Assembly: GCF_014205845.1 (NCBI RefSeq) | Contig: NZ_JACHCR010000011.1 | Location: 62,001 to 126,000, forward strand | Reading direction: 5' to 3' | Origin: Mucilaginibacter cryoferens | GTDB taxonomy: Bacteria; Bacteroidota; Bacteroidia; Sphingobacteriales; Sphingobacteriaceae | DNA: 64,000 bases | Shown: one piece after another, positions 1 to 64,000 of the stretch | Numbering within the stretch: position 1 is the stretch's first letter | Layout of the letters: the number at the start of each line of letters is the position of its first letter | The notes under the pieces: model-generated | What the model was told of the DNA's origin: nothing | What the model saw: only the letters and a program-made list of their open reading frames with translations | Database searches by the model: none | Translations under genes and position numbers: made by a program

Positions 1-2
1 AT

Positions 3-530
3 TATAGGAACAAATATTTCTATCCGGAGGTGTACGATAGCTACATTTTAATGGTAGAAGCTAAATCTACCATTGGATTATGTAAAAATACTTCAATCGA
101 ACTTTCTGCACTCCTGAAGCTTGTTGGATTTGGGGAGATGATGTTTTTGGGGGACACCACTTCACCATGGCTGTTAAAGGAGCATTATTACAAGCCGGTT
201 AAGGAAGCGTTGGCCTATTTAGGGGAGCACAAATTGAGCAAAAGTTTTAATGGAGCGCTCTGCGTTGATGAAGTAGATTTGCCAGAATTTTTGAAACATG
301 TTTTTTGGCTGGTTAGATGTAACGGTGTGGTGTTTATGCCTCATTTTACAAATAAAGATTTTAGTGCCATGATTTATATATGTCAGTATGGGAACATTCA
401 TTTTTCAACTTTAAATAAAGTTACCGACGATTTGTTTAATGAGGTGATAGCCAACACAAAGTTGATTTTTTTCGATGGCAAAAAATGTGCTTCTTATAAA
501 GTACCGCATCGGGTAGCAACCAGAACATAG
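3..530 (+). CDS. Hypothetical protein, 5' end cut by the window edge
   Basis: The reading frame is open right back to base 3 (codons for YRNKYFYPEV precede the first possible GTG at 30), so the gene most likely starts before the window and only its C-terminal 175 or so residues are visible. The GTG at 30 is a poor start because it sits directly on the GGAGG-like bases. I recognise no domain. There is no signal peptide or clear membrane helix in the visible part, and it contains scattered cysteines. The region looks more AT-rich than the genes that follow, which would fit an accessory gene, but I have not measured this. Confidence 0.6.
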   Translation, partial: YRNKYFYPEVYDSYILMVEAKSTIGLCKNTSIELSALLKLVGFGEMMFLGDTTSPWLLKEHYYKPVKEALAYLGEHKLSKSFNGALCVDEVDLPEFLKHVFWLVRCNGVVFMPHFTNKDFSAMIYICQYGNIHFSTLNKVTDDLFNEVIANTKLIFFDGKKCASYKVPHRVATRT

Positions 531-676
531 AATCATGGGGGGCATAGTAAGCTTGGGGGGATTGCAGTTGTTAAAATGTAGTAATGGGGAAAGTAATCGG
601 GTGTTTGTAATACGAGTGGTAAGATAAGCACCGTTCATTTTAGGCACTTTTATATCCTGCGAAACGAATTTATCGC

Positions 677-684
677 TATATTTG
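677..684 (+). promoter_or_regulatory. Possible Bacteroidota -7 box TATATTTG
   Basis: TATATTTG matches the Bacteroidota -7 consensus TAnnTTTG and lies 12 nt before the ATG of the small membrane protein at 697. No good TTG was found 19-20 bp upstream, so only half the promoter is supported. Confidence 0.35.
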
Positions 685-696
685 TAGTATCGGACA

Positions 697-879
697 ATGG
701 AGTATATTGTACTAATTGTAGCGATAGTTTTATTGGGGTTGGCTTATAGGTTCAACAGAAAATTTCACAAGCTTCCGGACTCGGGCCGCGTCGCCGATTT
801 AATATCTGCAGATCTGCGCGCTAAACTATTCATTGTATTGGCAGTGCTTACTTTGGCCCTTTTGTTTAGCACTTTTTAG
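697..879 (+). CDS. Small two-helix membrane protein, unknown function
   Basis: A 60-residue protein with a hydrophobic N-terminal segment (about residues 3-18), a short polar, basic loop and a second hydrophobic segment (about 43-59). This predicts a hairpin with two transmembrane helices. It has a TATATTTG box just upstream and stands alone between the partial gene and tex. I recognise no family. The clean hydrophobic-polar-hydrophobic pattern makes a chance ORF less likely, but a gene this short stays uncertain. Confidence 0.55.
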   Translation: MEYIVLIVAIVLLGLAYRFNRKFHKLPDSGRVADLISADLRAKLFIVLAVLTLALLFSTF

Positions 880-1094
880 GTACAATGCGTGATGGAAAAA
901 AACAAGTAAAGAGAAAGGGTTGGGGTTTCGAATCAAATGGCCGTTTGTTCTATATAATTCTCCTGATTTTCTCCTGATTTTCGTTACTTTGTCTATCCTT
1001 ATTCCCAAAATCCTTGTTCCTGATCCCAATTGTTAACAATCTTTTTTTGAATTGTAAGGCTATTCCCCCAACTTCGCAGTCCGAAATTTGATGT

Positions 1095-3362
1095 ATGATA
1101 TCTCATTCTAAAAAAATAGCTGCAGAGCTTTCTATTTCCGAAAAACAAGTAACGGCTACCTTAGCTTTGCTTGATGAGGGCGCAACCGTTCCGTTTATTT
1201 CCCGTTACCGTAAAGAGGTTACAGGCACGCTTGATGAAGTACAGGTGGCCGAGATTCGCGACAGAGCGCAACAGCTGCGCGATCTGGATAAACGCCGCGA
1301 GGCTATCCTTAAGTCGCTTACCGATATGGGCAAATTAACACCCGAACTGGAAAAGCAGATAAACGAAGCCGAAACTATGGTTTTGCTGGAAGATATATAC
1401 CTGCCCTACCGCCCCAAACGTAAAACCCGCGCCACTACAGCCCGCGAAAAAGGACTGCAGCCACTGGCCGAGTTACTATTGGAACAACGCAAGGCCGATT
1501 TGCAAACCGAGGCCGCTACATTTATTGATGCCGAAAAAGGTGTTAATAGTATTGAAGAAGCGTTGGCCGGCGCAAGAGATATTATTGCCGAAACCATTAG
1601 CGAAAATGCCGAAGTACGTACCCGGGTTAGAGAGCTGTTTGTAGAGAAGGGGACTTTCCAGTCGAGAGTTGTTGAGGGCAAGGAGCAGGAGGGTATTAAA
1701 TATAAAGATTACTTTGATTGGACCGAGCCGGTAAAATCGGCCCCATCGCACCGGATACTGGCTATGCGCCGCGGCGAAAAGGAAGAGATACTTTGGCTGG
1801 ATATTAAACCTGTTGAGGAAGAAGCCATAGCAGTACTGGAAGATAGTTTTGTAAAAGCCAGCAACCCATCTGCCGATCAGGTAAAGCAGGCCATTGCCGA
1901 TGGCTACAAACGCCTGCTTAAACCATCTATGGAAACAGAGGTGCGTTTACTTACCAAAAAGAAAGCCGATGAAGAAGCCATTCGCGTATTTGCCGAAAAC
2001 GCCCGCCAATTGCTATTGAGTGCGCCGCTTGGGCAGAAAAGGGTTATGGCTATTGATCCGGGTTTCCGTACCGGCTGTAAACTGGTTTGTTTGGATGAGC
2101 AGGGAAAACTATTAGAGAACACGGCTATTTATCCACATACGGGTGCAGGCCAGGCCAGGGAAGCCGAGAAAACGGTTCAGCACCTTTTTCAAAAATATAA
2201 TATTGAAGCTATTGCCATAGGCAATGGTACAGCAGGGCGCGAAACAGAGCTTTTTGTGCGCAACCTTAATTTGCCGGGTGTAACTATTGTAATGGTGAAC
2301 GAAAGCGGAGCATCTATCTACTCGGCATCTGATGTGGCGAGGGAGGAGTTTCCGGATAAGGATATTACTGTAAGGGGAGCTGTATCTATTGGCAGAAGAT
2401 TGATGGACCCATTGGCCGAGTTGGTAAAGATCGACCCAAAATCGATAGGGGTTGGTCAGTATCAGCACGATGTGGATCAAAATAAACTGCAAACCTCATT
2501 GGATGATACCGTAATGAGTTGCGTAAACGCCGTTGGGGTAGAGTTGAATACGGCATCTAAACAGATCCTGGCCTATGTATCGGGCCTTGGGCCGCAGCTG
2601 GCACAAAATATTGTGGATTACCGCGATCAGAACGGGGCCTTTAAACAGCGGTCGCAATTAAAAAAAGTACCTCGTTTGGGCGATAAGGCATTTGAACAGG
2701 CGGCCGGTTTCCTTCGTATTCATCATGCCGAAAATCCATTGGATTCGAGTGCGGTACACCCCGAGCGTTACAGTTTGCTGGAGCAAATTGCCAAAGATAT
2801 GAAGTGCACGGTGAAAGATCTGATGGGGGATGCCACTTTACGCAGAAGCATCCCACTACAAAAATATACTTCAGAAACGGTAGGCTTACCAACCTTAAAC
2901 GATATTATGGCCGAACTGGCCAAGCCAGGCCGCGACCCGCGCGAGCAGTTTGAGGCCTTTAGTTTTACCGATGGTGTAAATGCCATTGGCGATCTGAAAG
3001 TGGGTATGAAACTACCCGGCATAGTTACCAATATTACCGCCTTTGGCGCTTTTGTTGATATTGGCGTTCACCAGGATGGTTTGGTACACCTGAGCCAGAT
3101 CACCAACCGTTTTATAAAAGACCCTAACGAGGTGCTTAAAGTACATCAAAAGGTAGAGGTTACCGTTACCGAGGTTGATGTTAACCGTAAGCGCATCGCC
3201 TTATCTATGAAAGAGAACGATAAAAGCAGCCCGGCCGAAAGAAGAAGTGACGACCGCAGGCCTGCAGCCAATAAACCAGCCTTTAACAACAAAAGGCAGG
3301 AGCAGGCGCCCGAAACAGATATCGCCATAAAACTGGCCGCCCTGAAAAATAAATTTAAATAA
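1095..3362 (+). CDS. tex: Tex family RNA-binding transcription accessory protein
   Basis: 755 residues, the usual length for Tex. An N-terminal Tex helical region is followed by the YqgF/RNase H-like core (around residue 318, MAIDPGFRTGCK), the helix-hairpin-helix region (around 497, LGPQLAQNIVDYR) and a C-terminal S1 RNA-binding domain (about 637-710, with FGAFVDIG and GLVHLSQI). The last 45 residues are a charged, probably disordered tail. Tex is a nucleic-acid-binding protein of bacterial transcription and RNA metabolism whose precise role is still poorly defined. The gene stands alone, with a 216-bp AT-rich gap before it. The ATG at 1091 is out of frame, so 1095 is the first usable start. 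Confidence 0.96.
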   Translation: MISHSKKIAAELSISEKQVTATLALLDEGATVPFISRYRKEVTGTLDEVQVAEIRDRAQQLRDLDKRREAILKSLTDMGKLTPELEKQINEAETMVLLEDIYLPYRPKRKTRATTAREKGLQPLAELLLEQRKADLQTEAATFIDAEKGVNSIEEALAGARDIIAETISENAEVRTRVRELFVEKGTFQSRVVEGKEQEGIKYKDYFDWTEPVKSAPSHRILAMRRGEKEEILWLDIKPVEEEAIAVLEDSFVKASNPSADQVKQAIADGYKRLLKPSMETEVRLLTKKKADEEAIRVFAENARQLLLSAPLGQKRVMAIDPGFRTGCKLVCLDEQGKLLENTAIYPHTGAGQAREAEKTVQHLFQKYNIEAIAIGNGTAGRETELFVRNLNLPGVTIVMVNESGASIYSASDVAREEFPDKDITVRGAVSIGRRLMDPLAELVKIDPKSIGVGQYQHDVDQNKLQTSLDDTVMSCVNAVGVELNTASKQILAYVSGLGPQLAQNIVDYRDQNGAFKQRSQLKKVPRLGDKAFEQAAGFLRIHHAENPLDSSAVHPERYSLLEQIAKDMKCTVKDLMGDATLRRSIPLQKYTSETVGLPTLNDIMAELAKPGRDPREQFEAFSFTDGVNAIGDLKVGMKLPGIVTNITAFGAFVDIGVHQDGLVHLSQITNRFIKDPNEVLKVHQKVEVTVTEVDVNRKRIALSMKENDKSSPAERRSDDRRPAANKPAFNNKRQEQAPETDIAIKLAALKNKFK

Positions 3363-3534
3363 GCTGCATTTTAGGCTCACGTAACTGCCCGCTAAACCGC
3401 AATTATGTGAGCCAAAGAACCGGTAGTGCTGATTACCAGTATTGTAACAATCATCCCATCAAAAAAAAATCTGCAAGGCAGCATATCTGAAATCTGCACA
3501 TTTATTGCATATTCGCAAAAACTAATATTGAACG

Positions 3535-3969
3535 ATGAAACAAGGGCTTAAAATTGCAATAGGTGCCGACCACGCCGGATTTGATTATAAACAAGCGCTA
3601 TCTGCCGATATTCCGGCTGATCAGTTAAAAGACTTCGGAACCTATTCCAATGCATCCGTTGATTACCCTGATTTTGCTCACCCTGTTGCCCTTGCTGTTG
3701 AAAGCGGCGAATGCGATCTGGGCATCTTGGTTTGCGGCAGCGCCAATGGTGTAGCCATTACTGCCAACAAACACCAGGGCGTTCGCGCTGCTATTTGCTG
3801 GAACGAAGAACTTGCCGTACTGGCCCGCAGCCACAACAACGCCAACATTGTTTGTATCCCGGCCCGTTTCATCAGTATTGATGAAGCAAAGAAAATTGTA
3901 AATGCTTTTTTTACCACCGATTTTGAAGGCGGAAGGCATGCTACAAGGGTTGGAAAAATGACTTGCTGA
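3535..3969 (+). CDS. rpiB: Ribose-5-phosphate isomerase B
   Basis: 144 residues, full length for the RpiB/LacAB family. It has the N-terminal GADHAGF substrate-binding motif, the catalytic-cysteine region ILVCGSANGVAI, and AAICWNEELAVLARSHNNAN followed by IPARFIS, which is typical of the family. The enzyme interconverts ribose-5-phosphate and ribulose-5-phosphate in the non-oxidative pentose phosphate pathway in the cytosol. The gene is monocistronic. A low-complexity stretch rich in GGAGCAAGG and GGACAAAGG follows the stop. Confidence 0.95.
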   Translation: MKQGLKIAIGADHAGFDYKQALSADIPADQLKDFGTYSNASVDYPDFAHPVALAVESGECDLGILVCGSANGVAITANKHQGVRAAICWNEELAVLARSHNNANIVCIPARFISIDEAKKIVNAFFTTDFEGGRHATRVGKMTC

Positions 3970-4022
3970 TTTTTGGAGCAAGGTTTTTTTGGACAAAGGA
4001 GCAAGGACTTTTGGATAAAGGA
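3970..4022. repeat. Low-complexity repeat of GGA(g)CAAGG type units
   Basis: Directly after rpiB lie TTTTTGGAGCAAGG, TTTTTTTGGACAAAGG, AGCAAGGACTTTTGG and ATAAAGGATC. The same TTTTTGGAGCAAGG string begins the gap after batE at 33729. This looks like an intergenic simple repeat, not a gene. Confidence 0.6.
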
Positions 4023-4124
4023 TCAATGCCGTGAAACTCGGTAATGGGCAATTTACCCTTTTTGCAGCTGTCTTGATACCTGATACTTACTACTAAAAAG
4101 AAACTGACTTATTAATTATCATAA

Positions 4125-5663
4125 ATGAAAAAAATCACACTAATGGCGTTTACTGCTGCCATGGCGGTAAATGCCTGTGCGCAGCAAAACCCCATTGCTT
4201 TAAAGTATGGGCAGCTTATTAGCGCCGAGGATGCCAAAAGGCATTTGAGTATTTTGGCTTCAGACGCGTTTGAAGGCCGTGAAACAGGCAAACCGGGTGC
4301 CGAAATGGCCGCCAAATACATAGCCGGCGAGTTTAAAAAGCTGGGACTGGAAGCACCTGTAAAAGGATCGTACTTTTTTGATGTGCCGCTGGTGCAAAAC
4401 GTGTTAAAAGTAAGCACATTTACGGTTAACGGTAAAGCGTTTACCCTGGGGCAGGATTTTTTCCCTAACGGAACCATACCCGATAATAATATTAAAGCAG
4501 GTGATGTTGTATTTGTTGGCTTTGGTACCGAAAGCGAATTAGGTACTACCGATTTGACAGGTAAAGTTGTACTGTGGATAAATGAGGATAAACCGGAGGC
4601 GGGTAAAACAGCAAATACCGCTGTACGTATGAGCACAGCACGTTTACAGGTATTAAAAAACCTGCAAAGTAAAAATCCTTCGGTTATTTTAGCGGCCAAT
4701 GGCGATCTGTCTAACCTGCTTAAGCGTTTTGGTAAAAGCATAACCAGCCCGCGTTTAACTATTAAAGAAGATGCTACCGCTCCTAAAACTGCCGGCGTAT
4801 TTCACATAACTACCGATATTGCCAATGAGTTGGTAAAAGCAACCGGAAAAACTTATGCCGATTTAAAAGCGGCAGCCGAAACTACCCCGGTTGTAACCTC
4901 AAAGGTTGATTTTGTTGCCAATTATGCCAACGAACATACCGATGTTAAAGCGGTTGATGTGGTAGGCTTTATGCCGGGTACCGATCTGAAAGATGAGGTG
5001 TTGGTGTTTTCGGCCCATTATGATCACCTGGGTTTAAACCCCGATGGTAAAGATAAAGTGTATAACGGAGCCGATGATGACGGCTCTGGTACTACCGGTA
5101 TTTTGGAAATTGCCCGTGCTTTTTCGAAGGCGAAGAAAGATGGCCATGGTCCGCGCCGCAGCATTTTGTTTTTAGGTAACGTAGGTGAAGAAAAAGGCCT
5201 TTTAGGTTCTGAGTACTATACCGACCATCCTATATATCCAATGGCTAATACCATTACCGATCTTAACATAGATATGATTGGCCGGGTTGGTGAAGAGTAC
5301 GTTGGTAAGCCCGATTCTGCAAATTACGTGTACCCTATCGGTTCGGCCATGTTGAGCAAAGAGCTACATGAAATTGGCGAAAAAGCAAATGATACTTACA
5401 CTCATCTAAAGCTTGATTACAAGTACGATGACCCTAATGATCCGAACCGTTTTTATTACCGTAGCGATCATTACAACTTTGCCAAACACGGCGTGCCTAT
5501 CATCTTCTATTTTAACGGCGTACATGCCGATTATCACCAGGTAACAGATGAGGTGAGCAAAATTAACTTCCCCTTATTGGCAAAACGTGCTCAACTGGTA
5601 TTTTACACTGGTTGGGAATTAGCTAACCGCGATAAAAAGCCGGTTGTTGATGGGGCTAAGTAG
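4125..5663 (+). CDS. M28 family metallopeptidase, exported, probable lipoprotein
   Basis: 512 residues. The signal sequence contains VNAC, a plausible lipobox cleaved before Cys18, so the enzyme is probably anchored in a membrane. A protease-associated-like insert lies in the first half. The M28 zinc ligands follow in order: His in SAHYDHLG (about 294), Asp in NGADDDGSGT (about 314), Glu-Glu in VGEEKGLLGSEYY (about 353), Asp in NIDMIGR (about 381) and His in YRSDHYNFAKHG (about 448). Family members are aminopeptidases or carboxypeptidases that release amino acids from peptides. Transcription appears to end at the hairpin at 5723. Confidence 0.93.
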   Translation: MKKITLMAFTAAMAVNACAQQNPIALKYGQLISAEDAKRHLSILASDAFEGRETGKPGAEMAAKYIAGEFKKLGLEAPVKGSYFFDVPLVQNVLKVSTFTVNGKAFTLGQDFFPNGTIPDNNIKAGDVVFVGFGTESELGTTDLTGKVVLWINEDKPEAGKTANTAVRMSTARLQVLKNLQSKNPSVILAANGDLSNLLKRFGKSITSPRLTIKEDATAPKTAGVFHITTDIANELVKATGKTYADLKAAAETTPVVTSKVDFVANYANEHTDVKAVDVVGFMPGTDLKDEVLVFSAHYDHLGLNPDGKDKVYNGADDDGSGTTGILEIARAFSKAKKDGHGPRRSILFLGNVGEEKGLLGSEYYTDHPIYPMANTITDLNIDMIGRVGEEYVGKPDSANYVYPIGSAMLSKELHEIGEKANDTYTHLKLDYKYDDPNDPNRFYYRSDHYNFAKHGVPIIFYFNGVHADYHQVTDEVSKINFPLLAKRAQLVFYTGWELANRDKKPVVDGAK

Positions 5664-5722
5664 TTGATGGGATTAGAACAGAGGAACGGCTGATGAGGTT
5701 GGTCGTTACTGAGAATTAATAT

Positions 5723-5749
5723 AGAGGCGCTTATTGGTGCCTCTTTTTT
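5723..5749 (+). terminator. Rho-independent terminator after the M28 peptidase
   Basis: AGAGGCGC-ttattg-GTGCCTCT forms an 8-bp stem with one G-T pair, directly followed by a run of T. It lies 60 bp after the peptidase stop and points rightward. Confidence 0.8.
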
Positions 5750-5834
5750 GTTTTAAGTCAATAGCTTAACTAAAAATCAACCTAAACAATAGCTCAATAA
5801 CCAACTTCAAACAAAAAAACCTAAATTCGCATAT

Positions 5835-7220
5835 ATGGGAAGCACTGCCGAGGAGTTTTTGGTTGCATCAGAACAAAAGGTATTTGATGCCGATCACCGC
5901 CGTATTATCAATAACAGTATTGATAAGTACAACGCGGCGGCAGCAAGCGGAATATCGCGCATTACCAACCTCGATAATGCCAAAAAGAAGGGGCATGTGA
6001 TTAAGTGGAAAGTGATGGAGAACCTGGATAAGTTTTTACCAGAGTTTGAAGCCAATTTTCAGCGGCGGGGCGGTAAGGTGATCTGGGCCAATGATGCCGA
6101 GGAGGCTAACCGCGAAATTCTAAACATCATTCAGCGTGCAAAGGCCAAAACGGTAGTAAAGTCGAAATCGATGGTTACCGAAGAAATTCACCTTAATGAG
6201 TTTCTGAAAGAGAACAACATCGAATCGTTAGAAACCGACTTGGGCGAATATATTGTACAACTCCTGGGCCAGGCCCCCTATCATATTGTTACCCCGGCTA
6301 TGCACCTTAGTAAAGAGGACATTGCCCGGTTATTTAACCAGCATTTTAACACACCTTTAGATGCTACACCCGAGCAACTGACCCTGAAAGCCAGGGAACT
6401 GCTGCGCGATAAATATTTACAGGCCGATGTAGGCATAACCGGAGCCAATTTTTTATTAGCCGATACCGGCAGTGTTGCCATTAGCGAAAATGAGGGAAAC
6501 GCCCGTTTGTGTACCACGTTTCCGAAGATACATATTGCCGTTGTGGGGATCGAAAAGATAATCCCATCCATAACCGATCTGGATTTGTTTTGGCCCATGT
6601 TATCAACGCATGGTACCGGGCAAAATTTAACAGTTTATAATACCATATTAAATGGTCCGCGCCAGCCTAATGAAACCGATGGGCCTGAAGAAATGTACGT
6701 GGTATTGCTGGATAATGGCCGCACCAACCTGCTTGCCCAAAAAGAGCAGCGCCAGGGCTTGTACTGCATCCGTTGCGGGGCTTGCCTTAATGTGTGCCCG
6801 GTTTACCAAAACGTTGGCGGGCATACGTATAATACTACCTACAGCGGGCCTATAGGTGCTATAATTACCCCGCATACCGATGGCATGGCCGAGTTTAAGC
6901 ACCTGAGCTATGCATCAAGCCTTTGCGGCCGCTGTACCGAGGTTTGCCCGGTTAAAATAGATATCCATAAAATGCTGCTGCTTAACCGCCGCGATGCTAT
7001 TACCGAAAACCTGGTTACTAACAAAGAGCGCTGGGGCTGGGCTATCTGGAAAAAGGGCATGCTGAAACGCAGCATGACCGATTTTTTTGGCGGCAAAATG
7101 AAAAACTTTTTCCTCCGTTTTTTCTTTAAGAATACCTGGGGCCATCTGCGCGAAATGCCGAGCGTTGCCGAAAAATCATTCAGTAAACAGTGGCAGGAAA
7201 AACACCAGGGCGAGGAATAA
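5835..7220 (+). CDS. lutB: LutB-type iron-sulfur lactate utilization protein
   Basis: 461 residues, the usual LutB length. The N-terminal LUD domain is followed by a ferredoxin-like region with two cysteine clusters, CIRCGACLNVCP (about 310) and CGRCTEVCP (about 363), each expected to bind a 4Fe-4S cluster. LutB works with LutA (CCG-domain) and LutC (LUD-domain) in L-lactate oxidation to pyruvate. Neither partner is adjacent: a LutC-like gene lies 38 kb away at 45134, and no lutA is seen in the window. The ATG is preceded by TAAATTCG, a near match to the -7 box. The next gene follows after 12 nt. Confidence 0.92.
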   Translation: MGSTAEEFLVASEQKVFDADHRRIINNSIDKYNAAAASGISRITNLDNAKKKGHVIKWKVMENLDKFLPEFEANFQRRGGKVIWANDAEEANREILNIIQRAKAKTVVKSKSMVTEEIHLNEFLKENNIESLETDLGEYIVQLLGQAPYHIVTPAMHLSKEDIARLFNQHFNTPLDATPEQLTLKARELLRDKYLQADVGITGANFLLADTGSVAISENEGNARLCTTFPKIHIAVVGIEKIIPSITDLDLFWPMLSTHGTGQNLTVYNTILNGPRQPNETDGPEEMYVVLLDNGRTNLLAQKEQRQGLYCIRCGACLNVCPVYQNVGGHTYNTTYSGPIGAIITPHTDGMAEFKHLSYASSLCGRCTEVCPVKIDIHKMLLLNRRDAITENLVTNKERWGWAIWKKGMLKRSMTDFFGGKMKNFFLRFFFKNTWGHLREMPSVAEKSFSKQWQEKHQGEE

Positions 7221-7232
7221 TTTAATACCTAC

Positions 7233-7778
7233 ATGCGAAAAGTAATTTTAAACCTGGCCATGAGCCTTGATGGCTTTATTGAAGGCCCAAACGGCGAATA
7301 CGATTGGTGCTTTGCAGATCAGGATTATGGGGTGACAGATTTTTTAAATCAGGCAGATGCCATTTTCCTGGGTCGTAAAAGTTACGAAACGTTGATGAGC
7401 GCCGGTCCCGAATTATTTGGCGCACTAAAAATGTATGTGTTTAGCGATACGCTAACAGCGGTTGAAGGTAATTCGGAAATCATCGGTAAGGCCAATTTTA
7501 AGCAACGGATAAATGAGATCAGGCATCAGCCAGGCGGCAATATCTGGCTGTTTGGCGGGGCCGAACTGGTTGCCGCTTTTATTACCGAAAAACAGATCAA
7601 CGAGTTTGTGCTCTCTGTTCACCCTGTAATTTTAGGTGCCGGCAAGCCGCTTTTTAATGTTACCAACCGCACCGATCTGATGTTTTTGGGCAGCGAAACA
7701 TTTTCTAGCGGCCTGGTACAGCTCAGGTATACTTTTAAGCCCGAGTTTGATATGAGCATGATAGATTCTGATCTGTAG
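7233..7778 (+). CDS. Dihydrofolate reductase family (RibD C-terminal-like) protein
   Basis: 181 residues starting with MRKVILNLAMSLDGFIEGPNG, the signature N-terminus of the RibD_C/DHFR-like reductase fold. GRKSYETLM, GGNIWLFGGAELV and HPVILGAGKPLF are typical NADPH-site and core motifs. These are stand-alone cytosolic reductases of uncertain substrate, often annotated YyaP/YwjB-like. It starts 12 nt after lutB and may be co-transcribed with it, but a shared pathway is not evident. It converges on the HAD gene, with only 12 bp between the stops. Confidence 0.88.
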   Translation: MRKVILNLAMSLDGFIEGPNGEYDWCFADQDYGVTDFLNQADAIFLGRKSYETLMSAGPELFGALKMYVFSDTLTAVEGNSEIIGKANFKQRINEIRHQPGGNIWLFGGAELVAAFITEKQINEFVLSVHPVILGAGKPLFNVTNRTDLMFLGSETFSSGLVQLRYTFKPEFDMSMIDSDL

Positions 7779-7790
7779 GATAAATCAAAT

Positions 7791-8396
7791 CTATAAAATA
7801 CCTAACTCGTGCAGTTCTGTCGATAGTTGCTCTTCCGATTTAAAGTGGATGGTTTTAATCCCCATTTTTTCGGATGCCAAAACATTGCGATGGTTATCAT
7901 CAATAAACAAAGCTTCGGTTGGGTTAACATTATACCTATCCAGTAATATCTGGTAAAACGCAGGTGTGGGTTTGCGCATTTTTTCGGCACCCGATACTAC
8001 AATGCCATCAAACCAGTCTAAAAAATCAAAATGCGCAACAGCAAAAGGGAATGTTTCTGCCGACCAATTGGTAAGCGCGTATATCTTATACTTATTGCTT
8101 GCCTTTAACTGCCTTAGTATTTCTACCGTGCCATGGAAAGGCTCGCCCAGCATCTCAATCCAACGGCCATAAAACGCCCGGATATTGGCCTCATGTTCGG
8201 GAAATTGGGCAATCAGCAATTCGGTACCTTCCAGTAACGAACGGCCCGCATCCTGCTCCTCATTCCAATCGGAGGTACAAACCGTTTCCAGAAAATTTAT
8301 CATCTCCTGCTCATCATCAAAAATGGTGCGGTACACATAATGCGGGTTCCAGTCGATCAAAACCGCGCCAAGGTCGAATATTATAGTGTTTATCAT
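7791..8396 (-). CDS. HAD family hydrolase (class IA phosphatase-like)
   Basis: 201 residues. Motif I is IIFDLGAVLIDWNP with the nucleophile Asp at about residue 8, motif II is YALTNWS, the RKP lysine (KMRKPTPAFY) follows, and motif III is FIDDNHRNV. The alpha-helical cap lies between motifs I and II, as in subclass IA. It resembles the YihX/haloacid-dehalogenase-like phosphatases, where the second Asp of DxD is replaced by Gly. The substrate cannot be told from sequence; a sugar phosphate or nucleotide is likely. Confidence 0.9.
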   Translation of the reverse strand: MINTIIFDLGAVLIDWNPHYVYRTIFDDEQEMINFLETVCTSDWNEEQDAGRSLLEGTELLIAQFPEHEANIRAFYGRWIEMLGEPFHGTVEILRQLKASNKYKIYALTNWSAETFPFAVAHFDFLDWFDGIVVSGAEKMRKPTPAFYQILLDRYNVNPTEALFIDDNHRNVLASEKMGIKTIHFKSEEQLSTELHELGIL

Positions 8397-8470
8397 ATCG
8401 GGTTAAAGCTACCTGCAAATAAACGTTTTAAAGTTTATTTGTTTGAAGTAGATTTGAAATAAGGAGTTTG

Positions 8471-11400
8471 TTAACTGAACAAAAATGCAATATCCTCCTT
8501 GTTTAATTTCTTTACAAAGCCGCTATCTTCATTGATGAGATCATCTGCCAGAGTTTTCTTTTTTTGTTGGAGCAGCAATATTTTTTCTTCTACGGTATCT
8601 TTACAGATCATCTTGTAAGCGAAAATTTTACGGGTTTGGCCAATGCGGTGCGTTCGGTCTATTGCCTGTTGTTCGGTTGCCGGGTTCCACCATGGGTCAA
8701 CCAGGTATACATAATCTGCAGCAGTTAAATTAAGGCCTACGCCGCCTGCTTTTAACGAAATAAGGAACACTTTAATAGTTTCATCTTCCTGGAAACGCTT
8801 AACCTCATCTTTTCTTTTTGCACCTGGGGTGCTGCCATCCAGGTAGCAATAAGGTAAACCGGCAGTATCAAGCCCCTTACCTATCAGATGTAGCATTTCG
8901 GTAAACTGCGAAAATACCAGCAGCTTGTGGCCGCCCGAGTTTTCCTGTATCTCGCGCATCAGTTCCTCTGTTTTTACCGATTCGTCTGTTGAACCGGCAT
9001 CTCCTTTTATCAGTGCCGGATGATCACAGATCTGGCGAAGCCGAAGCAAGCCTTCCAGCACGTAAATACCTGATTTGCCCATACCTTCTTCATCAATTTT
9101 TTTGAGCAACATATTGCGATAATAGTTCTTGTACTCATCGTACATGGCCCGTTGGGCTTTGTTCATGCTGCACCATAATATAGTTTCGGTTTTATCGGGC
9201 AGATCGGTGGCTACTTGTTCTTTAGTACGTCGTAGCATAAACGGATAAACCATGCGGCGTAGTTGTTCTGCCTTTTGTTTATCGGCAAACTTATCTATGG
9301 GGCTCGCAAACTCGCGTTTAAAAAATTCCCGGTTACCTAAAAAGCCGGGGTTAATAAAGTTAAACTGCGCAAACAAATCATAAGTATTGTTTTGTACAGG
9401 AGTGCCGCTTAGTATCAACCTGTTTTTGGCATTAAGTAATTGTAATGACTTGGTAACCTGGGCATCGGGGTTTTTAATGGCCTGGCTTTCATCTAAAATA
9501 ATATAATGCCAGTTAAATTTAATCAGGTGTTCTACATCTAACCTTACTACGCCATAGGTGGTTAAAACAATATCAAATTGCTCAAAGTGGCTATCGTCAA
9601 AACTGCGCAGGTTGCCGTAATAGGTATGGTATTTTAATGAGGGGCAAAACTTATCAAGCTCACTCTCCCAGTTAAATATAAGAGATGTAGGGCAAACGAT
9701 AAGGTGAGTACTGCCCGGATGTTGCTCTTTTAAAAATTGCAAAAAAGTAATAGCCTGCAGGGTTTTGCCAAGTCCCATATCATCGGCCAGGCAACCGCCC
9801 CAGCCCAGGTCATTAAGGGCCTGCAACCACTGAAAGCCAGCAAGCTGGTAAGGGCGTAACAGTGCGTTGATATTGGCCGATGGCGCTACGTATGTTTGTT
9901 CGCCTTTATAGTTGAGCAGCCTGTTTTTCTTTTCAAGTATTTCCTGTTCAATTTGCTTGTTATTTAGCTTGGCTCCAAGCTCATCCAAAATGCTGTAATG
10001 CAGTTTACTGATCCTCACATTGCCATCTTTTTCGGTGCCTATTTTAAGTAACAGGCCATATTGGTCCAGCCATTCTTCCGGTATTAGGCCAAGGGTGCCA
10101 TCGTCAAGCAAAACTGCTTCCTGCCTATTTAAAATTGCTTTGCGGATATCTTTTAACGCAACCTGTTGGTCGCCCCAATGAATTTCTATCTCCAGGTCGA
10201 ACCAATCAATGCCGCTGCCGGCTTTAATGTCAAATGTTGGGGTATTGGTGTTGTATCTAAATGTTTTTAAATCCTGCAAGCCAAAAACAGGGTAGCCGGC
10301 ATCCTGCACCTGCTGTATCATGTTTAAAAACCAATTGCCTTTCATTACCTCGGCAAAGGGCAAAAAATAATAGAGATTATTGCGTTGTGTTAAAAATTTG
10401 GAGTGCAACGTTCGCAGGTATTCATATAGTCGTTTTTCTTCGGCCTTGTTTCGCTTTAATATGGTAATGCCATCTTTGTTTTGCTGTATATTCTCCAGGT
10501 TATCGTCATAGTCTATCAAAATATCGCCATACTCAAACCGCGGTTTAAGCATCAGGTATTTATCCTCAAATTCAGATACCAGTAAATGCGCTGTTGGTTC
10601 GGGATTGATGAACTCAAAGTTCAGCGAGTTATCTACAACTACATCATACTTACTTTGTAAAGGTAATAGCACATTGCGTATCACATCAAGCTTATCACTC
10701 AGCGGAAATTTAAGCTGACCAAACTCAAACCTTTGCATCAACACAAGATCTTCCTGGTTTTTGGGTATGTATAGTGTGTTATTGATGTCTATTATCATCC
10801 CGCTTCTTAAAGTGTATTTATCGGGCGATAGCAAATCCCCATTGTCAATATCCAACTGCATATTAACAGTTATGAAGCGTGCATCGGCATGGGCGTTAAA
10901 AACCAGTTTTACAGGCGTGATGCTTAAATTAACAGGCTTCACAGCGGCATTGCTAAATGGACCCTGGGTAAGCTGGTAAACATAAGGTTCGTTGCAAAGC
11001 GTTGGCCATAAGTTCTGTAAAAGCTCCATGTAATGGATCTGTAACTTGGTGGTATCTTTATCAAACAGGTATTGCCATGGGTTGGCATAGGTTTTTAAAT
11101 GCGAACTGCCGTTTTTAGTCATCCAGTCGACTAGCTTTTGATCACTAAACTCAACCAGGGTAGTATATACATCGTCGCTTAATGCATGTAATGACGATAG
11201 ATTTTCGGGATTATGGATTGACATTTTCTTTACCGATGCCTTGCCATTTTTATTGCGCACATATAGCGGCTCAAACTCAAAGCCAATATGTCTTGCCGAT
11301 ATAAAATTGAACAGGAAGCCAATCTCGTAATCAACAATAACATTGGCCGGGAGTTGTGGCCGTAACGCATGATAGGCAATATCGGCATTGCCTAAAATTT

Positions 11401-12253
11401 GTTGTTTTATCTCTTGTAAAAATTTGGCATTCCCGGCCTTAATTAAATACGCTGGTTTGTTTTTTATTGATAGTTCGCCCCATGGCGATATATTCCATTC
11501 GAAGTCCCCGGCTTCCGGATCATTAACATTAAGCCCGTATGCAGCCAGCAGTTTGTTTTTTTCGACGGTAAAATCTTTAAATTGCCTAAAGTAGTAACGA
11601 TTGCTAAAATACTCCAGGTACGCGAAACTTGCTCTTGTATGTTTGCAAAGCGGATGTGTATGATCATTACACGAACAACGCGTTGCAAAGTTATTTTTTC
11701 CGTCAAAAACAATACTTACATCAGTTTTTATTTTTGCCGTTTCGTTGCATTTAAACCGCTGATGAGGTGTTTCTAAATCTATCGGCTTTATTTTTTCCGC
11801 CAATCTGTTAATAACTGTATAGTTGGTATAGCCAGATAGTTTTTGTAACAAATAGTCGTCAATATCATCCATTTGAAAATGGAAGTAGCCTTCCTCATCG
11901 GTAACAATAACCTTTTTCTGAGTGTCAATTATATTGTCCTCATCATCTTCAGCTGTTTCTTCAATGTTATCCTTTAATAGCATTGCTGCTGCAACACAAT
12001 GTTTACAATCGCCATATTCATCAAATGCAATGCAATCACACGAAATGAAAAAATCAGGATAGCTGTTACTATCAATTTCTACATTATAGACCTGATAGCC
12101 TTTATCGCTTGGGATTGCCAATGAATAAGCCCCATTACCCGTTTCTGTTACATCAGCATCCCATTGTATGTTGTCCAAAATGTATAATGCTTTTGTTAGC
12201 TGATTTTTTGATTGTTGATACAGGTAATTGTCTATTTTGTTGAGTAGATGCAT
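8471..12253 (-). CDS. SNF2/SWI2 family DEAD/DEAH-like helicase with SWIM zinc motifs
   Basis: 1260 residues. The C-terminal third is a complete SNF2 ATPase: motif I ADDMGLGKT (about 824), motif II LDESQ (about 922, so DESQ in place of DEAH), SGTPVQN, then helicase lobe 2 with VFSQFTEM, AGGVGLNLTAADYV and HRIGQTRK (about 1203). The N-terminal half carries two SWIM-like zinc motifs: CDC...CKHC at about 72-86 and CSC...CKH at about 190-205. Proteins of this HepA/RapA-like group use ATP to translocate on DNA and remodel protein-DNA complexes; the exact bacterial role is unclear. It is monocistronic and diverges from ispH across 253 bp. Confidence 0.93.
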   Translation of the reverse strand: MHLLNKIDNYLYQQSKNQLTKALYILDNIQWDADVTETGNGAYSLAIPSDKGYQVYNVEIDSNSYPDFFISCDCIAFDEYGDCKHCVAAAMLLKDNIEETAEDDEDNIIDTQKKVIVTDEEGYFHFQMDDIDDYLLQKLSGYTNYTVINRLAEKIKPIDLETPHQRFKCNETAKIKTDVSIVFDGKNNFATRCSCNDHTHPLCKHTRASFAYLEYFSNRYYFRQFKDFTVEKNKLLAAYGLNVNDPEAGDFEWNISPWGELSIKNKPAYLIKAGNAKFLQEIKQQILGNADIAYHALRPQLPANVIVDYEIGFLFNFISARHIGFEFEPLYVRNKNGKASVKKMSIHNPENLSSLHALSDDVYTTLVEFSDQKLVDWMTKNGSSHLKTYANPWQYLFDKDTTKLQIHYMELLQNLWPTLCNEPYVYQLTQGPFSNAAVKPVNLSITPVKLVFNAHADARFITVNMQLDIDNGDLLSPDKYTLRSGMIIDINNTLYIPKNQEDLVLMQRFEFGQLKFPLSDKLDVIRNVLLPLQSKYDVVVDNSLNFEFINPEPTAHLLVSEFEDKYLMLKPRFEYGDILIDYDDNLENIQQNKDGITILKRNKAEEKRLYEYLRTLHSKFLTQRNNLYYFLPFAEVMKGNWFLNMIQQVQDAGYPVFGLQDLKTFRYNTNTPTFDIKAGSGIDWFDLEIEIHWGDQQVALKDIRKAILNRQEAVLLDDGTLGLIPEEWLDQYGLLLKIGTEKDGNVRISKLHYSILDELGAKLNNKQIEQEILEKKNRLLNYKGEQTYVAPSANINALLRPYQLAGFQWLQALNDLGWGGCLADDMGLGKTLQAITFLQFLKEQHPGSTHLIVCPTSLIFNWESELDKFCPSLKYHTYYGNLRSFDDSHFEQFDIVLTTYGVVRLDVEHLIKFNWHYIILDESQAIKNPDAQVTKSLQLLNAKNRLILSGTPVQNNTYDLFAQFNFINPGFLGNREFFKREFASPIDKFADKQKAEQLRRMVYPFMLRRTKEQVATDLPDKTETILWCSMNKAQRAMYDEYKNYYRNMLLKKIDEEGMGKSGIYVLEGLLRLRQICDHPALIKGDAGSTDESVKTEELMREIQENSGGHKLLVFSQFTEMLHLIGKGLDTAGLPYCYLDGSTPGAKRKDEVKRFQEDETIKVFLISLKAGGVGLNLTAADYVYLVDPWWNPATEQQAIDRTHRIGQTRKIFAYKMICKDTVEEKILLLQQKKKTLADDLINEDSGFVKKLNKEDIAFLFS

Positions 12254-12491
12254 TTTATTAGAAGGTATTGCTCTGCATTAGAATTGCGTGTAAGTAAAAT
12301 TAACTTTTTTTAAATACAAGAATATAAAAACGTATGTAAAGTTGATTGTTCACTAGGGAGGAATTAGAATTGTATTTATTTAAGCCTTAATTGCATAGCA
12401 AAATGAAATAAACGAGAGTCCCGCAAACCTTCCCCAATCCTTTAATCGTGTCAAATAATCGCCCGATACAACAAATTCGCAAACCAACAGT

Positions 12492-12499
12492 TATATTTG
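12492..12499 (+). promoter_or_regulatory. Possible -7 box TATATTTG for ispH
   Basis: TATATTTG fits TAnnTTTG and ends only 7 nt before the ispH ATG, so a transcript from it would have almost no leader. There is no TTG at the expected -33 position. Confidence 0.35.
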
Positions 12500-12506
12500 C
12501 AACATC

Positions 12507-13358
12507 ATGGGAGCGTACAATTTACAGGTTACTATCGATCAGGATTCGGGCTTTTGCTTTGGAGTAGTTTACGCCATTGACATGGCCGAAGAGATATTGG
12601 CCGAAGACGGTTACCTGTACTGCCTTGGCGATATTGTACATAACGACGAGGAAGTAGAACGCCTTAAAGCCCGGGGCTTGCGCATTATTGAACACGCCGA
12701 ACTGAAAAACCTGCGTAACGAGAAAGTGCTTATCCGCGCCCATGGCGAAGCTCCTGATACCTATCGTACCGCTTTAGAAAATAACATCACTCTTATAGAT
12801 GCATCGTGCCCGGTAGTGTTAAAACTGCAAAACCGCATCAAAACCTCTTACGATTCTAACGAGAAGATCCTCATTTTCGGTAAGCATGGTCATGCCGAGG
12901 TTATTGGCCTTGAGGGACAAACCAACAATGAGGCCCTGGTTTTTCAGGATATTGCCGAGTTGGATAATGTGGAACTGCCTCAAAATATTACCCTGTATAG
13001 CCAAACCACCAAGAGCATGGCAAAGTTTTACAGTGTGAAGGATGAGTTAATTTCAAGAGGGTACAACCTGAAAGCTAATGATACCATCTGCCGTCAGGTA
13101 TCAAACCGCGATAAGGATCTGCCAAAGTTTGCTAACCGTTTTGATAAGATCGTTTTTGTATCGGGCAAAAAATCATCTAATGGAAAGGTATTGTTTGAGG
13201 TTTGCCGCAAGCATAACCCAAATACGTACTTCATTTCCTCCTCAGATGAGTTGGATCAATCTATGTTCTCGCCAAATGATACAGTAGGCATTGCAGGTGC
13301 CACATCAACTCCTATGTGGCTGATGCAACATGTAAAAGAAGCTATTGAAAGTATTTAA
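12507..13358 (+). CDS. ispH: 4-hydroxy-3-methylbut-2-enyl diphosphate reductase
   Basis: 283 residues. The three cysteines that hold the Fe-S cluster are present: Cys in GFCFGVVYAID (about 17), in DASCPVV (about 97) and in NDTICRQVSNRD (about 195). IRAHGE, GKHGHAEV and SGKKSSNG are the substrate-pocket motifs. IspH carries out the last step of the methylerythritol phosphate pathway, reducing HMBPP to IPP and DMAPP. The downstream crtW starts 21 nt after its stop, so the last isoprenoid-precursor step and a carotenoid-tailoring enzyme probably share a transcript. Confidence 0.95.
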   Translation: MGAYNLQVTIDQDSGFCFGVVYAIDMAEEILAEDGYLYCLGDIVHNDEEVERLKARGLRIIEHAELKNLRNEKVLIRAHGEAPDTYRTALENNITLIDASCPVVLKLQNRIKTSYDSNEKILIFGKHGHAEVIGLEGQTNNEALVFQDIAELDNVELPQNITLYSQTTKSMAKFYSVKDELISRGYNLKANDTICRQVSNRDKDLPKFANRFDKIVFVSGKKSSNGKVLFEVCRKHNPNTYFISSSDELDQSMFSPNDTVGIAGATSTPMWLMQHVKEAIESI

Positions 13359-13379
13359 CAGCACGCTTTTTGCTGGTAT

Positions 13380-14075
13380 ATGATCCGCATGCAAAAAAGT
13401 CCGCTTCCTATTGGTTTATTGGTTGCCCTGGTGGTAATAGGCTGCTGGGCTATCTCCATTATTTTATTAATGCAATGGCATTTTAGCTTTACCAATCCGC
13501 TGGTTTACCTTTTGGTATTAGTGCAGATGCATTTATATACCGGCTTGTTTATCACCGCGCACGATGCCATGCACGGCACTATCTCACCAAACCGCAGTAT
13601 TAATAATGCTGTCGGCTATATCTGCACATTTCTGTACGCTTCTTTCTGGTATCCGCAGTTGTATGTTAAGCACCACATGCATCACAGCCATGTACATACA
13701 CATCAAGACCCTGATTACCACCATGGAAGCTTTTGGAGTTGGTATGTGAGGTTTATCCGCAACTACTTATCTATATGGCAAATTGTAGTAATGGCTGTAT
13801 TGTTTAATATTTTAAAGCTGTGGGTAGCACAACCTAACCTATTACTGTTTTGGGTAGCGCCATCGTTACTGAGTACATTGCAACTCTTTTACTTTGGCAC
13901 CTATCAGCCTCACAAGGGCGAGCATGATAACCAGTATTTTGCCCGCAGCCAAAAGAAAAACCATGTGCTGGCATTTTTAAGCTGCTACTTTTTTGGGTAT
14001 CATTATCAGCATCATCACTCGCCGGGCACGCCGTGGTGGATGCTGTGGAATAGCGAAGCCAGCAATAAAAAATAA
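13380..14075 (+). CDS. crtW: Beta-carotene ketolase (CrtW-type di-iron membrane oxygenase)
   Basis: 231 residues with about four hydrophobic helices and the histidine boxes of the fatty-acid desaturase/CrtW superfamily: HDAMHG (about 61), HHMHHSH (about 98) and HYQHHHSPGTPWW (about 208). The LFYFGTYQPH stretch before the last box and the SPGTPWW end are hallmarks of CrtW and not of acyl desaturases. CrtW adds 4-keto groups to beta-ionone rings, giving echinenone, canthaxanthin or, with CrtZ, astaxanthin. The position 21 nt after ispH supports an isoprenoid role. No other crt gene is in the window, so the actual carotenoid cannot be predicted. An MIRM start (13380) or the Met at residue 4 are both possible. 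Confidence 0.85.
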   Translation: MIRMQKSPLPIGLLVALVVIGCWAISIILLMQWHFSFTNPLVYLLVLVQMHLYTGLFITAHDAMHGTISPNRSINNAVGYICTFLYASFWYPQLYVKHHMHHSHVHTHQDPDYHHGSFWSWYVRFIRNYLSIWQIVVMAVLFNILKLWVAQPNLLLFWVAPSLLSTLQLFYFGTYQPHKGEHDNQYFARSQKKNHVLAFLSCYFFGYHYQHHHSPGTPWWMLWNSEASNKK

Positions 14076-14124
14076 GTTAAGCAAAGGAAACTTTAATTTC
14101 TGATGCTAACCTCCTGATTCGTCC

Positions 14125-14469
14125 TCAATGTACTTCAAACTGATCCGGGCGGCTGGCCACTACTTCGGGCTGGTCTTTAAACATTTCGAAAACACCGGTA
14201 ACGCAAACAGCCTTGTGTTTGATATTGGGCAGATCGAGCGTTACTTTATTGCCCTTCACCGCTATGGTGTATTTCTGATGTGGATACGCACCTCCCATAT
14301 TAAGGAGTGTAAGTGTATCGCTTACAATTCTTAACGAGTAAACGGTATCGCACAGGGTGCCTGTTTTACCCAGATGTGCTTTAAAATCGTTTGCATTAAA
14401 TTTATTCTGGGCTTTAGCTCCTGCTATAAACGCTAATAATGCAAAAGCAAGTAATAATATTTTTTTCAT
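14125..14469 (-). CDS. Small secreted protein with OB-fold-like C-terminus
   Basis: 114 residues from the preferred ATG at 14469 (the ATG at 14478 would add Met-Cys-Phe before the basic MKK). A classic signal peptide, LLLAFALLAFIAGAKAQ, is followed by an approximately 90-residue mature part. The C-terminal stretch AVCVTGVFEMFKDQPEVV resembles the strand pattern of small OB-fold proteins. It is probably periplasmic or exported; function unknown. It lies convergent to crtW. Confidence 0.7.
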   Translation of the reverse strand: MKKILLLAFALLAFIAGAKAQNKFNANDFKAHLGKTGTLCDTVYSLRIVSDTLTLLNMGGAYPHQKYTIAVKGNKVTLDLPNIKHKAVCVTGVFEMFKDQPEVVASRPDQFEVH

Positions 14470-14655
14470 AAAACACAAATTTCACCAAGGTTGCGAATTG
14501 TACAAATGCAACTTTTGAATGCTTAAAGTTAAGTGTACTACCGTGTTAAAAATGCTGATAGCATAAATGTTACCAATCAAAATATGCGAAATTTCTAAAC
14601 CCAAAGCATCCGGGCGAAATAGGATGGAATTGGTGGTTAACCTGTAAGGTTCTTT

Positions 14656-14871
14656 TTATTCTTCTTTGGCTTTGGGCGCTACGTCGTCGTCGAGGTTTAA
14701 GGTAAAGGCCGATTCTGAGGCACGTGTTGCGGCATCAATGGCGGCAGTATCGGCAACATCATCATCCAGGCGTTGGTTGCCTGTATCCTTGCCTTCGTTT
14801 TGTTCGTATTCGTTGCCGGGGTCTTTTTCGTCCTGGCTATCTTCGAGATTTGGGTTCTCTGGCAGTGGCAT
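14656..14871 (-). CDS. Small acidic, probably disordered protein
   Basis: 71 residues, dominated by Asp, Glu, Asn and Gln, with no hydrophobic core, cysteine or signal peptide. Composition predicts an intrinsically disordered cytosolic protein. I recognise no family. The opposite-strand frame of similar length is low-complexity serine-rich and is the weaker candidate. Confidence 0.5.
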   Translation of the reverse strand: MPLPENPNLEDSQDEKDPGNEYEQNEGKDTGNQRLDDDVADTAAIDAATRASESAFTLNLDDDVAPKAKEE

Positions 14872-14977
14872 AATTTGTATGTTTTAATGTACTGTTTATA
14901 ACCTTAAATATAGCGGGTTGTTTTGAACATCTTGCAATCAAAATTTCCGGCAAAAAAGAAATCAGCATGTAATAGCC

Positions 14978-15460
14978 CTACTTCGTCTTCTCTACCCTTA
15001 AGCCCACATCACTAACCTCGTGCAGCGGATTATCGCGCATGTTTTGTTCAATCTCAAAATGATAATTGCCTGTGGCCGGAAATTTTATATTGGTTTGAAA
15101 AGGCACCTGGTAGCTGTATAGGTTGCCAGATCCTTTGCCCAGCCATTCGCCATCTTTACTGGCCAGTTTCAACTCGTACCGGGTAGTTTTTTTTAGTCCG
15201 CCGGGCGATGTTTGGTGAATAAGCACAAACAAATTGGAGTATTTATAAGCATCGGTTACCCGCACATTAAAGTATAGGTTGTAGGTGGCCTTATCGTCGT
15301 CTATCTTACAGTCAAACTTAGCCCGGTTTACGTACGACCAGTTATGATCTGTAATCAGGCTATTGGTATCCATAACCGCTTTAGAGTCGGTACAGCTACC
15401 CAACAGCACGGTAAATAACACACATGCTGCCAGGTAAAGTATCTTTTTAAACCGTTTCAT
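14978..15460 (-). CDS. gldH: Gliding motility lipoprotein GldH
   Basis: 160 residues with an N-terminal lipoprotein signal ending LLGSC (lipidated Cys about 23) and the GldH pattern: NHNW-like DHNWSYVNRAKFDC, NLYFNVRVTDAYKYSNLFV, then WLGKGSGNLYSYQVPF and a terminal EIEQNMRDNPL. GldH is an outer lipoprotein needed for gliding in Flavobacterium, yet is widely kept in non-gliding Bacteroidota. The gene starts 2 bp after ricT stops, in the conserved order holB-ricT-gldH. Confidence 0.93.
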   Translation of the reverse strand: MKRFKKILYLAACVLFTVLLGSCTDSKAVMDTNSLITDHNWSYVNRAKFDCKIDDDKATYNLYFNVRVTDAYKYSNLFVLIHQTSPGGLKKTTRYELKLASKDGEWLGKGSGNLYSYQVPFQTNIKFPATGNYHFEIEQNMRDNPLHEVSDVGLRVEKTK

Positions 15461-15462
15461 TT

Positions 15463-16950
15463 TTATTGTGGTGTATCCTGAGGTGGATTATTATTGTTGC
15501 GGTTTGGATTGTTGTTGTTATTTGGGCGGTTTGGCCTGTTGCGCCTGTTGTTCCCACCTCCACCTTCGGGTTTGCTCCCTCCTCCTTCTTGCGGCGGACG
15601 GTTACCCTGCTGCTGAGGCTTTGGCCCTTGCTGCGGAGCATGTTGCTGCTGCGGGCGGTTTCCCTGGTTTTGCGGCGGCCTGTTGCCTTTTGGCGGGCGG
15701 TTACCTTCTGGTGGTGCACCGGCAGGGCGCTCTGTTGCCGGGGCTGCGCTTTGCGGGCGTGGCTGGTTTGCGGGCCTGCCTTCGCCGCCCGGCTTTTGCT
15801 GCTGGTTGCGGTTTTTATTATTGTTGTTGTTATTTTTCTTTTGATTTTTGGTGCGGTTGCGGTCGTCAAGACGGGTAAGGCTGTCCTGGCCAACTACGTT
15901 TTCGTAGTCAAGCGCTTTAACCGTTTCTACCTCTTCCATTTCCATTTCGCCCAAATCGGCAGGTATAATGCCTTCGCGGTTCTGTTGTTGTACTTCTTTA
16001 ACCTTGGCTATTGGCATAGGTATCCAGGCCTCTTCGCGTGGGTAGCTAAACCACATGATCTTTTTAAAGATGTCGGTCTTTTGCAAGCGGGCATCCCCTT
16101 TTTCGGTTTTAAGCACGTTTACATTATCCGGGATGTGTTTAAGCGCATCCATGTAAGTATCCAGCTCGTAATTTAAACAGCATTTAAGCTTGCCGCATTG
16201 GCCGGCCAGCTTCAGCGTGTTTAAAGAAAGATTTTGGTAGCGGGCAGCCGAGGTGGAAACCGTTTTAAAATCGGTTAACCAGGTTGAGCAGCAAAGTTCG
16301 CGGCCACATGAGCCAATACCGCCTAAGCGGCTTGCTTCCTGCCTCATGCCTATCTGGCGCATCTCGATACGGATGCGGAAAGTTTCGGCCATTTTTTTGA
16401 TCAGTTCCCTGAAATCAACCCGGCCTTCGGCAGTATAATAAAAGGTAGCTTTGGTTTTATCGCCCTGGTAATCTACATCGCTCAGCTTCATGTTGAGCTT
16501 AAGATCCAACGCCAGCTTGCGCGATTTGTGCATGGTTTCCCACTCCAGATCTTTGGCCATTTTCCACTTATCCACATCGGCAACAGTTGCACGGCGGTAT
16601 ATCTTTTTAACCACGTCGGCTTCTTTTACATGGCGCTTGGTCATTTGCATGCGCACCAGCTCGCCGGTAATAGATACGTGACCAATATCATAACCACCTG
16701 TTGTGGCCTCAACGGCTACCAGGTCTCCGGCTTCCAGGTAAATATTATCGTTATTAAGGAAAAACTCCTTGCGTGAGCCTTTAAACTTTACTTCGATTAC
16801 CGGAAAAGGTTTATAGTTAGTTGGCATATCCATGTGGGATAGCCAATCGTAAACATCTAATTTGCTGCAACCATTGGTAAGGCAAGAGCCGTTACTTTTG
16901 CAGCCCGCAGGTGAGCATCCGCCCCCTGTTGAGCAACTTCCACATCCCAT
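15463..16950 (-). CDS. ricT: RicT/YaaT (PSP1 C-terminal domain) protein with long disordered tail
   Basis: 495 residues. The first 30 are cysteine-rich (Cys at 3, 6, 12, 17, 23 and 28). A PSP1/YaaT core occupies about 45-330, including VDFRELIKKMAETFRIRIEM, GIGSCGRELCCSTWL and GQCGKLKCCLNYE, whose paired cysteines are typical of the Fe-S-binding Ric proteins. From about 365 to the end it is low-complexity, rich in Asn, Gln, Pro, Gly and Arg. In Bacillus, RicT acts with RicA and RicF in RNA processing; the role in Bacteroidota is not settled. It sits between holB (2-bp gap) and gldH (2-bp gap), clearly one operon. Confidence 0.9.
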   Translation of the reverse strand: MGCGSCSTGGGCSPAGCKSNGSCLTNGCSKLDVYDWLSHMDMPTNYKPFPVIEVKFKGSRKEFFLNNDNIYLEAGDLVAVEATTGGYDIGHVSITGELVRMQMTKRHVKEADVVKKIYRRATVADVDKWKMAKDLEWETMHKSRKLALDLKLNMKLSDVDYQGDKTKATFYYTAEGRVDFRELIKKMAETFRIRIEMRQIGMRQEASRLGGIGSCGRELCCSTWLTDFKTVSTSAARYQNLSLNTLKLAGQCGKLKCCLNYELDTYMDALKHIPDNVNVLKTEKGDARLQKTDIFKKIMWFSYPREEAWIPMPIAKVKEVQQQNREGIIPADLGEMEMEEVETVKALDYENVVGQDSLTRLDDRNRTKNQKKNNNNNNKNRNQQQKPGGEGRPANQPRPQSAAPATERPAGAPPEGNRPPKGNRPPQNQGNRPQQQHAPQQGPKPQQQGNRPPQEGGGSKPEGGGGNNRRNRPNRPNNNNNPNRNNNNPPQDTPQ

Positions 16951-16952
16951 AA

Positions 16953-18098
16953 TTAACTTGGTATATATTGACTCCCCGAAGGGATGGTTTTTAAATTTAG
17001 TATTTTTATAATCTGTAAAGATACATCTAAAAATAAAATTTTAGGGTTTGCGTTTCTCTCTACATGGTAATGCGCTTTTTCAAGCTCGGTACTTATATAT
17101 TGGGCCTTGGAAATATCAAGTACGTTAGTCATCTTTTGGGCCGTTTCCAGCTCCTTTGCCGGCAGATGCACCAAATTGCCTGCGCCTGCCATCAGCAGGC
17201 AGCACTCGCGGATAAAGCTGATGCCATACCGCAAAAAGTTCTTTTGATTCTCCCGCCCCATTTTGGCAAAGCTATCTACAAAGGTTAATACCTCCAGGCC
17301 CTTATTGCCAAAGCACAGGCGCAGCCATTGTACAAAAAGTTCGTGATAGCTTTTGGTATCCAGCTGCAGCATGGTAAGGGCTTCGGTTAAATTTCCATTG
17401 GTAAGGTAAGCAATTTCACTGGCAGCATCTTCGGTTTGGTTATGCTCGGCTATCAGGTATTGTTTCACTTCCTGCGAATGCAGGCAGGGTATTTTAATCA
17501 GTTGGGTACGGCTTAGAATAGTGTTCAGGATCTGGTCCTGGTTTTGGGCAACAAGAATAAACAGCGTATTAGGCTGTGGCTCCTCAATAATTTTCAACAA
17601 CGCGTTCCCCTCTTTATCCAGGTATTCGGGTAGCCAGAGGATCAGAATTTTATAGGCCGATTCGAACGGTTTGAAGCTTAGTTTTTTTATAATCTGGTGG
17701 CACTCTGCAATATTAATATTGGCCTGTTTGTTTTCGGCATCCAGGTAACCGCGCCAGGCATCCAGGTTAAGGTATGGGTTGGCGCCAAAGGCTTCACGCC
17801 ATTGTTCAATAAAAGTAAGGGCCGTATCGTCTTTGTGTTTAGCAAAAAACGGGTACGAAAAATGCAGGTCGGGGTGCATCAGTTTATTGTATTTTCGGCA
17901 CGATGAGCAAACCCCGCATGAATCGTCGGGTTGTTTATCTTCGCAACTGAGGTACTGGGCATAAGCAACGGCAAGCGCAAGGCTGCCCGATCCTTCGGGG
18001 CCTAAAAATAACTGCGCGTGGCTTACCCTGTTCTCGGTCACCGAGTTAAGTAATCGTTGCTTTGTTGCCGCTTGTCCTACTATTTCCTTAAACTGCAT
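16953..18098 (-). CDS. holB: DNA polymerase III subunit delta' (clamp loader)
   Basis: 381 residues. The P-loop region reads FLGPEGSGSLALA and lacks the lysine of a working Walker A, as expected for delta', which does not hydrolyse ATP. Four zinc cysteines lie in LSCEDKQPDDSCGVCSSCRK (about 52-68). The sensor motif SRTQLIKIPC is present (about 190). Delta' is part of the clamp loader that places the beta clamp on primed DNA. First gene of the holB-ricT-gldH run. Confidence 0.92.
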   Translation of the reverse strand: MQFKEIVGQAATKQRLLNSVTENRVSHAQLFLGPEGSGSLALAVAYAQYLSCEDKQPDDSCGVCSSCRKYNKLMHPDLHFSYPFFAKHKDDTALTFIEQWREAFGANPYLNLDAWRGYLDAENKQANINIAECHQIIKKLSFKPFESAYKILILWLPEYLDKEGNALLKIIEEPQPNTLFILVAQNQDQILNTILSRTQLIKIPCLHSQEVKQYLIAEHNQTEDAASEIAYLTNGNLTEALTMLQLDTKSYHELFVQWLRLCFGNKGLEVLTFVDSFAKMGRENQKNFLRYGISFIRECCLLMAGAGNLVHLPAKELETAQKMTNVLDISKAQYISTELEKAHYHVERNANPKILFLDVSLQIIKILNLKTIPSGSQYIPS

Positions 18099-18117
18099 TG
18101 GTGCAAAATAGCGATTA

Positions 18118-18310
18118 GATTTGAGATTTGAGATATGAGATTTGAGACAGGAGCCGCGCTTCCGGCTAATTCGTATCGCACCTTTTTGTTGCAGAAGCTC
18201 ATTTTACCCAAAAGGCAAAAAAATCTCACATCTCATATCTTTACAAAATACACATCTCATATCTTTACAAAATGCATATCTCATATCTCACATCTCATAT
18301 CTCGCATCTA
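18118..18310. repeat. Inverted low-complexity GAGATTT/AATCTC repeat cluster
   Basis: From 18118 the strand reads repeats of GAGATTT and GAGATAT; from 18222 to 18310 it reads the complementary CATCTCATATCT type units, including two exact copies of CATCTCATATCTTTACAAAA 24 bp apart. The two blocks face each other across about 70 bp between holB and ruvX, and could fold into an imperfect hairpin. Confidence 0.75.
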
Positions 18311-18312
18311 TA

Positions 18313-18720
18313 ATGAGAATCATGGCTTTTGATTACGGCACCAAGCGAATAGGTATCGCGGTTACCGATCCTTTGCAGATAATTGCAACCGCATTGGATA
18401 CCATACACCCAATGTATATTGTTGATTACCTTAAAACGTACTTAAAAACCGAGCAGGTGGAACGCTTTATTGTAGGCGAACCCAAGCAAATGGACAATAC
18501 CCCATCACAATCGGCTATACATGTAAAAGGCTTTGTGGGCTTGCTCAAAAAAACATTCCCCGAGATCCCTATTGAGATGCTTGATGAACGCTTTACCTCC
18601 AAAATGGCTTCGGCTACCATAGCCCAAAGCGGGATGAACAAAAAACACAGGCAAAATAAAGAGCTGGTTGATACCATATCGGCAGTGATACTTTTGCAAA
18701 GCTGGATGAGCAAGTTTTAA
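18313..18720 (+). CDS. ruvX: Putative pre-16S rRNA nuclease / Holliday junction resolvase RuvX (YqgF)
   Basis: 135 residues from ATG 18313. The open frame extends upstream to 18142, but that stretch is the low-complexity repeat, and MRIMAFDYGTKRIGIAVTD is the standard N-terminus. Catalytic acidic residues of the RNase H-like fold appear in AFDYG, GEPKQMD, DERFTS and VDTISA. Family members process the 5' end of 16S rRNA and are also described as Holliday junction resolvases. The stop overlaps that of the convergent acetyltransferase gene by 4 bp. Confidence 0.93.
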   Translation: MRIMAFDYGTKRIGIAVTDPLQIIATALDTIHPMYIVDYLKTYLKTEQVERFIVGEPKQMDNTPSQSAIHVKGFVGLLKKTFPEIPIEMLDERFTSKMASATIAQSGMNKKHRQNKELVDTISAVILLQSWMSKF

Positions 18721-19259
18721 ATGCCTTGTTGATACTCTTCCTTTAAAATGGCATAAACGTGTTTATCCATCACCACTCCGTTTTTAATAACGGCGTTGCG
18801 TAAAACACCTTCTTTGGTATAGCCAGCCTTTTCCAATACCCGCATAGATGCTGTGTTTTTGTGGTATACTCCCGCCTGGATGCGTAAAACAGACAGGTTT
18901 TTAAATGCATAGCCGGTTACCAGGTTAACGGCCTGGGTAATTATTCCCTGGCCCCAATATTGTTCGGCAAGCCAGTAGCCAATTTCGCCGGTTATGCGGT
19001 TTACATCGTTCATCAACTCTATGGCAATCCCACCGCAAACTTCATTATTAATAGCGATAGCAAAATGGGTTAACGGTTGCTTGTGCTGCATTAAATTTAC
19101 CCAAAATTCGGCATCGGCCAGGGTATATGGTGATGGAAATCTATCCATTAAAAAAGCAGATACTTTTGGATTATCTGCATGTTTTTGTAGCGACGCCGCA
19201 TCTGTAAGCCTGATCTGACGTAATGTAAAGCCCTCTCCCTGTAATTCCATTTGTAACAA
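18717..19259 (-). CDS. GNAT family N-acetyltransferase (RimJ/RimL-like)
   Basis: 180 residues with the acetyl-CoA-binding GNAT pattern: TLRQIRLTDAASLQKH at the start, GEIGYWLAEQYWGQGIITQAV (motif A; GQG binds the pyrophosphate) and the typical RimJ/RimL ending VLEKAGYTKEGVLRNAVIKNG. Likely acetylates a protein N-terminus or a small amine; the substrate is unknown. Transcribed toward ruvX with a 4-bp overlap of stops. Confidence 0.9.
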   Translation of the reverse strand: MLQMELQGEGFTLRQIRLTDAASLQKHADNPKVSAFLMDRFPSPYTLADAEFWVNLMQHKQPLTHFAIAINNEVCGGIAIELMNDVNRITGEIGYWLAEQYWGQGIITQAVNLVTGYAFKNLSVLRIQAGVYHKNTASMRVLEKAGYTKEGVLRNAVIKNGVVMDKHVYAILKEEYQQGI

Positions 19260-19341
19260 TAAAATGTTTAAAATTAGTAAAGCAAACCTAAACTGCTAAA
19301 TTGCAAGGGCGTAATTTATTACGCGGTATAAAGACTGACTC

Positions 19342-21702
19342 ATGAAAAAATTATTTACGCTGCTATTGCTGGCCGGCAGCACCGGTGCCTATGCCCAAAA
19401 ACTGGATACCCTAACCATTGAAAAAATTATGCGCGATCCGAAATGGATAGGCGTATCGCCCTCAAATATCCGCTGGAGCGATGATAGTAAAAAGATTCTC
19501 TTTAACTGGAATGACGGCAAAACCGGCCCGGATGAATTGTTTGCCATAACTCCGGGCAGCATTACACCGCAAAAAGTAAGCATTGCCGAGCAGCGTAGTT
19601 TGCCAGCTAACGGCAGCTATAATAAAAAGCATACTCAAAAGGTATTCGAAAAGGGTGGCGATCTGTTTTTGGAGGATATTAAAACCGGTAAAATAATCCA
19701 GCTTACCCATACCGAGCAACGCGAAAGTGCCCCCGTGTTTAGTGGCGACGAAAGCCGGGTGATCTATTCGCAGGGCAGCAATCTGTTTGCCCTGAAGCTT
19801 AATGGTGGTGGTTTAGAGCAGCTAACCAACTTTGTAAAAGCAAAAAGCAAAAAAAGCAAAGAAGACCTGAACCAGCAGGAGCAATGGCTTAAAAAACAAC
19901 AGCAGGAACTTTTTGATATTATTAAGGTAGAGCAAAAACAAGAAAAGCAAGATTCGACAGAAAATGCAAACCTGGAGATTAAAGGTTTAAAGGAGCTTGC
20001 CTTTGGCGATAAAAAAGTAGGCCGCGTTAAGATAAGTCCGGATGAGCGGTTTATTACTTACCGGCTCACCAAACCTGCCGAAGATGTGAAAGATGCCATC
20101 GTACCTAATTATGTTACAGAATCGGGGTTTACAGAAGATATTCCTAACCGCTCAAAAGTGGGCAGGCCATCGTCAACATCTGAGACGTATATTTTCGATA
20201 GCAAGCGTGATACCGTTTACCGCGTTAATACGGCCGATATTCCAGGCATAAAAGATCAGCCGGATTATTTGAAAGATTACCCTAAAGAGCAGGAAACTTA
20301 TAAAAAGGCCAATGCCGACAGGCAGGTTGCCATAGAAGGCGTATTCTGGAGCGAAAACAGCGCCAACGCGATTGTTGTAATATCGGCCCAGGATAATAAG
20401 GATCGATGGATTATGCGGCTGGATGCCGTTACCGGCAAGCTAAACCTGCTCGACCGCCAACGCGACGAAGCATGGATAGGCGGCCCGGGTATAGAAAACT
20501 CGGCAGCGGGCAGCGTGGGTTTTGTTGATGATAACCACTTCTATTTTCAGAGCGAGGCCAGTGGTTACTCACACCTATATATATGCGATGTAAATACAGA
20601 CGCTAAAAAACAACTTACCAACGGCAAGTGGGAGGTACAAACATTGTACCTGTCTAACGATAAAAAGAAATTTTACTTTACTGCCAATATAGATCATCCC
20701 GGCGCAACCAATTTTTACAGTATTCCGGTTGATGGTGGTACCCCAACTAAAATAACCGGTATTAAAGGAGGCAATGAGGTTACACTGTCGCCCGACGAAA
20801 AATGGCTGGCTATCCGTTACTCCTACTCTAACAAACCGTGGGAACTTTATGTGCAGGCAAACAAACCAGGCGCAAAAGCGGTACAGGTTACCAACTCGGT
20901 TAGCGCCGAATATATGTCGTACCCGTGGCGCGATCCGGAGATCATTACCTTTAAAAACCGTTATGGCAGCGATGTTTACGCCCGCCTGTATCTGCCCAAA
21001 CATGCCGACCCAGCTAAACCTGCTGTGGTGTTTGTGCATGGCGCTGGGTATTTGCAGGAGGTTACCTATTCGTGGAGCTATTATTTCCGCGAGTTTATGT
21101 TTAACAATATGCTGGCCGATAATGGCTACACCGTTTTGGATGTTGACTACACCGCAAGCGCCGGCTACGGCCGCGACTGGCGTACGGGCATCTATCGCCA
21201 CATGGGAGGCAAAGACCTGAGCGACCAGGTAGATGGTGTAAAATACCTGGTTGACAAATATGGTGTAAACCCTAAACACGTTGGTTTATACGGCGGATCG
21301 TATGGCGGCTTTATTACACTGATGGGCATGTTTACCGAGCCTGATGTTTTCGCGGCCGGCGGGGCTATCCGTTCGGTTACCGATTGGGCGCATTACAACC
21401 ACGAGTACACTGCCAATATTTTAAACGAACCATTTACCGACGAGTTGGCTTATCGCAAAAGCTCGCCTATATATTTTGCCAATGGCCTAAAAGGCAACCT
21501 GCTGATGCTGCATGGTATGATAGATCAGAACGTAAATTACCAGGATATCATTCGCCTGAGCCAGAAACTGATTGAGTTGCACAAAGAGAATTGGGAGCTG
21601 GCATCATACCCGGTAGAAGATCACGGTTTTGAGCAACCCAGCAGTTGGGCTGACGAATATAAGCGGATATTTAAACTGTTTGAGCAAACGTTGAAGAAGT
21701 GA
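19342..21702 (+). CDS. S9 family prolyl oligopeptidase-type peptidase (DPP4-like), exported
   Basis: 786 residues. Signal peptide MKKLFTLLLLAGSTGAYAQ, a long beta-propeller region (about 40-530) and a C-terminal alpha/beta-hydrolase domain. The catalytic triad is visible as Ser in LYGGSYGGF (about 653), Asp in HGMIDQNVNYQD (about 729) and His in VEDHGF (about 760). A Lys/Gln-rich coiled-coil-like insert lies at about 165-215 inside the propeller. It cleaves dipeptides or oligopeptides in the periplasm. Upstream at 19309-19324 there is a perfect GCGTAA-TTTA-TTACGC inverted repeat, a possible operator. Confidence 0.94.
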   Translation: MKKLFTLLLLAGSTGAYAQKLDTLTIEKIMRDPKWIGVSPSNIRWSDDSKKILFNWNDGKTGPDELFAITPGSITPQKVSIAEQRSLPANGSYNKKHTQKVFEKGGDLFLEDIKTGKIIQLTHTEQRESAPVFSGDESRVIYSQGSNLFALKLNGGGLEQLTNFVKAKSKKSKEDLNQQEQWLKKQQQELFDIIKVEQKQEKQDSTENANLEIKGLKELAFGDKKVGRVKISPDERFITYRLTKPAEDVKDAIVPNYVTESGFTEDIPNRSKVGRPSSTSETYIFDSKRDTVYRVNTADIPGIKDQPDYLKDYPKEQETYKKANADRQVAIEGVFWSENSANAIVVISAQDNKDRWIMRLDAVTGKLNLLDRQRDEAWIGGPGIENSAAGSVGFVDDNHFYFQSEASGYSHLYICDVNTDAKKQLTNGKWEVQTLYLSNDKKKFYFTANIDHPGATNFYSIPVDGGTPTKITGIKGGNEVTLSPDEKWLAIRYSYSNKPWELYVQANKPGAKAVQVTNSVSAEYMSYPWRDPEIITFKNRYGSDVYARLYLPKHADPAKPAVVFVHGAGYLQEVTYSWSYYFREFMFNNMLADNGYTVLDVDYTASAGYGRDWRTGIYRHMGGKDLSDQVDGVKYLVDKYGVNPKHVGLYGGSYGGFITLMGMFTEPDVFAAGGAIRSVTDWAHYNHEYTANILNEPFTDELAYRKSSPIYFANGLKGNLLMLHGMIDQNVNYQDIIRLSQKLIELHKENWELASYPVEDHGFEQPSSWADEYKRIFKLFEQTLKK

Positions 21703-21729
21703 TGTGTCTCCTGCCCTGCTCAATTCATC

Positions 21730-21866
21730 GGGGGGGGGGCACGGCGCGTTAACATGAATCCAAAACTGTTGCGCAACAAGTGAAACAGTGCAAAACGTCA
21801 TTTATCTAATAGTTAGTAAATTATCAATTGTCATAAAATACAAGGCGCAACAAAAGCGCAACAGTT
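21730..21866. repeat. G10 tract and inverted GCGCAACAGTT repeats
   Basis: The 461-bp gap before rplS holds a run of ten G (21730-21739) and an exact 11-bp inverted pair, AACTGTTGCGC (21764-21774) and GCGCAACAGTT (21856-21866). GCGCAACA occurs three times (near 21771, 21845 and 21856). No ORF or RNA gene is recognisable. The rest of the gap is AT-rich leader for rplS. Confidence 0.7.
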
Positions 21867-22163
21867 GGGGAAATAGAGTGAAGATTTAATGGTGATAGCT
21901 CTCTGCTTACTGCCAAAAAGGGGAGATTTTAAATAGCGGCAAGTTTCAGTTATTTCAAATTTACATTACAGCATAACCATGTTGTAGCTAAATTTTAAAT
22001 ACAATAACAGGTCACTCACCTCATCAACCATTTAGTACTCACATATTTTCGCCAAAATACAATTTGTGGAAATTTTAAAAATAGACTTTCATTTATAAAA
22101 AAAAATCCCTATAATTGCAATCCGATTTTTACGGGCTAAAAATCGCTTTAAGAGCTAAAAATC

Positions 22164-22511
22164 ATGGATTTAGTAAAATTTGTTGAAGAGCAATCAATAG
22201 AAAAAAGACAGTTTCCTTCCTTCAAGGCTGGTGATACTGTAAGTGTGCATTATAAAATCAGAGAAGGAAACAAAGAACGTATCCAGCTTTACCAAGGTGT
22301 TGTTATACAACGTAACAGCGCAGGTAATTCAGAAACATTCACCGTTCGTAAAGTTTCTAACGGTATAGGTGTTGAGCGTATCTTCCCTATTAACTCTCCA
22401 AACATTGATAAAATAGAGGTGAACAGCGTTGGTAAAGTGCGTCGCTCTAAATTGTACTATCTGCGTGCCCTTACCGGTAAAGCAGCTCGTATCAAGTCAA
22501 AAAGAGTTTAA
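22164..22511 (+). CDS. rplS: 50S ribosomal protein L19
   Basis: 115 residues, full length. [42 protein letters not shown] and [10 protein letters not shown] are standard L19 motifs. L19 lies at the 30S-50S interface. Here it is monocistronic, away from rpsP-rimM-trmD, with a near-consensus TATAATTG at 22110 and a strong terminator at 22556. Confidence 0.97.
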
Positions 22512-22514
22512 TTA

Positions 22515-22538
22515 CCCAACCCCTCTTTTAAAGAGGCA
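22515..22538. repeat. Single arm of the CCTCTCC-type palindromic repeat
   Basis: ACCCAACCCCTCTTTTAAAGAGG has the same layout (C-rich head plus CCTCTTT/AAAGAGG palindrome) as the paired elements at 25859 and 55662, but only one arm is present. Confidence 0.5.
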
Positions 22539-22555
22539 TACAAAAGTTATTAAAG

Positions 22556-22593
22556 CGGCCTTTTCGGATCTTTATCTGGAAAGGCCGTTTTTA
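22556..22593 (+). terminator. Rho-independent terminator after rplS
   Basis: CGGCCTTTTC and GGAAAGGCCG pair across a short loop and are followed by TTTTT, 45 bp after the rplS stop. Confidence 0.8.
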
Positions 22594-22720
22594 TACACCT
22601 TTTGAAGAAGATGCTACTGCTGATGAAGCATACCAATGGCTATAAAATGTAGCCAGTGCTTTACCCTATAAATTACATTTACGGTTTATAGCAGCAACGC
22701 AAATATTGCCGCCTCCTTTA

Positions 22721-23773
22721 TTAAAACTCTACGTAAGCTAATACTGTAGCTTGTTTTTTGCTGCCATTTGCGTCGGTAACAACCAGTGCACCTTTGCGGT
22801 ATAGGGTTAAGCCTTCCCAGTTATTTTTATTACCGGGAAAAGTAGCTACCTGTTTCCATTTGGTATCCTTATGGTTTTTGAGCATTACAATACGGGCAAA
22901 GGTGGTTTTGGTCGATTTTAGGTATGCCGCGTCTTTATCCAAACTATCTTTAAGTGCCGGTATCACATTTTTAATGTTATCCTCCTGGTGGTTAAGTTTT
23001 GGGTTGTCGAGGTAGTACTGGTAATCGCCATTCCAAAAGTAATTGATGCCGTACACTTCATCTTTGGCAGTTGCCGTAATATCCGTTACCCTGAAATATA
23101 ATTGCGGCGATTTAATAGCTTCGGGTTGTTTGGCAAACGAGGTATCGAGCAGATAGCCTTGCCCGCCAGCCTGCGCTCCATTATATTCATAGTAGGCTAA
23201 CAGTTTTTTCTCTTTAGGTAGCCAGGTAACTGCCTCAAACCCGGCATTATTAATAAGTTCCGGGCGCTTCAGGCTGATGATATGCACCGGATCAACTATT
23301 ATTTGGTTGTTAACCGTATCCAGCCGGGCTTTAAGCAGGTAGCAATTTTCCAGTTTATCATCAGTCTCTATAGATAGGTATACTGTATTGTTAACAATAC
23401 TTATCGCTTCAAATCCCTCGTACCCATCGGCAACAGCATCCGGCAGTTTATCCAGGTTTATTACTTTTAAAGTTTTATAGGTGGATAGCGCCGTATCCTT
23501 CCCATCTATCACCCGGCCAATACTATCGGTAAGTAAGCTGTAAATGGCAAAATCACCCTTTAAATTATCTTTTTTAACCTGCGTTTTATGATCGCCATAT
23601 TGAGGTATCAGATAAACCCGGTTATTATAAGTACACATGCCCGAGTATTCTTCGCCGAGGCCGTTAATGGCTTTAGGCAAGGGGATGGTTTTATACCGGT
23701 TTTGACCGAAAGCCAGGTGACTAAAGCCTACCGAGGCCGTTATTAAAAAGATAGTGCGCAAACCTTTATACAT
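22721..23773 (-). CDS. Exported phytase-like esterase-domain protein
   Basis: 350 residues with signal peptide (MYKGLRTIFLITASVGFSHLAFGQ). YEGFEAISI, NAGFEAVTWLP and NNWEGLTLY...GALVVTDANG repeat the E-G/F-E pattern of beta-propeller blades in the esterase-like activity of phytase family. That assignment rests on these motifs alone. Family members are secreted beta-propellers, some binding calcium and cleaving phosphate or other esters. The substrate here is unknown. Monocistronic; convergent with rplS. Confidence 0.7.
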   Translation of the reverse strand: MYKGLRTIFLITASVGFSHLAFGQNRYKTIPLPKAINGLGEEYSGMCTYNNRVYLIPQYGDHKTQVKKDNLKGDFAIYSLLTDSIGRVIDGKDTALSTYKTLKVINLDKLPDAVADGYEGFEAISIVNNTVYLSIETDDKLENCYLLKARLDTVNNQIIVDPVHIISLKRPELINNAGFEAVTWLPKEKKLLAYYEYNGAQAGGQGYLLDTSFAKQPEAIKSPQLYFRVTDITATAKDEVYGINYFWNGDYQYYLDNPKLNHQEDNIKNVIPALKDSLDKDAAYLKSTKTTFARIVMLKNHKDTKWKQVATFPGNKNNWEGLTLYRKGALVVTDANGSKKQATVLAYVEF

Positions 23774-23880
23774 ACTGCAATTATATACGTAAAGCTAAAA
23801 ATAGGTTTTAAAATTCCATGTTAATAAATCCTGAATTTAAAAGCGATTTCCCTGGTACCTAAGCAAGCGAGTTTGTCCGG

Positions 23881-24438
23881 TTACAACACCGTTTCTTCTT
23901 CCAACTGTTCTCTAAAAGCCTTAGTTGAAGTTTGGGCCGACCCGCCTTTAGCCGCAACGGCACCTTTGGTTATAAACTGCCCTCCTTGTACCGTAGCGCC
24001 AATAACTATTCCGGATGACACCAATATCAGATTTTTGATAATGTATTGCCCAAGCAAAGTAGGCGCAAGCAAATTGGAAGTCCACGTTTCGGCAGGAAAG
24101 AAAAACAAAGGGAGCATAGTACCTAACATTTGTAAGTACAACAATATAAGGGTAAAACTAAGCCACCTTTTAAATATCAGTCCCAAACCAATTGCACACT
24201 CCCAACATGCTAAAATTGGTAACGCCATAGCCGGCTTAACGGTGCCAAAGCTGAGCTTTAAAATGGTTTTGCCGGCAATAACTTCGGCAGCGCTTAAGCC
24301 ATGGAAAAACTTCAAAAATCCAAACCAAATAAAAACTATACCCAACGACATCCTGAGAATGTTAAGCCCGTTTCGGGCCTTCCATTTTATCATACTTGTT
24401 TCTGCAGCTATTGCAAAACTTATAAATCTGCGTATCAT
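23881..24438 (-). CDS. DoxX/DUF417-like four-helix membrane protein
   Basis: 185 residues with four hydrophobic segments. RMSLGIVFIWFGFLKFFHGLSAAE, ACWECAIGLGLIFKRW and LYLQMLGTMLPLFFFP fit the DoxX/DUF417 (YkgB-like) family. Family members are inner membrane proteins linked to redox or detoxification roles, but function here is unproven. The C-terminal 25 residues are polar, ending EQLEEETVL. Monocistronic, divergent from moxR across about 330 bp. Confidence 0.7.
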   Translation of the reverse strand: MIRRFISFAIAAETSMIKWKARNGLNILRMSLGIVFIWFGFLKFFHGLSAAEVIAGKTILKLSFGTVKPAMALPILACWECAIGLGLIFKRWLSFTLILLYLQMLGTMLPLFFFPAETWTSNLLAPTLLGQYIIKNLILVSSGIVIGATVQGGQFITKGAVAAKGGSAQTSTKAFREQLEEETVL

Positions 24439-24767
24439 CGGTAGATGTTAATTATATGGGCAATTACGGTTTAAATGGTGGTTCGGCTTTAAATAGGTTA
24501 GTGTTAAGTTCTAAATGTAGAAAAAAGAAAAATCCGACTTATGACTTCCAACTAAAGACTATTGACCTGTTCGTTTGAAAAACTTTAACCCGTAACTAAT
24601 GCCTGTGCGGGTAATTATCTGATCAACTTAAGCGTGTAAATTAAACAATCAAAATACAAAATTTAAATCCCATCGACCAATAATACCCTATCTTGCCCCC
24701 TAACAGCTAAAGATTTAACAAATTTTAACATTTAAACGTGGAATTTTTTTAGCAGAAAAAAGTTTGT
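24439..24767. other. Divergent intergenic region before moxR, no gene seen
   Basis: AT-rich, about 330 bp between the DoxX-like gene and moxR. It contains a short GACTTATGACTTCCAACTAAAGACT low-complexity stretch near 24535 and a weak ACCCG/CGGGT hairpin at 24588-24612. I found no convincing promoter, riboswitch or small ORF. Confidence 0.5.
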
Positions 24768-24803
24768 GTGTTTAAGTTTGCTTCTCGAAATAAAAAAGGG
24801 TTC

Positions 24804-25859
24804 ATGGAAGATTTTAAAAGTAGTACAGAAAATGTTTCGCCGGGCACCGTTACCGGCAGTGCATCGTATTCAACCGATATCAGGGCGCTGAACGAAATGA
24901 TACAAAAGGAGAGTTCTTTTATCGATCTGCTTAAAATGGAGATGGATAAAGTGATCGTTGGTCAGAAATATATGGTTGAACGTTTGCTGATCGGTTTATT
25001 GGCCGATGGGCATATCCTGCTGGAAGGTGTACCGGGCCTGGCAAAAACCCTGGCCATCAATACCCTGGCTAAATGTGTACAGGTAGATTACAGCCGTATA
25101 CAGTTTACCCCCGATCTGTTACCTGCCGATTTGGTTGGTACCATGATCTACAACCAAAAGAAAGAAGAATTTATTGTCCGTAAAGGTCCGTTGTTCTCTA
25201 ACTTCATTCTTGCCGATGAGATAAACCGTGCCCCTGCCAAAGTGCAGAGCGCGTTGTTAGAGGCCATGCAGGAGCGTCAGGTAACCATTGGCGATACCAC
25301 CTTCCCGCTGCCAAACCCGTTTTTGGTACTGGCTACCCAAAATCCAATTGAGCAAGAAGGTACTTACCCCTTACCAGAAGCCCAGGTTGACCGTTTTATG
25401 CTGAAGGTGGTAATTACTTACCCCGAGCGTGAAGACGAAAAAAGGATCATCCGTTCCAGTATTTTACCTGGCGGTATGCCCAAACCAACCGCGGTTGTTA
25501 AGCCCGAAGAAATTGTGCGTGCCCGCAAGATCGTTCGTGAAGTTTATATGGACGAGAAAATTGAGCAGTACATTATCGATATTGTTTTTGCAACCCGTTT
25601 CCCCGATCAGTATAAACTGGCGCACTACAAAAACCTCATCACTTTTGGTGCATCGCCAAGGGCGAGTATCAGTTTGGCGCTTGCGGCCAAGGCCTATGCC
25701 TTTATTAAACACCGCGGCTATGTAATACCAGAGGATGTACGCGCTATATGTCACGATGTGTTACGCCACCGTATTGGCTTAAGCTACGAGGCCGAAGCAG
25801 AAAACATTACCACCGAAAATATTATTACCGGGATATTGAACGCGATAGAGGTACCGTAA
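24804..25859 (+). CDS. moxR: MoxR family AAA+ ATPase
   Basis: 351 residues from ATG 24804; a GTG at 24768 would add 12 residues and cannot be excluded. Walker A is GVPGLAKT, Walker B is ILADEINRAP, with sensor ATQNPIEQEGTYPLPEAQVDRF. MoxR ATPases act as chaperones that insert metal or assemble partners carrying von Willebrand A domains. Here it leads into DUF58 and BatA/BatB, exactly such partners. A pair of inverted repeats separates it from the DUF58 gene. Confidence 0.95.
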   Translation: MEDFKSSTENVSPGTVTGSASYSTDIRALNEMIQKESSFIDLLKMEMDKVIVGQKYMVERLLIGLLADGHILLEGVPGLAKTLAINTLAKCVQVDYSRIQFTPDLLPADLVGTMIYNQKKEEFIVRKGPLFSNFILADEINRAPAKVQSALLEAMQERQVTIGDTTFPLPNPFLVLATQNPIEQEGTYPLPEAQVDRFMLKVVITYPEREDEKRIIRSSILPGGMPKPTAVVKPEEIVRARKIVREVYMDEKIEQYIIDIVFATRFPDQYKLAHYKNLITFGASPRASISLALAAKAYAFIKHRGYVIPEDVRAICHDVLRHRIGLSYEAEAENITTENIITGILNAIEVP

Positions 25860-25997
25860 AGCCTCACCCCGGCCCTCTCCAAAGGAGAGGGAGGAAAAAG
25901 GAAAATAGAGAAAGATGCCAATCTCTTCGAAAAAAGAGAAAAGAATTAAAATATGCTAATCAAAGTCCTCTCCTTTGGAGAGGATTTAGGTGAGGCT
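25859..25997. repeat. Inverted pair of CCTCTCC-type palindromic elements
   Basis: Left arm 25859-25893 (AGCCTCACCCCGG followed by CCCTCTCCAAAGGAGAGGG) and right arm 25965-25997 (CCTCTCCTTTGGAGAGG followed by ATTTAGGTGAGGCT) are inverted copies of one unit about 32 bp long, each holding its own perfect CCTCTCC palindrome. They lie between moxR and the DUF58 gene, about 70 bp apart. Confidence 0.85.
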
Positions 25998-26016
25998 GAA
26001 GCTAGAAGGGGTTATT

Positions 26017-26898
26017 ATGGCTAAGGATACCAAAGATCTGCTAAAAAAGGTAAGGAAGATTGAGATAAAAACCAAGGGACTAAGTAACCACTTATTCTCT
26101 GGCGAGTACCATTCGGCTTTCAAGGGGCGGGGCATGGCCTTTAGCGAGGTACGTGAGTACCAGCTGGGCGATGAGATCCGTACTATTGACTGGAACGTTA
26201 CCGCCCGTTTTAACCACCCTTACGTAAAGGTGTTTGATGAAGAACGCGAGCTTACCGTAATGTTGCTGATGGATGTAAGCGGGTCCGAAAACTTCGGTAC
26301 CCAAAACCAGCAGAAGCAGGATCTGGCTACCGAGCTTTGCGCGGTACTGGCTTTCTCGGCTATCCAGAACAATGATAAGGTTGGGGTGATATTTTTTAGC
26401 GATAAGATAGAGAAGTTTATTCCACCCAAAAAAGGGAGGACGCATATCCTGATGATTATTCGCGAGCTGATTGATTTTAAACCTGCAAATAAAGGTACCG
26501 ATGTTGCTGTGGCGCTTAAATATTTTACCGGCGTTATAAAAAAGAAATGCACAGCCTTTATCATGTCAGATTTTATCAGCCCCGGTTTTGAAAACGAACT
26601 GAAGATAGCCAATAAGAAGCACGATATTATTGCTTTAAGGCTGTATGATAAGCACGAGGAGGAGTTCCCTAACCTGGGCCTTATCCCGATGCAGGACGAA
26701 GAAACCGGGCAAGTAATGTGGGTAAATACCGCCGATGCAGAAGTTAGGCGTGCATTTAGCCTCGAGGCGCATAACAGAAATAACGCGCTAAACGATACTT
26801 TTAAAAGATCGGGCGTTGATTATACCAGCATAGGTACCCATCAATCGTACGTAAAACCATTAATGACACTATTTAAAAAACGGGAAAGCAGGAGATGA
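26017..26898 (+). CDS. DUF58 domain protein (vWA-like partner of MoxR)
   Basis: 293 residues from ATG 26017. An ATG at 25990 is in frame, but it lies within the repeat element, and MAKDTKDLLKKVRKIEIK is the usual start. The DUF58 signature YQLGDEIRTIDWNVTARF (about 45-62) and a vWA-like metal site, MDVSGSE (about 81), are present. DUF58 proteins are MoxR partners in many bacteria; molecular role unclear, probably at the membrane with the Bat proteins. Overlaps the next gene by 4 bp. Confidence 0.92.
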   Translation: MAKDTKDLLKKVRKIEIKTKGLSNHLFSGEYHSAFKGRGMAFSEVREYQLGDEIRTIDWNVTARFNHPYVKVFDEERELTVMLLMDVSGSENFGTQNQQKQDLATELCAVLAFSAIQNNDKVGVIFFSDKIEKFIPPKKGRTHILMIIRELIDFKPANKGTDVAVALKYFTGVIKKKCTAFIMSDFISPGFENELKIANKKHDIIALRLYDKHEEEFPNLGLIPMQDEETGQVMWVNTADAEVRRAFSLEAHNRNNALNDTFKRSGVDYTSIGTHQSYVKPLMTLFKKRESRR

Positions 26899-27851
26899 TT
26901 AAGCATTTTAAATATTTCCTGGTATTGTTGCTTACCGGTACATTTTACGCGGCTGCGGCCCAAACGCCGCAGCCCGGCGAAAAACTGGACAGGCACACCA
27001 TACGCATTGGCGAGCAAACCCACCTGCACCTGAGCATTAAATTAAATGTAAAGGATAAGGTGGAGTTTCCGGTACTGGCAGATTCTATTGCCGGTAAAAT
27101 TGTAATTGTAGGCAGCAAGGCCGATACCATTTTTGATAAGCAGGACGCCGCTTTAGAAACCATCCACCGCAGCTATACCATTACTTCTTTTGATAGCGGC
27201 GAGTATGTGATACCATCCTACGCGTTTAAAACAACAACAGGTCCGGTATATACGCAGCCGCTAAACCTAATGGTACAAACAATAGCGGTTGATACCACCA
27301 AAGCTTTTTATGATATTAAACAGCCCCTTGCTGTAAAATATTCGTTTTGGGATTGGCTGCGCGATAACTGGCCCTGGGTTGCTGGCGGCCTGCTGGCTAT
27401 CATTATTATTGCGGGTATTGCCTATTACATTGGTAAAAGGCCTAAAAAAGTGGTGGCAGTTGAGCCTACAAAACCAAAACTACCGCCCCATGTTATTGCC
27501 CTGCAAAAACTACAGGAGCTGCGCAGTAAAAAACTGTACCAGCAGGAGGTTAAGCTATACCATATTGAGCTAAGCGAAGTGCTGCGCGAGTATCTCGAAA
27601 AACGTTACCTCATAAAAACACATGAGCAAACAACCGACGAGATATTTGAAAGCTTAAGGCGCCTGGAAATTGCCGATGATAATAAAAATTTATTAAAACA
27701 GCTGTTGGTACTGGCCGACCTGGTAAAATTTGCCAAAGAGAAGCCGTTACCGTTTGAGAACGAGCAAAGTATGGATGATGCTATCGCTTTTGTAAATAAA
27801 ACACAACAGGCCTATCAGCCCGAAACAGATAAAGAAGAGGGGAACAAATGA
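26895..27851 (+). CDS. Bat operon membrane protein, exported N-terminus (DUF4381-like)
   Basis: 318 residues. Signal peptide (FLVLLLTGTFYAAAAQ), a periplasmic beta-rich domain to about 150, one transmembrane helix (WPWVAGGLLAIIIIAGIAYYIG, about 156-177, cited here in part as a 22-residue segment by position) and a cytoplasmic helical part. It occupies the slot between DUF58 and batA where Bacteroidota keep a short BatD-like or DUF4381 protein. It overlaps both neighbours by 4 bp, so translation is probably coupled. Confidence 0.75.
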   Translation: MIKHFKYFLVLLLTGTFYAAAAQTPQPGEKLDRHTIRIGEQTHLHLSIKLNVKDKVEFPVLADSIAGKIVIVGSKADTIFDKQDAALETIHRSYTITSFDSGEYVIPSYAFKTTTGPVYTQPLNLMVQTIAVDTTKAFYDIKQPLAVKYSFWDWLRDNWPWVAGGLLAIIIIAGIAYYIGKRPKKVVAVEPTKPKLPPHVIALQKLQELRSKKLYQQEVKLYHIELSEVLREYLEKRYLIKTHEQTTDEIFESLRRLEIADDNKNLLKQLLVLADLVKFAKEKPLPFENEQSMDDAIAFVNKTQQAYQPETDKEEGNK

Positions 27852-28852
27852 GCTGGTTTAAAGGAATAGAATTTGCCCATCCCGCGTTTTTCTGGTTGTT
27901 TATCAGCATCCCTCTGATGGTGGGCTGGTACATCTGGAAACAAAAGCAGTTACAGGGCACCCTAAACATGCCCACCATAAAGGGTTTTACGCTTGTTAAA
28001 AAAAGTTTGCTGCCCAAATTCAGGCATACTGCTATTGTATTGCGGTGTTTGGCTATAGCTGCCCTGGTGGTTGCACTGGCAAGGCCACAATCGTCATTAA
28101 GTTGGCAAAACAGTACTACCGAGGGTATAGATATTATTATAGCCTCAGATATATCTGGCAGTATGCTGGCCGAAGATTTTAAGCCTAACCGCCTGGAAGC
28201 CGGTAAACAAATAGCCATCGACTTTATTAAAGGCCGCCCCGACGACAGGATAGGCCTGGTTATCTTCAGCGGTGAAAGCTTTACACAATGCCCGCTCACT
28301 ATTGATCACGATGTGCTTATCAACCTGTTTGCCGATGTGCGCAACGGAATGATAACCGATGGTACCGCCATAGGTATGGGGCTGGCAACGGCAGTAAACC
28401 GTTTAAAAGGCAGTATTGCCAAAAGTAAGGTAGTAATTTTGCTTACCGATGGCTCAAACAACTCGGGCTCTATCCCCCCCATTACCGCGGCCGAAATTGC
28501 CAAACAGTTTGGCGTAAGGGTATACACCGTGGGGCTGGGTACCAACGGCTTTGCGCCTTACCCGGTACAAACACCGGCGGGTGTACAATACCAGCGTATG
28601 CCGGTTGTTATTGATGAGGGTACGCTATCTAAAATTGCCAGCATAACTGGTGGTAAATACTTCAGGGCTACCAATAACGAAACCCTGAAAGATATTTACT
28701 TCCAGATTGATAAACTGGAAAAAGCTAAAATAGACGTTACCCAGTACCGCAAAAAAACCGAAATGTTTTTGCCCTGGGCCATTATAGCGCTGGCTTTTTT
28801 ATCACTAGAGTTTGTATTAAAAAACACCCTGTTTAAAGGGGCCTTAACTTAA
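27848..28852 (+). CDS. batA: BatA, membrane protein with von Willebrand A domain
   Basis: 334 residues. Two N-terminal membrane segments (about 13-26 and 60-78), then a vWA domain whose MIDAS starts DISGSML (about 99) with the RLEAGK follow-on, and a C-terminal helix (about 305-325). BatA is an aerotolerance-associated protein first named in Bacteroides fragilis; the domain binds Mg2+ and partner proteins in the periplasm. Overlaps the previous gene by 4 bp; batB follows after 3 bp. Confidence 0.92.
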   Translation: MSWFKGIEFAHPAFFWLFISIPLMVGWYIWKQKQLQGTLNMPTIKGFTLVKKSLLPKFRHTAIVLRCLAIAALVVALARPQSSLSWQNSTTEGIDIIIASDISGSMLAEDFKPNRLEAGKQIAIDFIKGRPDDRIGLVIFSGESFTQCPLTIDHDVLINLFADVRNGMITDGTAIGMGLATAVNRLKGSIAKSKVVILLTDGSNNSGSIPPITAAEIAKQFGVRVYTVGLGTNGFAPYPVQTPAGVQYQRMPVVIDEGTLSKIASITGGKYFRATNNETLKDIYFQIDKLEKAKIDVTQYRKKTEMFLPWAIIALAFLSLEFVLKNTLFKGALT

Positions 28853-28855
28853 CAG

Positions 28856-29896
28856 ATGCTACGTTTTGCACATATAGAATTTTTATGGGGACTGGTACTT
28901 ATACCGGTACTGCTCATCCTGTTTTTTGCGGTGGCTATCTGGAAAAAGAAAGCCATCTCCTCGTTTGGTGATAAAGAGGTAGTGAAATTGATGATGCCCC
29001 AGGTATCAACCTCCAGGCCATGGTGGAAAGCTATCATCTTTTTGGTTGCTTACGCGATGTTGGTAATAGGCGCTTCCGACCCGCAGATTGGATCTAAAAC
29101 CGAAGAAGTAAAACGCCAGGGTGCCGACCTGATGATCCTCCTGGATGTATCAAACAGCATGCTGGCGCAGGATCTGGCACCAAGCAGGCTGGAGAACGCC
29201 AAGCTGGCAATTGCCCAGCTGATAGACCGCTTGCATAACGATCGTATAGGCATTATTGTATTTGCCGGCGAGGCTTATGTACAGTTGCCTATCACTACCG
29301 ATTACTCGGCAGCCAAACTGTTTTTAAACAACATTAGTACCGATATGGTACCTACACAGGGAACGGCCATTGGTGCGGCCATTGATCTGGGTATGCAATC
29401 CTTCGATTTTAAGAACGGTACCGGCAAGGCCATGATAGTGATAACCGATGGTGAAAACCACGAGGATAATGCCGTTGAAGCAGCAGCCAGGGCAAAAAAC
29501 AAAGATGTATCTGTACATGTGCTTGGTGTAGGTTCGCAAAACGGCGCGCCTATCCCCGTGTATGAAAATGGCAGGCAGGTAGGTTTCCATACCGATAATA
29601 CCGGCCAGCAGGTGGTAAGTAAATTGAGTGAGGATATGTGTAAGGAGATCTCGGCTGCAGGCGGCGGCGTTTTTGTGCTTGCCAATAATGCCAACAGCGG
29701 GTTGGGTATTGTAATGGACCAGATTAACAAAATGCAGCGCAAAACGGTAGATTCAAGATCGTTTAAAGATTTTGAAGATCGTTTCCAGTTTTTTCTGGGT
29801 ATTGCATTTGTATTGCTGCTGGTTGAGTTCTTTATATCAACCCGTAAAAACATGCGTTTAAGCGGCATCAAATTATTTGAAGTAAAAAAGTCATGA
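28856..29896 (+). CDS. batB: BatB, membrane protein with von Willebrand A domain
   Basis: 346 residues, a paralogue of BatA. N-terminal membrane segments (about 9-28 and 56-74), MIDAS DVSNSML (DxSxS kept, about 97), GTAIGAAIDLG and ITDGENHEDNA, then a C-terminal helix near 310-330. Likely forms a membrane complex with BatA and the TPR proteins BatC and BatE. Overlaps batC by 4 bp. Confidence 0.92.
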   Translation: MLRFAHIEFLWGLVLIPVLLILFFAVAIWKKKAISSFGDKEVVKLMMPQVSTSRPWWKAIIFLVAYAMLVIGASDPQIGSKTEEVKRQGADLMILLDVSNSMLAQDLAPSRLENAKLAIAQLIDRLHNDRIGIIVFAGEAYVQLPITTDYSAAKLFLNNISTDMVPTQGTAIGAAIDLGMQSFDFKNGTGKAMIVITDGENHEDNAVEAAARAKNKDVSVHVLGVGSQNGAPIPVYENGRQVGFHTDNTGQQVVSKLSEDMCKEISAAGGGVFVLANNANSGLGIVMDQINKMQRKTVDSRSFKDFEDRFQFFLGIAFVLLLVEFFISTRKNMRLSGIKLFEVKKS

Positions 29897-30651
29897 AGCA
29901 ATTGATCATCATTGTATTGTTAGTACTGCAGGCTTCATTACTTTTTGCCCAGCAGGAAAAAAAATACGTAAGAAAAGGTAACGAGCTTTACCAGCAAAAA
30001 AACTATAAAGAGGCCGAAGAATATTACCGTAAATCGGTTGGCAAGACAAGTAAAACGGTTGAAGGTAATTTTAACCTTGGCGATGCCTTGTACAAGCAAA
30101 AAAAGTTTGACGAGGCCGGTCAGCAGTTTACCAAATTAGCGGCTGCAGCCAAAGGCGATAAACAGGTTATGGCCGGGGCCTATCATAACCTGGGCAACTC
30201 TTTTTTAGAAAAGAAAAAACTGGAAGAAAGTATCGCCGCCTACAAAAAATCGTTGATCAATAACCCTACCGACGAGCAAACCCGGTACAATTTATCATAC
30301 GCCCAAAAAATGCTGAAAAAACAGCAGGACGATAAAAAGAACCAGAATAAAAACGATAAAAATAAAGACAAGGATAAGGACAAAAAGAATAAGGACGACA
30401 AAAACAAAGATAAAGACAAGAAGGACGATAAGGATAAAGACAAAAAAGACCCGGACAAGGATAAAAAAGATCAGGATAAGAAACCGCAGGATGGCAAGGA
30501 TCAGCAAAACCAACCCCAACCCAACAACGTTTCAAAAGACGATGCCCAACGCATGCTGGATGCCCTCAACAACGATGAGAAAGCAACGCAGGATAAGCTG
30601 AAAAATAAAAAGCTAAAAGGCGCCAAAATGCATATTGAGAAAGACTGGTAA
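29893..30651 (+). CDS. batC: BatC, exported TPR protein with Lys/Asp-rich tail
   Basis: 252 residues: signal peptide (LIIIVLLVLQASLLFAQ), then two to three TPR repeats (about 25-135; GNELYQQKNYKEAEEYYRKS and GNFNLGDALYKQKKFDEAG). From about 148 to 200 the sequence is almost only Lys and Asp with a few Asn, and should be disordered. It probably scaffolds the Bat complex. It ends the first half of the bat operon. Confidence 0.9.
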   Translation: MKQLIIIVLLVLQASLLFAQQEKKYVRKGNELYQQKNYKEAEEYYRKSVGKTSKTVEGNFNLGDALYKQKKFDEAGQQFTKLAAAAKGDKQVMAGAYHNLGNSFLEKKKLEESIAAYKKSLINNPTDEQTRYNLSYAQKMLKKQQDDKKNQNKNDKNKDKDKDKKNKDDKNKDKDKKDDKDKDKKDPDKDKKDQDKKPQDGKDQQNQPQPNNVSKDDAQRMLDALNNDEKATQDKLKNKKLKGAKMHIEKDW

Positions 30652-30710
30652 GCCCGGGAAACATCGTTATTTCGGTTTCTAAACTCTGAGGACACTGACA
30701 ATCCGGCGAA

Positions 30711-30743
30711 AGACTTACGAAGTTTTTAAAACTTCGTAAGTCT
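30711..30743. repeat. Perfect 16-bp palindrome of the ACTTACGAAGT family
   Basis: AGACTTACGAAGTTTT pairs perfectly with AAAACTTCGTAAGTCT around one central T. The core recurs at 38248. Placed 60 bp after batC it could also stop transcription, but there is no T-run after it. Confidence 0.85.
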
Positions 30744-30765
30744 GGGATCTGCAATAAAAAAGTTT

Positions 30766-30855
30766 GTCATGCTGAGGTACGAAGCATCTATTCGCAGACT
30801 ATGCAGCGCGAAGAGGCATGGCGGATAATAGATTCTTCACTACGTTCAGAATGAC
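30766..30855. repeat. Inverted repeat, GTCATGCTGAG...CAGAATGAC type
   Basis: Begins GTCATGCTGAGGTACGAAGC and ends CTACGTTCAGAATGAC; inner arms ATCTATT and AATAGAT also pair. A 90-bp imperfect hairpin unit resembling the dispersed GTCAT(G/T) repeats common in bacterial intergenic DNA. Confidence 0.75.
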
Positions 30856-30913
30856 AAAAGGGGTAGTTTTTAAATCCGTGGCCTCTGAGGGTTGAAATGA
30901 CAATATAAAACCA

Positions 30914-31007
30914 TGTCATTGCGAGGAACGAAGCAATCTCGTAGCCATGCTTATTCGACCTGTAGAGCTACGAGATTGCCTCCGTTGACTAACGGATCGC
31001 AATGACA
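30914..31007. repeat. Inverted repeat, TGTCATTGCGAGGAACGAAGC type
   Basis: Left arm TGTCATTGCGAGGAACGAAG then CAATCTCGTAG; right arm CTACGAGATTGC and CGCAATGACA. The right arm carries about 10 extra bases (TTGACTAACG) inside it. The GTCATTGCGAGGAACGAAGCAATC sequence class is widespread as an intergenic repeat in bacteria. Confidence 0.8.
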
Positions 31008-31132
31008 TAATAGTAGGGAAGAGGAATGGCAAGCGTTTTTAAACATGTTATTGTTTCGCTTACAATGGAGTTTGTCTTTATAGATAAAACATTATAAAAT
31101 AAAATTTAAGCTGCTTCTTATATTTATAAAAA

Positions 31133-32965
31133 ATGAAGTTAAAGTACTATATAACCTTCCTGCTGTTGTTTTGCACCGCTGCGCTTTTTGCACAGGGTGT
31201 AAGGTTTACCGCATCGGCCGATAAAAAGGAGGTGGGCACTACAGAGCAGTTTGAGTTAACCTTTACTGTAAATGCCAATGGCGAAAGGTTTGTACCACCA
31301 AACTTTGATGGCTTTTTGGTAGTTGCCGGCCCCAATGTATCACAAAGCATGAGCGTTATCAACGGCGCTTCATCATCGAGCATGGCCTATGGGTACGATC
31401 TGGTGCCTGTAAAAGAAGGCACCTACACTATCGGTTCGGCATCCATTGTAGTAAATGGGAAGCTGATGAAAACCAATCCCATAAAGATAAAGGTTATTAA
31501 AGGTACATCAACGGCGCAGGCCGCTGCTGCCCGGCAACAGCAGCAGCAACAGATGCAGGCTTCTGGCAAAGGTGTTGCAGGTGGCCGCTCAAAAGATATT
31601 AACAGAGACCTGTACATACGCGCCGAACTTGATAAAACCAGCGCTTACATTGGCGAGCAGCTTACCTTAAGCTATCGCCTGTACACCAGGGTAGGCCTGG
31701 CCGGTAACGAACTGGAAAAAATGTCAGACCTGAACGGGTTTTACAGCCAGGAAATTAAAAACATGTCGCAAACACCCAACTGGCGTATTGTAACCATCAA
31801 AGGCATTAAGTACAACGTTACCGAGATCAAACAAAACATCCTGTTTCCGGAGCATGCCGGTAATATCACCATCGATCCTATGATCATGGATTTTGTTGTG
31901 CGCGAGCAGGTACAATCTTCAGACCCGTTCGATAACTTTTTTGGCGGCGGCGCTTTTAATGATGTTAAATACAAAATAAAGAGCCCGGCGGTGGTTGTGC
32001 ACGTAAAACCATTGCCAGAGGGCACTAAACCGGCCAGCTTTGGCGGCGCAGTTGGCAAATTTACCATCAGCGCATCGGTAGATAAAACAGATATAAAGGC
32101 CAACGAGCCGATCAACTACAAAATAACCATAAAAGGTAAAGGAAACCTAAAGCTGTTGAAACCAATGGCCCCTGAGTTTCCACCCGATTTTGAAAAGTAT
32201 GACCCTAAGGTAGCCGATACCGTGGTTGACAATGAAAGCGGCGAATCGGGCACGCGGGTTTATACCTACCTGCTTATTCCGAGGCACGGCGGCAGCTTTA
32301 ATATCGACCCGATAAAGTTTTCGTATTTCGATCTGTCTAACGGAAGATATGTAACCCAGCAAACCAAAGGCTTTGCCATTAAAGTGGCCAAAGGCGCGGT
32401 AGAAAATAACGTTACTTCCATTGGCGATGCTGATAAGCAGAACGTTAAATTGCTGAATAAGGATATCCGCTACATTAAAACCGATGGCAGTGATATTGCC
32501 AAACAAAGCGATGGTTTATATGGCTCGGCAGCCTATTATTTCCTGCTGATATTGGGGCCGATGCTGTTTATAGGCGCGTTGGTATTTGGCAAGGTATACG
32601 AAATGAACAACAGCGATATTGTTAAGGTGAAAAGCCGCAAAGCCGGTAAAATTGCTGCAAAACATCTTGCCAGCGCTAAAGCACAGCTACAGGCCAACAA
32701 TAAAACAGCCTTTTACGAAAACGTGTTTAAAGGCATATACGGTTATCTGAGCGATAAACTGAATATAGCTTACGCCGACCTTAACCGCGAGAAAATTGCC
32801 ACCGAGCTAAAAGCCCGTGAACTGGACGAGCCTACCATTAACGAATTGCTGGAAACGTTAGACCTTTGCGATATTGCCCGCTATGCCCCTGTATCGGGCG
32901 TATCAGAACAGCAAATGTTTGATAAGGCCAAAAATATGATCAATGACATTGAAGAAAAAATATAA
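31133..32965 (+). CDS. batD: BatD, large exported membrane-anchored protein
   Basis: 610 residues: signal peptide (FLLLFCTAALFAQG), several beta-sandwich domains of the BatD/oxygen-tolerance family (VRFTASADKKEVGTTEQFEL; YIRAELDKTSAYIGEQLTL; INYKITIKGKGNL), a Gln/Ala-rich linker near 128-145, one transmembrane helix (about 464-484) and a cytoplasmic helical tail. Partner of BatA and BatB. It starts its own transcription unit after the repeat-filled gap; batE starts 1 nt after its stop. Confidence 0.92.
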   Translation: MKLKYYITFLLLFCTAALFAQGVRFTASADKKEVGTTEQFELTFTVNANGERFVPPNFDGFLVVAGPNVSQSMSVINGASSSSMAYGYDLVPVKEGTYTIGSASIVVNGKLMKTNPIKIKVIKGTSTAQAAAARQQQQQQMQASGKGVAGGRSKDINRDLYIRAELDKTSAYIGEQLTLSYRLYTRVGLAGNELEKMSDLNGFYSQEIKNMSQTPNWRIVTIKGIKYNVTEIKQNILFPEHAGNITIDPMIMDFVVREQVQSSDPFDNFFGGGAFNDVKYKIKSPAVVVHVKPLPEGTKPASFGGAVGKFTISASVDKTDIKANEPINYKITIKGKGNLKLLKPMAPEFPPDFEKYDPKVADTVVDNESGESGTRVYTYLLIPRHGGSFNIDPIKFSYFDLSNGRYVTQQTKGFAIKVAKGAVENNVTSIGDADKQNVKLLNKDIRYIKTDGSDIAKQSDGLYGSAAYYFLLILGPMLFIGALVFGKVYEMNNSDIVKVKSRKAGKIAAKHLASAKAQLQANNKTAFYENVFKGIYGYLSDKLNIAYADLNREKIATELKARELDEPTINELLETLDLCDIARYAPVSGVSEQQMFDKAKNMINDIEEKI

Positions 32966-32966
32966 C

Positions 32967-33728
32967 ATGCTGAAGCGTTGTATATACCTGTTGCTGCTCA
33001 TCACATCGCCATTACTGGCTTTTAGTAATGATGACGCCAGCGGTTTGTTTAAAAAAGGGAATGAGCTTTATCAAAAAGCAAAATATAAAGAAGCCGCTGC
33101 CGTATACCAGCAAATGGTCGACGATGATTACCAGTCTGCCGCCCTTTATTTTAACCTCGGCAATGCCTACTACAAAACCGGCGACATAGCCCCTTGCATT
33201 CTTTATTACGAAAAAGCCCGCAAACTATCGCCCGGCGATGAAGATATCCGGGTTAATATTCAATTGGCCAACACCAAAACCATCGATAAAATAGAAGTGC
33301 CGCCCGAATTTTTTCTGAGCAAATGGTGGCATAGCTTTATGCTATCCTTTTCTGCCGATGCTTTGGCTATAATAGCCATAGCCCTTTTCCTGGTGGCATC
33401 TGGCTTGTTGATATTGTACCGTTTCAGCGGCTCGGTAATTGTAAAAAAGGTTGCCTTTTACCTGGCCATTGTGTTATTTATAACCGGCATAGGTACCATA
33501 TTTGTATCTGCCAGGCAGGCCAATTACTTTGATGCCCACCGCGAAGCTATCATATTTACCAGCTCGGTAGTGGTAAAAAGCGCGCCGGCGGCAACTTCCA
33601 AAAACGTATTTGTATTACACGAAGGCACCAAGGTTAACATTCTCGATAAAAGCGGCAACTGGGTAAAAATACGCCTGCTTAACGGCAACCAAGGCTGGGT
33701 AACTACAGGAGATACGAGGGAAATATAG
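32967..33728 (+). CDS. batE: BatE, TPR and SH3-like domain membrane protein
   Basis: 253 residues from ATG 32967. An in-frame ATG at 32943 lies inside batD and would give a worse N-terminus than the signal peptide MLKRCIYLLLLITSPLLAF. TPR motifs (GNELYQKAKYKEAAAVYQQM; AALYFNLGNAYYKTG) come first, then two membrane helices (about 128-150 and 160-178) and a C-terminal bacterial SH3 domain (VVKSAPAATSKNVFVLHEGTKV...WVKIRLLNGNQGWV, both parts quoted by landmarks). Ends the bat operon. Confidence 0.9.
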   Translation: MLKRCIYLLLLITSPLLAFSNDDASGLFKKGNELYQKAKYKEAAAVYQQMVDDDYQSAALYFNLGNAYYKTGDIAPCILYYEKARKLSPGDEDIRVNIQLANTKTIDKIEVPPEFFLSKWWHSFMLSFSADALAIIAIALFLVASGLLILYRFSGSVIVKKVAFYLAIVLFITGIGTIFVSARQANYFDAHREAIIFTSSVVVKSAPAATSKNVFVLHEGTKVNILDKSGNWVKIRLLNGNQGWVTTGDTREI

Positions 33729-33812
33729 TTTTTGGAGCAAGGAGCAAAAATTTTGGGACTATCGGACTGGTGGGTTATCAGACTTTTAGACAAAGGATTT
33801 TAGAAGCAAGGG
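33729..33812. repeat. Low-complexity TTGGAGCAAGGAGCAA stretch
   Basis: Starts TTTTTGGAGCAAGGAGC, sharing 14 bases with the tract after rpiB at 3970, and continues with TTTTAGACAAAGGATTTTAG. Part of the 400-bp gap after batE. Confidence 0.6.
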
Positions 33813-33865
33813 CACAATTGTCATTCGATACGAGGTACGAGTGAGAACTATCTCTTGAACAACGT

Positions 33866-33935
33866 GAAAGAGTCTTCTGTGCCTTATAGAGCCAATATGT
33901 TAAGCTTGAATAGCAAGGCATAGAAGTTCTCTTTC
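33866..33935. repeat. Imperfect long inverted repeat after batE
   Basis: GAAAGAGTCTTCTGTGCCTT and AAGGCATAGAAGTTCTCTTTC face each other across about 30 bases. A hairpin element in the gap between batE and the next gene; no T-run, so not an ordinary terminator. Confidence 0.7.
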
Positions 33936-34085
33936 GCGCTACACCTTTTTATCCCCTTACAATGCGAAATACATTTCGCTCAAAACAATAGGCAAATAAC
34001 ACCATCAGGCCCTTTACACCCACGTGCCTAAAACAAATCTTCTTTCAAACTTTTTTAATTTCCCTAAAAATATATCTTCCACCTC

Positions 34086-34115
34086 TTGCAATTATAAAAT
34101 ATATCAATAACTTTG
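34086..34115 (+). promoter_or_regulatory. Bacteroidota-type promoter TTG-N19-TAACTTTG
   Basis: TTG at 34086-34088, a 19-bp spacer and TAACTTTG at 34108-34115 match the Bacteroidota -33/-7 consensus. It lies 18 bp before the ATG at 34134 and overlaps the longer possible start at 34113, which argues for 34134. Confidence 0.65.
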
Positions 34116-34133
34116 ATTTACAAAGTACTTTTA

Positions 34134-34751
34134 ATGAAAGATCAAGACATTCATGCAGAACTAAGTTCCATTCGCAACCTGATGGAGCGGTCGGCTAAAT
34201 TTATTTCGTTGAGCGGCCTATCGGGAGTAATGGCCGGCATTTACGCTATTATTGGTGCGGTGCTGGGTTATCAACTGATTATTCAGGAAAACATAAGTCT
34301 TAAACGATACCATACCTATAACGAAGAATTGCTGATCACTAAATTGTTTTTGGTGGCTTTGGGTGTTTTATTTTTTTCGATAGGTACGGGCATCTGGTTA
34401 TCTGTAAGAAAAGCAAAAAAGCACAACCAATCCTTTTGGAACACCGGCAGCAAACGCTTGCTTATCAATATGGCTATCCCGCTTATTAGTGGCGGGTTGT
34501 TTACTTTTATTTTGGTTTACCGGGGTTATTACGGCATTGTGGCTCCGGCTACCCTTATTTTTTACGGCATGGCGCTGGTAGCCGGCAGTCATTACACTTA
34601 TTCGGGCGTGAAGGGATTGGGGATAATGGAGATTTTGTTAGGTTTGCTATGCGCATTAATGCCGGGCTACGGCTTAATATTCTGGACGGTAGGTTTTGGC
34701 TTACTCCACATTATTTATGGCACAATAATGCATTTTAGATACGATTTGTGA
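34134..34751 (+). CDS. Multi-helix membrane protein paired with a winged-helix regulator
   Basis: 205 residues from ATG 34134, the start favoured by the promoter. Six hydrophobic segments are seen. The short N-terminal helix QDIHAELSSIRNLMERSAKF is soluble. I know no function, but this architecture next to a small winged-helix protein recurs in Bacteroidota. Its stop overlaps the GTG start of the regulator (TTGTGAAG), so the two are translationally coupled. Confidence 0.75.
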   Translation: MKDQDIHAELSSIRNLMERSAKFISLSGLSGVMAGIYAIIGAVLGYQLIIQENISLKRYHTYNEELLITKLFLVALGVLFFSIGTGIWLSVRKAKKHNQSFWNTGSKRLLINMAIPLISGGLFTFILVYRGYYGIVAPATLIFYGMALVAGSHYTYSGVKGLGIMEILLGLLCALMPGYGLIFWTVGFGLLHIIYGTIMHFRYDL

Positions 34752-35047
34752 AGATATTAGACCAGTTTGATAAAGCTTTTGAAAACCGCATACGCCTGCA
34801 AATTATGAGCGTACTGGTTGCCAATGAAAGCTATGATTTTAATTCGCTTAAAGACTTGCTCGATCTTACCGACGGCAACCTGGCCTCGCACCTTAAAGCG
34901 CTGGAGAAGGAGGAATACATCGTAGTGCAAAAAAGCTTTATCGGCCGCAAACCCAATACCCGCTACCTGGCGTCAGAAAAAGGTCGTACCGCCTTCAGAT
35001 TACATTTACAGGCACTCGAAAATTTAATAAAACAACAGAAACTATAA
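34748..35047 (+). CDS. Winged-helix transcriptional regulator (HTH_34/ArsR-like)
   Basis: 99 residues from GTG 34748. RIRLQIMSVL, SLKDLLDLTDGNLASHLKALEKEEYIVVQK and FIGRKPNTRYLASEKGRTAF are the recognition helix and wing of small one-domain regulators of the HTH_34 type. No metal-binding cysteines, so not a metal sensor. It probably controls its own operon with the membrane protein upstream, with which it overlaps by 4 bp. Confidence 0.88.
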   Translation: MKILDQFDKAFENRIRLQIMSVLVANESYDFNSLKDLLDLTDGNLASHLKALEKEEYIVVQKSFIGRKPNTRYLASEKGRTAFRLHLQALENLIKQQKL

Positions 35048-35473
35048 TTTTTTTTATTTACTTTGAAATACAACGCTTTAAAAAACCTTTAAACCATTTA
35101 TCCGAAAACTAGACCATAAAAGCCTCTCCTTCATATCAGCAACGCGATCTGCAATTTTTTATAAATCCACTTGGTTTTAAAAAAATAATTGCACCTTTGC
35201 ATTAATTCCTCAATTGTTAACTCATAATAAAATAGGAATCATGACGCAGAGTATCTCCAACACATCCCTTTAGTTTAGCTGCCATTTAGGCGGACGAGCA
35301 TTCTATTTACTTTTTTTGAATCAATCTCTGGCGATAGTTTCATTGGTGTAAAACTTTGTTTGTTTTCTCTTTACGGGCTCATTTCTGAACTTTCTACAAA
35401 GGGATATATCTGCTATGGCAGACGAATTTTTAACATCCCAACATATTAAAGAAAGAATAAAACGTAAAGTCCG
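35048..35473. other. Long leader region before the RtcB-PrfH gene group
   Basis: About 425 bp with no long ORF. It holds a 10-codon ORF at 35241-35273 (ATGACGCAG...CTTTAG) and a 39-codon ORF starting at 35415 that overlaps the next gene in another frame. No clear -7/-33 promoter, sigma-54 site (GG-N10-GC with flanks) or RtcA-type signal was found. The length is unusual for this window and could hold regulatory RNA. Confidence 0.5.
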
Positions 35474-35534
35474 ATGGACATGCATGATTGGCCGTACATT
35501 AAAAAGTCGGCCCGGAGAAAGAAGCAACTCGTAA
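35415..35534 (+). CDS. Possible small ORF overlapping the basic protein gene
   Basis: ATG 35415 opens 39 codons (MADEFLTSQHIKERIKRKV..., basic) and ends at 35534, 60 bp inside the next gene in a different frame. It may be chance, a leader peptide, or the true N-terminus of the next protein if a base is wrong or frameshifting occurs here. No direct evidence decides between these. Confidence 0.2.
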   Translation: MADEFLTSQHIKERIKRKVRWTCMIGRTLKSRPGERSNS

Positions 35535-36199
35535 AAAAAGACTTCGATAAAAAGCTGATCCAGCTTGATAAGTTACATAACGACTTATGGAATAAACGAA
35601 ATAACTTGCCTATGGTGCCCCTGGAGCACCCTTATCAAAGGGGCTGGCAGCGCCTGTTTGCTTTAAGCACAGATATACAACAGGGCAACATGGCCCAATT
35701 TTACCAAGGCTTGCTAAGTAAAATTAATACTATTAGGTACCATCAAAGCAGGGAGTTTAAAAGACGGAGAAAAAGAAGACGGAGAAAATTTGTTTATGAT
35801 GATTCGGTACAAACACTGCGGGTTATTGACAGCTACAACTGGTTGCAGAACACGCTACAGTTTACCGATGCCGAAAAAGCGTTTTTTGCCCCTAAAGAAG
35901 TATGGTCGTACAGGTTTAGCAAGTATATAATACGATATGAGTTTACAGAACCCTGGCGATTTATATTAGTAACCATTCCCCGTATTATTTACGAAAAGAG
36001 GCTATACAACGATGAACTGGAGCAGGAGCTAAGCGAAATAAAAAACTACCTGGATAATACCCGCAGGCAAACCCGGCTTTACAAGTTAAAGGGCAAAACT
36101 TACAGGTATAGATGGGATTCGTTTCAAGACCCGCGGTATATTAATCATTTAAAAAACAAACCCATGTACACCTCAAAAGAGGCCTACCTGGATTATTAA
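35474..36199 (+). CDS. Very basic protein of unknown function, first gene of the rtcB-prfH group
   Basis: 241 residues. I do not recognise the family. It begins MDMHDWPYIKKSARRKKQ, has NLPMVPLEHPYQRGWQRLF (about 45-63), then a run of Arg/Lys (about 95-106, FKRRRKRRRRKF), an aromatic-rich part (VWSYRFSKYIIRYEFTEPWRF) and a predicted helix LYNDELEQELSEIKNYLDN. No membrane segment, signal or cysteines. The strong positive charge suggests RNA or ribosome binding (inference). rtcB starts 12 nt after its stop, so it is very likely co-transcribed with rtcB and prfH. Start may instead be the Met at residue 3. Confidence 0.75.
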   Translation: MDMHDWPYIKKSARRKKQLVKKDFDKKLIQLDKLHNDLWNKRNNLPMVPLEHPYQRGWQRLFALSTDIQQGNMAQFYQGLLSKINTIRYHQSREFKRRRKRRRRKFVYDDSVQTLRVIDSYNWLQNTLQFTDAEKAFFAPKEVWSYRFSKYIIRYEFTEPWRFILVTIPRIIYEKRLYNDELEQELSEIKNYLDNTRRQTRLYKLKGKTYRYRWDSFQDPRYINHLKNKPMYTSKEAYLDY

Positions 36200-36211
36200 A
36201 ACAATACCCTT

Positions 36212-37612
36212 ATGGGCAATTTAAAAGCAAAAGAATTAGATAAAATAGGCTATGCTGACGATAAGCTGAAAAGCCTGGTTATAAACACCATCGCCAAACA
36301 CTATAAGCATCAGGATAAGACTGCCACCATTGCGTTATTAACAGCTGTGAAGCAAAACCCGGCAGCCTACGTAAGCAACAACCATTTACAAAAAATAGCC
36401 GAAGCATTTATCAAAAGCGAAGCTGTAGATGATGTAATACCATTTAAACTGATGGAAACACCAGCACCGCTTAAAATTTATGGAAGCGATGAAATTGAAG
36501 AGATAGCTAAAAGGCAAATGGCCCTGGCGCTATTATTACCCATAAGCATGCAGGGTGCTTTAATGCCCGATGCACATAGCGGCTATGGCCTGCCTATCGG
36601 CGGCGTACTAGCCACCCGCAACGCGGTTATCCCCTACGGTGTAGGTATGGATATTGGATGCCGCATGGCTTTAAGCATTATTGATGCCGATGAAAAGTTT
36701 ATGAAACGCTATGAGCACCAGGTTAAACAGGCAATGGGTAAATGGACACATTTTGGGATGGAAGGCTCGTTTCCGGTGCCACAGTATCACGAAGTATTGG
36801 ATAGTCCTGCCTTTACAGAAACGCCCCTGCTTAAAAAACTGCATGGTAAAGCAGTACAGCAATTAGGCACATCGGGCAGCGGCAATCACTTTGTAGAGTT
36901 TGGGTTGATAGAGCTATCTGACAATAACAGTTTAGCCCTGGCTCCTAAAACGTATATGGTTTTGCTCACCCACTCGGGCAGCCGGGGTTTAGGCGCTAAT
37001 ATTGCCCGGCACTATACCCAGATAGCTATGGATACCTGCAAGCTATCGCGCGAAGCACAACCGCTGGCCTGGCTCGATCTCGCCAGCGAAGCCGGGCAGG
37101 AGTACTGGATGAGCATGACCCTGGCCGGCGATTATGCCAGTGCCTGCCATGATTGGATTCACATCAACTTACTAAAAGCGCTAGGCTTAAAAGTACTGCA
37201 CAAGGTACAAAACCATCACAACTTTGCCTGGAAAGAAGTCCTTGCAGATGGCAGCCAAGCTATTGTACACCGCAAGGGCGCCACGCCTGCACACAAGGGC
37301 GAGCTGGGCATTATACCCGGCAGCATGGCCACACCGGCTTATTTGGTAATAGGTAAGGGCAATACCGGTGGATTAAATTCGGCATCGCACGGAGCGGGCC
37401 GCGCCATGAGCCGGCAGGATGCTAAAGCAAGCACTACTAAAGCCGCCATGAAAAAGATGCTTGCGCAAAACAACGTAACGCTGCTTGATGGCAGTATAGA
37501 AGAAAATCCCTTAGCCTATAAGGATATTGAAACCGTGATGGCAGCCCAAACAGAACTGGTTACCATACAGGGGAAATTTTGCCCGCGAATTGTACGCATG
37601 AATAAAGAATAA
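36212..37612 (+). CDS. rtcB: RNA ligase RtcB (RtcB2 type, paired with PrfH)
   Basis: 466 residues. RtcB active-site elements are all present: MDIGCRM with the metal-binding Asp and Cys (about 147), SGNHFVEFG with His (about 223), THSGSRGLG with His (about 254), [20 protein letters not shown] (about 350-369) and [10 protein letters not shown] with the guanylylated His (about 393). RtcB joins 2',3'-cyclic phosphate or 3'-phosphate ends to 5'-OH RNA using GTP and Mn2+. The position directly before prfH (4-nt gap) identifies it as the form thought to reseal damaged rRNA; it lacks the usual neighbours of tRNA-splicing RtcB such as archease. Confidence 0.93.
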
Positions 37613-37616
37613 CAAA

Positions 37617-38231
37617 ATGAAAAAACTAATTATACAAATAACAGCAGGCAAAGGCCCGCTGGAATGTTGCAGGGTGGTAGCCAAAGTACAGGACCTGATG
37701 CTGAAACAGGCGTTGGGCGCAGGGTTGGAACTATCCCTGATAGAAAATAAAAAAGCGGAGCTAACCGGCACCTTGTTATCCTCAACCCTATTATTGCAGG
37801 GCAATAATAGGGCAGCATTTATAACAGAATGGAACGGCACCATCCAATGGATAGCCCCAAGCCCCTACCGTAAATTTCACAAGCGCAAAAACTGGTTTGT
37901 GGGTATAGGCATTTTTAATGTTGATGAACAGGTAAAATTTAACCCCAATGACGTAAAGTTTGAAACCATGCGTGCATCCGGACCGGGAGGGCAAAATGTA
38001 AACAAGGTAGAAACCGCAGTGCGGGGTACACACAAACCAACGGGTTTACAGGTGATGGCCATGGATAGCCGTTCGCAATTGCAAAATAAAAAACTTTGTG
38101 TAGACCGATTGGAAGCAAAACTAATGGCACGGCAAATCGAAAAGCAAATTGTCCAACTCGAAAACCAATGGATAGCCCATAACTCGTTAGAAAGAGGAAA
38201 TGCGGTGAAAGTGATTACCGGGGAGTTGTAG
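37617..38231 (+). CDS. prfH: Peptide chain release factor homologue PrfH
   Basis: 204 residues, much shorter than RF1/RF2 (about 360). The catalytic loop [17 protein letters not shown] (GGQ at about 123-125) is intact, while the stop-codon-reading domain is absent. [19 protein letters not shown] is the PrfH signature. The GGQ releases the nascent peptide at the peptidyl-transferase centre; PrfH is reported to act on ribosomes whose 16S rRNA has been cut in the decoding centre, after which RtcB repairs the RNA. Last gene of the group; a palindrome follows at 38248. Confidence 0.93.
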
Positions 38232-38247
38232 CAGATGTTGTAGAATC

Positions 38248-38284
38248 AAATACTTACGAAGTAATTGAAACTTCGTAAGTATTT
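38248..38284. repeat. Palindrome of the ACTTACGAAGT family after prfH
   Basis: AAATACTTACGAAGT pairs perfectly with ACTTCGTAAGTATTT around 7 bases. Same core as the element at 30711, a second copy in the window. May work as a bidirectional terminator between prfH and pfkA. Confidence 0.8.
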
Positions 38285-38359
38285 CACCTTATTCCCACCT
38301 CTTGGGAGTCGGCGGGTTTGGTAAACCACAATAACATAGCTCAAATAAGCAAATATTTA

Positions 38360-39337
38360 TTACATCGATAAGATCTCAACCAACTTTAGTAAGTTAGGGT
38401 TGATCTCTACGTGGTGTTTTATGGCGTGTTCAAACGGCGTGTAGGCAATTTCGTTGTGGATAATGCCTATCATTTCGTTGCGGTGGCCGTCTCTTAAAGC
38501 TTCAACAGCGGCTGCGCCTACGCGGCTTGCCAACACCCTATCCATACAGCTTGGCGCGCCGCCGCGCTGTATGTGGCCCAATATAGAGATACGGGTATCG
38601 TAATTAGGGAAACGCTCTTTTACCATACGGCCAACTTCAAACGCACCTCCGGCTTCTTCACCTTCGGCAACTATTACAATGCGCGAGGTTTTATCTTTAC
38701 GACCATGCTCGAGGCGGTTAAATAAACCTTCCATGCCACCTTTATGCTCGGGTATCAATATGGCTTCGGCACCGGCAGCAATGCCCGTACGTAAGGCTAT
38801 AAGGCCCGAATCGCGGCCCATTACTTCAACGATGAACAAACGATCATGTGACTCGGCCGTGTCGCGAATTTTATCAACGGCTTCAACAACGGTATTTATG
38901 GCAGTATCGTAACCAATGGTAAAATCGGTACCCATCAAATCGTTATCAATGGTACCTGGCAGGCCAATAATGGGTATATCAAACTCGGCACCAAATACTT
39001 TTGCACCAGTAAAAGTACCATCGCCACCAATACCAACAAGGGCATCAATGTTATGGGCTTTTAAATGGTCGTAAGCTTGTTTGCGGCCTTCGGGCGTGCG
39101 GAAGCTATCGCAACGGGCGGTTTTTAAAATAGTACCCCCGCGTTGAATAATATTTGATACCGACTTGCGGTTCATAGGGATAAAATCGCCTTTGGTCATA
39201 CCGTCGTAACCACGGCGGATGCCCATAACCTCGATACCATAATATATGGCCGTACGTACAACCGCCCTTATGGCAGCGTTCATTCCCGGCGAATCTCCAC
39301 CTGAAGTATAAAGTCCTATTTTTTTAATCTGCGTCAT
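38360..39337 (-). CDS. pfkA: ATP-dependent 6-phosphofructokinase
   Basis: 325 residues, full length for bacterial PfkA. GGDSPGMNAAIRAVVR (ATP site), GGDGTF, GTIDNDLMGTDFTIG with the catalytic Asp, EVMGRDSG and GHIQRGG are all conserved. Gly at the GGDG position after the first GGD matches ATP- and not pyrophosphate-dependent enzymes. Commits fructose-6-phosphate to glycolysis. Monocistronic. Confidence 0.96.
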   Translation of the reverse strand: MTQIKKIGLYTSGGDSPGMNAAIRAVVRTAIYYGIEVMGIRRGYDGMTKGDFIPMNRKSVSNIIQRGGTILKTARCDSFRTPEGRKQAYDHLKAHNIDALVGIGGDGTFTGAKVFGAEFDIPIIGLPGTIDNDLMGTDFTIGYDTAINTVVEAVDKIRDTAESHDRLFIVEVMGRDSGLIALRTGIAAGAEAILIPEHKGGMEGLFNRLEHGRKDKTSRIVIVAEGEEAGGAFEVGRMVKERFPNYDTRISILGHIQRGGAPSCMDRVLASRVGAAAVEALRDGHRNEMIGIIHNEIAYTPFEHAIKHHVEINPNLLKLVEILSM

Positions 39338-39425
39338 TTTTTACCCTGATATGGTTTGGCTTAACCCTACCTTAAAAAATTGAATAATTTAATTAGTGCT
39401 TTTATAATTGCCCCGTAACCAAAAA

Positions 39426-39452
39426 CGCGGCAAACTTTTAAAAGTTGCCGCG
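39426..39452 (-). terminator. Rho-independent terminator after dsbD
   Basis: On the minus strand CGCGGCAACTTTT and AAAAGTTTGCCGCG form a long stem followed by TTTTT. It lies 28 bp after the dsbD stop and before pfkA. Confidence 0.8.
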
Positions 39453-39480
39453 AATTTACACTTAATTTTTTAACGCCGTA

Positions 39481-41220
39481 TCACTTTTTATACGCGGCGA
39501 TGCCACTATCTAAAAATTTGATATATGCAGGAATATTAAAGTCGGCACCCTTAGGCGGTACCAGCACGTTACCATTGCTATCTAAAATAACGTAATACGG
39601 TTGTGAATTGGTGTTAAACTTCGTGGTTTCGTAATCGGAGTTTTTGGCGCCGATACCAGTAATCTTTTTAAAGCTAAAAGATGAGGTATAAACTTCCGAT
39701 ACAGGAAGATCTGTTTTCTCATCAACATAAAGCTCCAACAATACAAAATCATTCTGCATCCGTTTACGAACTTCAGGATCAGGCCAAACCTCGTTTTCCA
39801 TTTTACGACAATTGGCGCAATTCCATCCGGTAAAATCTATTAATATGGGCTTTTTAAGCTCTTTCGACACCTGTAAAGCCTGCTTATAATCATACCATTC
39901 ATTTAAGCCCTGGTGTTTACCCCGCGCAAAAATACTTTCATACTTTTTTTCTTTGATGGATGTTTTTTGCTCCGGCGCCGATGGACTACTACCTATGGAA
40001 CGAGTTAGATCAAAATCCTGTGTAGCAGGTGGCGGTAAAAAGCCACTCACTACTTTAAGGGGTGCCCCCCAAAGACCGGGTATTAAATATATGGTAAAGG
40101 CAAAAAAGCCTATGGCAATAAAAGTACGCGGAACGGATAGATAAGGCAGATCACTATCGTGCGAAAACTTGATCTTGCCGATAAGATATAAGGTAATAAG
40201 CAAGCCGAGGGCTATCCAAATAGATAAAAACACTTCACGATCAAACCAGTTCCAGTGATAAGCTAAATCAACATTCGACAAGAATTTAAGCGAGAAACCA
40301 AGCTCGATAAAACCCAAAACCACTTTGATACTGTTAAGCCATCCTCCAGATTTCGGCAGGCTTTTTAAAGCAGAAGGGAATAGCGCAAATACGGTAAATG
40401 GCAGGGCAAGGGCAAATGAAAACCCAAACATTCCTACAGCAGGACCTAACCTATCTCCTTTAGCAGCTGCATCAACAAGCAGGGTGCCAATAATTGGCCC
40501 CGTACAAGAGAAAGATACAACAACCAACGTAGCCGCCATAAAAAATATACCTATCACGCCACCTTTCTCGGAGTTCTGATCGAGCTTATTTGCCAGCGAG
40601 CTTGGAAGATTAATCTCAAACGCGCCCAAAAACGATATACCAAAAACAACCAGGAGCAAAAAGAAGAAAAGGTTGAATACACCATTGGTAGCCAACGCAT
40701 TTAACGCGCCCGGGCCAAATAAAAGCGTTATGATAACACCAAGCAACACATAAATAACGATGATGGATAAACCATATAAAAAGGAATGACTGATCCCCTT
40801 AGCCCTGGAGCCCGATTTTTTTGTAAAAAAGCTTACAGTTAATGGTAATAGCGGGTATATACAAGGCATGGTAATAGCCAGTAAACCACCTAAAAATCCG
40901 GCAATAAATACCTGCCAAAGCGTTTGAGATTTCTCAGATGCCACCGCGCCATTTTTACCGGGTTCACTTATTGTTGCGCCACCTTGTTTGGTTGTAGCAG
41001 CAATCTTAGCCGCAGAATCCGCTGCTTTTTTCCTGATAGCTATACTATCAGCCGCTGTAGGGATATCGGTAAACTGTACATCGCCGGCAGATACTGTTGT
41101 ATCCTTACCTGCTTTTTGCGCCGCGTAAACAGGCTTTGGGGCGTTTAAGCCAAATATAATAAGCAAGGTTACTACAGCTATTGATGTTGGCAACCAGTTT
41201 ATCTTTTTAAATAATTTCAT
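39481..41220 (-). CDS. dsbD: DsbD-type thiol:disulfide interchange protein, membrane and thioredoxin parts
   Basis: 579 residues: an N-terminal signal/anchor, an Ala/Lys-rich linker, about eight membrane helices of the CcdA type with the redox cysteines in TMPCIYPLLPL (about 122) and FSCTGPIIG (about 239), and a C-terminal thioredoxin domain with WNCANCRK (CxxC, about 465). DsbD moves electrons from cytosolic thioredoxin to periplasmic targets. The usual N-terminal cDsbD/alpha domain is not on this protein but on the small protein encoded just upstream at 41244, so the protein is split. Confidence 0.92.
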   Translation of the reverse strand: MKLFKKINWLPTSIAVVTLLIIFGLNAPKPVYAAQKAGKDTTVSAGDVQFTDIPTAADSIAIRKKAADSAAKIAATTKQGGATISEPGKNGAVASEKSQTLWQVFIAGFLGGLLAITMPCIYPLLPLTVSFFTKKSGSRAKGISHSFLYGLSIIVIYVLLGVIITLLFGPGALNALATNGVFNLFFFLLLVVFGISFLGAFEINLPSSLANKLDQNSEKGGVIGIFFMAATLVVVSFSCTGPIIGTLLVDAAAKGDRLGPAVGMFGFSFALALPFTVFALFPSALKSLPKSGGWLNSIKVVLGFIELGFSLKFLSNVDLAYHWNWFDREVFLSIWIALGLLITLYLIGKIKFSHDSDLPYLSVPRTFIAIGFFAFTIYLIPGLWGAPLKVVSGFLPPPATQDFDLTRSIGSSPSAPEQKTSIKEKKYESIFARGKHQGLNEWYDYKQALQVSKELKKPILIDFTGWNCANCRKMENEVWPDPEVRKRMQNDFVLLELYVDEKTDLPVSEVYTSSFSFKKITGIGAKNSDYETTKFNTNSQPYYVILDSNGNVLVPPKGADFNIPAYIKFLDSGIAAYKK

Positions 41221-41243
41221 ATGGGGTATTCCTTGTGGTGTAA

Positions 41244-41696
41244 TTATTTGCCTAAAGGAATAATGAAATCAACATCTTCTGGTGGCAGGCATTTTTTATC
41301 GTTACAGGTCATGTAAGTAAGCTTGCCTGTTACGCTTGCTGCCGTGGCCGATTTAAGGCTTATTTTTTGAGAAAAAACAACTTCTTTTTCAAAGTAAGAA
41401 ACATTCATGTTAAATGCCTTCTCGAATTTGGTAACCGGGGTTGGCTCGGTGGTTTTACCAATCGGCGCATATTGTTTTGATGACGTAAACTCAAACGATG
41501 TTTTTATTGGGCCACCATCTGCAACGTTAAGGGAGTAAATGTGCCAGCCGGGCTGTATAGTTGCTTTTAAAAACACAACCGCCTCTTTACTGTTTAGTTT
41601 TTTTGCAGCGTATGACCACCTTACCGGCGTTTCTATCTGCGCGTAGGCACTGGCACAAATAACCAGCGCAACCATCATCAACAATAGTTTTTTCAT
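41244..41696 (-). CDS. Secreted DsbD N-terminal domain protein (separate alpha domain)
   Basis: 150 residues with signal peptide (LLLMMVALVICASAYAQ). VRWSYAAKKLNSKEAVVFLKA, IQPGWHIYSLN and the C-terminal LTYMTCNDKKCLPPEDVDF with its cysteine pair are the immunoglobulin-like DsbD alpha domain. It probably accepts electrons from the membrane DsbD encoded next, 23 bp away in the same direction. Confidence 0.88.
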   Translation of the reverse strand: MKKLLLMMVALVICASAYAQIETPVRWSYAAKKLNSKEAVVFLKATIQPGWHIYSLNVADGGPIKTSFEFTSSKQYAPIGKTTEPTPVTKFEKAFNMNVSYFEKEVVFSQKISLKSATAASVTGKLTYMTCNDKKCLPPEDVDFIIPLGK

Positions 41697-41699
41697 TAA

Positions 41700-42470
41700 T
41701 TACTTATTTAAAAATTCAATTTGTTTTAAGCTAAACTCCTGTTTGCCTTTATTATTTTCAACAACCAGCAAACCTTCGTCTTTTACATTAACAATGGTGC
41801 CGTTAAAAACCTCATTGTTCGATCTAAATTCCTTTGCTTCGTTTAACCAGTATAGTCGGCTTAAATAAGTATTCCTTACAAATAATTTATCGCCGGCCTT
41901 TAGGCGCAGGTAATATCCTTCTATATACCCGCAAATTTCTAATAATAAAGCACGTAAATCATAATCTTTGTGTAATATCTGCCTTAAAGATATAGCATTG
42001 CCTGCCCCCGGTTCAAAACTTTGCTGGTTTATGTTAAGACCTATGCCAATTACGGCATCTTTTATCTTGTCACCCTGTAGGTGGGTTTCAATTAAAATAC
42101 CGCCAAGCTTGTTGTCCTTATAATAAATATCGTTTGGCCATTTTATTTTTAATTTATCGCCAAGCAGCGGTTTAAGGCCCTGGTAAACGCCCAGGCTAAC
42201 CACACGCGTTAAATCAAACTGTTGCGAAATAGGTAAAAATGAGGGGGTTAGCAATATGCTAAAAGTAAGATTCTTACCCGGCTCGCTGTGCCATTTGTTT
42301 TGTTGCTGGCCACGCCCGGCATATTGGCTTTCTGCCATAATGACGGTACCCTCGGGCACTGGCTTGGAATTTGACAGTAATGTTTTGAGGAAAGTATTTG
42401 TGGAGTCAACTTCTTTAATTGTTACTAAATTTTGACCAACAAATAATCCCGAAAATATGTTATTTTGCAA
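41700..42470 (-). CDS. birA: Biotin--[acetyl-CoA-carboxylase] ligase
   Basis: 256 residues from a TTG at 42470 (LQNNIFSGLFVGQNL). The longer frame from ATG 42548 would overlap the divergent rsfS by 31 bp and add a strand-unlike extension, so TTG is preferred. Conserved motifs: EVDSTNTFLK, ESQYAGRGQQQNKW (biotin and ATP site), KIKWPNDIYYKDNKLGGILIE and IGIGLNIN. The enzyme attaches biotin to carboxylase subunits. No HTH domain, so it is not a repressor. Its stop is 3 bp before the 41244 gene. Confidence 0.9.
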   Translation of the reverse strand: MQNNIFSGLFVGQNLVTIKEVDSTNTFLKTLLSNSKPVPEGTVIMAESQYAGRGQQQNKWHSEPGKNLTFSILLTPSFLPISQQFDLTRVVSLGVYQGLKPLLGDKLKIKWPNDIYYKDNKLGGILIETHLQGDKIKDAVIGIGLNINQQSFEPGAGNAISLRQILHKDYDLRALLLEICGYIEGYYLRLKAGDKLFVRNTYLSRLYWLNEAKEFRSNNEVFNGTIVNVKDEGLLVVENNKGKQEFSLKQIEFLNK

Positions 42471-42517
42471 AGTGTAATAATTTTTAACCAAAAAACGTTC
42501 AAAACTAATTCTTTTTG

Positions 42518-42892
42518 ATGGTAAAAAATAAAAAGGTAAATCAATCAACCTATATTTCTGAGTTAGCTATACATGGCATCCAGGAGAAAAAAGGTAACGA
42601 GATAGTAAGGCTAGACCTACGTAACTTAAATAGTTCGGTAACAGATTACTTTGTGATCTGTCATGCCGATTCATCCACGCAGGTTAAGGCGATAGCCAAT
42701 AGCATTGAGGACGAAATTTTTAAGGCAACCCAACAGGAGCCATGGCGCAAAGAAGGCCTGGAGTACGGCGAATGGATACTGCTTGATTATGTGGATGTTG
42801 TAATCCATGTATTTAGAACCGATAAGCGCGAGTTTTACGGGGTAGAGGAACTTTGGGGTGATGCTGAAATAAAATATTACCAAAGCGCTTAA
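42518..42892 (+). CDS. rsfS: Ribosome silencing factor RsfS
   Basis: 124 residues from ATG 42518 (an ATG at 42515 is also possible). LNSSVTDYFVICHADSSTQVKAIAN, KEGLEYGEWILLDYVDVVIHVF and REFYGVEELWGDA are the Iojap/RsfS core. It binds ribosomal protein L14 and blocks subunit joining when nutrients are low. Divergent from birA with 47 bp between, and just before ftsH, a common Bacteroidota order. Confidence 0.95.
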   Translation: MVKNKKVNQSTYISELAIHGIQEKKGNEIVRLDLRNLNSSVTDYFVICHADSSTQVKAIANSIEDEIFKATQQEPWRKEGLEYGEWILLDYVDVVIHVFRTDKREFYGVEELWGDAEIKYYQSA

Positions 42893-42934
42893 ACATTAGT
42901 CACGAAATGGCGCATGGCTGCGTCATGTTGGTAC

Positions 42935-42965
42935 CTTGTATTTTAAATTATTGATTGTAAGTTTG
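42935..42965 (+). promoter_or_regulatory. Bacteroidota-type promoter TTG-N19-TAAGTTTG for ftsH
   Basis: CTTG (TTG 42936-42938), a 19-bp spacer and TAAGTTTG (42958-42965) match the consensus. It lies 16 bp before the ftsH ATG. Confidence 0.65.
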
Positions 42966-42981
42966 AGCACGAACAACAGAA

Positions 42982-45078
42982 ATGAAAGAGATTAAAGATA
43001 ATAAATCAGAAAGTCCGAAACCGATAAGGAAGATCCTTAATAAAAAAACACCGCCAAAGCCACCTAAATTTAACATTATGTGGATATATGGCATCATCGT
43101 TTTGGCGTTTTTGCTGGCCTCTACATTGTTGAGCAGTGATACAGGTTCACGTATAACGTACCAAAAATTTGAAACAGACATGCTAAAACAGCATGATGTT
43201 GACAAAATCATCGCATACAAAAGCGGCGACCTGATTATTGCTGAGGTTTACATCAAAAAAGAAAGCTTAAGTAAGCCCCAATATGCCGATTTGGGCAAGC
43301 AACAACATATGTTTGCTACAAGCGCCGGCCCGCAGTACACTTTTACCGACGACTCTTACGAAAGCCTGAAAAAATCTATCGAAGCTGCCGAAGCTCAGGA
43401 CCCTACTTCTCCTAAAGTATCGCTTGAACTGCAACAAGGCCGCGAAAGCTTTTTATCAAACTGGCTTGTACAGGGTGTAATTATGGTTATACTGTTTGCC
43501 GCGGTATGGATATTTATTATGCGCCGTATGAGCGGTGGTTCGGGCGGCGGTCCGGGTGGCCAGATATTTAACATTGGCAAATCGAAAGCTACCCTGTTTG
43601 ATAAAGAGGCACAGGTAACCGTTACCTTTAACGATGTTGCCGGTTTAGAAGAAGCCAAACAAGAGGTAATGGAAATTGTAGATTTCCTTAAAAATCCTAA
43701 AAAATACACCAACTTGGGTGGTAAAATACCTAAGGGTGCATTGTTGGTAGGTTCGCCAGGTACAGGTAAAACTCTGTTGGCTAAAGCTGTTGCCGGCGAA
43801 GCACATGTTCCTTTCTTCAGCCTTTCGGGGTCTGATTTTGTGGAGATGTTTGTTGGGGTGGGTGCATCACGTGTGCGTGATCTGTTCCGTCAGGCAAAAG
43901 ATAAAGCGCCATGTATTATATTTATTGATGAGATTGATGCTATTGGTCGTGCCCGTGGTAAAAACAATATGGTTGGGGGTAATGATGAGCGCGAAAACAC
44001 CCTGAACCAGTTATTGGTGGAGATGGATGGTTTTGGTACCGATTCTGGTATCATTATTCTTGCGGCAACTAACCGCCCCGATGTATTGGATTCGGCTTTG
44101 TTGCGTCCGGGACGATTTGACAGGCAGGTATCTATCGATAAGCCGGATTTGAATGGCCGTGAGCAGATCTTTAAAGTTCACTTAAAGCCGCTAAAATTAG
44201 CTGATGACGTTGATGCCAAAAAACTATCGGCACAAACACCAGGTTTTGCAGGTGCCGAAATTGCTAACGTTTGTAATGAAGCAGCACTTATAGCGGCCCG
44301 TAAAAATAAAGAAGCGGTAGACATGTCTGATTTTCAGGATGCTGTTGACCGTGTAATTGGTGGTTTAGAGAAAAAGAATACCCTGATCTCGCCAGAAGAA
44401 AAACGTGTAGTTGCTTACCACGAAGCTGGGCACGCAATTGCAGGTTGGTTTTTAGAGCATACCGATCCGTTGGTTAAAGTATCTATTGTACCACGTGGCG
44501 TTGCCGCTTTAGGATATGCCCAGTACCTGCCCAACGAAAGGTTTTTGGTTGCCAAAGAAGAGCTTATTGACGATATGGTATTATCAATGGGGGGCCGTGT
44601 TGCCGAAGACATTGTTTTTGGTAAAATTACCACCGGTGCACTAAGCGACTTGGAGCGTATTACCCGCCTTGCTTACGGGATGGTGAAAATATACGGCATG
44701 AACGATAAAGTAGGTAACCTGTCGTTTTACGATCCGCAGGGCGAAAATCAATTTAGCAAACCTTACTCTGATGTTACTGCTCATTTAATTGACTCTGAAG
44801 TGAGGAACCTGGTAGAAGAGGTTTACGCCAAAACAAAAGAGCTACTGATTAAACACCGCGACGGCTTAGAAAAAGTAGCGTTAAAGTTATTGGAGAAAGA
44901 AGTATTGTTTCAGGCCGATTTGGAAGAGCTTTTGGGCAAACGCCCTTTTGAGCACCGTACAGCTTACGATAAATTTGTAAACGGCGAGCCTGCTTTAATA
45001 CCCGATAACAATGCTATCCCCGAGACTGTGATCAATCCTGAACTATCAAGAATGGATGAACCAGATCCGAAGTTTTAA
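42982..45078 (+). CDS. ftsH: ATP-dependent zinc metalloprotease FtsH
   Basis: 698 residues. Two membrane helices (about 35-52 and 160-180) flank a periplasmic domain. AAA module with Walker A GSPGTGKT (about 256), Walker [12 protein letters not shown], pore loop [12 protein letters not shown] and [18 protein letters not shown]; then the zinc protease with HEAGHAIAG (about 480) and the third ligand in the [10 protein letters not shown] area. It degrades misfolded membrane and regulatory proteins at the inner membrane. A strong promoter precedes and a terminator at 45095 follows. Confidence 0.97.
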
Positions 45079-45094
45079 TTAAATACATCATAAC

Positions 45095-45127
45095 AAAGCC
45101 ATCAGCTTAGCTGGTGGCTTTCCTTTT
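45095..45127 (+). terminator. Rho-independent terminator after ftsH
   Basis: AAAGCCATCAGC-tta-GCTGGTGGCTTT is a 12-bp stem with one mismatch-free G-T pair, followed by CCTTTTT, 17 bp after the ftsH stop. Confidence 0.85.
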
Positions 45128-45133
45128 TACACC

Positions 45134-45781
45134 ATGAGGGATATTACTACATCAAAAGAAAAGCTGCTAAAAAAGATCCGCAAGGCACTGCTGGAAAAAA
45201 GGGACAACCCCTATCCTCAGCTGGAAGACCTGCCTCTTTATGCCACAGATGATGAAATACCCGAAGTTGTTTTTGCCGAACAATTTACGGCCGTAAACGG
45301 TCAGTTTATTTTTTGTGAAGATGAGATGCAGTTTATAGAAACCCTGCTTACCCTTGCCGAAGAGCGTAACTGGCGCAAAATATATTGTTGGGAACCGGGC
45401 CTGCAAAAAATATTATCCCAATTTGAATATCCCTTTTACGAAACCGATAGGGATTTTGACCAGGCCGAAGTCGGTTTTACTTTTTGCGAAGCCTTAATTG
45501 CGCGCAACGGCAGCATCCTGCTTTCAAACGGCAACATGGCCGGCCGGCGTTTAAGCATTTATCCGCCGGTGCACATTGTAGTGGCCTATACCTCGCAAAT
45601 GGTGATGGATATTAAAGATGGTTTCAAACTCCTCAAAAACAAATACGGCAACCAGCTGCCATCTATGATCAGTAATGTAACCGGCCCAAGCCGCACCGCT
45701 GATATTGAAAAAACGCTTGTACTTGGCGCTCACGGCCCCAAAGAATTGTTTGTATTTTTATTAGACGACTCGGCGGTGTAA
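45134..45781 (+). CDS. lutC: LutC/YkgG-type LUD domain protein
   Basis: 215 residues. A short N-terminal helical stretch (SKEKLLKKIRKALLEKRD) is followed by the LUD domain with VGFTFCEALIARNGSILLS, PPVHIVVAYTSQMV and ISNVTGPSRTADIEKTLVLGAHGPKELFVFLLD, quoted as separate landmarks. LUD proteins of this type are LutC, acting with LutA and LutB in L-lactate oxidation. lutB lies 38 kb away at 5835, so the set is dispersed in this genome. The gene begins 12 bp after the ftsH terminator. Confidence 0.88.
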   Translation: MRDITTSKEKLLKKIRKALLEKRDNPYPQLEDLPLYATDDEIPEVVFAEQFTAVNGQFIFCEDEMQFIETLLTLAEERNWRKIYCWEPGLQKILSQFEYPFYETDRDFDQAEVGFTFCEALIARNGSILLSNGNMAGRRLSIYPPVHIVVAYTSQMVMDIKDGFKLLKNKYGNQLPSMISNVTGPSRTADIEKTLVLGAHGPKELFVFLLDDSAV

Positions 45782-45902
45782 CGTTGTACGTGTTACGTTA
45801 TACGTTTAACACTTTAAGTATTAACTGCCTCATCACATCAAGCAATCCCGGCCTCGTATAACTTAACGCATATAAAACGTACAACGTCAAACGTATAACC
45901 TA
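45782..45902. repeat. Inverted ACGT-rich repeats between convergent genes
   Basis: ACGTTGTACGTGTTACGTTATACGTTTAAC near 45781-45811 and the inverted ACGTACAACGTCAAACGTATAAC near 45877-45900 pair over about 23 bases. Each arm is built of short GTTNTACGT units. It lies between lutC and the convergent phosphoesterase gene. Confidence 0.75.
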
Positions 45903-45904
45903 CC

Positions 45905-46990
45905 CTATGTCAGTTCGTCCAGTTTACATTCGTCGAGTACTACGCGGGTGCTGTTTTTCTGGTCGTCGTATTCCCATTTTATAAGTCTTATACAGCCCCC
46001 GGCTATCTCTATGCCGGTAATATCACCATCATCAAAACAACAGCAGCCGCTGTTGAAGTAATAGGGCTTGTAGGCACTAAAATCGGGTACGGCATCTCCC
46101 TTTATATGCCGGGTGGCTATTTGCTTTTCAAGTTCGGTAATGGCAATAGGATTGTTTTTCTTTTTGGCCCGCGCCAGTTCATCATACAATTTTTCGATAT
46201 GCGTTAACGATTTGAAAACGGGTTGATGGGTATGCCCCGTAAGCAGCAAGGTGTTTTCCCGCTTCGAGCTCCACTCGTACATGATGCAGTTATGGTCTGT
46301 TTTTAACTGATCGTTATTGGCCGGTGTATTGAGGTTAATTTTTAAATAGGCCTGAAAAGGGGCCCATATATCAGATACAAACCATTTGCTAAACCAGTTG
46401 CCATCGCTTTGCAGATCGCCCTGGTGTCCATGTGTCATATAAATATAGAGGGGCTTGTTTTTTATTTGGGTTTGCAATATGGCCCCTTCGTATATTTTTA
46501 TAGCCTGCCCATATACCTGTACCAGGCCCACGGCAGCCAGGGGATCGTTCCCCCAGTACAAATCATGATTGCCAAATATTTTAAGGAAAGCGTTACGGTT
46601 AATAAAGCGTTTTTCACTATCGAACGTAGCTTTATTATGTCTTTTTACGGTTATAAACAGGTTTTCCCACAATTCTTCACTATCGCCCAGGTTTACGTAG
46701 AAAAATTGCTGCTCCTCATAATAGTCAAGCGCGGCCAGGTAATTGTTTTCGGCCAGGGCAAAAATGTCCATATCATCTCGCGCGCCTTTATGCTGATCAG
46801 AAAGGATAATGAACTTATCTCTATTTACATCAAACTGAATAACCGGGCCTTTTTTACCGGGCCTGGAGAGTATGCTTTTGTATAGGCTGCTCAATGCTTT
46901 ATCAACCCGTTTTTTATTGGGACGGGACGAAAGTCTGTCGGCCATTTCTGCAACCGGTTTAGTAAGCAATTTTTGCAAAAGTTTGCGCAT
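45905..46990 (-). CDS. Calcineurin-like metallophosphoesterase
   Basis: 361 residues. The two-metal site is spelled out by LSDQHKGARDDMD, VNLGDSEELWEN, IFGNHDLYWGND, YMTHGHQGD and LTGHTHQPVF. The protein is cytosolic, with no signal peptide. It resembles the UDP-2,3-diacylglucosamine hydrolase/YbbF-like fold only in the metal ligands. Substrate not predictable. Monocistronic. Confidence 0.9.
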   Translation of the reverse strand: MRKLLQKLLTKPVAEMADRLSSRPNKKRVDKALSSLYKSILSRPGKKGPVIQFDVNRDKFIILSDQHKGARDDMDIFALAENNYLAALDYYEEQQFFYVNLGDSEELWENLFITVKRHNKATFDSEKRFINRNAFLKIFGNHDLYWGNDPLAAVGLVQVYGQAIKIYEGAILQTQIKNKPLYIYMTHGHQGDLQSDGNWFSKWFVSDIWAPFQAYLKINLNTPANNDQLKTDHNCIMYEWSSKRENTLLLTGHTHQPVFKSLTHIEKLYDELARAKKKNNPIAITELEKQIATRHIKGDAVPDFSAYKPYYFNSGCCCFDDGDITGIEIAGGCIRLIKWEYDDQKNSTRVVLDECKLDELT

Positions 46991-47153
46991 GTGTTTTTAA
47001 CGTATTACCTACTTATTTGTGTTTTTTACACAACGAAAATGTATTTTAATACGTAAAACAACGATAATTTAATTTGCTATACCCCTGCCTTACCGGGCAT
47101 ATAGCAAATTAAATGAATAGCATATTGCCCCCGAACTAACCCCTTGATTAAAT

Positions 47154-47507
47154 ATGAAAACTATCGACGTAAAAATCGCAAAACAGATGGTAGACCACTA
47201 TCATGCCACCCGGAAAAATATTATTGATCAAACGCACGGTATTAATGATACCAAATCTGTATGGTTTGATATTGCCGCGTTTAAAGACTTTGTAAACAAG
47301 CTGCCCGAAGAAACAACCGGAGTAAGAATCCACTTAGCTGCTTACGATGGAGCATCAACAAAATCGCCCGGCCAAACAACAGTTGTTCTTGCCGGAACCA
47401 TTGATAAAAACAGCAGCCATGTTGACGCAGTTGCAGACAGCAGCGTGCTTACCGAGGGGCTGAATCCCGTTAACGATGGAAAGAATTGTCCTCCGGTCTG
47501 TCCTTAA
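47154..47507 (+). CDS. Small protein of unknown function with a CPPVCP C-terminus
   Basis: 117 residues. No signal peptide and no membrane helix. It begins MKTIDVKIAKQMVDHYHATR, contains AAFKDFVNKLPEETTGVRIHLAAYD and TTVVLAGT, and ends NDGKNCPPVCP with its only cysteines four residues apart. I do not recognise a characterised family. The next gene is a membrane protein, then a sensor kinase and its regulator, all in the same direction. The terminal CxxxC could bind metal or form a disulfide (inference). Confidence 0.7.
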   Translation: MKTIDVKIAKQMVDHYHATRKNIIDQTHGINDTKSVWFDIAAFKDFVNKLPEETTGVRIHLAAYDGASTKSPGQTTVVLAGTIDKNSSHVDAVADSSVLTEGLNPVNDGKNCPPVCP

Positions 47508-47668
47508 TTTTACAATGTTTTTAATAGCTTCCAATAATTAGGATTGATTTTTAAATTATGGTGTAGGGTATTACATCATAATTTTTATTTCTTTGCACCC
47601 GAATGTTGAATGTTTTTATTTATTTCATCCGGTTGACCAGTTATTTATAGATTCTACGCAAGCGCCTC

Positions 47669-48334
47669 ATGCTATATCACATTTACTATGTTTCGCTATT
47701 TGTAACTTTTTCTTTTTGCTTATACAGTTATAGATCTCTTGATCCAAACTTTAAATGGCTATTACCCTTTTTTGGGTTCTGTATTGCTTTCGAAACCGCC
47801 AACGAACTCGGTTGGTTAATAATCAATCACACAAACTCTTGGAGCAGCAATTTTGAAGAAATAATGGAGTGTGTACTTTTTACTTACTTTATGGCTTCCC
47901 TCTCCAGCATACAATCATATAGAAAAAAAGTATATTTCTTCGCGGCTGCTGTTGTGCTCCTTTCCATGGCAGATATGTTATTTATACAAGGTATTTGGAA
48001 ATTAAACACTATAGCCATAGTACTCCAGGCACTGTTTATTTTAACCTTGATAAGTATTTACTATTACAGATTACTTGATAAAGCAGAAGAAGGATTAGAA
48101 TTGATAAAACATCCCCCATTTTTAGTGGTTACCGGTTTACTTTTCTATTTTCTGGGCAAGTCTTTCTATTATACATGCTTTAGTTACATGGCTTACAAAA
48201 ACAATTACCATTTTTATCTTTTGGCTGCAACACTCCCTGGACTAGCAAATCTGATGCTTAATTTTCTATTAATATACGCCTTTCTATGTTTCAAAAAGCA
48301 AAGGAAATCGCAATATAATCATATCAATAACTAA
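47669..48334 (+). CDS. Polytopic membrane protein of unknown function
   Basis: 221 residues with about seven hydrophobic segments over the whole length (ILYH... start, PFFGFCIAFETANELGWLI, YFFAAAVVLLSMADMLFI, FLVVTGLLFYFLGKSFYY, LLAATLPGLANLMLNFLLIYAFL among them) and a basic tail, KKQRKSQYN. Topology resembles the 7TM domains used by some sensor kinases but on a separate polypeptide. It lies 161 bp after the CPPVCP protein and 168 bp before the kinase gene, so may have its own promoter. Confidence 0.7.
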   Translation: MLYHIYYVSLFVTFSFCLYSYRSLDPNFKWLLPFFGFCIAFETANELGWLIINHTNSWSSNFEEIMECVLFTYFMASLSSIQSYRKKVYFFAAAVVLLSMADMLFIQGIWKLNTIAIVLQALFILTLISIYYYRLLDKAEEGLELIKHPPFLVVTGLLFYFLGKSFYYTCFSYMAYKNNYHFYLLAATLPGLANLMLNFLLIYAFLCFKKQRKSQYNHINN

Positions 48335-48502
48335 TGCATCCCACTTACATATTTCAATGATTCACCAATGCTATTTTACTGTTTATAAAAATTTAACGTA
48401 CAAATACAAGGCACAATTAATTCCCTATATTTCGTTGTGTTAAATTACTGCCTATTTATTTTTAATTCTAAGTAAAATCAGTCCATTTATATAGTACCAT
48501 AT

Positions 48503-49333
48503 ATGCTTTTCAAAGACGAAGAAGTTATCCTTATAATAATTGCAGGCACAGCGCTATTGCTATTGCTTGGCTTTTTTATGGTTGGCTTTTTGCTAATGTT
48601 TCAAAAAAAGCAGAATAAAAACGCCATGGAAAAGGCCGAACTCAAATCGGCTTTTAAGCAGGAGTTGCTGAAAACCCGATTAGAGATACAGGAAGAAACC
48701 CTCAATTACGTGAGCCGCGAAATGCACGATAATATTACCCAGGTATTATCTTTTGTAAAGCTTAATCTCGGCTTATTGGGTAGTAAACTAAATGACCCCG
48801 AAAAAACAAAACTAAATGACAACCGCGAACTAATTGCGCAAACTATAACAGATTTACGCAACCTCTCAAAAAGCCTCAGTTTTGAGCACATCAGTGCCCT
48901 GGGCCTTGTAAAAACATTAGAAATGGAGGCCATCAGGATAAATAAAAGCGGCCTTATTAATATGGACCTGGTGGTTGAGGGAGATGTTTACAGCCTTGGC
49001 GAACAACGCGAATTGGTATTGTTCAGGATATTTCAGGAAGCGCTAAATAATGCGTTAAAACATGCAGATGCTGCAAACATTAAAATCGGTTTGTATTATA
49101 ATACACAAATGTTTAATTTAACCATCGAAGATGATGGTGTTGGTTTCCAACCCGAATTGCTGGATGATAAGAGCGGATCGGGATTGCGTAACATGACAAA
49201 CAGGGCAAGTTTAATTGGTGCAGAGGCGGTTATAGGCAGCTCGCCCAAAAAAGGCTGTACTATTAAACTATCATTGAACCCCCTGCTACAAGAAATTTAT
49301 GCTAACGGAACCCATTCAAATAGCCCTGGTTGA
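48503..49333 (+). CDS. Sensor histidine kinase, NarL/LuxR two-component type (HisKA_3)
   Basis: 276 residues. One N-terminal membrane helix (about 9-32) and no separate sensory domain, then a short coiled coil, the HisKA_3 box REMHDNITQV with the phosphorylated His (about 74) and an ATPase domain (FQEALNNALKHADA; DDGVGF; GSGLRNMTNRA). The lack of a sensory domain suggests another protein provides the signal; the 7-helix membrane protein just upstream is a candidate. Overlaps the response regulator gene by 35 bp. Confidence 0.9.
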   Translation: MLFKDEEVILIIIAGTALLLLLGFFMVGFLLMFQKKQNKNAMEKAELKSAFKQELLKTRLEIQEETLNYVSREMHDNITQVLSFVKLNLGLLGSKLNDPEKTKLNDNRELIAQTITDLRNLSKSLSFEHISALGLVKTLEMEAIRINKSGLINMDLVVEGDVYSLGEQRELVLFRIFQEALNNALKHADAANIKIGLYYNTQMFNLTIEDDGVGFQPELLDDKSGSGLRNMTNRASLIGAEAVIGSSPKKGCTIKLSLNPLLQEIYANGTHSNSPG

Positions 49334-49943
49334 TGATCACCGCCTTTTTAGGAGTGGTATGGCGGCCCTGATAGATAGCTTTAATAAATATAATATTCTG
49401 TTTGAAGCGGCTCATGGCCGCGAGCTAATTGACAATATTACGGCCGGGCATGTTCCTGATATTATTTTGCTTGATATCAATATGCCGGTAATGGATGGCA
49501 TATCAACGGCTCAATGGCTTAAAAAAAATCATCCATCCATCCGGGTAATAATTTTATCAATGTTTGAGGATGCCGAGAAGGTGCTATCAATGGTTAGGGC
49601 CGGAGTAAAAGGATATCTTTTAAAAGATGCCGAACCCGAAGAATTTGAGCGCGCATTAACCAAGGTAGCCGAAGGCGATCTGTATTATCCCGATTTTGTT
49701 ACCCGGCACCTGCTAAGTAATTTTAACACCGATAAAGCAGCCGAAGTAGTACTAAACCCACGCGAAATTGAGTTTTTACGCCTAACCGGCACCGAACTTA
49801 CCTATAAAGAGATTGCTGATACCATGAATATCAGCGTACGTACAGTTGATAGTTACCGCGACCATCTTTTTGAAAAACTACAAATAAAAAGCCGCGTTGG
49901 CCTGGTTTTGTACAGCATAAAAAACAAGCTGATTGATTTGTAA
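49299..49943 (+). CDS. Response regulator, NarL/FixJ family
   Basis: 214 residues. Receiver domain with DDHRLFRSG, phosphorylated Asp in LLDINMPVMDG (about 54) and the K/T switch LLKDAEPEEF; C-terminal LuxR-type HTH (LTYKEIADTMNISVRTVDSYRDHLFEKL, cited by landmarks). DNA-binding output partner of the kinase. Gene start overlaps the kinase's end by 35 bp in another frame. Confidence 0.93.
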   Translation: MLTEPIQIALVDDHRLFRSGMAALIDSFNKYNILFEAAHGRELIDNITAGHVPDIILLDINMPVMDGISTAQWLKKNHPSIRVIILSMFEDAEKVLSMVRAGVKGYLLKDAEPEEFERALTKVAEGDLYYPDFVTRHLLSNFNTDKAAEVVLNPREIEFLRLTGTELTYKEIADTMNISVRTVDSYRDHLFEKLQIKSRVGLVLYSIKNKLIDL

Positions 49944-49972
49944 TTTGCTAAATATATTAGCAAATTTGCCGT

Positions 49973-51043
49973 ATGGCACATGAGGATAACCCCGACTTTT
50001 TTAAAGGCAGAGGCGCACAGGTTAATACCCACAATAAGTTTCTGAAAAACAAGTACGTGGCCGAGCATCTGGAGGGGCTGGATGAGCCCCTGCTTGAAAA
50101 TAGTGCCACACAGCTTTTTGAAGAAACGCCCAAAAAGATAGTAAGCGAATCGAGCAGTCCGGATTTGAGTCATATGTACTCTATAAACCCCTACCAGGGC
50201 TGCGAACATGGCTGTATCTATTGCTATGCGCGCAACACCCACGAATACTATGGCTTTAGCGCCGGGTTGGATTTTGAGCGCAAGATTATCGTAAAACGCA
50301 ATGCGCCCGAATTACTGGAACAATATTTTAATAAAAAGAACTATAAACCGGTATGCATCCTGCTATCTGGCAATACAGATTGCTATCAGCCCATAGAACG
50401 CGACCTGCAAATAACCAGGAAGCTGTTAGAGGTTTTTCTGAAGTATAAAAACCCGGTAGCTATCATCACCAAAAACAACCTGATACTTAGGGATATTGAT
50501 ATACTCACCGAAATGGCTGCCATGAACCTGGTGCATGTAAATGTTTCCATTACATCGCTTAACGAGCAGTTACGGCAAAAACTGGAGCCAAGAACCGTTA
50601 CCGCCACCGGCCGGTTAGCGGTTATTCAAAAACTTTCAGAAAAAGGCATCCCCGTTAGGGTGATGGCGGCTCCCATAATACCAGGGTTAAACAGCAACGA
50701 AGTGCCCAATATTATAAAAGCAGCGGCAGACAGGGGAGCGCTGGCAGCCGGTTTTACCATTGTTAGGCTAAACGGCAGCGTTGCCGAGATCTTTAGCGAC
50801 TGGATCTATAAAGCGTTTCCAGACAGGGCCGATAAAGTACTGAATATGATTAGATCCTGCCATGATGGCAACCTTAACGACAGCGACTTTGGCCGCCGTA
50901 TGAGCGGCGAAGGCAAAGTAGCCGAATCCATCCACCAGATGTTTAGGATGGCCTGTAATCGTTTTATGACCGGCAGGGAGATGCCAGCGTATGACTATAG
51001 TTTATTTGTGCCGAAGAAGGGAAAGCAAACGAGCATGTTTTAA
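49973..51043 (+). CDS. PA0069-family radical SAM protein
   Basis: 356 residues. The radical SAM cluster NPYQGCEHGCIYCYARNTHEY (Cys x3 x2 spacing, about 70-76) and an SPL-like body with LSGNTDCYQPIE, ITKNNLILRDIDIL and the GIPVRVMAAPIIPGLN stretch are typical of the SplB-like PA0069 family. Catalyses a radical reaction on an unknown substrate. Starts 29 bp after the response regulator and may share its transcript. Confidence 0.92.
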   Translation: MAHEDNPDFFKGRGAQVNTHNKFLKNKYVAEHLEGLDEPLLENSATQLFEETPKKIVSESSSPDLSHMYSINPYQGCEHGCIYCYARNTHEYYGFSAGLDFERKIIVKRNAPELLEQYFNKKNYKPVCILLSGNTDCYQPIERDLQITRKLLEVFLKYKNPVAIITKNNLILRDIDILTEMAAMNLVHVNVSITSLNEQLRQKLEPRTVTATGRLAVIQKLSEKGIPVRVMAAPIIPGLNSNEVPNIIKAAADRGALAAGFTIVRLNGSVAEIFSDWIYKAFPDRADKVLNMIRSCHDGNLNDSDFGRRMSGEGKVAESIHQMFRMACNRFMTGREMPAYDYSLFVPKKGKQTSMF

Positions 51044-51065
51044 TTGTTTGAGTCCGTGATGTTTT

Positions 51066-51455
51066 TTAAATCGGCAAAAGACCCTTCTTATTATTTGGGG
51101 TAGTGAACTTGTTGGCAACTACCCCTATTGCCACACCCACCACATAACACAACAAATCGCTCCATAAAAAAACCTCGCCCAAAACCAACCTGCCGAAAAG
51201 TGTATGCCTAAGTTCGTTTATCCATGGTGCTTTGTAAAGCTGGCTAAACTCTATCGCGAAGCAAAACAATAAACTGGCCACAATCACCAGTTTTATTGGC
51301 TTATTGATAAGCAAAAAACGCATAATAAAGTAAACCATTGTAGCCCAAAGGATATCGCCAATAAACAGCGGAATGCCCTTAAAATGCCGGGATAGCAGGC
51401 CGATAATTATATTAGCTATAATGAGTATAAGATAAATTAGCCTTGATCTTCGCAT
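51066..51455 (-). CDS. DUF2809 membrane protein
   Basis: 129 residues with four hydrophobic segments (LIYLILIIANIIIGLLSRH, IGDILWATMVYFIMRFLL, LVIVASLLFCFAIEFSQLY and LCYVVGVAIGVVANKF). IGDILWATMVYF, EFSQLYKAPWIN and FLWSDLLCYVVGV are DUF2809 hallmarks. Integral inner membrane protein, function unknown. Confidence 0.85.
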   Translation of the reverse strand: MRRSRLIYLILIIANIIIGLLSRHFKGIPLFIGDILWATMVYFIMRFLLINKPIKLVIVASLLFCFAIEFSQLYKAPWINELRHTLFGRLVLGEVFLWSDLLCYVVGVAIGVVANKFTTPNNKKGLLPI

Positions 51456-51470
51456 AAAATTTAACTCATA

Positions 51471-51497
51471 AAAAAAGGCATCACTAAGATGCCTTTT
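51471..51497 (-). terminator. Rho-independent terminator after the zinc-ribbon gene
   Basis: On the minus strand AAAAGGCATC-ttagt-GATGCCTTTT is a 10-bp perfect stem ending in a T-run. It lies 25 bp beyond the stop at 51522. Confidence 0.85.
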
Positions 51498-51521
51498 ATA
51501 TTAATTTTATAAGTGGTTTGC

Positions 51522-52265
51522 TTATACAGTTTCGGCTTCTAAAGCCATTTGCTCATCAACCAAAATACGTCCGCAATGCTCGCAAACGATAATTTTTTTA
51601 CGCTGACGGATATCAGACTGGCGCTGAGGCGGAATCTGGTTAAAACAGCCAGAGCAAGAATCGCGCTGGATTGTTACAACAGCTAAACCGTTTTTTGCAT
51701 TCTGACGCAAACGGGTATAAGCCGTTAGTAAACGCTCCTCGATGTTTGGAGTAGCTTTTTCGGCCTGCGCAACCAATTCGTTTTCTTCTTTTTCCGTTTC
51801 GGCAGTAATAACGCCTAACTCATCTTTCTTGGCGTCAAGATCGCTCTTGCGTGCTTCCAGATCGGCAAGGGCTTTTTCATATACCTGAGTTTTTGAAGTT
51901 ATCTCAAAACCGTACTCCCTTATTTTTTTCTCACTTACCTGTATATCTAATCCCTGTATCTCAATTTCTTTTGATATGGCATCATACTCGCGGTTGTTCT
52001 TAACTTCGTTAAGTTGCGTTTCGTATTTTTTGATATTAGCCTGAGCATCTTTGATCAGGTTTTTGCGGGTTACAATCTCATCCTCTACATCATCCAACTC
52101 ATATTTGATTTTCTGAATACGGGTTTCAAGACCTGCAACATCATCTTCCAAATCGGCAACTTCCATTGGCAGTTCACCACGTACCTGGCGTATTCTGTCA
52201 ATTTTGGTGTGGATGGTTTGTAGTTCGTATAAAGCTTTAAGCTTTTGTTCTACGGTTTGTTCCAT
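51522..52265 (-). CDS. Coiled-coil zinc-ribbon protein (CT398/YbgI-partner type)
   Basis: 247 residues, about 170 of them a long antiparallel coiled coil (LKALYELQTIHTKIDRIRQ through EKEENELVAQAEKA), followed by a C4 zinc ribbon, CSGCFNQIPPQRQ and CEHCGRI. Widely conserved next to a Nif3-family gene, here also the case. Function unclear; nucleic-acid or nucleotide-related roles have been suggested. Start overlaps the nif3-like stop by 1 bp (translational coupling). Confidence 0.9.
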   Translation of the reverse strand: MEQTVEQKLKALYELQTIHTKIDRIRQVRGELPMEVADLEDDVAGLETRIQKIKYELDDVEDEIVTRKNLIKDAQANIKKYETQLNEVKNNREYDAISKEIEIQGLDIQVSEKKIREYGFEITSKTQVYEKALADLEARKSDLDAKKDELGVITAETEKEENELVAQAEKATPNIEERLLTAYTRLRQNAKNGLAVVTIQRDSCSGCFNQIPPQRQSDIRQRKKIIVCEHCGRILVDEQMALEAETV

Positions 52266-53362
52266 TAAATAAAATATTTGACGGGGTTTGTATTTACTTC
52301 TGTTAAACGGACGGCAAAGATAGGGAATTTTTTTCTAATTATTTCATACAATAATTGCACCGTAAATTGTTCACTCTCAAAGTGTCCGATATCTGCTATT
52401 ACTATTTTTCCTTCGGCATCAAAAAACTCATGATACTTGTAATCGGCGGTGATAAAAATATCGGCCCCGGCGGCTATCGCGTGCTTCAATAAAAAGCCTC
52501 CCGAGCCACCGCAAACGGCCACTTTTTTAATGGGTTTGCCGGTAAATGCCGTATGCCTTATTACGTGCGTGCGCATTTTATCCTTTATATAAAACAAAAA
52601 CGATTCCTGGTTCTGAGGTACTTCCAGTTCGCCTATCATCCCAGAGCCTACCTGCTGGTGCTGGTTGGTTAGGGGTACAAGGTCATAAGCCACTTCCTCG
52701 TAAGGATGTGCCAGTATCAAAGCCATAATAATCTTGCTCTCCAGATTGGCCGGATAAATGGTTTGAATACAGATCTCATTTTCGCGGTGCCTTTTCCCAG
52801 GCTCACCTACGTGGGGCATGGTAAACTCATTTCCTTTAAAGGTGCCAACGCCTTCGGCATTAAAACTCACCTCATTATAGTTGCCAATATTACCCGCACC
52901 TGCTGCAAATAAAGCATTACGTACTTCATCTGCATAGCCATTAGGTACAAAGGTGATGAGTTTTTTAAGCAGGTTATGCTTGGGGGCTAATATGCGGCAG
53001 TTTTTAAGGCCCAGGGTATCGCAAATGCGGGTGTTTACGCCTTGCATTACGTTATCCAGGTTGGTATGGATGGCGTACAGTGCTATTCCCTTGCGGATAG
53101 CTTTCTCAACCACGCGCTCTACATAAGTTTTGCCGTTAAATTTCTTCAAGCCTCTAAAAACTATCGGATGGTGCGATATGATCACCTGGCAACCGGTGGC
53201 AATGGCTTCGTCAACCACGGCTTCGGTACAATCTAAAGAAAGTAAAGCCTGCGTTATTTCCTGATCGGGGTTACCTACAATAAGGCCCGCGTTATCATAA
53301 TCTTCCTGGTAAACCAATGGTGCCAGGCTTTCGAGGTAAGCGGTAAGGGCTGATAATTTCAT
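52265..53362 (-). CDS. Nif3-like dinuclear metal-centre protein
   Basis: 365 residues from ATG 53362. The ATG at 53368 is 2 residues longer but overlaps a TATATTTG box. Metal ligand motifs: ISHHPIVFRGL (about 64), HTNLDN and IADIGHFESEQ. A PII-like insert domain lies in the middle (FVPNGYADEVRNALFAAGAG, by landmark), as usual for the long form. Forms a hexamer; likely a GTP cyclohydrolase 1 type 2-like hydrolase of unknown substrate. Zinc-ribbon partner follows. Confidence 0.92.
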   Translation of the reverse strand: MKLSALTAYLESLAPLVYQEDYDNAGLIVGNPDQEITQALLSLDCTEAVVDEAIATGCQVIISHHPIVFRGLKKFNGKTYVERVVEKAIRKGIALYAIHTNLDNVMQGVNTRICDTLGLKNCRILAPKHNLLKKLITFVPNGYADEVRNALFAAGAGNIGNYNEVSFNAEGVGTFKGNEFTMPHVGEPGKRHRENEICIQTIYPANLESKIIMALILAHPYEEVAYDLVPLTNQHQQVGSGMIGELEVPQNQESFLFYIKDKMRTHVIRHTAFTGKPIKKVAVCGGSGGFLLKHAIAAGADIFITADYKYHEFFDAEGKIVIADIGHFESEQFTVQLLYEIIRKKFPIFAVRLTEVNTNPVKYFI

Positions 53363-53365
53363 GAG

Positions 53366-53373
53366 CAAATATA
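53366..53373 (-). promoter_or_regulatory. TATATTTG box 3 nt before the nif3-like start
   Basis: The minus strand reads TATATTTGctcATG. It matches TAnnTTTG, but it is so close to the ATG that transcription would begin at or inside the start codon. Confidence 0.3.
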
Positions 53374-53396
53374 GCGATGTATGATATTGGGTAACT

Positions 53397-53759
53397 TTAT
53401 GGTGTCATCATAGCCATACGGTGACTCTCGTAAGCCCTATCTTTATTATACTTCAATACCAGCGATTTATTGTTCACCAGGTCTACAATAGTACCTATCC
53501 AGCAAAAACCGATGGTTAAAAAATAAACAATACCCATTCCTATCTGCCCAAGCACAAAGCGTTGTATACCAGCAAAACCTACAAAGCCCAGTAAGGTAAG
53601 CAGTAATATTTCCTGCGAAGCTTTTCTTTTGCTGGAGTAAACCATATAAAAATAACTTGTTTGGCTTTCGGTTAACCCCGCTGTGGCTTGTTGTAAAAAG
53701 CCCATTTCTTCGGGAGTCATATCGGTAAAATTCATGTAGTTGCCTTGCTGCATGTTCAT
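53397..53759 (-). CDS. TM2 domain-containing membrane protein
   Basis: 120 residues: an N-terminal cytosolic part, then a TM2 domain (ILLLTLLGFVGFAGIQRFVLGQIGMG, by landmark; GFCWIGTIVDLVNN) with two helices joined by a short loop. Typical TM2 length and composition. Function unknown. Monocistronic. Confidence 0.85.
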   Translation of the reverse strand: MNMQQGNYMNFTDMTPEEMGFLQQATAGLTESQTSYFYMVYSSKRKASQEILLLTLLGFVGFAGIQRFVLGQIGMGIVYFLTIGFCWIGTIVDLVNNKSLVLKYNKDRAYESHRMAMMTP

Positions 53760-53950
53760 ATTTTGCGTAGGGTTTTGTGTGTGCGGTTTTCCAAATTTAA
53801 TGTTTTTCTCATAAAAACAATAGCAGCCTTCTAAATAGTCCGACTTCCGTAAACACCATTGAAAATTAAACCCGTGAAGAATCCTCCCCTATAGGAAATT
53901 ATTGATTATAACATGGCCTGTTAGTTATGAAGAAACCGCGTTCTTTCAAA

Positions 53951-53978
53951 AATCTCCCCTTTAAAGGGTTAGAGGGCT
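53951..53978. repeat. Single CCCC(T)TTAAAGGG-type palindromic element before glnS
   Basis: AATCTCCCCTTTAAAGGGTTAGAGGGCT has the same plan as the right arms at 55752 and 25965 (palindrome plus G-rich tail ending GGGCT). It lies directly before the glnS promoter region. Confidence 0.6.
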
Positions 53979-53987
53979 TTTTTTTTC

Positions 53988-53995
53988 TACTTTTG
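53988..53995 (+). promoter_or_regulatory. TACTTTTG box 4 nt before glnS
   Basis: TACTTTTG matches TAnnTTTG and sits 4 nt before ATG 54000. No TTG at -33. Confidence 0.3.
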
Positions 53996-53999
53996 TCTT

Positions 54000-55658
54000 A
54001 TGAGCGAAGAAAGATCACTGAACTTTATAGAGGAAATTGTTGAAGAAGATATAGCTGCCGGTAAAAACGATGGCCGGGTGCTAACCCGTTTCCCGCCCGA
54101 ACCTAATGGTTACCTGCACATTGGCCATGCCAAATCCATTTGTTTAAACTTTGGCCTGGCGCAAAAATACAACGGCAAAACCAACCTTCGCTTTGATGAT
54201 ACCAACCCCGTTAAAGAAGAAGTAGAATATGTTGACAGCATTAAAGAAGATGTAAAATGGTTGGGCTTTGAGTGGGCCGAAGAGCTTTATGCTTCCGACT
54301 ATTTTGATAAGATATATGAATTTGCCGTTGCCCTTATTAAAAAAGGATTGGCTTATGTTGATGATAGCACTGCCGAAGAAATAGCGGCCCAAAAAGGCAC
54401 ACCAACAGAACCCGGTACACCAAACCAATACCGCAGCCGCTCTGTTGAAGAGAATTTGGAGCTGTTTGCCGATATGAAAGCCGGTAAATACCCCGATGGC
54501 GCTAAAGTATTGCGTGCCAAACTTGATCTGGCTGCTGCCAACATGCAGCTGCGCGACCCTTTAATGTATCGCATTAAGCATGCCCATCACCACCGTACCG
54601 GTGATGCGTGGTGTATATACCCTATGTATGATTTTGCGCATGGCCAATCGGATGCTATTGAGCAAATTACGCACTCTATATGTACTTTGGAGTTTATACC
54701 TCACCGTCCGTTGTACGATTGGTTTATTGAGCAATTAGCTATTTTCCCATCTAAACAATATGAATTTGCCCGCCTTAACCTCAACTATACCGTAATGAGC
54801 AAGCGCAAGCTGCTGCAGCTGGTGGTTGATAAATATGTTGATGGCTGGGACGACCCACGCATGCCTACCATAAGCGGTTTACGCCGTCGTGGTTATACAC
54901 CAGCCAGTATCCGTGAGTTTTGCGAACGCATAGGCGTAGCTAAACGCGAAAACATGATAGACGTTGGCTTACTGGAGTTTTGTATCCGCGAAGATCTGAA
55001 TAAAACCGCGTGGCGCCGTATGGCCGTGCTCGATCCTATTAAATGTATCCTGACCAATTACCCCGAGGGCGAAGTGGAAATTATGCATGGCGAAAACAAC
55101 CCCGAAGCAGAAGGTGGCGATGGCAGCCGCGAGTTTCCGTTTAGTCGCGAACTTTGGATAGAGCGTGAGGACTTTATGGAAGTGCCGCCTAAAAAATTCT
55201 TCCGCCTGGGTGTTGGGCTGATGGTGAGACTTAAAAATGCCTACATTATCCGTTGCGATGATTTTGTGAAAGATGCCGATGGCAACGTAACAGAGATCCA
55301 TTGCAGTTACCTGCCCGAATCAAAATCGGGTAACGATACCAGCGGTATCAACGTGAAAGGTACCATTCACTGGGTAAGCGTACCACATGCCAAAACTGCC
55401 GAAGTACGTCTTTACGATCGTCTTTTCCAGGTAGAGAACCCGCAAAGCGAAGAGGGCGACTTTAAAGACTATATTAACCCAAACAGCCTGCACATAATAA
55501 CCACCGCCTACATAGAACCCGATCTGGCCAACGCCATACCCGGTACCCCGGTGCAGTTTATGCGTAAAGGTTATTTCACGCTCGATAAGTATTCAACTAC
55601 CGATAAACTGGTATTTAACAGAACAGTTACGTTAAAGGACGGCTGGGTGAAAAAATAG
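54000..55658 (+). CDS. glnS: Glutaminyl-tRNA synthetase
   Basis: 552 residues, the length of the bacterial enzyme. Class I signatures [15 protein letters not shown] (HIGH at about 39) and VMSKRKL (KMSKS variant, about 266), with the acceptor-binding stretch [10 protein letters not shown] and the C-terminal anticodon barrel ([17 protein letters not shown] end). Charges tRNA-Gln directly, so this organism need not use the GatCAB transamidation route for Gln. Monocistronic; a terminator follows at 55704. Confidence 0.96.
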
Positions 55659-55661
55659 CCA

Positions 55662-55779
55662 AGCCCCCCGGCCCCCTAAAGGGGGAGCTAAAAAGAATAT
55701 ACGCGCCTGGCACAACGTGCCGGGCGTTTTTGTGCGCCATGCAAATCAAAAAGTTCCCCCTTCAGGGGGTTAGGGGGCT
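55662..55779. repeat. Inverted pair of CCCCC-type palindromic elements around the glnS terminator
   Basis: Left arm 55662-55689 (AGCCCCCCGGCCCCCTAAAG then GGGGAGCT) and right arm 55752-55779 (AGTTCCCCCTTCAGGGGG then TTAGGGGGCT) are inverted copies. The glnS terminator lies between them. Same architecture as 25859-25997. Confidence 0.85.
55704..55731 (+). terminator. Rho-independent terminator after glnS
   Basis: CGCCTGGCAC-aac-GTGCCGGGCG stem of 10 bp (one T-G pair) followed by TTTTTG. Confidence 0.8.
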
Positions 55780-55782
55780 GCG

Positions 55783-56610
55783 CTAATATTTCCTGTACAC
55801 ATTATATAACACATTCAAGTCCAGCTGACCCATTGCAGGGCTGTCTTCTATCTGCACAAAGTGGCGCTTAAAAGCTACTATGGCAGCAGGTAAATTACTG
55901 GTATCGTAACCTATAAGGCGCAGGGCGGTGGCGTAATCAAAGTTATCTGGCGGCAGCTCCAGCAGTTCATCGCTCCAGTAGCCAAAACCTCTTTTCGCCA
56001 ATAATTTCCACGGGAATAAGGGTCCCGGGTCTGGCTTGCGGCCTGGCGCAATATCCTGATGACCAATAAAATTGGCTGTAGGTATATTATAGGCTTTTTT
56101 AAGCTGCGCTAATAATGCCAGCAGGCTTTTTACCTGTACATCATTAAAGGGCTCGTGCCCGTTGTTGTCAATCTCTATACCTATCGAGCAACTGTTCATA
56201 TCGGTAACACTACCCCATCGGCTGATGCCTGCCTGCCAGGCGCGCAAATAATCGTTAAGCATGTGGTACACCTTGCCGTCTTTACCTACCACATAATGCG
56301 CGCTTACCTGGGGTTTTACGAGCGTAAATGTTTTAAGCGTTTGTTTGGCCGAATCCTGTGCGGTAAAGTGAATAATTACATAATTGGGCTTGCGGGCATT
56401 AAAATTAACGGTACCTATAAATTCGCTGGGGATAGCTGTACCCGCGCTATCTACCAATGTTGCTGGTTGCTCACGCGCTATCACCTCCAGTACCGAATCT
56501 GTTTGATGCTTATACACTTTATTGGTTAAAGCATAAGGCCCTTTTGGCGAACAGGAACTGAAGGCAGTTAGTACAAAAAGTGCAAGTACAGTATAAACGG
56601 TAGTTTTCAT
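55783..56610 (-). CDS. N-acetylmuramoyl-L-alanine amidase, lipoprotein (AmiD-like)
   Basis: 275 residues. Lipoprotein signal ending AFSSCS, then an Amidase_2 (PGRP-like) domain: VIIHFTAQD (zinc His), GKVYHMLND, GIEIDNNG and IGHQDIAPGRKPDPG (zinc His and Asp). The loop normally written AWHAG reads AWQAG here, a non-ligand change. Cuts the amide bond between MurNAc and the peptide in peptidoglycan, likely in recycling or remodelling, from a membrane anchor. Confidence 0.92.
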   Translation of the reverse strand: MKTTVYTVLALFVLTAFSSCSPKGPYALTNKVYKHQTDSVLEVIAREQPATLVDSAGTAIPSEFIGTVNFNARKPNYVIIHFTAQDSAKQTLKTFTLVKPQVSAHYVVGKDGKVYHMLNDYLRAWQAGISRWGSVTDMNSCSIGIEIDNNGHEPFNDVQVKSLLALLAQLKKAYNIPTANFIGHQDIAPGRKPDPGPLFPWKLLAKRGFGYWSDELLELPPDNFDYATALRLIGYDTSNLPAAIVAFKRHFVQIEDSPAMGQLDLNVLYNVYRKY

Positions 56611-56718
56611 AGGCGGCGATGCTTCATGCTAAAGTAAGCAAATAACCATTAAGGCCGAAAGTTGTTCGCCGTACCTGGCTTTACCTTATATAAATTGTTC
56701 CCGGCTTGCCCGTACCTT

Positions 56719-57783
56719 TTATTTAAAAGCAGGTATAATATACCGTGTTAAAATATCAAAAGCCTGCTTTGCCTTACGGTTATTGTAGTTTCCCTGGGTA
56801 AATACTACAACCAGATCCATTTTTTTAATGACCATGATATACTGACCTCCATTGCCCGATGCAAAAAGTACATCTTCTGCATAGTTTTTGGTTTTTACCT
56901 GCTCGTTATACCAATAGTAGCCATAATACGCCGGCTGCGGTATAGCTGTTTTGCTCCTGCTTATTTTAGTGAACGAAAAGCCGGGAATTGGGATGGTGGC
57001 CGCTGTTGATTGCTTAAGCCATTTTTCAGAAACTATACGTTTACCGTGCCATAGTCCATTACTTTTAACCATCAGTCCAATTTTCAACATATCCCCTGGC
57101 AATACAAAAAACGACCCTGGCGTAGCGGCATGGCCGGCAGGGTCAACCGTCCAACGATAGTTGGTGATGCCCAATGGTTCAAATAGATATTGTTTGGCAA
57201 ATTCCATTACCGACATATGGGCGGCATTGCTGATAATTCCGCTGATGATCATCGGGTTACATGATGTATAATTCCAAACAGTACCGGGATCATTCTTTAT
57301 CGGCAGATCTAAAGAAAACTTAACCCAATCTTTGGTTTTCTCCATATCACTCTCGCAATCCTTCCCATCGTCAATCCACTCGTCGCAATCAAAACCAGAG
57401 CGCATTTCCAGCAGGTTTTTTATAGTGATGAGCTTTTTACGCTCATCATCGTTATTGAAGGACTTATATTCGGGGAAAAAACTGTAAACCTTTTCATCAA
57501 CACTCCTGATAAGCCCTTTATCTATAGCGATGCCCAATAGCAAACTGGTGATGGATTTAAAAGACGAACGGGAATCGTGCAAAGAATCGGCAGTAAAGCC
57601 GTTAAAATAATGTTCATAAACCGTTTTGCCACCTTTGGATATCAGCACGCTATTCACGTTGGTATACTCCTGCTTTTCAATGGCGCGGGTTATAGAATCT
57701 AACGGCGCAATGCTTTGTGCATAAGCGTAATTGGCAATAAAAGCAAAGAAAGCAAGCGCTAAGTATTTTGTAGTTGATGGCAT
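56719..57783 (-). CDS. Exported serine hydrolase of the beta-lactamase/class C fold
   Basis: 354 residues with signal peptide (YLALAFFAFIANYAYAQ). The Ser-x-x-Lys motif is SSFK (about 70-73) and the Tyr-x-Ser/Asn motif is YTSCN (about 163). AAHMSVMEFAKQYLFEPLGI and YGYYWYNEQ fit class C-like esterases and peptidases. Substrate unknown: could be an esterase, a D-amino peptidase or, less likely, a beta-lactamase. Monocistronic. Confidence 0.88.
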   Translation of the reverse strand: MPSTTKYLALAFFAFIANYAYAQSIAPLDSITRAIEKQEYTNVNSVLISKGGKTVYEHYFNGFTADSLHDSRSSFKSITSLLLGIAIDKGLIRSVDEKVYSFFPEYKSFNNDDERKKLITIKNLLEMRSGFDCDEWIDDGKDCESDMEKTKDWVKFSLDLPIKNDPGTVWNYTSCNPMIISGIISNAAHMSVMEFAKQYLFEPLGITNYRWTVDPAGHAATPGSFFVLPGDMLKIGLMVKSNGLWHGKRIVSEKWLKQSTAATIPIPGFSFTKISRSKTAIPQPAYYGYYWYNEQVKTKNYAEDVLFASGNGGQYIMVIKKMDLVVVFTQGNYNNRKAKQAFDILTRYIIPAFK

Positions 57784-57852
57784 ATTTTAAGTGTGGCTAT
57801 CCGTTGAATAAGACACCGATAAAAACACTTAAGTTGCAGGAATCCCCGTTTA

Positions 57853-58908
57853 TTACGATACTACACTCAGCAGCATACAGCTATGCTGGCCAATTTTATG
57901 GGTATTATAAATGAGGATATTTTTAAGACCGATGGCTGTACCTGCTTTTTTGAGCATATGATGCGGAAGCTCCAAAGCTCCGCCAATAAAATTACAAGCC
58001 AACCAAAGCGCAAATGAAGAGGCCGTTGGATATTCGCCACATAAGTGCTTAAAGCGGGCAATTGTGGTGTAACTGCCTTGTAGGGCCTCGCAGTTTTTAT
58101 AGAAATGGGTTGAACGCCTGTCGCCATTTTCGCCGCTTAACAGCAGGTCGATTTTCTCTCCTTCGGGAAGATTATTTTGAAGGAAGGTTTTGATGCGATT
58201 TTCAACAACCTCGGCATCTGTACTGTGGATAGTGGTGATAGCTTTTAGTTGCGCCAACGCGCCTTGTTTATCGCCGCTTACTATAAACATAGCGGCCCCC
58301 TCACCAGATAAACTGCCATCGGTGGCAGAGCTGTACAGATTGTTGTTGGAGCAATCTTCTTTTTTAAACCAGCCGGCAAGGGTGTCAAGCGTGTAATTAT
58401 TAAGTGAGATCTCGTCAACACCTCCTAATAAATAAGTATTTTGAGGGCTTTCGTTAACCAGCATGGCCACATCAATAACCGCGTTTTCAAAAGCCAGGCC
58501 GCGGTGAACATGGGTGATGTTATAGTTTTTATTATTGCTGATAAGCGCTATCTGCGATGATATGGTATTGGGAGTACCCTGCACAAAACTGCCCGGCGTA
58601 AGCATATCTTCGTTATACTCGATGATCTGGTTCAGAAATTTACTATTCTCTTCCATGCCGCTTACCTGGGTGCCAATAATAATACCATCGGGCTGTGGGG
58701 CACCCGCAAGCAGGGGCAGGGCCGCGCCCGAACCTATGCGGGTACTTTTACTCATGCGGCGTAAAGCATTGCCCTTAAACTGTGGATAAGCCGGTTCTAC
58801 GGCATATAGCTTATTATCAACCGAAGGCCGCAGCTGTTCAATATCAATATTATCGCCAAAAGTTTGCTGGGGCGAGATACAGGTAGTTTTATGGATATAA
58901 AAACTCAT
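57853..58908 (-). CDS. Beta-ketoacyl synthase-like protein lacking the active cysteine (chain-length-factor-like)
   Basis: 351 residues from ATG 58908 (an upstream ATG at 58941 lies within the previous KS gene and adds no family sequence). It follows the thiolase/KS fold, with GTQVSGMEENSKFLNQIIEYN and the region ITHVHRGLAFENAVIDVAML (near 130-148) where a working KS has its nucleophile, but no cysteine is there. The C-terminal ACNFIGGALELPHHM is KS-like. The KS gene ends 2 nt upstream, so this pair may form a KS/CLF heterodimer as known for aryl-polyene ApeO-ApeC. Last gene of the visible operon. Confidence 0.75.
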   Translation of the reverse strand: MSFYIHKTTCISPQQTFGDNIDIEQLRPSVDNKLYAVEPAYPQFKGNALRRMSKSTRIGSGAALPLLAGAPQPDGIIIGTQVSGMEENSKFLNQIIEYNEDMLTPGSFVQGTPNTISSQIALISNNKNYNITHVHRGLAFENAVIDVAMLVNESPQNTYLLGGVDEISLNNYTLDTLAGWFKKEDCSNNNLYSSATDGSLSGEGAAMFIVSGDKQGALAQLKAITTIHSTDAEVVENRIKTFLQNNLPEGEKIDLLLSGENGDRRSTHFYKNCEALQGSYTTIARFKHLCGEYPTASSFALWLACNFIGGALELPHHMLKKAGTAIGLKNILIYNTHKIGQHSCMLLSVVS

Positions 58909-58910
58909 CA

Positions 58911-60101
58911 CTAAGCTTTTGAAAAAATTAAAGATGTACAATTACCGCCAAAACCAAACGAGTTAGACATCACGTGTTTTATAGCTGATGCCTTATAAGT
59001 AATAACCGGCTCAAGGCCTGTATCGGCTATAGGCTGCCCGAAATTTAAATTAGGATACAACTCCTGTTTATCTATATTTAAGATGCTGTACACCGCCTCA
59101 ATAGCACTGGCTGCCCCCAGGGTATGCCCGGTAAAGCCTTTGGTTGATGCAAAATTGGGTAATGTACCAAACAAGCTGAGCATAGCCCTGCTTTCTACCT
59201 CGTCGTTATTTTCGGTACCGGTGCCGTGGGCATTTATAAAATCGATATCCGCGGGATTTAGTTTAGCGTTGCTCAAAGCATTTTTCATGGCCAGGTAGGG
59301 GCCATCGCCTTCGGGCGATAATGATGATGGGTGGTAAGCATCATTCGCATTGCCATAACCGCTTAAGCAAGCATACATCTTTTTACCTTTAACGTCGGCC
59401 TCTTTCTCCAATACCAGGAAGGCTGCGCCCTCGCCCAAATTAAGTCCCTTTCTGTTTTGATCGAAAGGCGCACAGGCTTCGTCAGAGAGGATGCGCAATG
59501 CATTGAAACCGTTAACCGTGAATTTTGCAAGGCTATCGGCACCGCCAACAATTACCCGGTTGGCCAAACCGTTTTTGATGAGCCTGCAACCATACATTAT
59601 AGCATTGGCAGATGATGAGCAGGCTGTATTCATGGTGTTAACCACGCCTGTAATATGGTAACGCTTTTGCAGATACAGGTTTACCGATGCATAATCAAAA
59701 GACTTTACGTATTCTATATTCTCGGTATCACCATGCGTATTGGCATAAAGCTCGTCGGTAAGGCACATGCCGCCAACCGTTGTTGCGCCAATAAGAGCGG
59801 TATCGCCGGCTGTTAGCTGCTCATCGGTCAATTGCGCGTCGCCTATTGCCTCTTTAAAAGCGTGCAGGGCCAGTAAGGTTGTGCGGGTTATTCCAGATTC
59901 TGTTACACCAAGCCTGGTTTTAAGTTCTTCGGTACCAATTAAAACTTCGCCAAAGGGTAATAAGCCAGCATATCGCGATGGAAAATTACCGCCACCTTTG
60001 ATGATACCGGTTTTGCCGGTTACCAATGCAGCATGATTTTCAGCTACCGACAGGCCGATAGCACTAATAACTCCCATTCCGGTTACTACAATCCTGTCCA
60101 A
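58911..60101 (-). CDS. Beta-ketoacyl-ACP synthase (FabF-type KS of pigment cluster)
   Basis: 396 residues with the complete KS triad: nucleophile Cys in NTACSSSANAI (about 163), His in HGTGTENNDE (about 292) and His in FTGHTLGAASAIE (about 326). Chain extension on the ACP encoded directly upstream (13-nt gap) is expected. It resembles FabF, but gene order ties it to the specialised pathway. The start MDRIVVTGMGVISAIGLS is standard. Confidence 0.9.
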   Translation of the reverse strand: MDRIVVTGMGVISAIGLSVAENHAALVTGKTGIIKGGGNFPSRYAGLLPFGEVLIGTEELKTRLGVTESGITRTTLLALHAFKEAIGDAQLTDEQLTAGDTALIGATTVGGMCLTDELYANTHGDTENIEYVKSFDYASVNLYLQKRYHITGVVNTMNTACSSSANAIMYGCRLIKNGLANRVIVGGADSLAKFTVNGFNALRILSDEACAPFDQNRKGLNLGEGAAFLVLEKEADVKGKKMYACLSGYGNANDAYHPSSLSPEGDGPYLAMKNALSNAKLNPADIDFINAHGTGTENNDEVESRAMLSLFGTLPNFASTKGFTGHTLGAASAIEAVYSILNIDKQELYPNLNFGQPIADTGLEPVITYKASAIKHVMSNSFGFGGNCTSLIFSKA

Positions 60102-60114
60102 TTTTTATCGGCGT

Positions 60115-60378
60115 TTATTTTTGTGCGTGTTGTTGTATATAAGCTGCCATCGTATTAATATCAATCAATACTTTACGGCCCTCTTTAGGGTCTTGTATGT
60201 TGATGCCGTACTCGCGCTTAAGCAGTACAATAAGCTCTAATGAATCGATGGAATCAAGGCCCAGGCCATCGCCAAATAACGGCTCATCGTCTTTAATATC
60301 GGCCGGTGTAAGATCGGTTAAATTCAGAAACTGAATGATCTGAACTTTTAACTTCTCCTTTAAATCTGTAATTTCCAT
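60115..60378 (-). CDS. Acyl carrier protein of the pigment cluster
   Basis: 87 residues. DGLGLDSIDSLELIVLL contains the phosphopantetheine-attachment serine in the DSID motif (about 41-44). Longer and with different surface sequence than a housekeeping AcpP (about 77-78 residues). Carries the growing polyene or fatty chain for the KS pair. Follows the ABC permease gene by 7 nt. Confidence 0.9.
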   Translation of the reverse strand: MEITDLKEKLKVQIIQFLNLTDLTPADIKDDEPLFGDGLGLDSIDSLELIVLLKREYGINIQDPKEGRKVLIDINTMAAYIQQHAQK

Positions 60379-60385
60379 CTTGTAT

Positions 60386-61669
60386 TTATATTAATTTTTT
60401 TCTTTTTAAACCGATGAACGTTAAACCCTGAAACGCAAAGGTTATCCCAATTAATGGTAAAATACTAATTACCACATCCTTTAAACCCGCGCCCTCTAAA
60501 AATAAGCCATAATATGCCTGAATGCACCAATGCAACGGCGATAATGTGCTTATTGTTTTAAGCGCCCCGGGCATGGCAAAAACAGGTACCATAAGGCCAC
60601 CTATTGCAGACAATATTACTATGGATACTGCGCCAAAACCGTTGGCCTGCTCCTGTGTATGCGCAAATACGCCTACGCAAATGGCGTAGCTTACAGCACA
60701 ATAACCAACCGCTACCGTTATTAAAATTAACCCGAAAATATTAGAAGGCAAATTTAATGCAGGCAAGTTAATAAATGGGAAAAACCACAGCCCAAGCGAA
60801 AATATCACCAGCGCCTGGAAAAGTGTAACGCATAAATAAGTAATTTGCTTTGATAACAGGCCAACCGCAAAATTAGTAGGCAATGTTTTTAAACGGATAA
60901 AGCTACCACTCACCTTTTCTCTTACCACACTGCCACTTAGCGACATGATGATGAAGAACATGGCAAAAATAGTCCAGGCAGGTACATTGTGCTGGGTTGC
61001 ATTTGGCGCCTTAATGCTGCCGTCTTTTGATACCGGTACCTGGTTTATTTGCGCTTTGCCATTCAGCATTTCGTTTTCCAGCTGCTGTGGCATTTCTTTT
61101 TCGTTTATGGCATAGTAAAGCGTGCGTAAAGTTTCGCGGCTCTCCACAATTTGTAATGCGCTTGTTAACGCTCCGTTTACCGAAAAGCGGATAGACTCGG
61201 GGATAGACGGATTGTAATACAAGGTTAGCGGCGTAGCGCCGGTAAGTTTTTCTTCCTTTGCCGAGTCGGCCTGTAAGCCAAAGCTTTTTAACGCTTTGTT
61301 TGAAGAGGCTTTTGCCTTTGTTTCTATTTTAGAAGTAAAATCCGGCGGGATGGTGATAGCCAGCATAGCATCATTGGTGTGCATGCCATCGGCAATCTGC
61401 TGCGCGTTTTGCGATCCATCTACCTGCACCACCTTAAACATGCCTATTTTATTAATGGTAGTAACCAATTGCTTGCTTAGCTTACCCGTATCTTTATTGC
61501 AAACAACTACCGTAAGCTTGTTTTTATTCATCAGCTGGAAAGTGCTGTTTTGGATAAGTGTTACCACAATAACCAAAATAACAGGCATAATAAACATGAG
61601 CGAAATGCCCACCCTATCGCGCAGCAGAATACGTACATCTTTTACTATGGAGGCCCAGAGCTTAAACAT
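60386..61669 (-). CDS. ABC-2 type transporter permease
   Basis: 427 residues. One N-terminal helix, a large periplasmic domain (about 45-235) and five or six helices in the C-terminal half (FAMFFIIMSLSGSVVREKVSGSF, by landmark; VGYCAVSYAICVGVF; LSAIGGLMVPVFAM; LPLIGITFAFQGLTFIGL). Membrane partner of the ATPase upstream; their genes overlap as TAATG (1 bp shared). Probably exports the pigment or its precursor. Confidence 0.9.
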   Translation of the reverse strand: MFKLWASIVKDVRILLRDRVGISLMFIMPVILVIVVTLIQNSTFQLMNKNKLTVVVCNKDTGKLSKQLVTTINKIGMFKVVQVDGSQNAQQIADGMHTNDAMLAITIPPDFTSKIETKAKASSNKALKSFGLQADSAKEEKLTGATPLTLYYNPSIPESIRFSVNGALTSALQIVESRETLRTLYYAINEKEMPQQLENEMLNGKAQINQVPVSKDGSIKAPNATQHNVPAWTIFAMFFIIMSLSGSVVREKVSGSFIRLKTLPTNFAVGLLSKQITYLCVTLFQALVIFSLGLWFFPFINLPALNLPSNIFGLILITVAVGYCAVSYAICVGVFAHTQEQANGFGAVSIVILSAIGGLMVPVFAMPGALKTISTLSPLHWCIQAYYGLFLEGAGLKDVVISILPLIGITFAFQGLTFIGLKRKKLI

Positions 61670-62415
61670 TAGTTTCGGTAATCCTTTCCGGTTAAATTAA
61701 GAAACAGGTCTTCCAGGTTCTGGTGATCATATTCTTCCAGTAGCTTATCCAAATTGCCTTCTCTTACAATTTTGCCATTATCAACCAGGGCTATCTGTTC
61801 GCACAAACCCTCGGCCTCGCTTAACTGGTGCGAGGTATAGATGAGGGTTGTACCCTGTTTGTTGAGTTGTTTTAAATAATCAATTATAGCGTGGCGGGTT
61901 TGCACATCTACGCCAACAGTAGGCTCATCCAAAAACAAAATTTTAGGGTTATGAATAACGCCTATAGCCAGGTTGATACGCCGTTTCATCCCGCCGCTAA
62001 AATTTTGCACGGGTTTGTAGCTTACGTGAGAAAGGCCCAGAATTTCCAATAACTCTTTCGAGCGTTCGGCAATTTGCCTGCGGTTTAAGCCATACCACGC
62101 ACCAAAAAATTCCAGGTTTTCGATGGGGCTTAGTTCCTGGTAAAAAGAAAAATCCTGCGGTACAAAGCCAAACAGCTTATTTACCGCCTTGCTTTTTGTA
62201 CCTATTTTATGGCCCAACAGTTGTATGCTGCCGGTATCGGCAACCAGCAAACCTGTCATCAGGTTCATCAGGGTTGTTTTACCCGCGCCATTGGGGCCAA
62301 ATAAGCCAAAGCGTTCCCCTTCGGCTATTTTTAAGTTCAGCCCATCATAAGTTACCCCAGAATTTCCAGGGTAATGAAAACCCAGGTTTTCGATATGTAC
62401 GGCTAATGAACTCAT
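61669..62415 (-). CDS. ABC transporter ATP-binding protein
   Basis: 248 residues from ATG 62415 (62424 is also possible). Walker A is GPNGAGKTT, signature NFSGGMKRRI, Walker B ILFLDEPTVGVD and the switch His in SHQLSEAE. Similar to drug or lipid exporters of the CcmA/DrrA group. Paired with the permease downstream. It follows the BtrH-like gene with about a 3-bp separation or an overlap, depending on the start. Confidence 0.93.
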   Translation of the reverse strand: MSSLAVHIENLGFHYPGNSGVTYDGLNLKIAEGERFGLFGPNGAGKTTLMNLMTGLLVADTGSIQLLGHKIGTKSKAVNKLFGFVPQDFSFYQELSPIENLEFFGAWYGLNRRQIAERSKELLEILGLSHVSYKPVQNFSGGMKRRINLAIGVIHNPKILFLDEPTVGVDVQTRHAIIDYLKQLNKQGTTLIYTSHQLSEAEGLCEQIALVDNGKIVREGNLDKLLEEYDHQNLEDLFLNLTGKDYRN

Positions 62416-62417
62416 GG

Positions 62418-63428
62418 CTACCATTTAATATTTTTGAGCAAGGTAAAAGCCTTCTTTTCTATATCGGCAATTGCCAACAAATAGTTGCCCATCACATCAA
62501 AATCTTCCTGGCTGCCAATGCGACCTTTGTAAATACCGGCCGCCTGTACTGCGGCTGTACGCCATAGGTCGCCGGCCTGGGTAAACATTTCTGATGCCTG
62601 TAACAGCGTTGCATTAGGCAAATAATCATTAGCCTGCTGTAAAAACGCCGCATAAATATAGCGGAATCCACCACCACCTGTGCCTATCTCTTCCTGCATC
62701 CGCACCAATTGGGCAAGGTATAAACCAGCTGTTTTAAGGCCAAGCTTATCGCGCCAGCGTTTAATTTTATTGCCGGTGTAGCTTATGCCGCTTACACCCG
62801 CGAATGGGCCAGGGATAGAAAGCATATTAAACACATTTTTCTTAATCCCGCTTTTAATAGCAGTCCTGATCTGGTCGTCAGTAATTTCGTTCTGATTTCC
62901 GGGATAGTACAATTGTCCTTTTGGCGCCAACGCCCCTTTGGCAAAACGCACACGCTCCAACTCGTAACTGGTTAGCGTGGTGGCGTGCTCCATAATAGGG
63001 TCACTTATAAGGTAGTTATCACCCTCTTTGCCAAAAACAATAAGGTTATGTGCATTAAAGTGAAAACGGTATTCCTTAGGAAAGTACGATAAATAATAAA
63101 CCCCTACCTGGGCGCCAACAGGCTGCCCGGCGTTTAAACTCTCCATCAAAGCGGCCTCGGCCTTTTCTTTGGAGCTGAATTTTTTTTGCACTACCGGTAT
63201 CCCCAACGATTTGCACGTTCGATTAAATATAAAGCCGGGCATAGAGCGAAAAGCAATTGCCGGCCCGTTATTTATTTTTATTAAAGGCACATATACAAAA
63301 AAAAGCCCGGCGCCAATACCAAAAGCCAAAGGCTCGGTAATTTTACCTTTCGAGATCTTTTTTAATAAATTACTGGTAACCCCCGATTCGCAATGTGCAG
63401 CTTGTCCGTGTTCAAAATCAATCTTCAT
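62418..63428 (-). CDS. BtrH N-terminal/DUF4872 domain protein (possible cysteine acyltransferase)
   Basis: 336 residues from ATG 63428 (a Met two codons earlier is possible). FEHGQAAHCESGVTSNLL carries the candidate catalytic Cys (about 13), NAHNLIVFGKEGDNYLISDP (about 127-146) the candidate His and Asp. This is the N-terminal domain of BtrH, which in butirosin biosynthesis moves an acyl chain from ACP; DUF4872 covers the rest. The C-terminal half is helical. In this operon it could form the ester that links polyene acid to an alcohol (inference). Overlaps the previous gene by 11 bp. Confidence 0.75.
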   Translation of the reverse strand: MKIDFEHGQAAHCESGVTSNLLKKISKGKITEPLAFGIGAGLFFVYVPLIKINNGPAIAFRSMPGFIFNRTCKSLGIPVVQKKFSSKEKAEAALMESLNAGQPVGAQVGVYYLSYFPKEYRFHFNAHNLIVFGKEGDNYLISDPIMEHATTLTSYELERVRFAKGALAPKGQLYYPGNQNEITDDQIRTAIKSGIKKNVFNMLSIPGPFAGVSGISYTGNKIKRWRDKLGLKTAGLYLAQLVRMQEEIGTGGGGFRYIYAAFLQQANDYLPNATLLQASEMFTQAGDLWRTAAVQAAGIYKGRIGSQEDFDVMGNYLLAIADIEKKAFTLLKNIKW

Positions 63429-63825
63429 GCACATCCATACTTTTTAGCTCGTCAACCTTTACATTAAAGGCTTCGGCATATTTCTTTAAATCTTTTTCTG
63501 ATAGCCTATTAAATATATCGGGCTTTAAATGGCGTTTGATCTGCCATTTCCAAAACCCGGTATAATCGGCAACAATGCCCGCATCCATCAGCCTTAACTC
63601 CATAAAAAACAACAGCGGACTGGCCTCTTTATTTAATACCTTCTGCTTGGCTTCGGCAATGCGCCCGTCAATTTCTTTCCTGGCTACATCCAGGGCCGTT
63701 ATTTTTACCTCCCAGCCATCGCTTAGCTGGGTAACGTATTTTCCCTCGCTATCGGTAGCGTAGCAAACCTCCCTGGTTATTTTTCCAAGAGAGCTCAGGT
63801 CCTGGGGTACGTTTTCTTTTTTCAT
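63418..63825 (-). CDS. Unknown protein of the pigment operon
   Basis: 135 residues from ATG 63825 (MKKENVPQDLSSLGK). No signal or membrane segment. A helical C-terminus (LKKYAEAFNVKVDELKSM) and SPLLFFMELRLMDAGIVADYTGFWKW in the middle, cited by landmark. I do not know the family. It sits between the KAS III gene (16-nt gap) and the BtrH-like gene (11-bp overlap), so it belongs to the same pathway. Confidence 0.75.
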   Translation of the reverse strand: MKKENVPQDLSSLGKITREVCYATDSEGKYVTQLSDGWEVKITALDVARKEIDGRIAEAKQKVLNKEASPLLFFMELRLMDAGIVADYTGFWKWQIKRHLKPDIFNRLSEKDLKKYAEAFNVKVDELKSMDVHED

Positions 63826-63841
63826 AACCGGCAATTATCCC

Positions 63842-64000
63842 TTAAACAACAGTAAGCATCGCATACATATACGAAAATCTGGAGCTCTCGGGCACCAGTA
63901 ACAAAATTTTCTCGCCTACTTTTAGTTTACCGCTGTGAAACAACTCGTTTATCATCAGGTAAACCGATGCTGCGCCAACATTCCCTACAGTATACAGGTT
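63842..64000 (-). CDS. Beta-ketoacyl synthase III (DarB-like) C-terminus, cut by window edge
   Basis: 52 residues from the right edge to TAA at 63842. VGNVGAASVYLMINEL holds the GN(V/T)-x-AAS block of KAS III enzymes, with the catalytic Asn, and ends LLLVPESSRFSYMYAMLTVV. This fits DarB, which condenses two beta-keto precursors to cyclohexanedione in dialkylresorcinol and flexirubin biosynthesis, but the rest of the gene is outside the window and the subtype is inferred from its neighbours. Confidence 0.75.
   Translation of the reverse strand, partial: NLYTVGNVGAASVYLMINELFHSGKLKVGEKILLLVPESSRFSYMYAMLTVV

Follow-up and report, generated by a model that had tools for sequence, protein, structure and literature searches.

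We found that the rtcB–prfH locus of Mucilaginibacter cryoferens is a run of three closely spaced genes placed behind one conserved leader RNA. The locus was studied in a stretch of 64,000 nucleotides (the window; G000:C11 in our numbering) belonging to a genome of 6.95 Mb in 64 contigs. The leader is less expected than the third gene, which precedes the repair pair and encodes a basic protein of 241 aa. The reading we put forward, tentatively and a little short of an even chance, is that of an inducible ribosome-repair operon switched on by failing translation of the leader, in which the 241-aa protein serves as an optional RNA- or ribosome-binding helper.

The coordinates of the ORFs, all on the forward strand, confirmed the three same-direction genes with gaps of 12 and 4 nt given in a preliminary description of this DNA (Table 1).

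Table 1. Features of the rtcB–prfH locus and its leader; positions are counted from the first nucleotide of the window.
Feature	Position	Strand	Basis
Promoter-like stretch TTGCACCTTTG	35189..35199	+	sequence; TnnnTTTG-like stretch before most aligned leaders
Class A leader RNA, 233 nt	35201..35433	+	alignment A1 (27 loci), covariance model R1
P0 helix, 5' arm ATTCCT	35205..35210	+	pair counts
P0 helix, 3' arm AGGAAT; a single base separates it from the leader ATG	35234..35239	+	pair counts
Putative leader ORF, 10 codons plus stop (MTQSISNTSL)	35241..35273	+	sequence
P1 long-range helix, 5' arm ATCCCTTT, within the leader ORF	35264..35271	+	RNAalifold, pair counts
P1 long-range helix, 3' arm AAAGGGAT	35398..35405	+	RNAalifold, pair counts
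P4 hairpin TCTGCTATGGCAGA, then CGAATTTTT	35409..35422	+	RNAalifold, pair counts
241-aa basic protein, unnamed family, accessory gene	35474..36199	+	ORF call, homologue searches
RtcB, RNA ligase, 466 aa	36212..37612	+	PF01139; 1uc2 alignment
PrfH, peptide chain release factor H, 204 aa	37617..38231	+	TIGR03072; matches 9mor_A, 7sa4_8

The window holds an RtcB–PrfH repair module, i.e., an RtcB ligase gene with a PrfH equivalog directly downstream. RtcB matched PF01139 with 253.9 bits (cut-off 27) and carries the motifs DIGC (147), GNHF (224), HSGSRG (254), NHHN (334), and HGAGR (393), which we take to be the metal and guanylylation residues. Their retention had been claimed from the sequence, and all five motifs are indeed present; in the alignment with Pyrococcus horikoshii RtcB (1uc2) four of them paired with their counterparts, and NHHN fell inside a poorly aligned part. 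No second RtcB was found in the whole-genome search of the host. PrfH, encoded on the same strand 4 nt downstream of rtcB, reached 235.2 bits against TIGR03072 (cut-off 166.65), and its PDB matches 9mor_A and 7sa4_8 carry the name release factor H. It keeps the GGQ motif (residue 124), as stated before. The accompanying statement that it is devoid of the stop-codon domain needs correction: the alignment covers RF2 residues 109–288, so the missing part is RF domain 1, and the codon-recognition part is retained.

The 241-aa protein has a pI of 9.99, with 51 K+R and 28 D+E residues, and a helix is predicted at residues 13–43. The RRRKRRRR run pointed out in the preliminary description occupies residues 97–104; the family's second branch lacks it. 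The dN/dS values of the gene ranged from 0.07 to 0.25 (median 0.18; the 14 closest of 185 usable pairs); hence, the gene is under purifying selection. The family had been called unrecognised, and no searched library gave it a name: the protein matched nothing in Pfam, NCBIfam, PADLOC, PHROG, or PDB sequences, and among 70 aligned members any one Pfam family was matched by at most three, with E 0.012 or worse. A search of 5.8 billion proteins returned 71 relatives, the query included, and a wider profile returned 311, with a second branch including Tenacibaculum among the best 120 of the 311. The two branches are homologous according to a comparison of profiles A2 and A6 (96.8%, E 2.2e-10, 204 columns), A4 being unusable since it contained A2 members. 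AlphaFold2 models of both branches (pLDDT 87.6 and 85.9) showed a similar order of elements; neither had a significant structural match, and no RNA-binding fold was recognised in the structural comparisons. One viral contig carries a relative, the surrounding 5 kb or so containing neither rtcB nor prfH (best RtcB match E 0.72), and the protein of the window matched none of 50,697 annotated phage records.

Three sets of genomes were drawn around the host, at the level of family (201 genomes), genus (149), and class (295). With overlaps removed, 48 of 56 loci of the 241-aa family lay with rtcB and/or prfH. Whether homologues are mostly unlinked to the pair, a test set in the preliminary description, was thereby answered: they are not. 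Among the 48 linked loci prfH was found in 43 (once as split frames), a prfH fragment in one, and none in four. Five of the eight unlinked loci (G110, G120, G173, G243, and G246) had the leader at E ≤ 4e-9, G155 had a weak match (0.016), and the other two (G238 and G310) had none. In the family draw, the gene was detected in 15 and PrfH above the cut-off in 33 of 201 genomes, both occurring together in eight (hypergeometric 6.6e-4). Eight of these 15 loci had the order gene–rtcB–prfH (rtcB being split by a frameshift in G168) and three had gene–rtcB with no PrfH above the cut-off (G127, G181, and G179); the gene diverged from an rtcB paralogue in G155, was adjoined by neither rtcB nor prfH in G173 and G110, and was a decayed fragment in G120. 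In the genus draw, 38 of 149 genomes carried the gene at 39 loci, two contig-end pieces in G267 being treated as one gene. Same-strand rtcB followed in 34 of the 39, a count that includes L162 (rtcB truncated, prfH missing), L168 (rtcB broken), L167 (prfH split), and L169 (prfH fragment).

In the class draw, all nine of the 295 genomes with the gene were among the 22 with PrfH above the cut-off (hypergeometric 1.2e-11, calculated ignoring shared ancestry). The gene was placed before rtcB in G000, G021, and G533, after prfH in G405, G415, and G467, and 2–4 nt ahead of prfH in G423 and G538, which have no rtcB alongside but an RtcB elsewhere in the genome. In G578, rtcB was preceded by two family copies; two more ORFs, of which one weakly matched an NTase, came next in the same run, then prfH and a gene resembling TPR genes. 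Because of the purifying selection and the recurring position before rtcB, the gene and its placement go beyond chance; the 241-aa gene is a genuine but optional partner of the repair pair.

Judged by similarity to the protein of the window, the gene was absent in front of the pair in 25 of the 33 prfH-bearing genomes of the family draw. The gaps before rtcB were searched for remnants at 15 class A loci lacking the gene. In L072, L073, and L074 both its start and its end were still recognizable (E 5e-19 to 4e-6), and in L070 and L071 only the end was left (E 8e-5 and 3e-7); the best of 300 shuffled gaps reached 8e-5 (one) and the next 2e-3. In some lineages, therefore, an internal deletion removed the gene, whereas the leader, rtcB, and prfH stayed. 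The gene was lost repeatedly while the pair persisted.

The leader begins close behind a promoter-like stretch (TTGCACCTTTG), which resembles what we take to be the Bacteroidota −7 element (TAnnTTTG). In the 27-locus leader alignment, the ATG was invariant and the unpaired or loop sequence around GGGTATATCC strongly conserved. RNAalifold applied to the 27 loci chose P1 and P4, with a change on both sides somewhere in 7 of 10 pairs. In P0, P1, and P4 taken together, pairing was retained in 94.4% of cells vs. 89.9% in shuffles, and changes on both sides were seen in 22 cells vs. 4.5, the compared sequences being related and the shuffle figures thus not to be read as probabilities. Sliding the partners by 1–3 columns lowered the pairing to 70.5% at most, compared with 94.4% in register. 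The count of further pair types was a weaker indicator (19 vs. 16.1 in shuffles, reached by 22 of 500 shuffles). The P1 of the window itself is a perfect helix of 8 bp, lying one column off register in the alignment. The Rfam search of positions 35040–35520 gave best E values of 0.62 and 3.7, both far under gathering, and a comparison by eye with the 16S sequence revealed nothing convincing in the way of decoding-site mimicry.

Covariance model R1 identified 31 places in 29 of the 201 family-draw genomes, 26 of the places being training loci. None of the 31 fell elsewhere than at the 241-aa gene, an rtcB gene (alone or accompanied by prfH), a TPR gene, or the decayed remains of the pair. The places outside the training set were leader–rtcB–TPR in G066, a second place in G031 (leader–TPR), a second place in G048 with prfH 1.6 kb downstream by coordinates, a contig end in G085, and a decayed pair in G025. 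On the 295 class genomes R1 gave four matches, all at these operons, in large scans whose strict filters lose weak matches; G389 and G533 were new and belong to other families. Of the 48 loci that the gene searches yielded, counting those used for training, 42 had the leader at E ≤ 4e-9. The class A leader may be a new RNA family; in the genomes searched, its model found only loci of this kind.

In all 59 class A leaders picked by R1, an ATG opens a reading frame that closes within 16 codons, vs. 54% (maximum 71%) of shuffled ones, the position of the ATG being allowed to vary near the aligned place. The three codon positions were equally conserved (0.876, 0.872, and 0.865), and one other frame also closed in 90% of the leaders; therefore, the ORF seems to be kept, but its peptide may be unimportant. 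The idea that class A works through a conserved leader peptide was not supported, in view of these codon positions and of five leaders out of 59 that stop after 7 codons. Since the 5' arm of P1 lies within the ORF, a ribosome that is translating this part or terminating in it would prevent P1 from forming. An intrinsic terminator of class A was also rejected, as a scan deliberately set to be loose gave only weak and scattered candidates, in 17 of the 32 leaders; the window itself had four terminator-like sites vs. 5.0 in shuffles.

Different results were obtained for 29 rtcB loci with another or no recognised leader (11 of class B from the family draw and 18 from the class draw). A sense intrinsic terminator was located within 400 nt upstream of rtcB in 20 of the 29 (7 of 11 and 13 of 18), compared with 15 of 64 control gaps (up to 400 nt) that belong to other genes in the family loci (Fisher 3.8e-5); the same criterion found none in nine. 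At two of the 18 class loci, L190 and L195, a gene of the 241-aa family sits upstream of rtcB instead. Under a stricter pattern, met by 19 loci, a short ORF ended 20–29 nt before the terminator in 18, and the stretch preceding the terminator paired with the terminator's 5' arm better than in shuffles, at p ≤ 0.05, in 13 (mean z −2.3), the most favorable terminator per locus having been kept and the loci sharing ancestry. Model R2, built from 13 such leaders, matched 6 of the 295 class genomes, all at its own training loci, which shows specificity only. One sister leader, L239, scored E 0.17 and 0.078 against the Rfam families His_leader (RF00514) and Thr_leader (RF00506), below gathering. It shares with them a short ORF, alternative helices, and a terminator, but its downstream genes are rtcB–prfH; the leader of the window matches neither family. 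The sister leaders look like translation-coupled attenuators, and in many of these Bacteroidia operons the counterpart of P1 would act as an antiterminator.

The two-gene RtcB–PrfH operon and its gene order were described in 2006 (PMC1586002). In E. coli ATCC 25922 the operon protects from colicin E3, and release of the peptide and resealing of decoding-centre-cut 16S rRNA were reported for the pair (PMC9223846). The locus of the window has the same order and a spacing of a few nt, with both proteins matching the curated models, and adds a front gene and a conserved leader, neither of which is mentioned in the parts consulted of PMC1586002 and PMC9223846. The view that the first gene falls outside the described pair stands in that the front gene is extra, but accessory genes of RFH–RtcB operons had already been reported by Burroughs and Aravind in 2019 (PMC6514570). 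According to the sections consulted of that report, they encode TPR proteins, a Pol-beta NTase, a zinc-ribbon protein with a charged helix, and a homologue-less charged helical protein (item 4). The 241-aa family shares with item 4, as described there, the setting, the high charge, a predicted helix, and the absence of a Pfam match, and may be the same protein, the comparison being one of descriptions only. The gene run of G578, with its weak NTase match and its TPR-like gene, belongs to the same kind of neighbourhood.

An arrangement similar to that of the leaders is PA5471.1–armZ–PA5470 of P. aeruginosa, for which transcription attenuation responding to ribosome-targeting antibiotics was proposed, judging from the portion consulted of PMC12057347. 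There too, a leader ORF precedes an RtcB-like gene with prfH adjacent. The window differs in phylum and sequence, and armZ is known as a MexZ anti-repressor. In contrast to the PA5471.1 attenuator, class A has no convincing terminator, which the sister leaders do have. Titles and abstract openings of open-licence PMC articles gave no account of a leader or an attenuator for the rtcB–prfH operon of any member of the Bacteroidota.

In the proposed inducible operon, events would run as follows. If the decoding centre were cut, or translation failed otherwise, the short leader ORF would no longer be run through, the freed P1 helix, whose 5' arm lies within it, would form, and the operon would be turned on. 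PrfH would then free the peptide and RtcB would reseal the 16S rRNA, by analogy with the E. coli pair. A rather unlikely alternative, though the strongest of those weighed, is that the class A leader is bound by one of the operon's own proteins (RtcB, PrfH, or the 241-aa protein) or by a ligand and serves autoregulation or RNA stability with no sensing of translation. It would account for the strong conservation around GGGTATATCC, for a class A devoid of a convincing terminator, and for leader codons that are not conserved as codons. However, the leader also precedes a lone TPR gene (L120) and the 241-aa gene without rtcB (G173 and G110), which means that none of the operon proteins has its gene next to every copy of the leader, and the sister leaders resemble translation-coupled attenuators. 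As a candidate for the sensor, we infer, the leader RNA outranks the 241-aa protein.

For the 241-aa protein itself, the most likely role is that of an optional helper which binds rRNA or the damaged subunit via its basic helix and a basic hairpin. A less probable explanation still than a binding-site leader is that it has its leader and its stress in common with the pair yet takes no part in the repair reaction, being, e.g., a co-regulated, independent protective or anti-toxin protein. The eight of 56 loci without adjacent rtcB and prfH, at five of which the leader reached E ≤ 4e-9, fit such co-regulation, as does the repeated loss of the gene while the pair stays. Against it, the gene otherwise almost always lies in the same gene run, in several orders (before rtcB, before or after prfH, and twice), which suggests a shared process. 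That the protein provides in trans the helical domain 1 which PrfH lacks compared with RF1/RF2 is very improbable. With the optional helper and the sensing leader taken together, a broader picture may be drawn, held with somewhat less confidence than the one for this locus: rtcB–prfH operons of Bacteroidia would sense the damage that they repair, translation of the leader ORF would select between helices, by antitermination in many lineages and through the terminator-free class A in Sphingobacteriaceae, and the basic family would have been recruited behind this switch as an optional helper.

To our knowledge, how cells notice cut decoding centres, when cut ribosomes hardly make repair proteins, is an open question. 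If the proposed mechanism is true, a leader whose folding is tied to its own translation would answer how this damage is noticed. The work also defines a protein family that occurs in several gene orders, sometimes as orphan copies, and has left deletion scars, and the covariance model R1 marks these operons in genomes.

The class A leader RNA of the rtcB-prfH operon was also found to be associated with a gene for a TPR protein. In genome G066 the leader and rtcB are followed by the TPR gene, and in G031 this gene has its own leader copy immediately 5' to it. Because the TPR gene lies behind leader-rtcB in one genome and behind its own leader in the other, the leader is a marker of a small gene set. 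A Flavo-1 RNA lies directly behind an rtcB-prfH leader match, on the other strand, in G335.

Coordinates of features at the compared loci
Feature	Position (locus:nt)	Strand	Details
TPR protein, 171-172 aa	L119:6073-6588; L120:4468-4983	+	
Second RtcB type	L051:8440-9837; L052:17361-18758; L059:7199-8548; L178:7308-8657		
180-201-aa protein, gene between rtcB and prfH	L195:4890-5432; L227:6480-7025; L234:5544-6149; L236:6918-7463		
Flavo-1 RNA (Rfam RF01705)	L243:1727-1829	-	E 6.7e-14
190-aa viral relative of the 241-aa family	L238:4887-5456	+	IMGVR_UViG_3300044998_000260

In several genomes the gene for the basic 241-aa protein, the optional first gene of the operon, is 0.4-8 kb from a gene for an RtcB of a second type, which shares 46-48% identity with the window RtcB; in G155 the two are divergent and spaced by about 390 nt. 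The 180-201-aa protein encoded between rtcB and prfH carries the motifs ISGGWAWHFMS and HDHKDID, and the two sequences that were scanned, out of four, both gave a weak, sub-cut-off match to an uncharacterised nucleotidyltransferase family.

In the window (35470-35480), and likewise at loci L050, L053, L054 and L056, the 241-aa gene has its start codon within a small inverted repeat, GTCCGATGGAC. At loci without this gene the rtcB start is frequently CCCACATGGG. The start codon may be placed in a hairpin.

On a 105-kb viral contig a relative of the 241-aa family is encoded within a tRNA gene array, in which 25 such genes are predicted over 10 kb; neither rtcB nor prfH was found within about 5 kb of it.

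Some loci that retain the leader have a damaged rtcB: it carries a frameshift in L052 (G168), is decayed in L121 (G025), truncated in L162 and broken in L168. Loss of the rtcB-prfH pair is therefore in progress in parts of the family.
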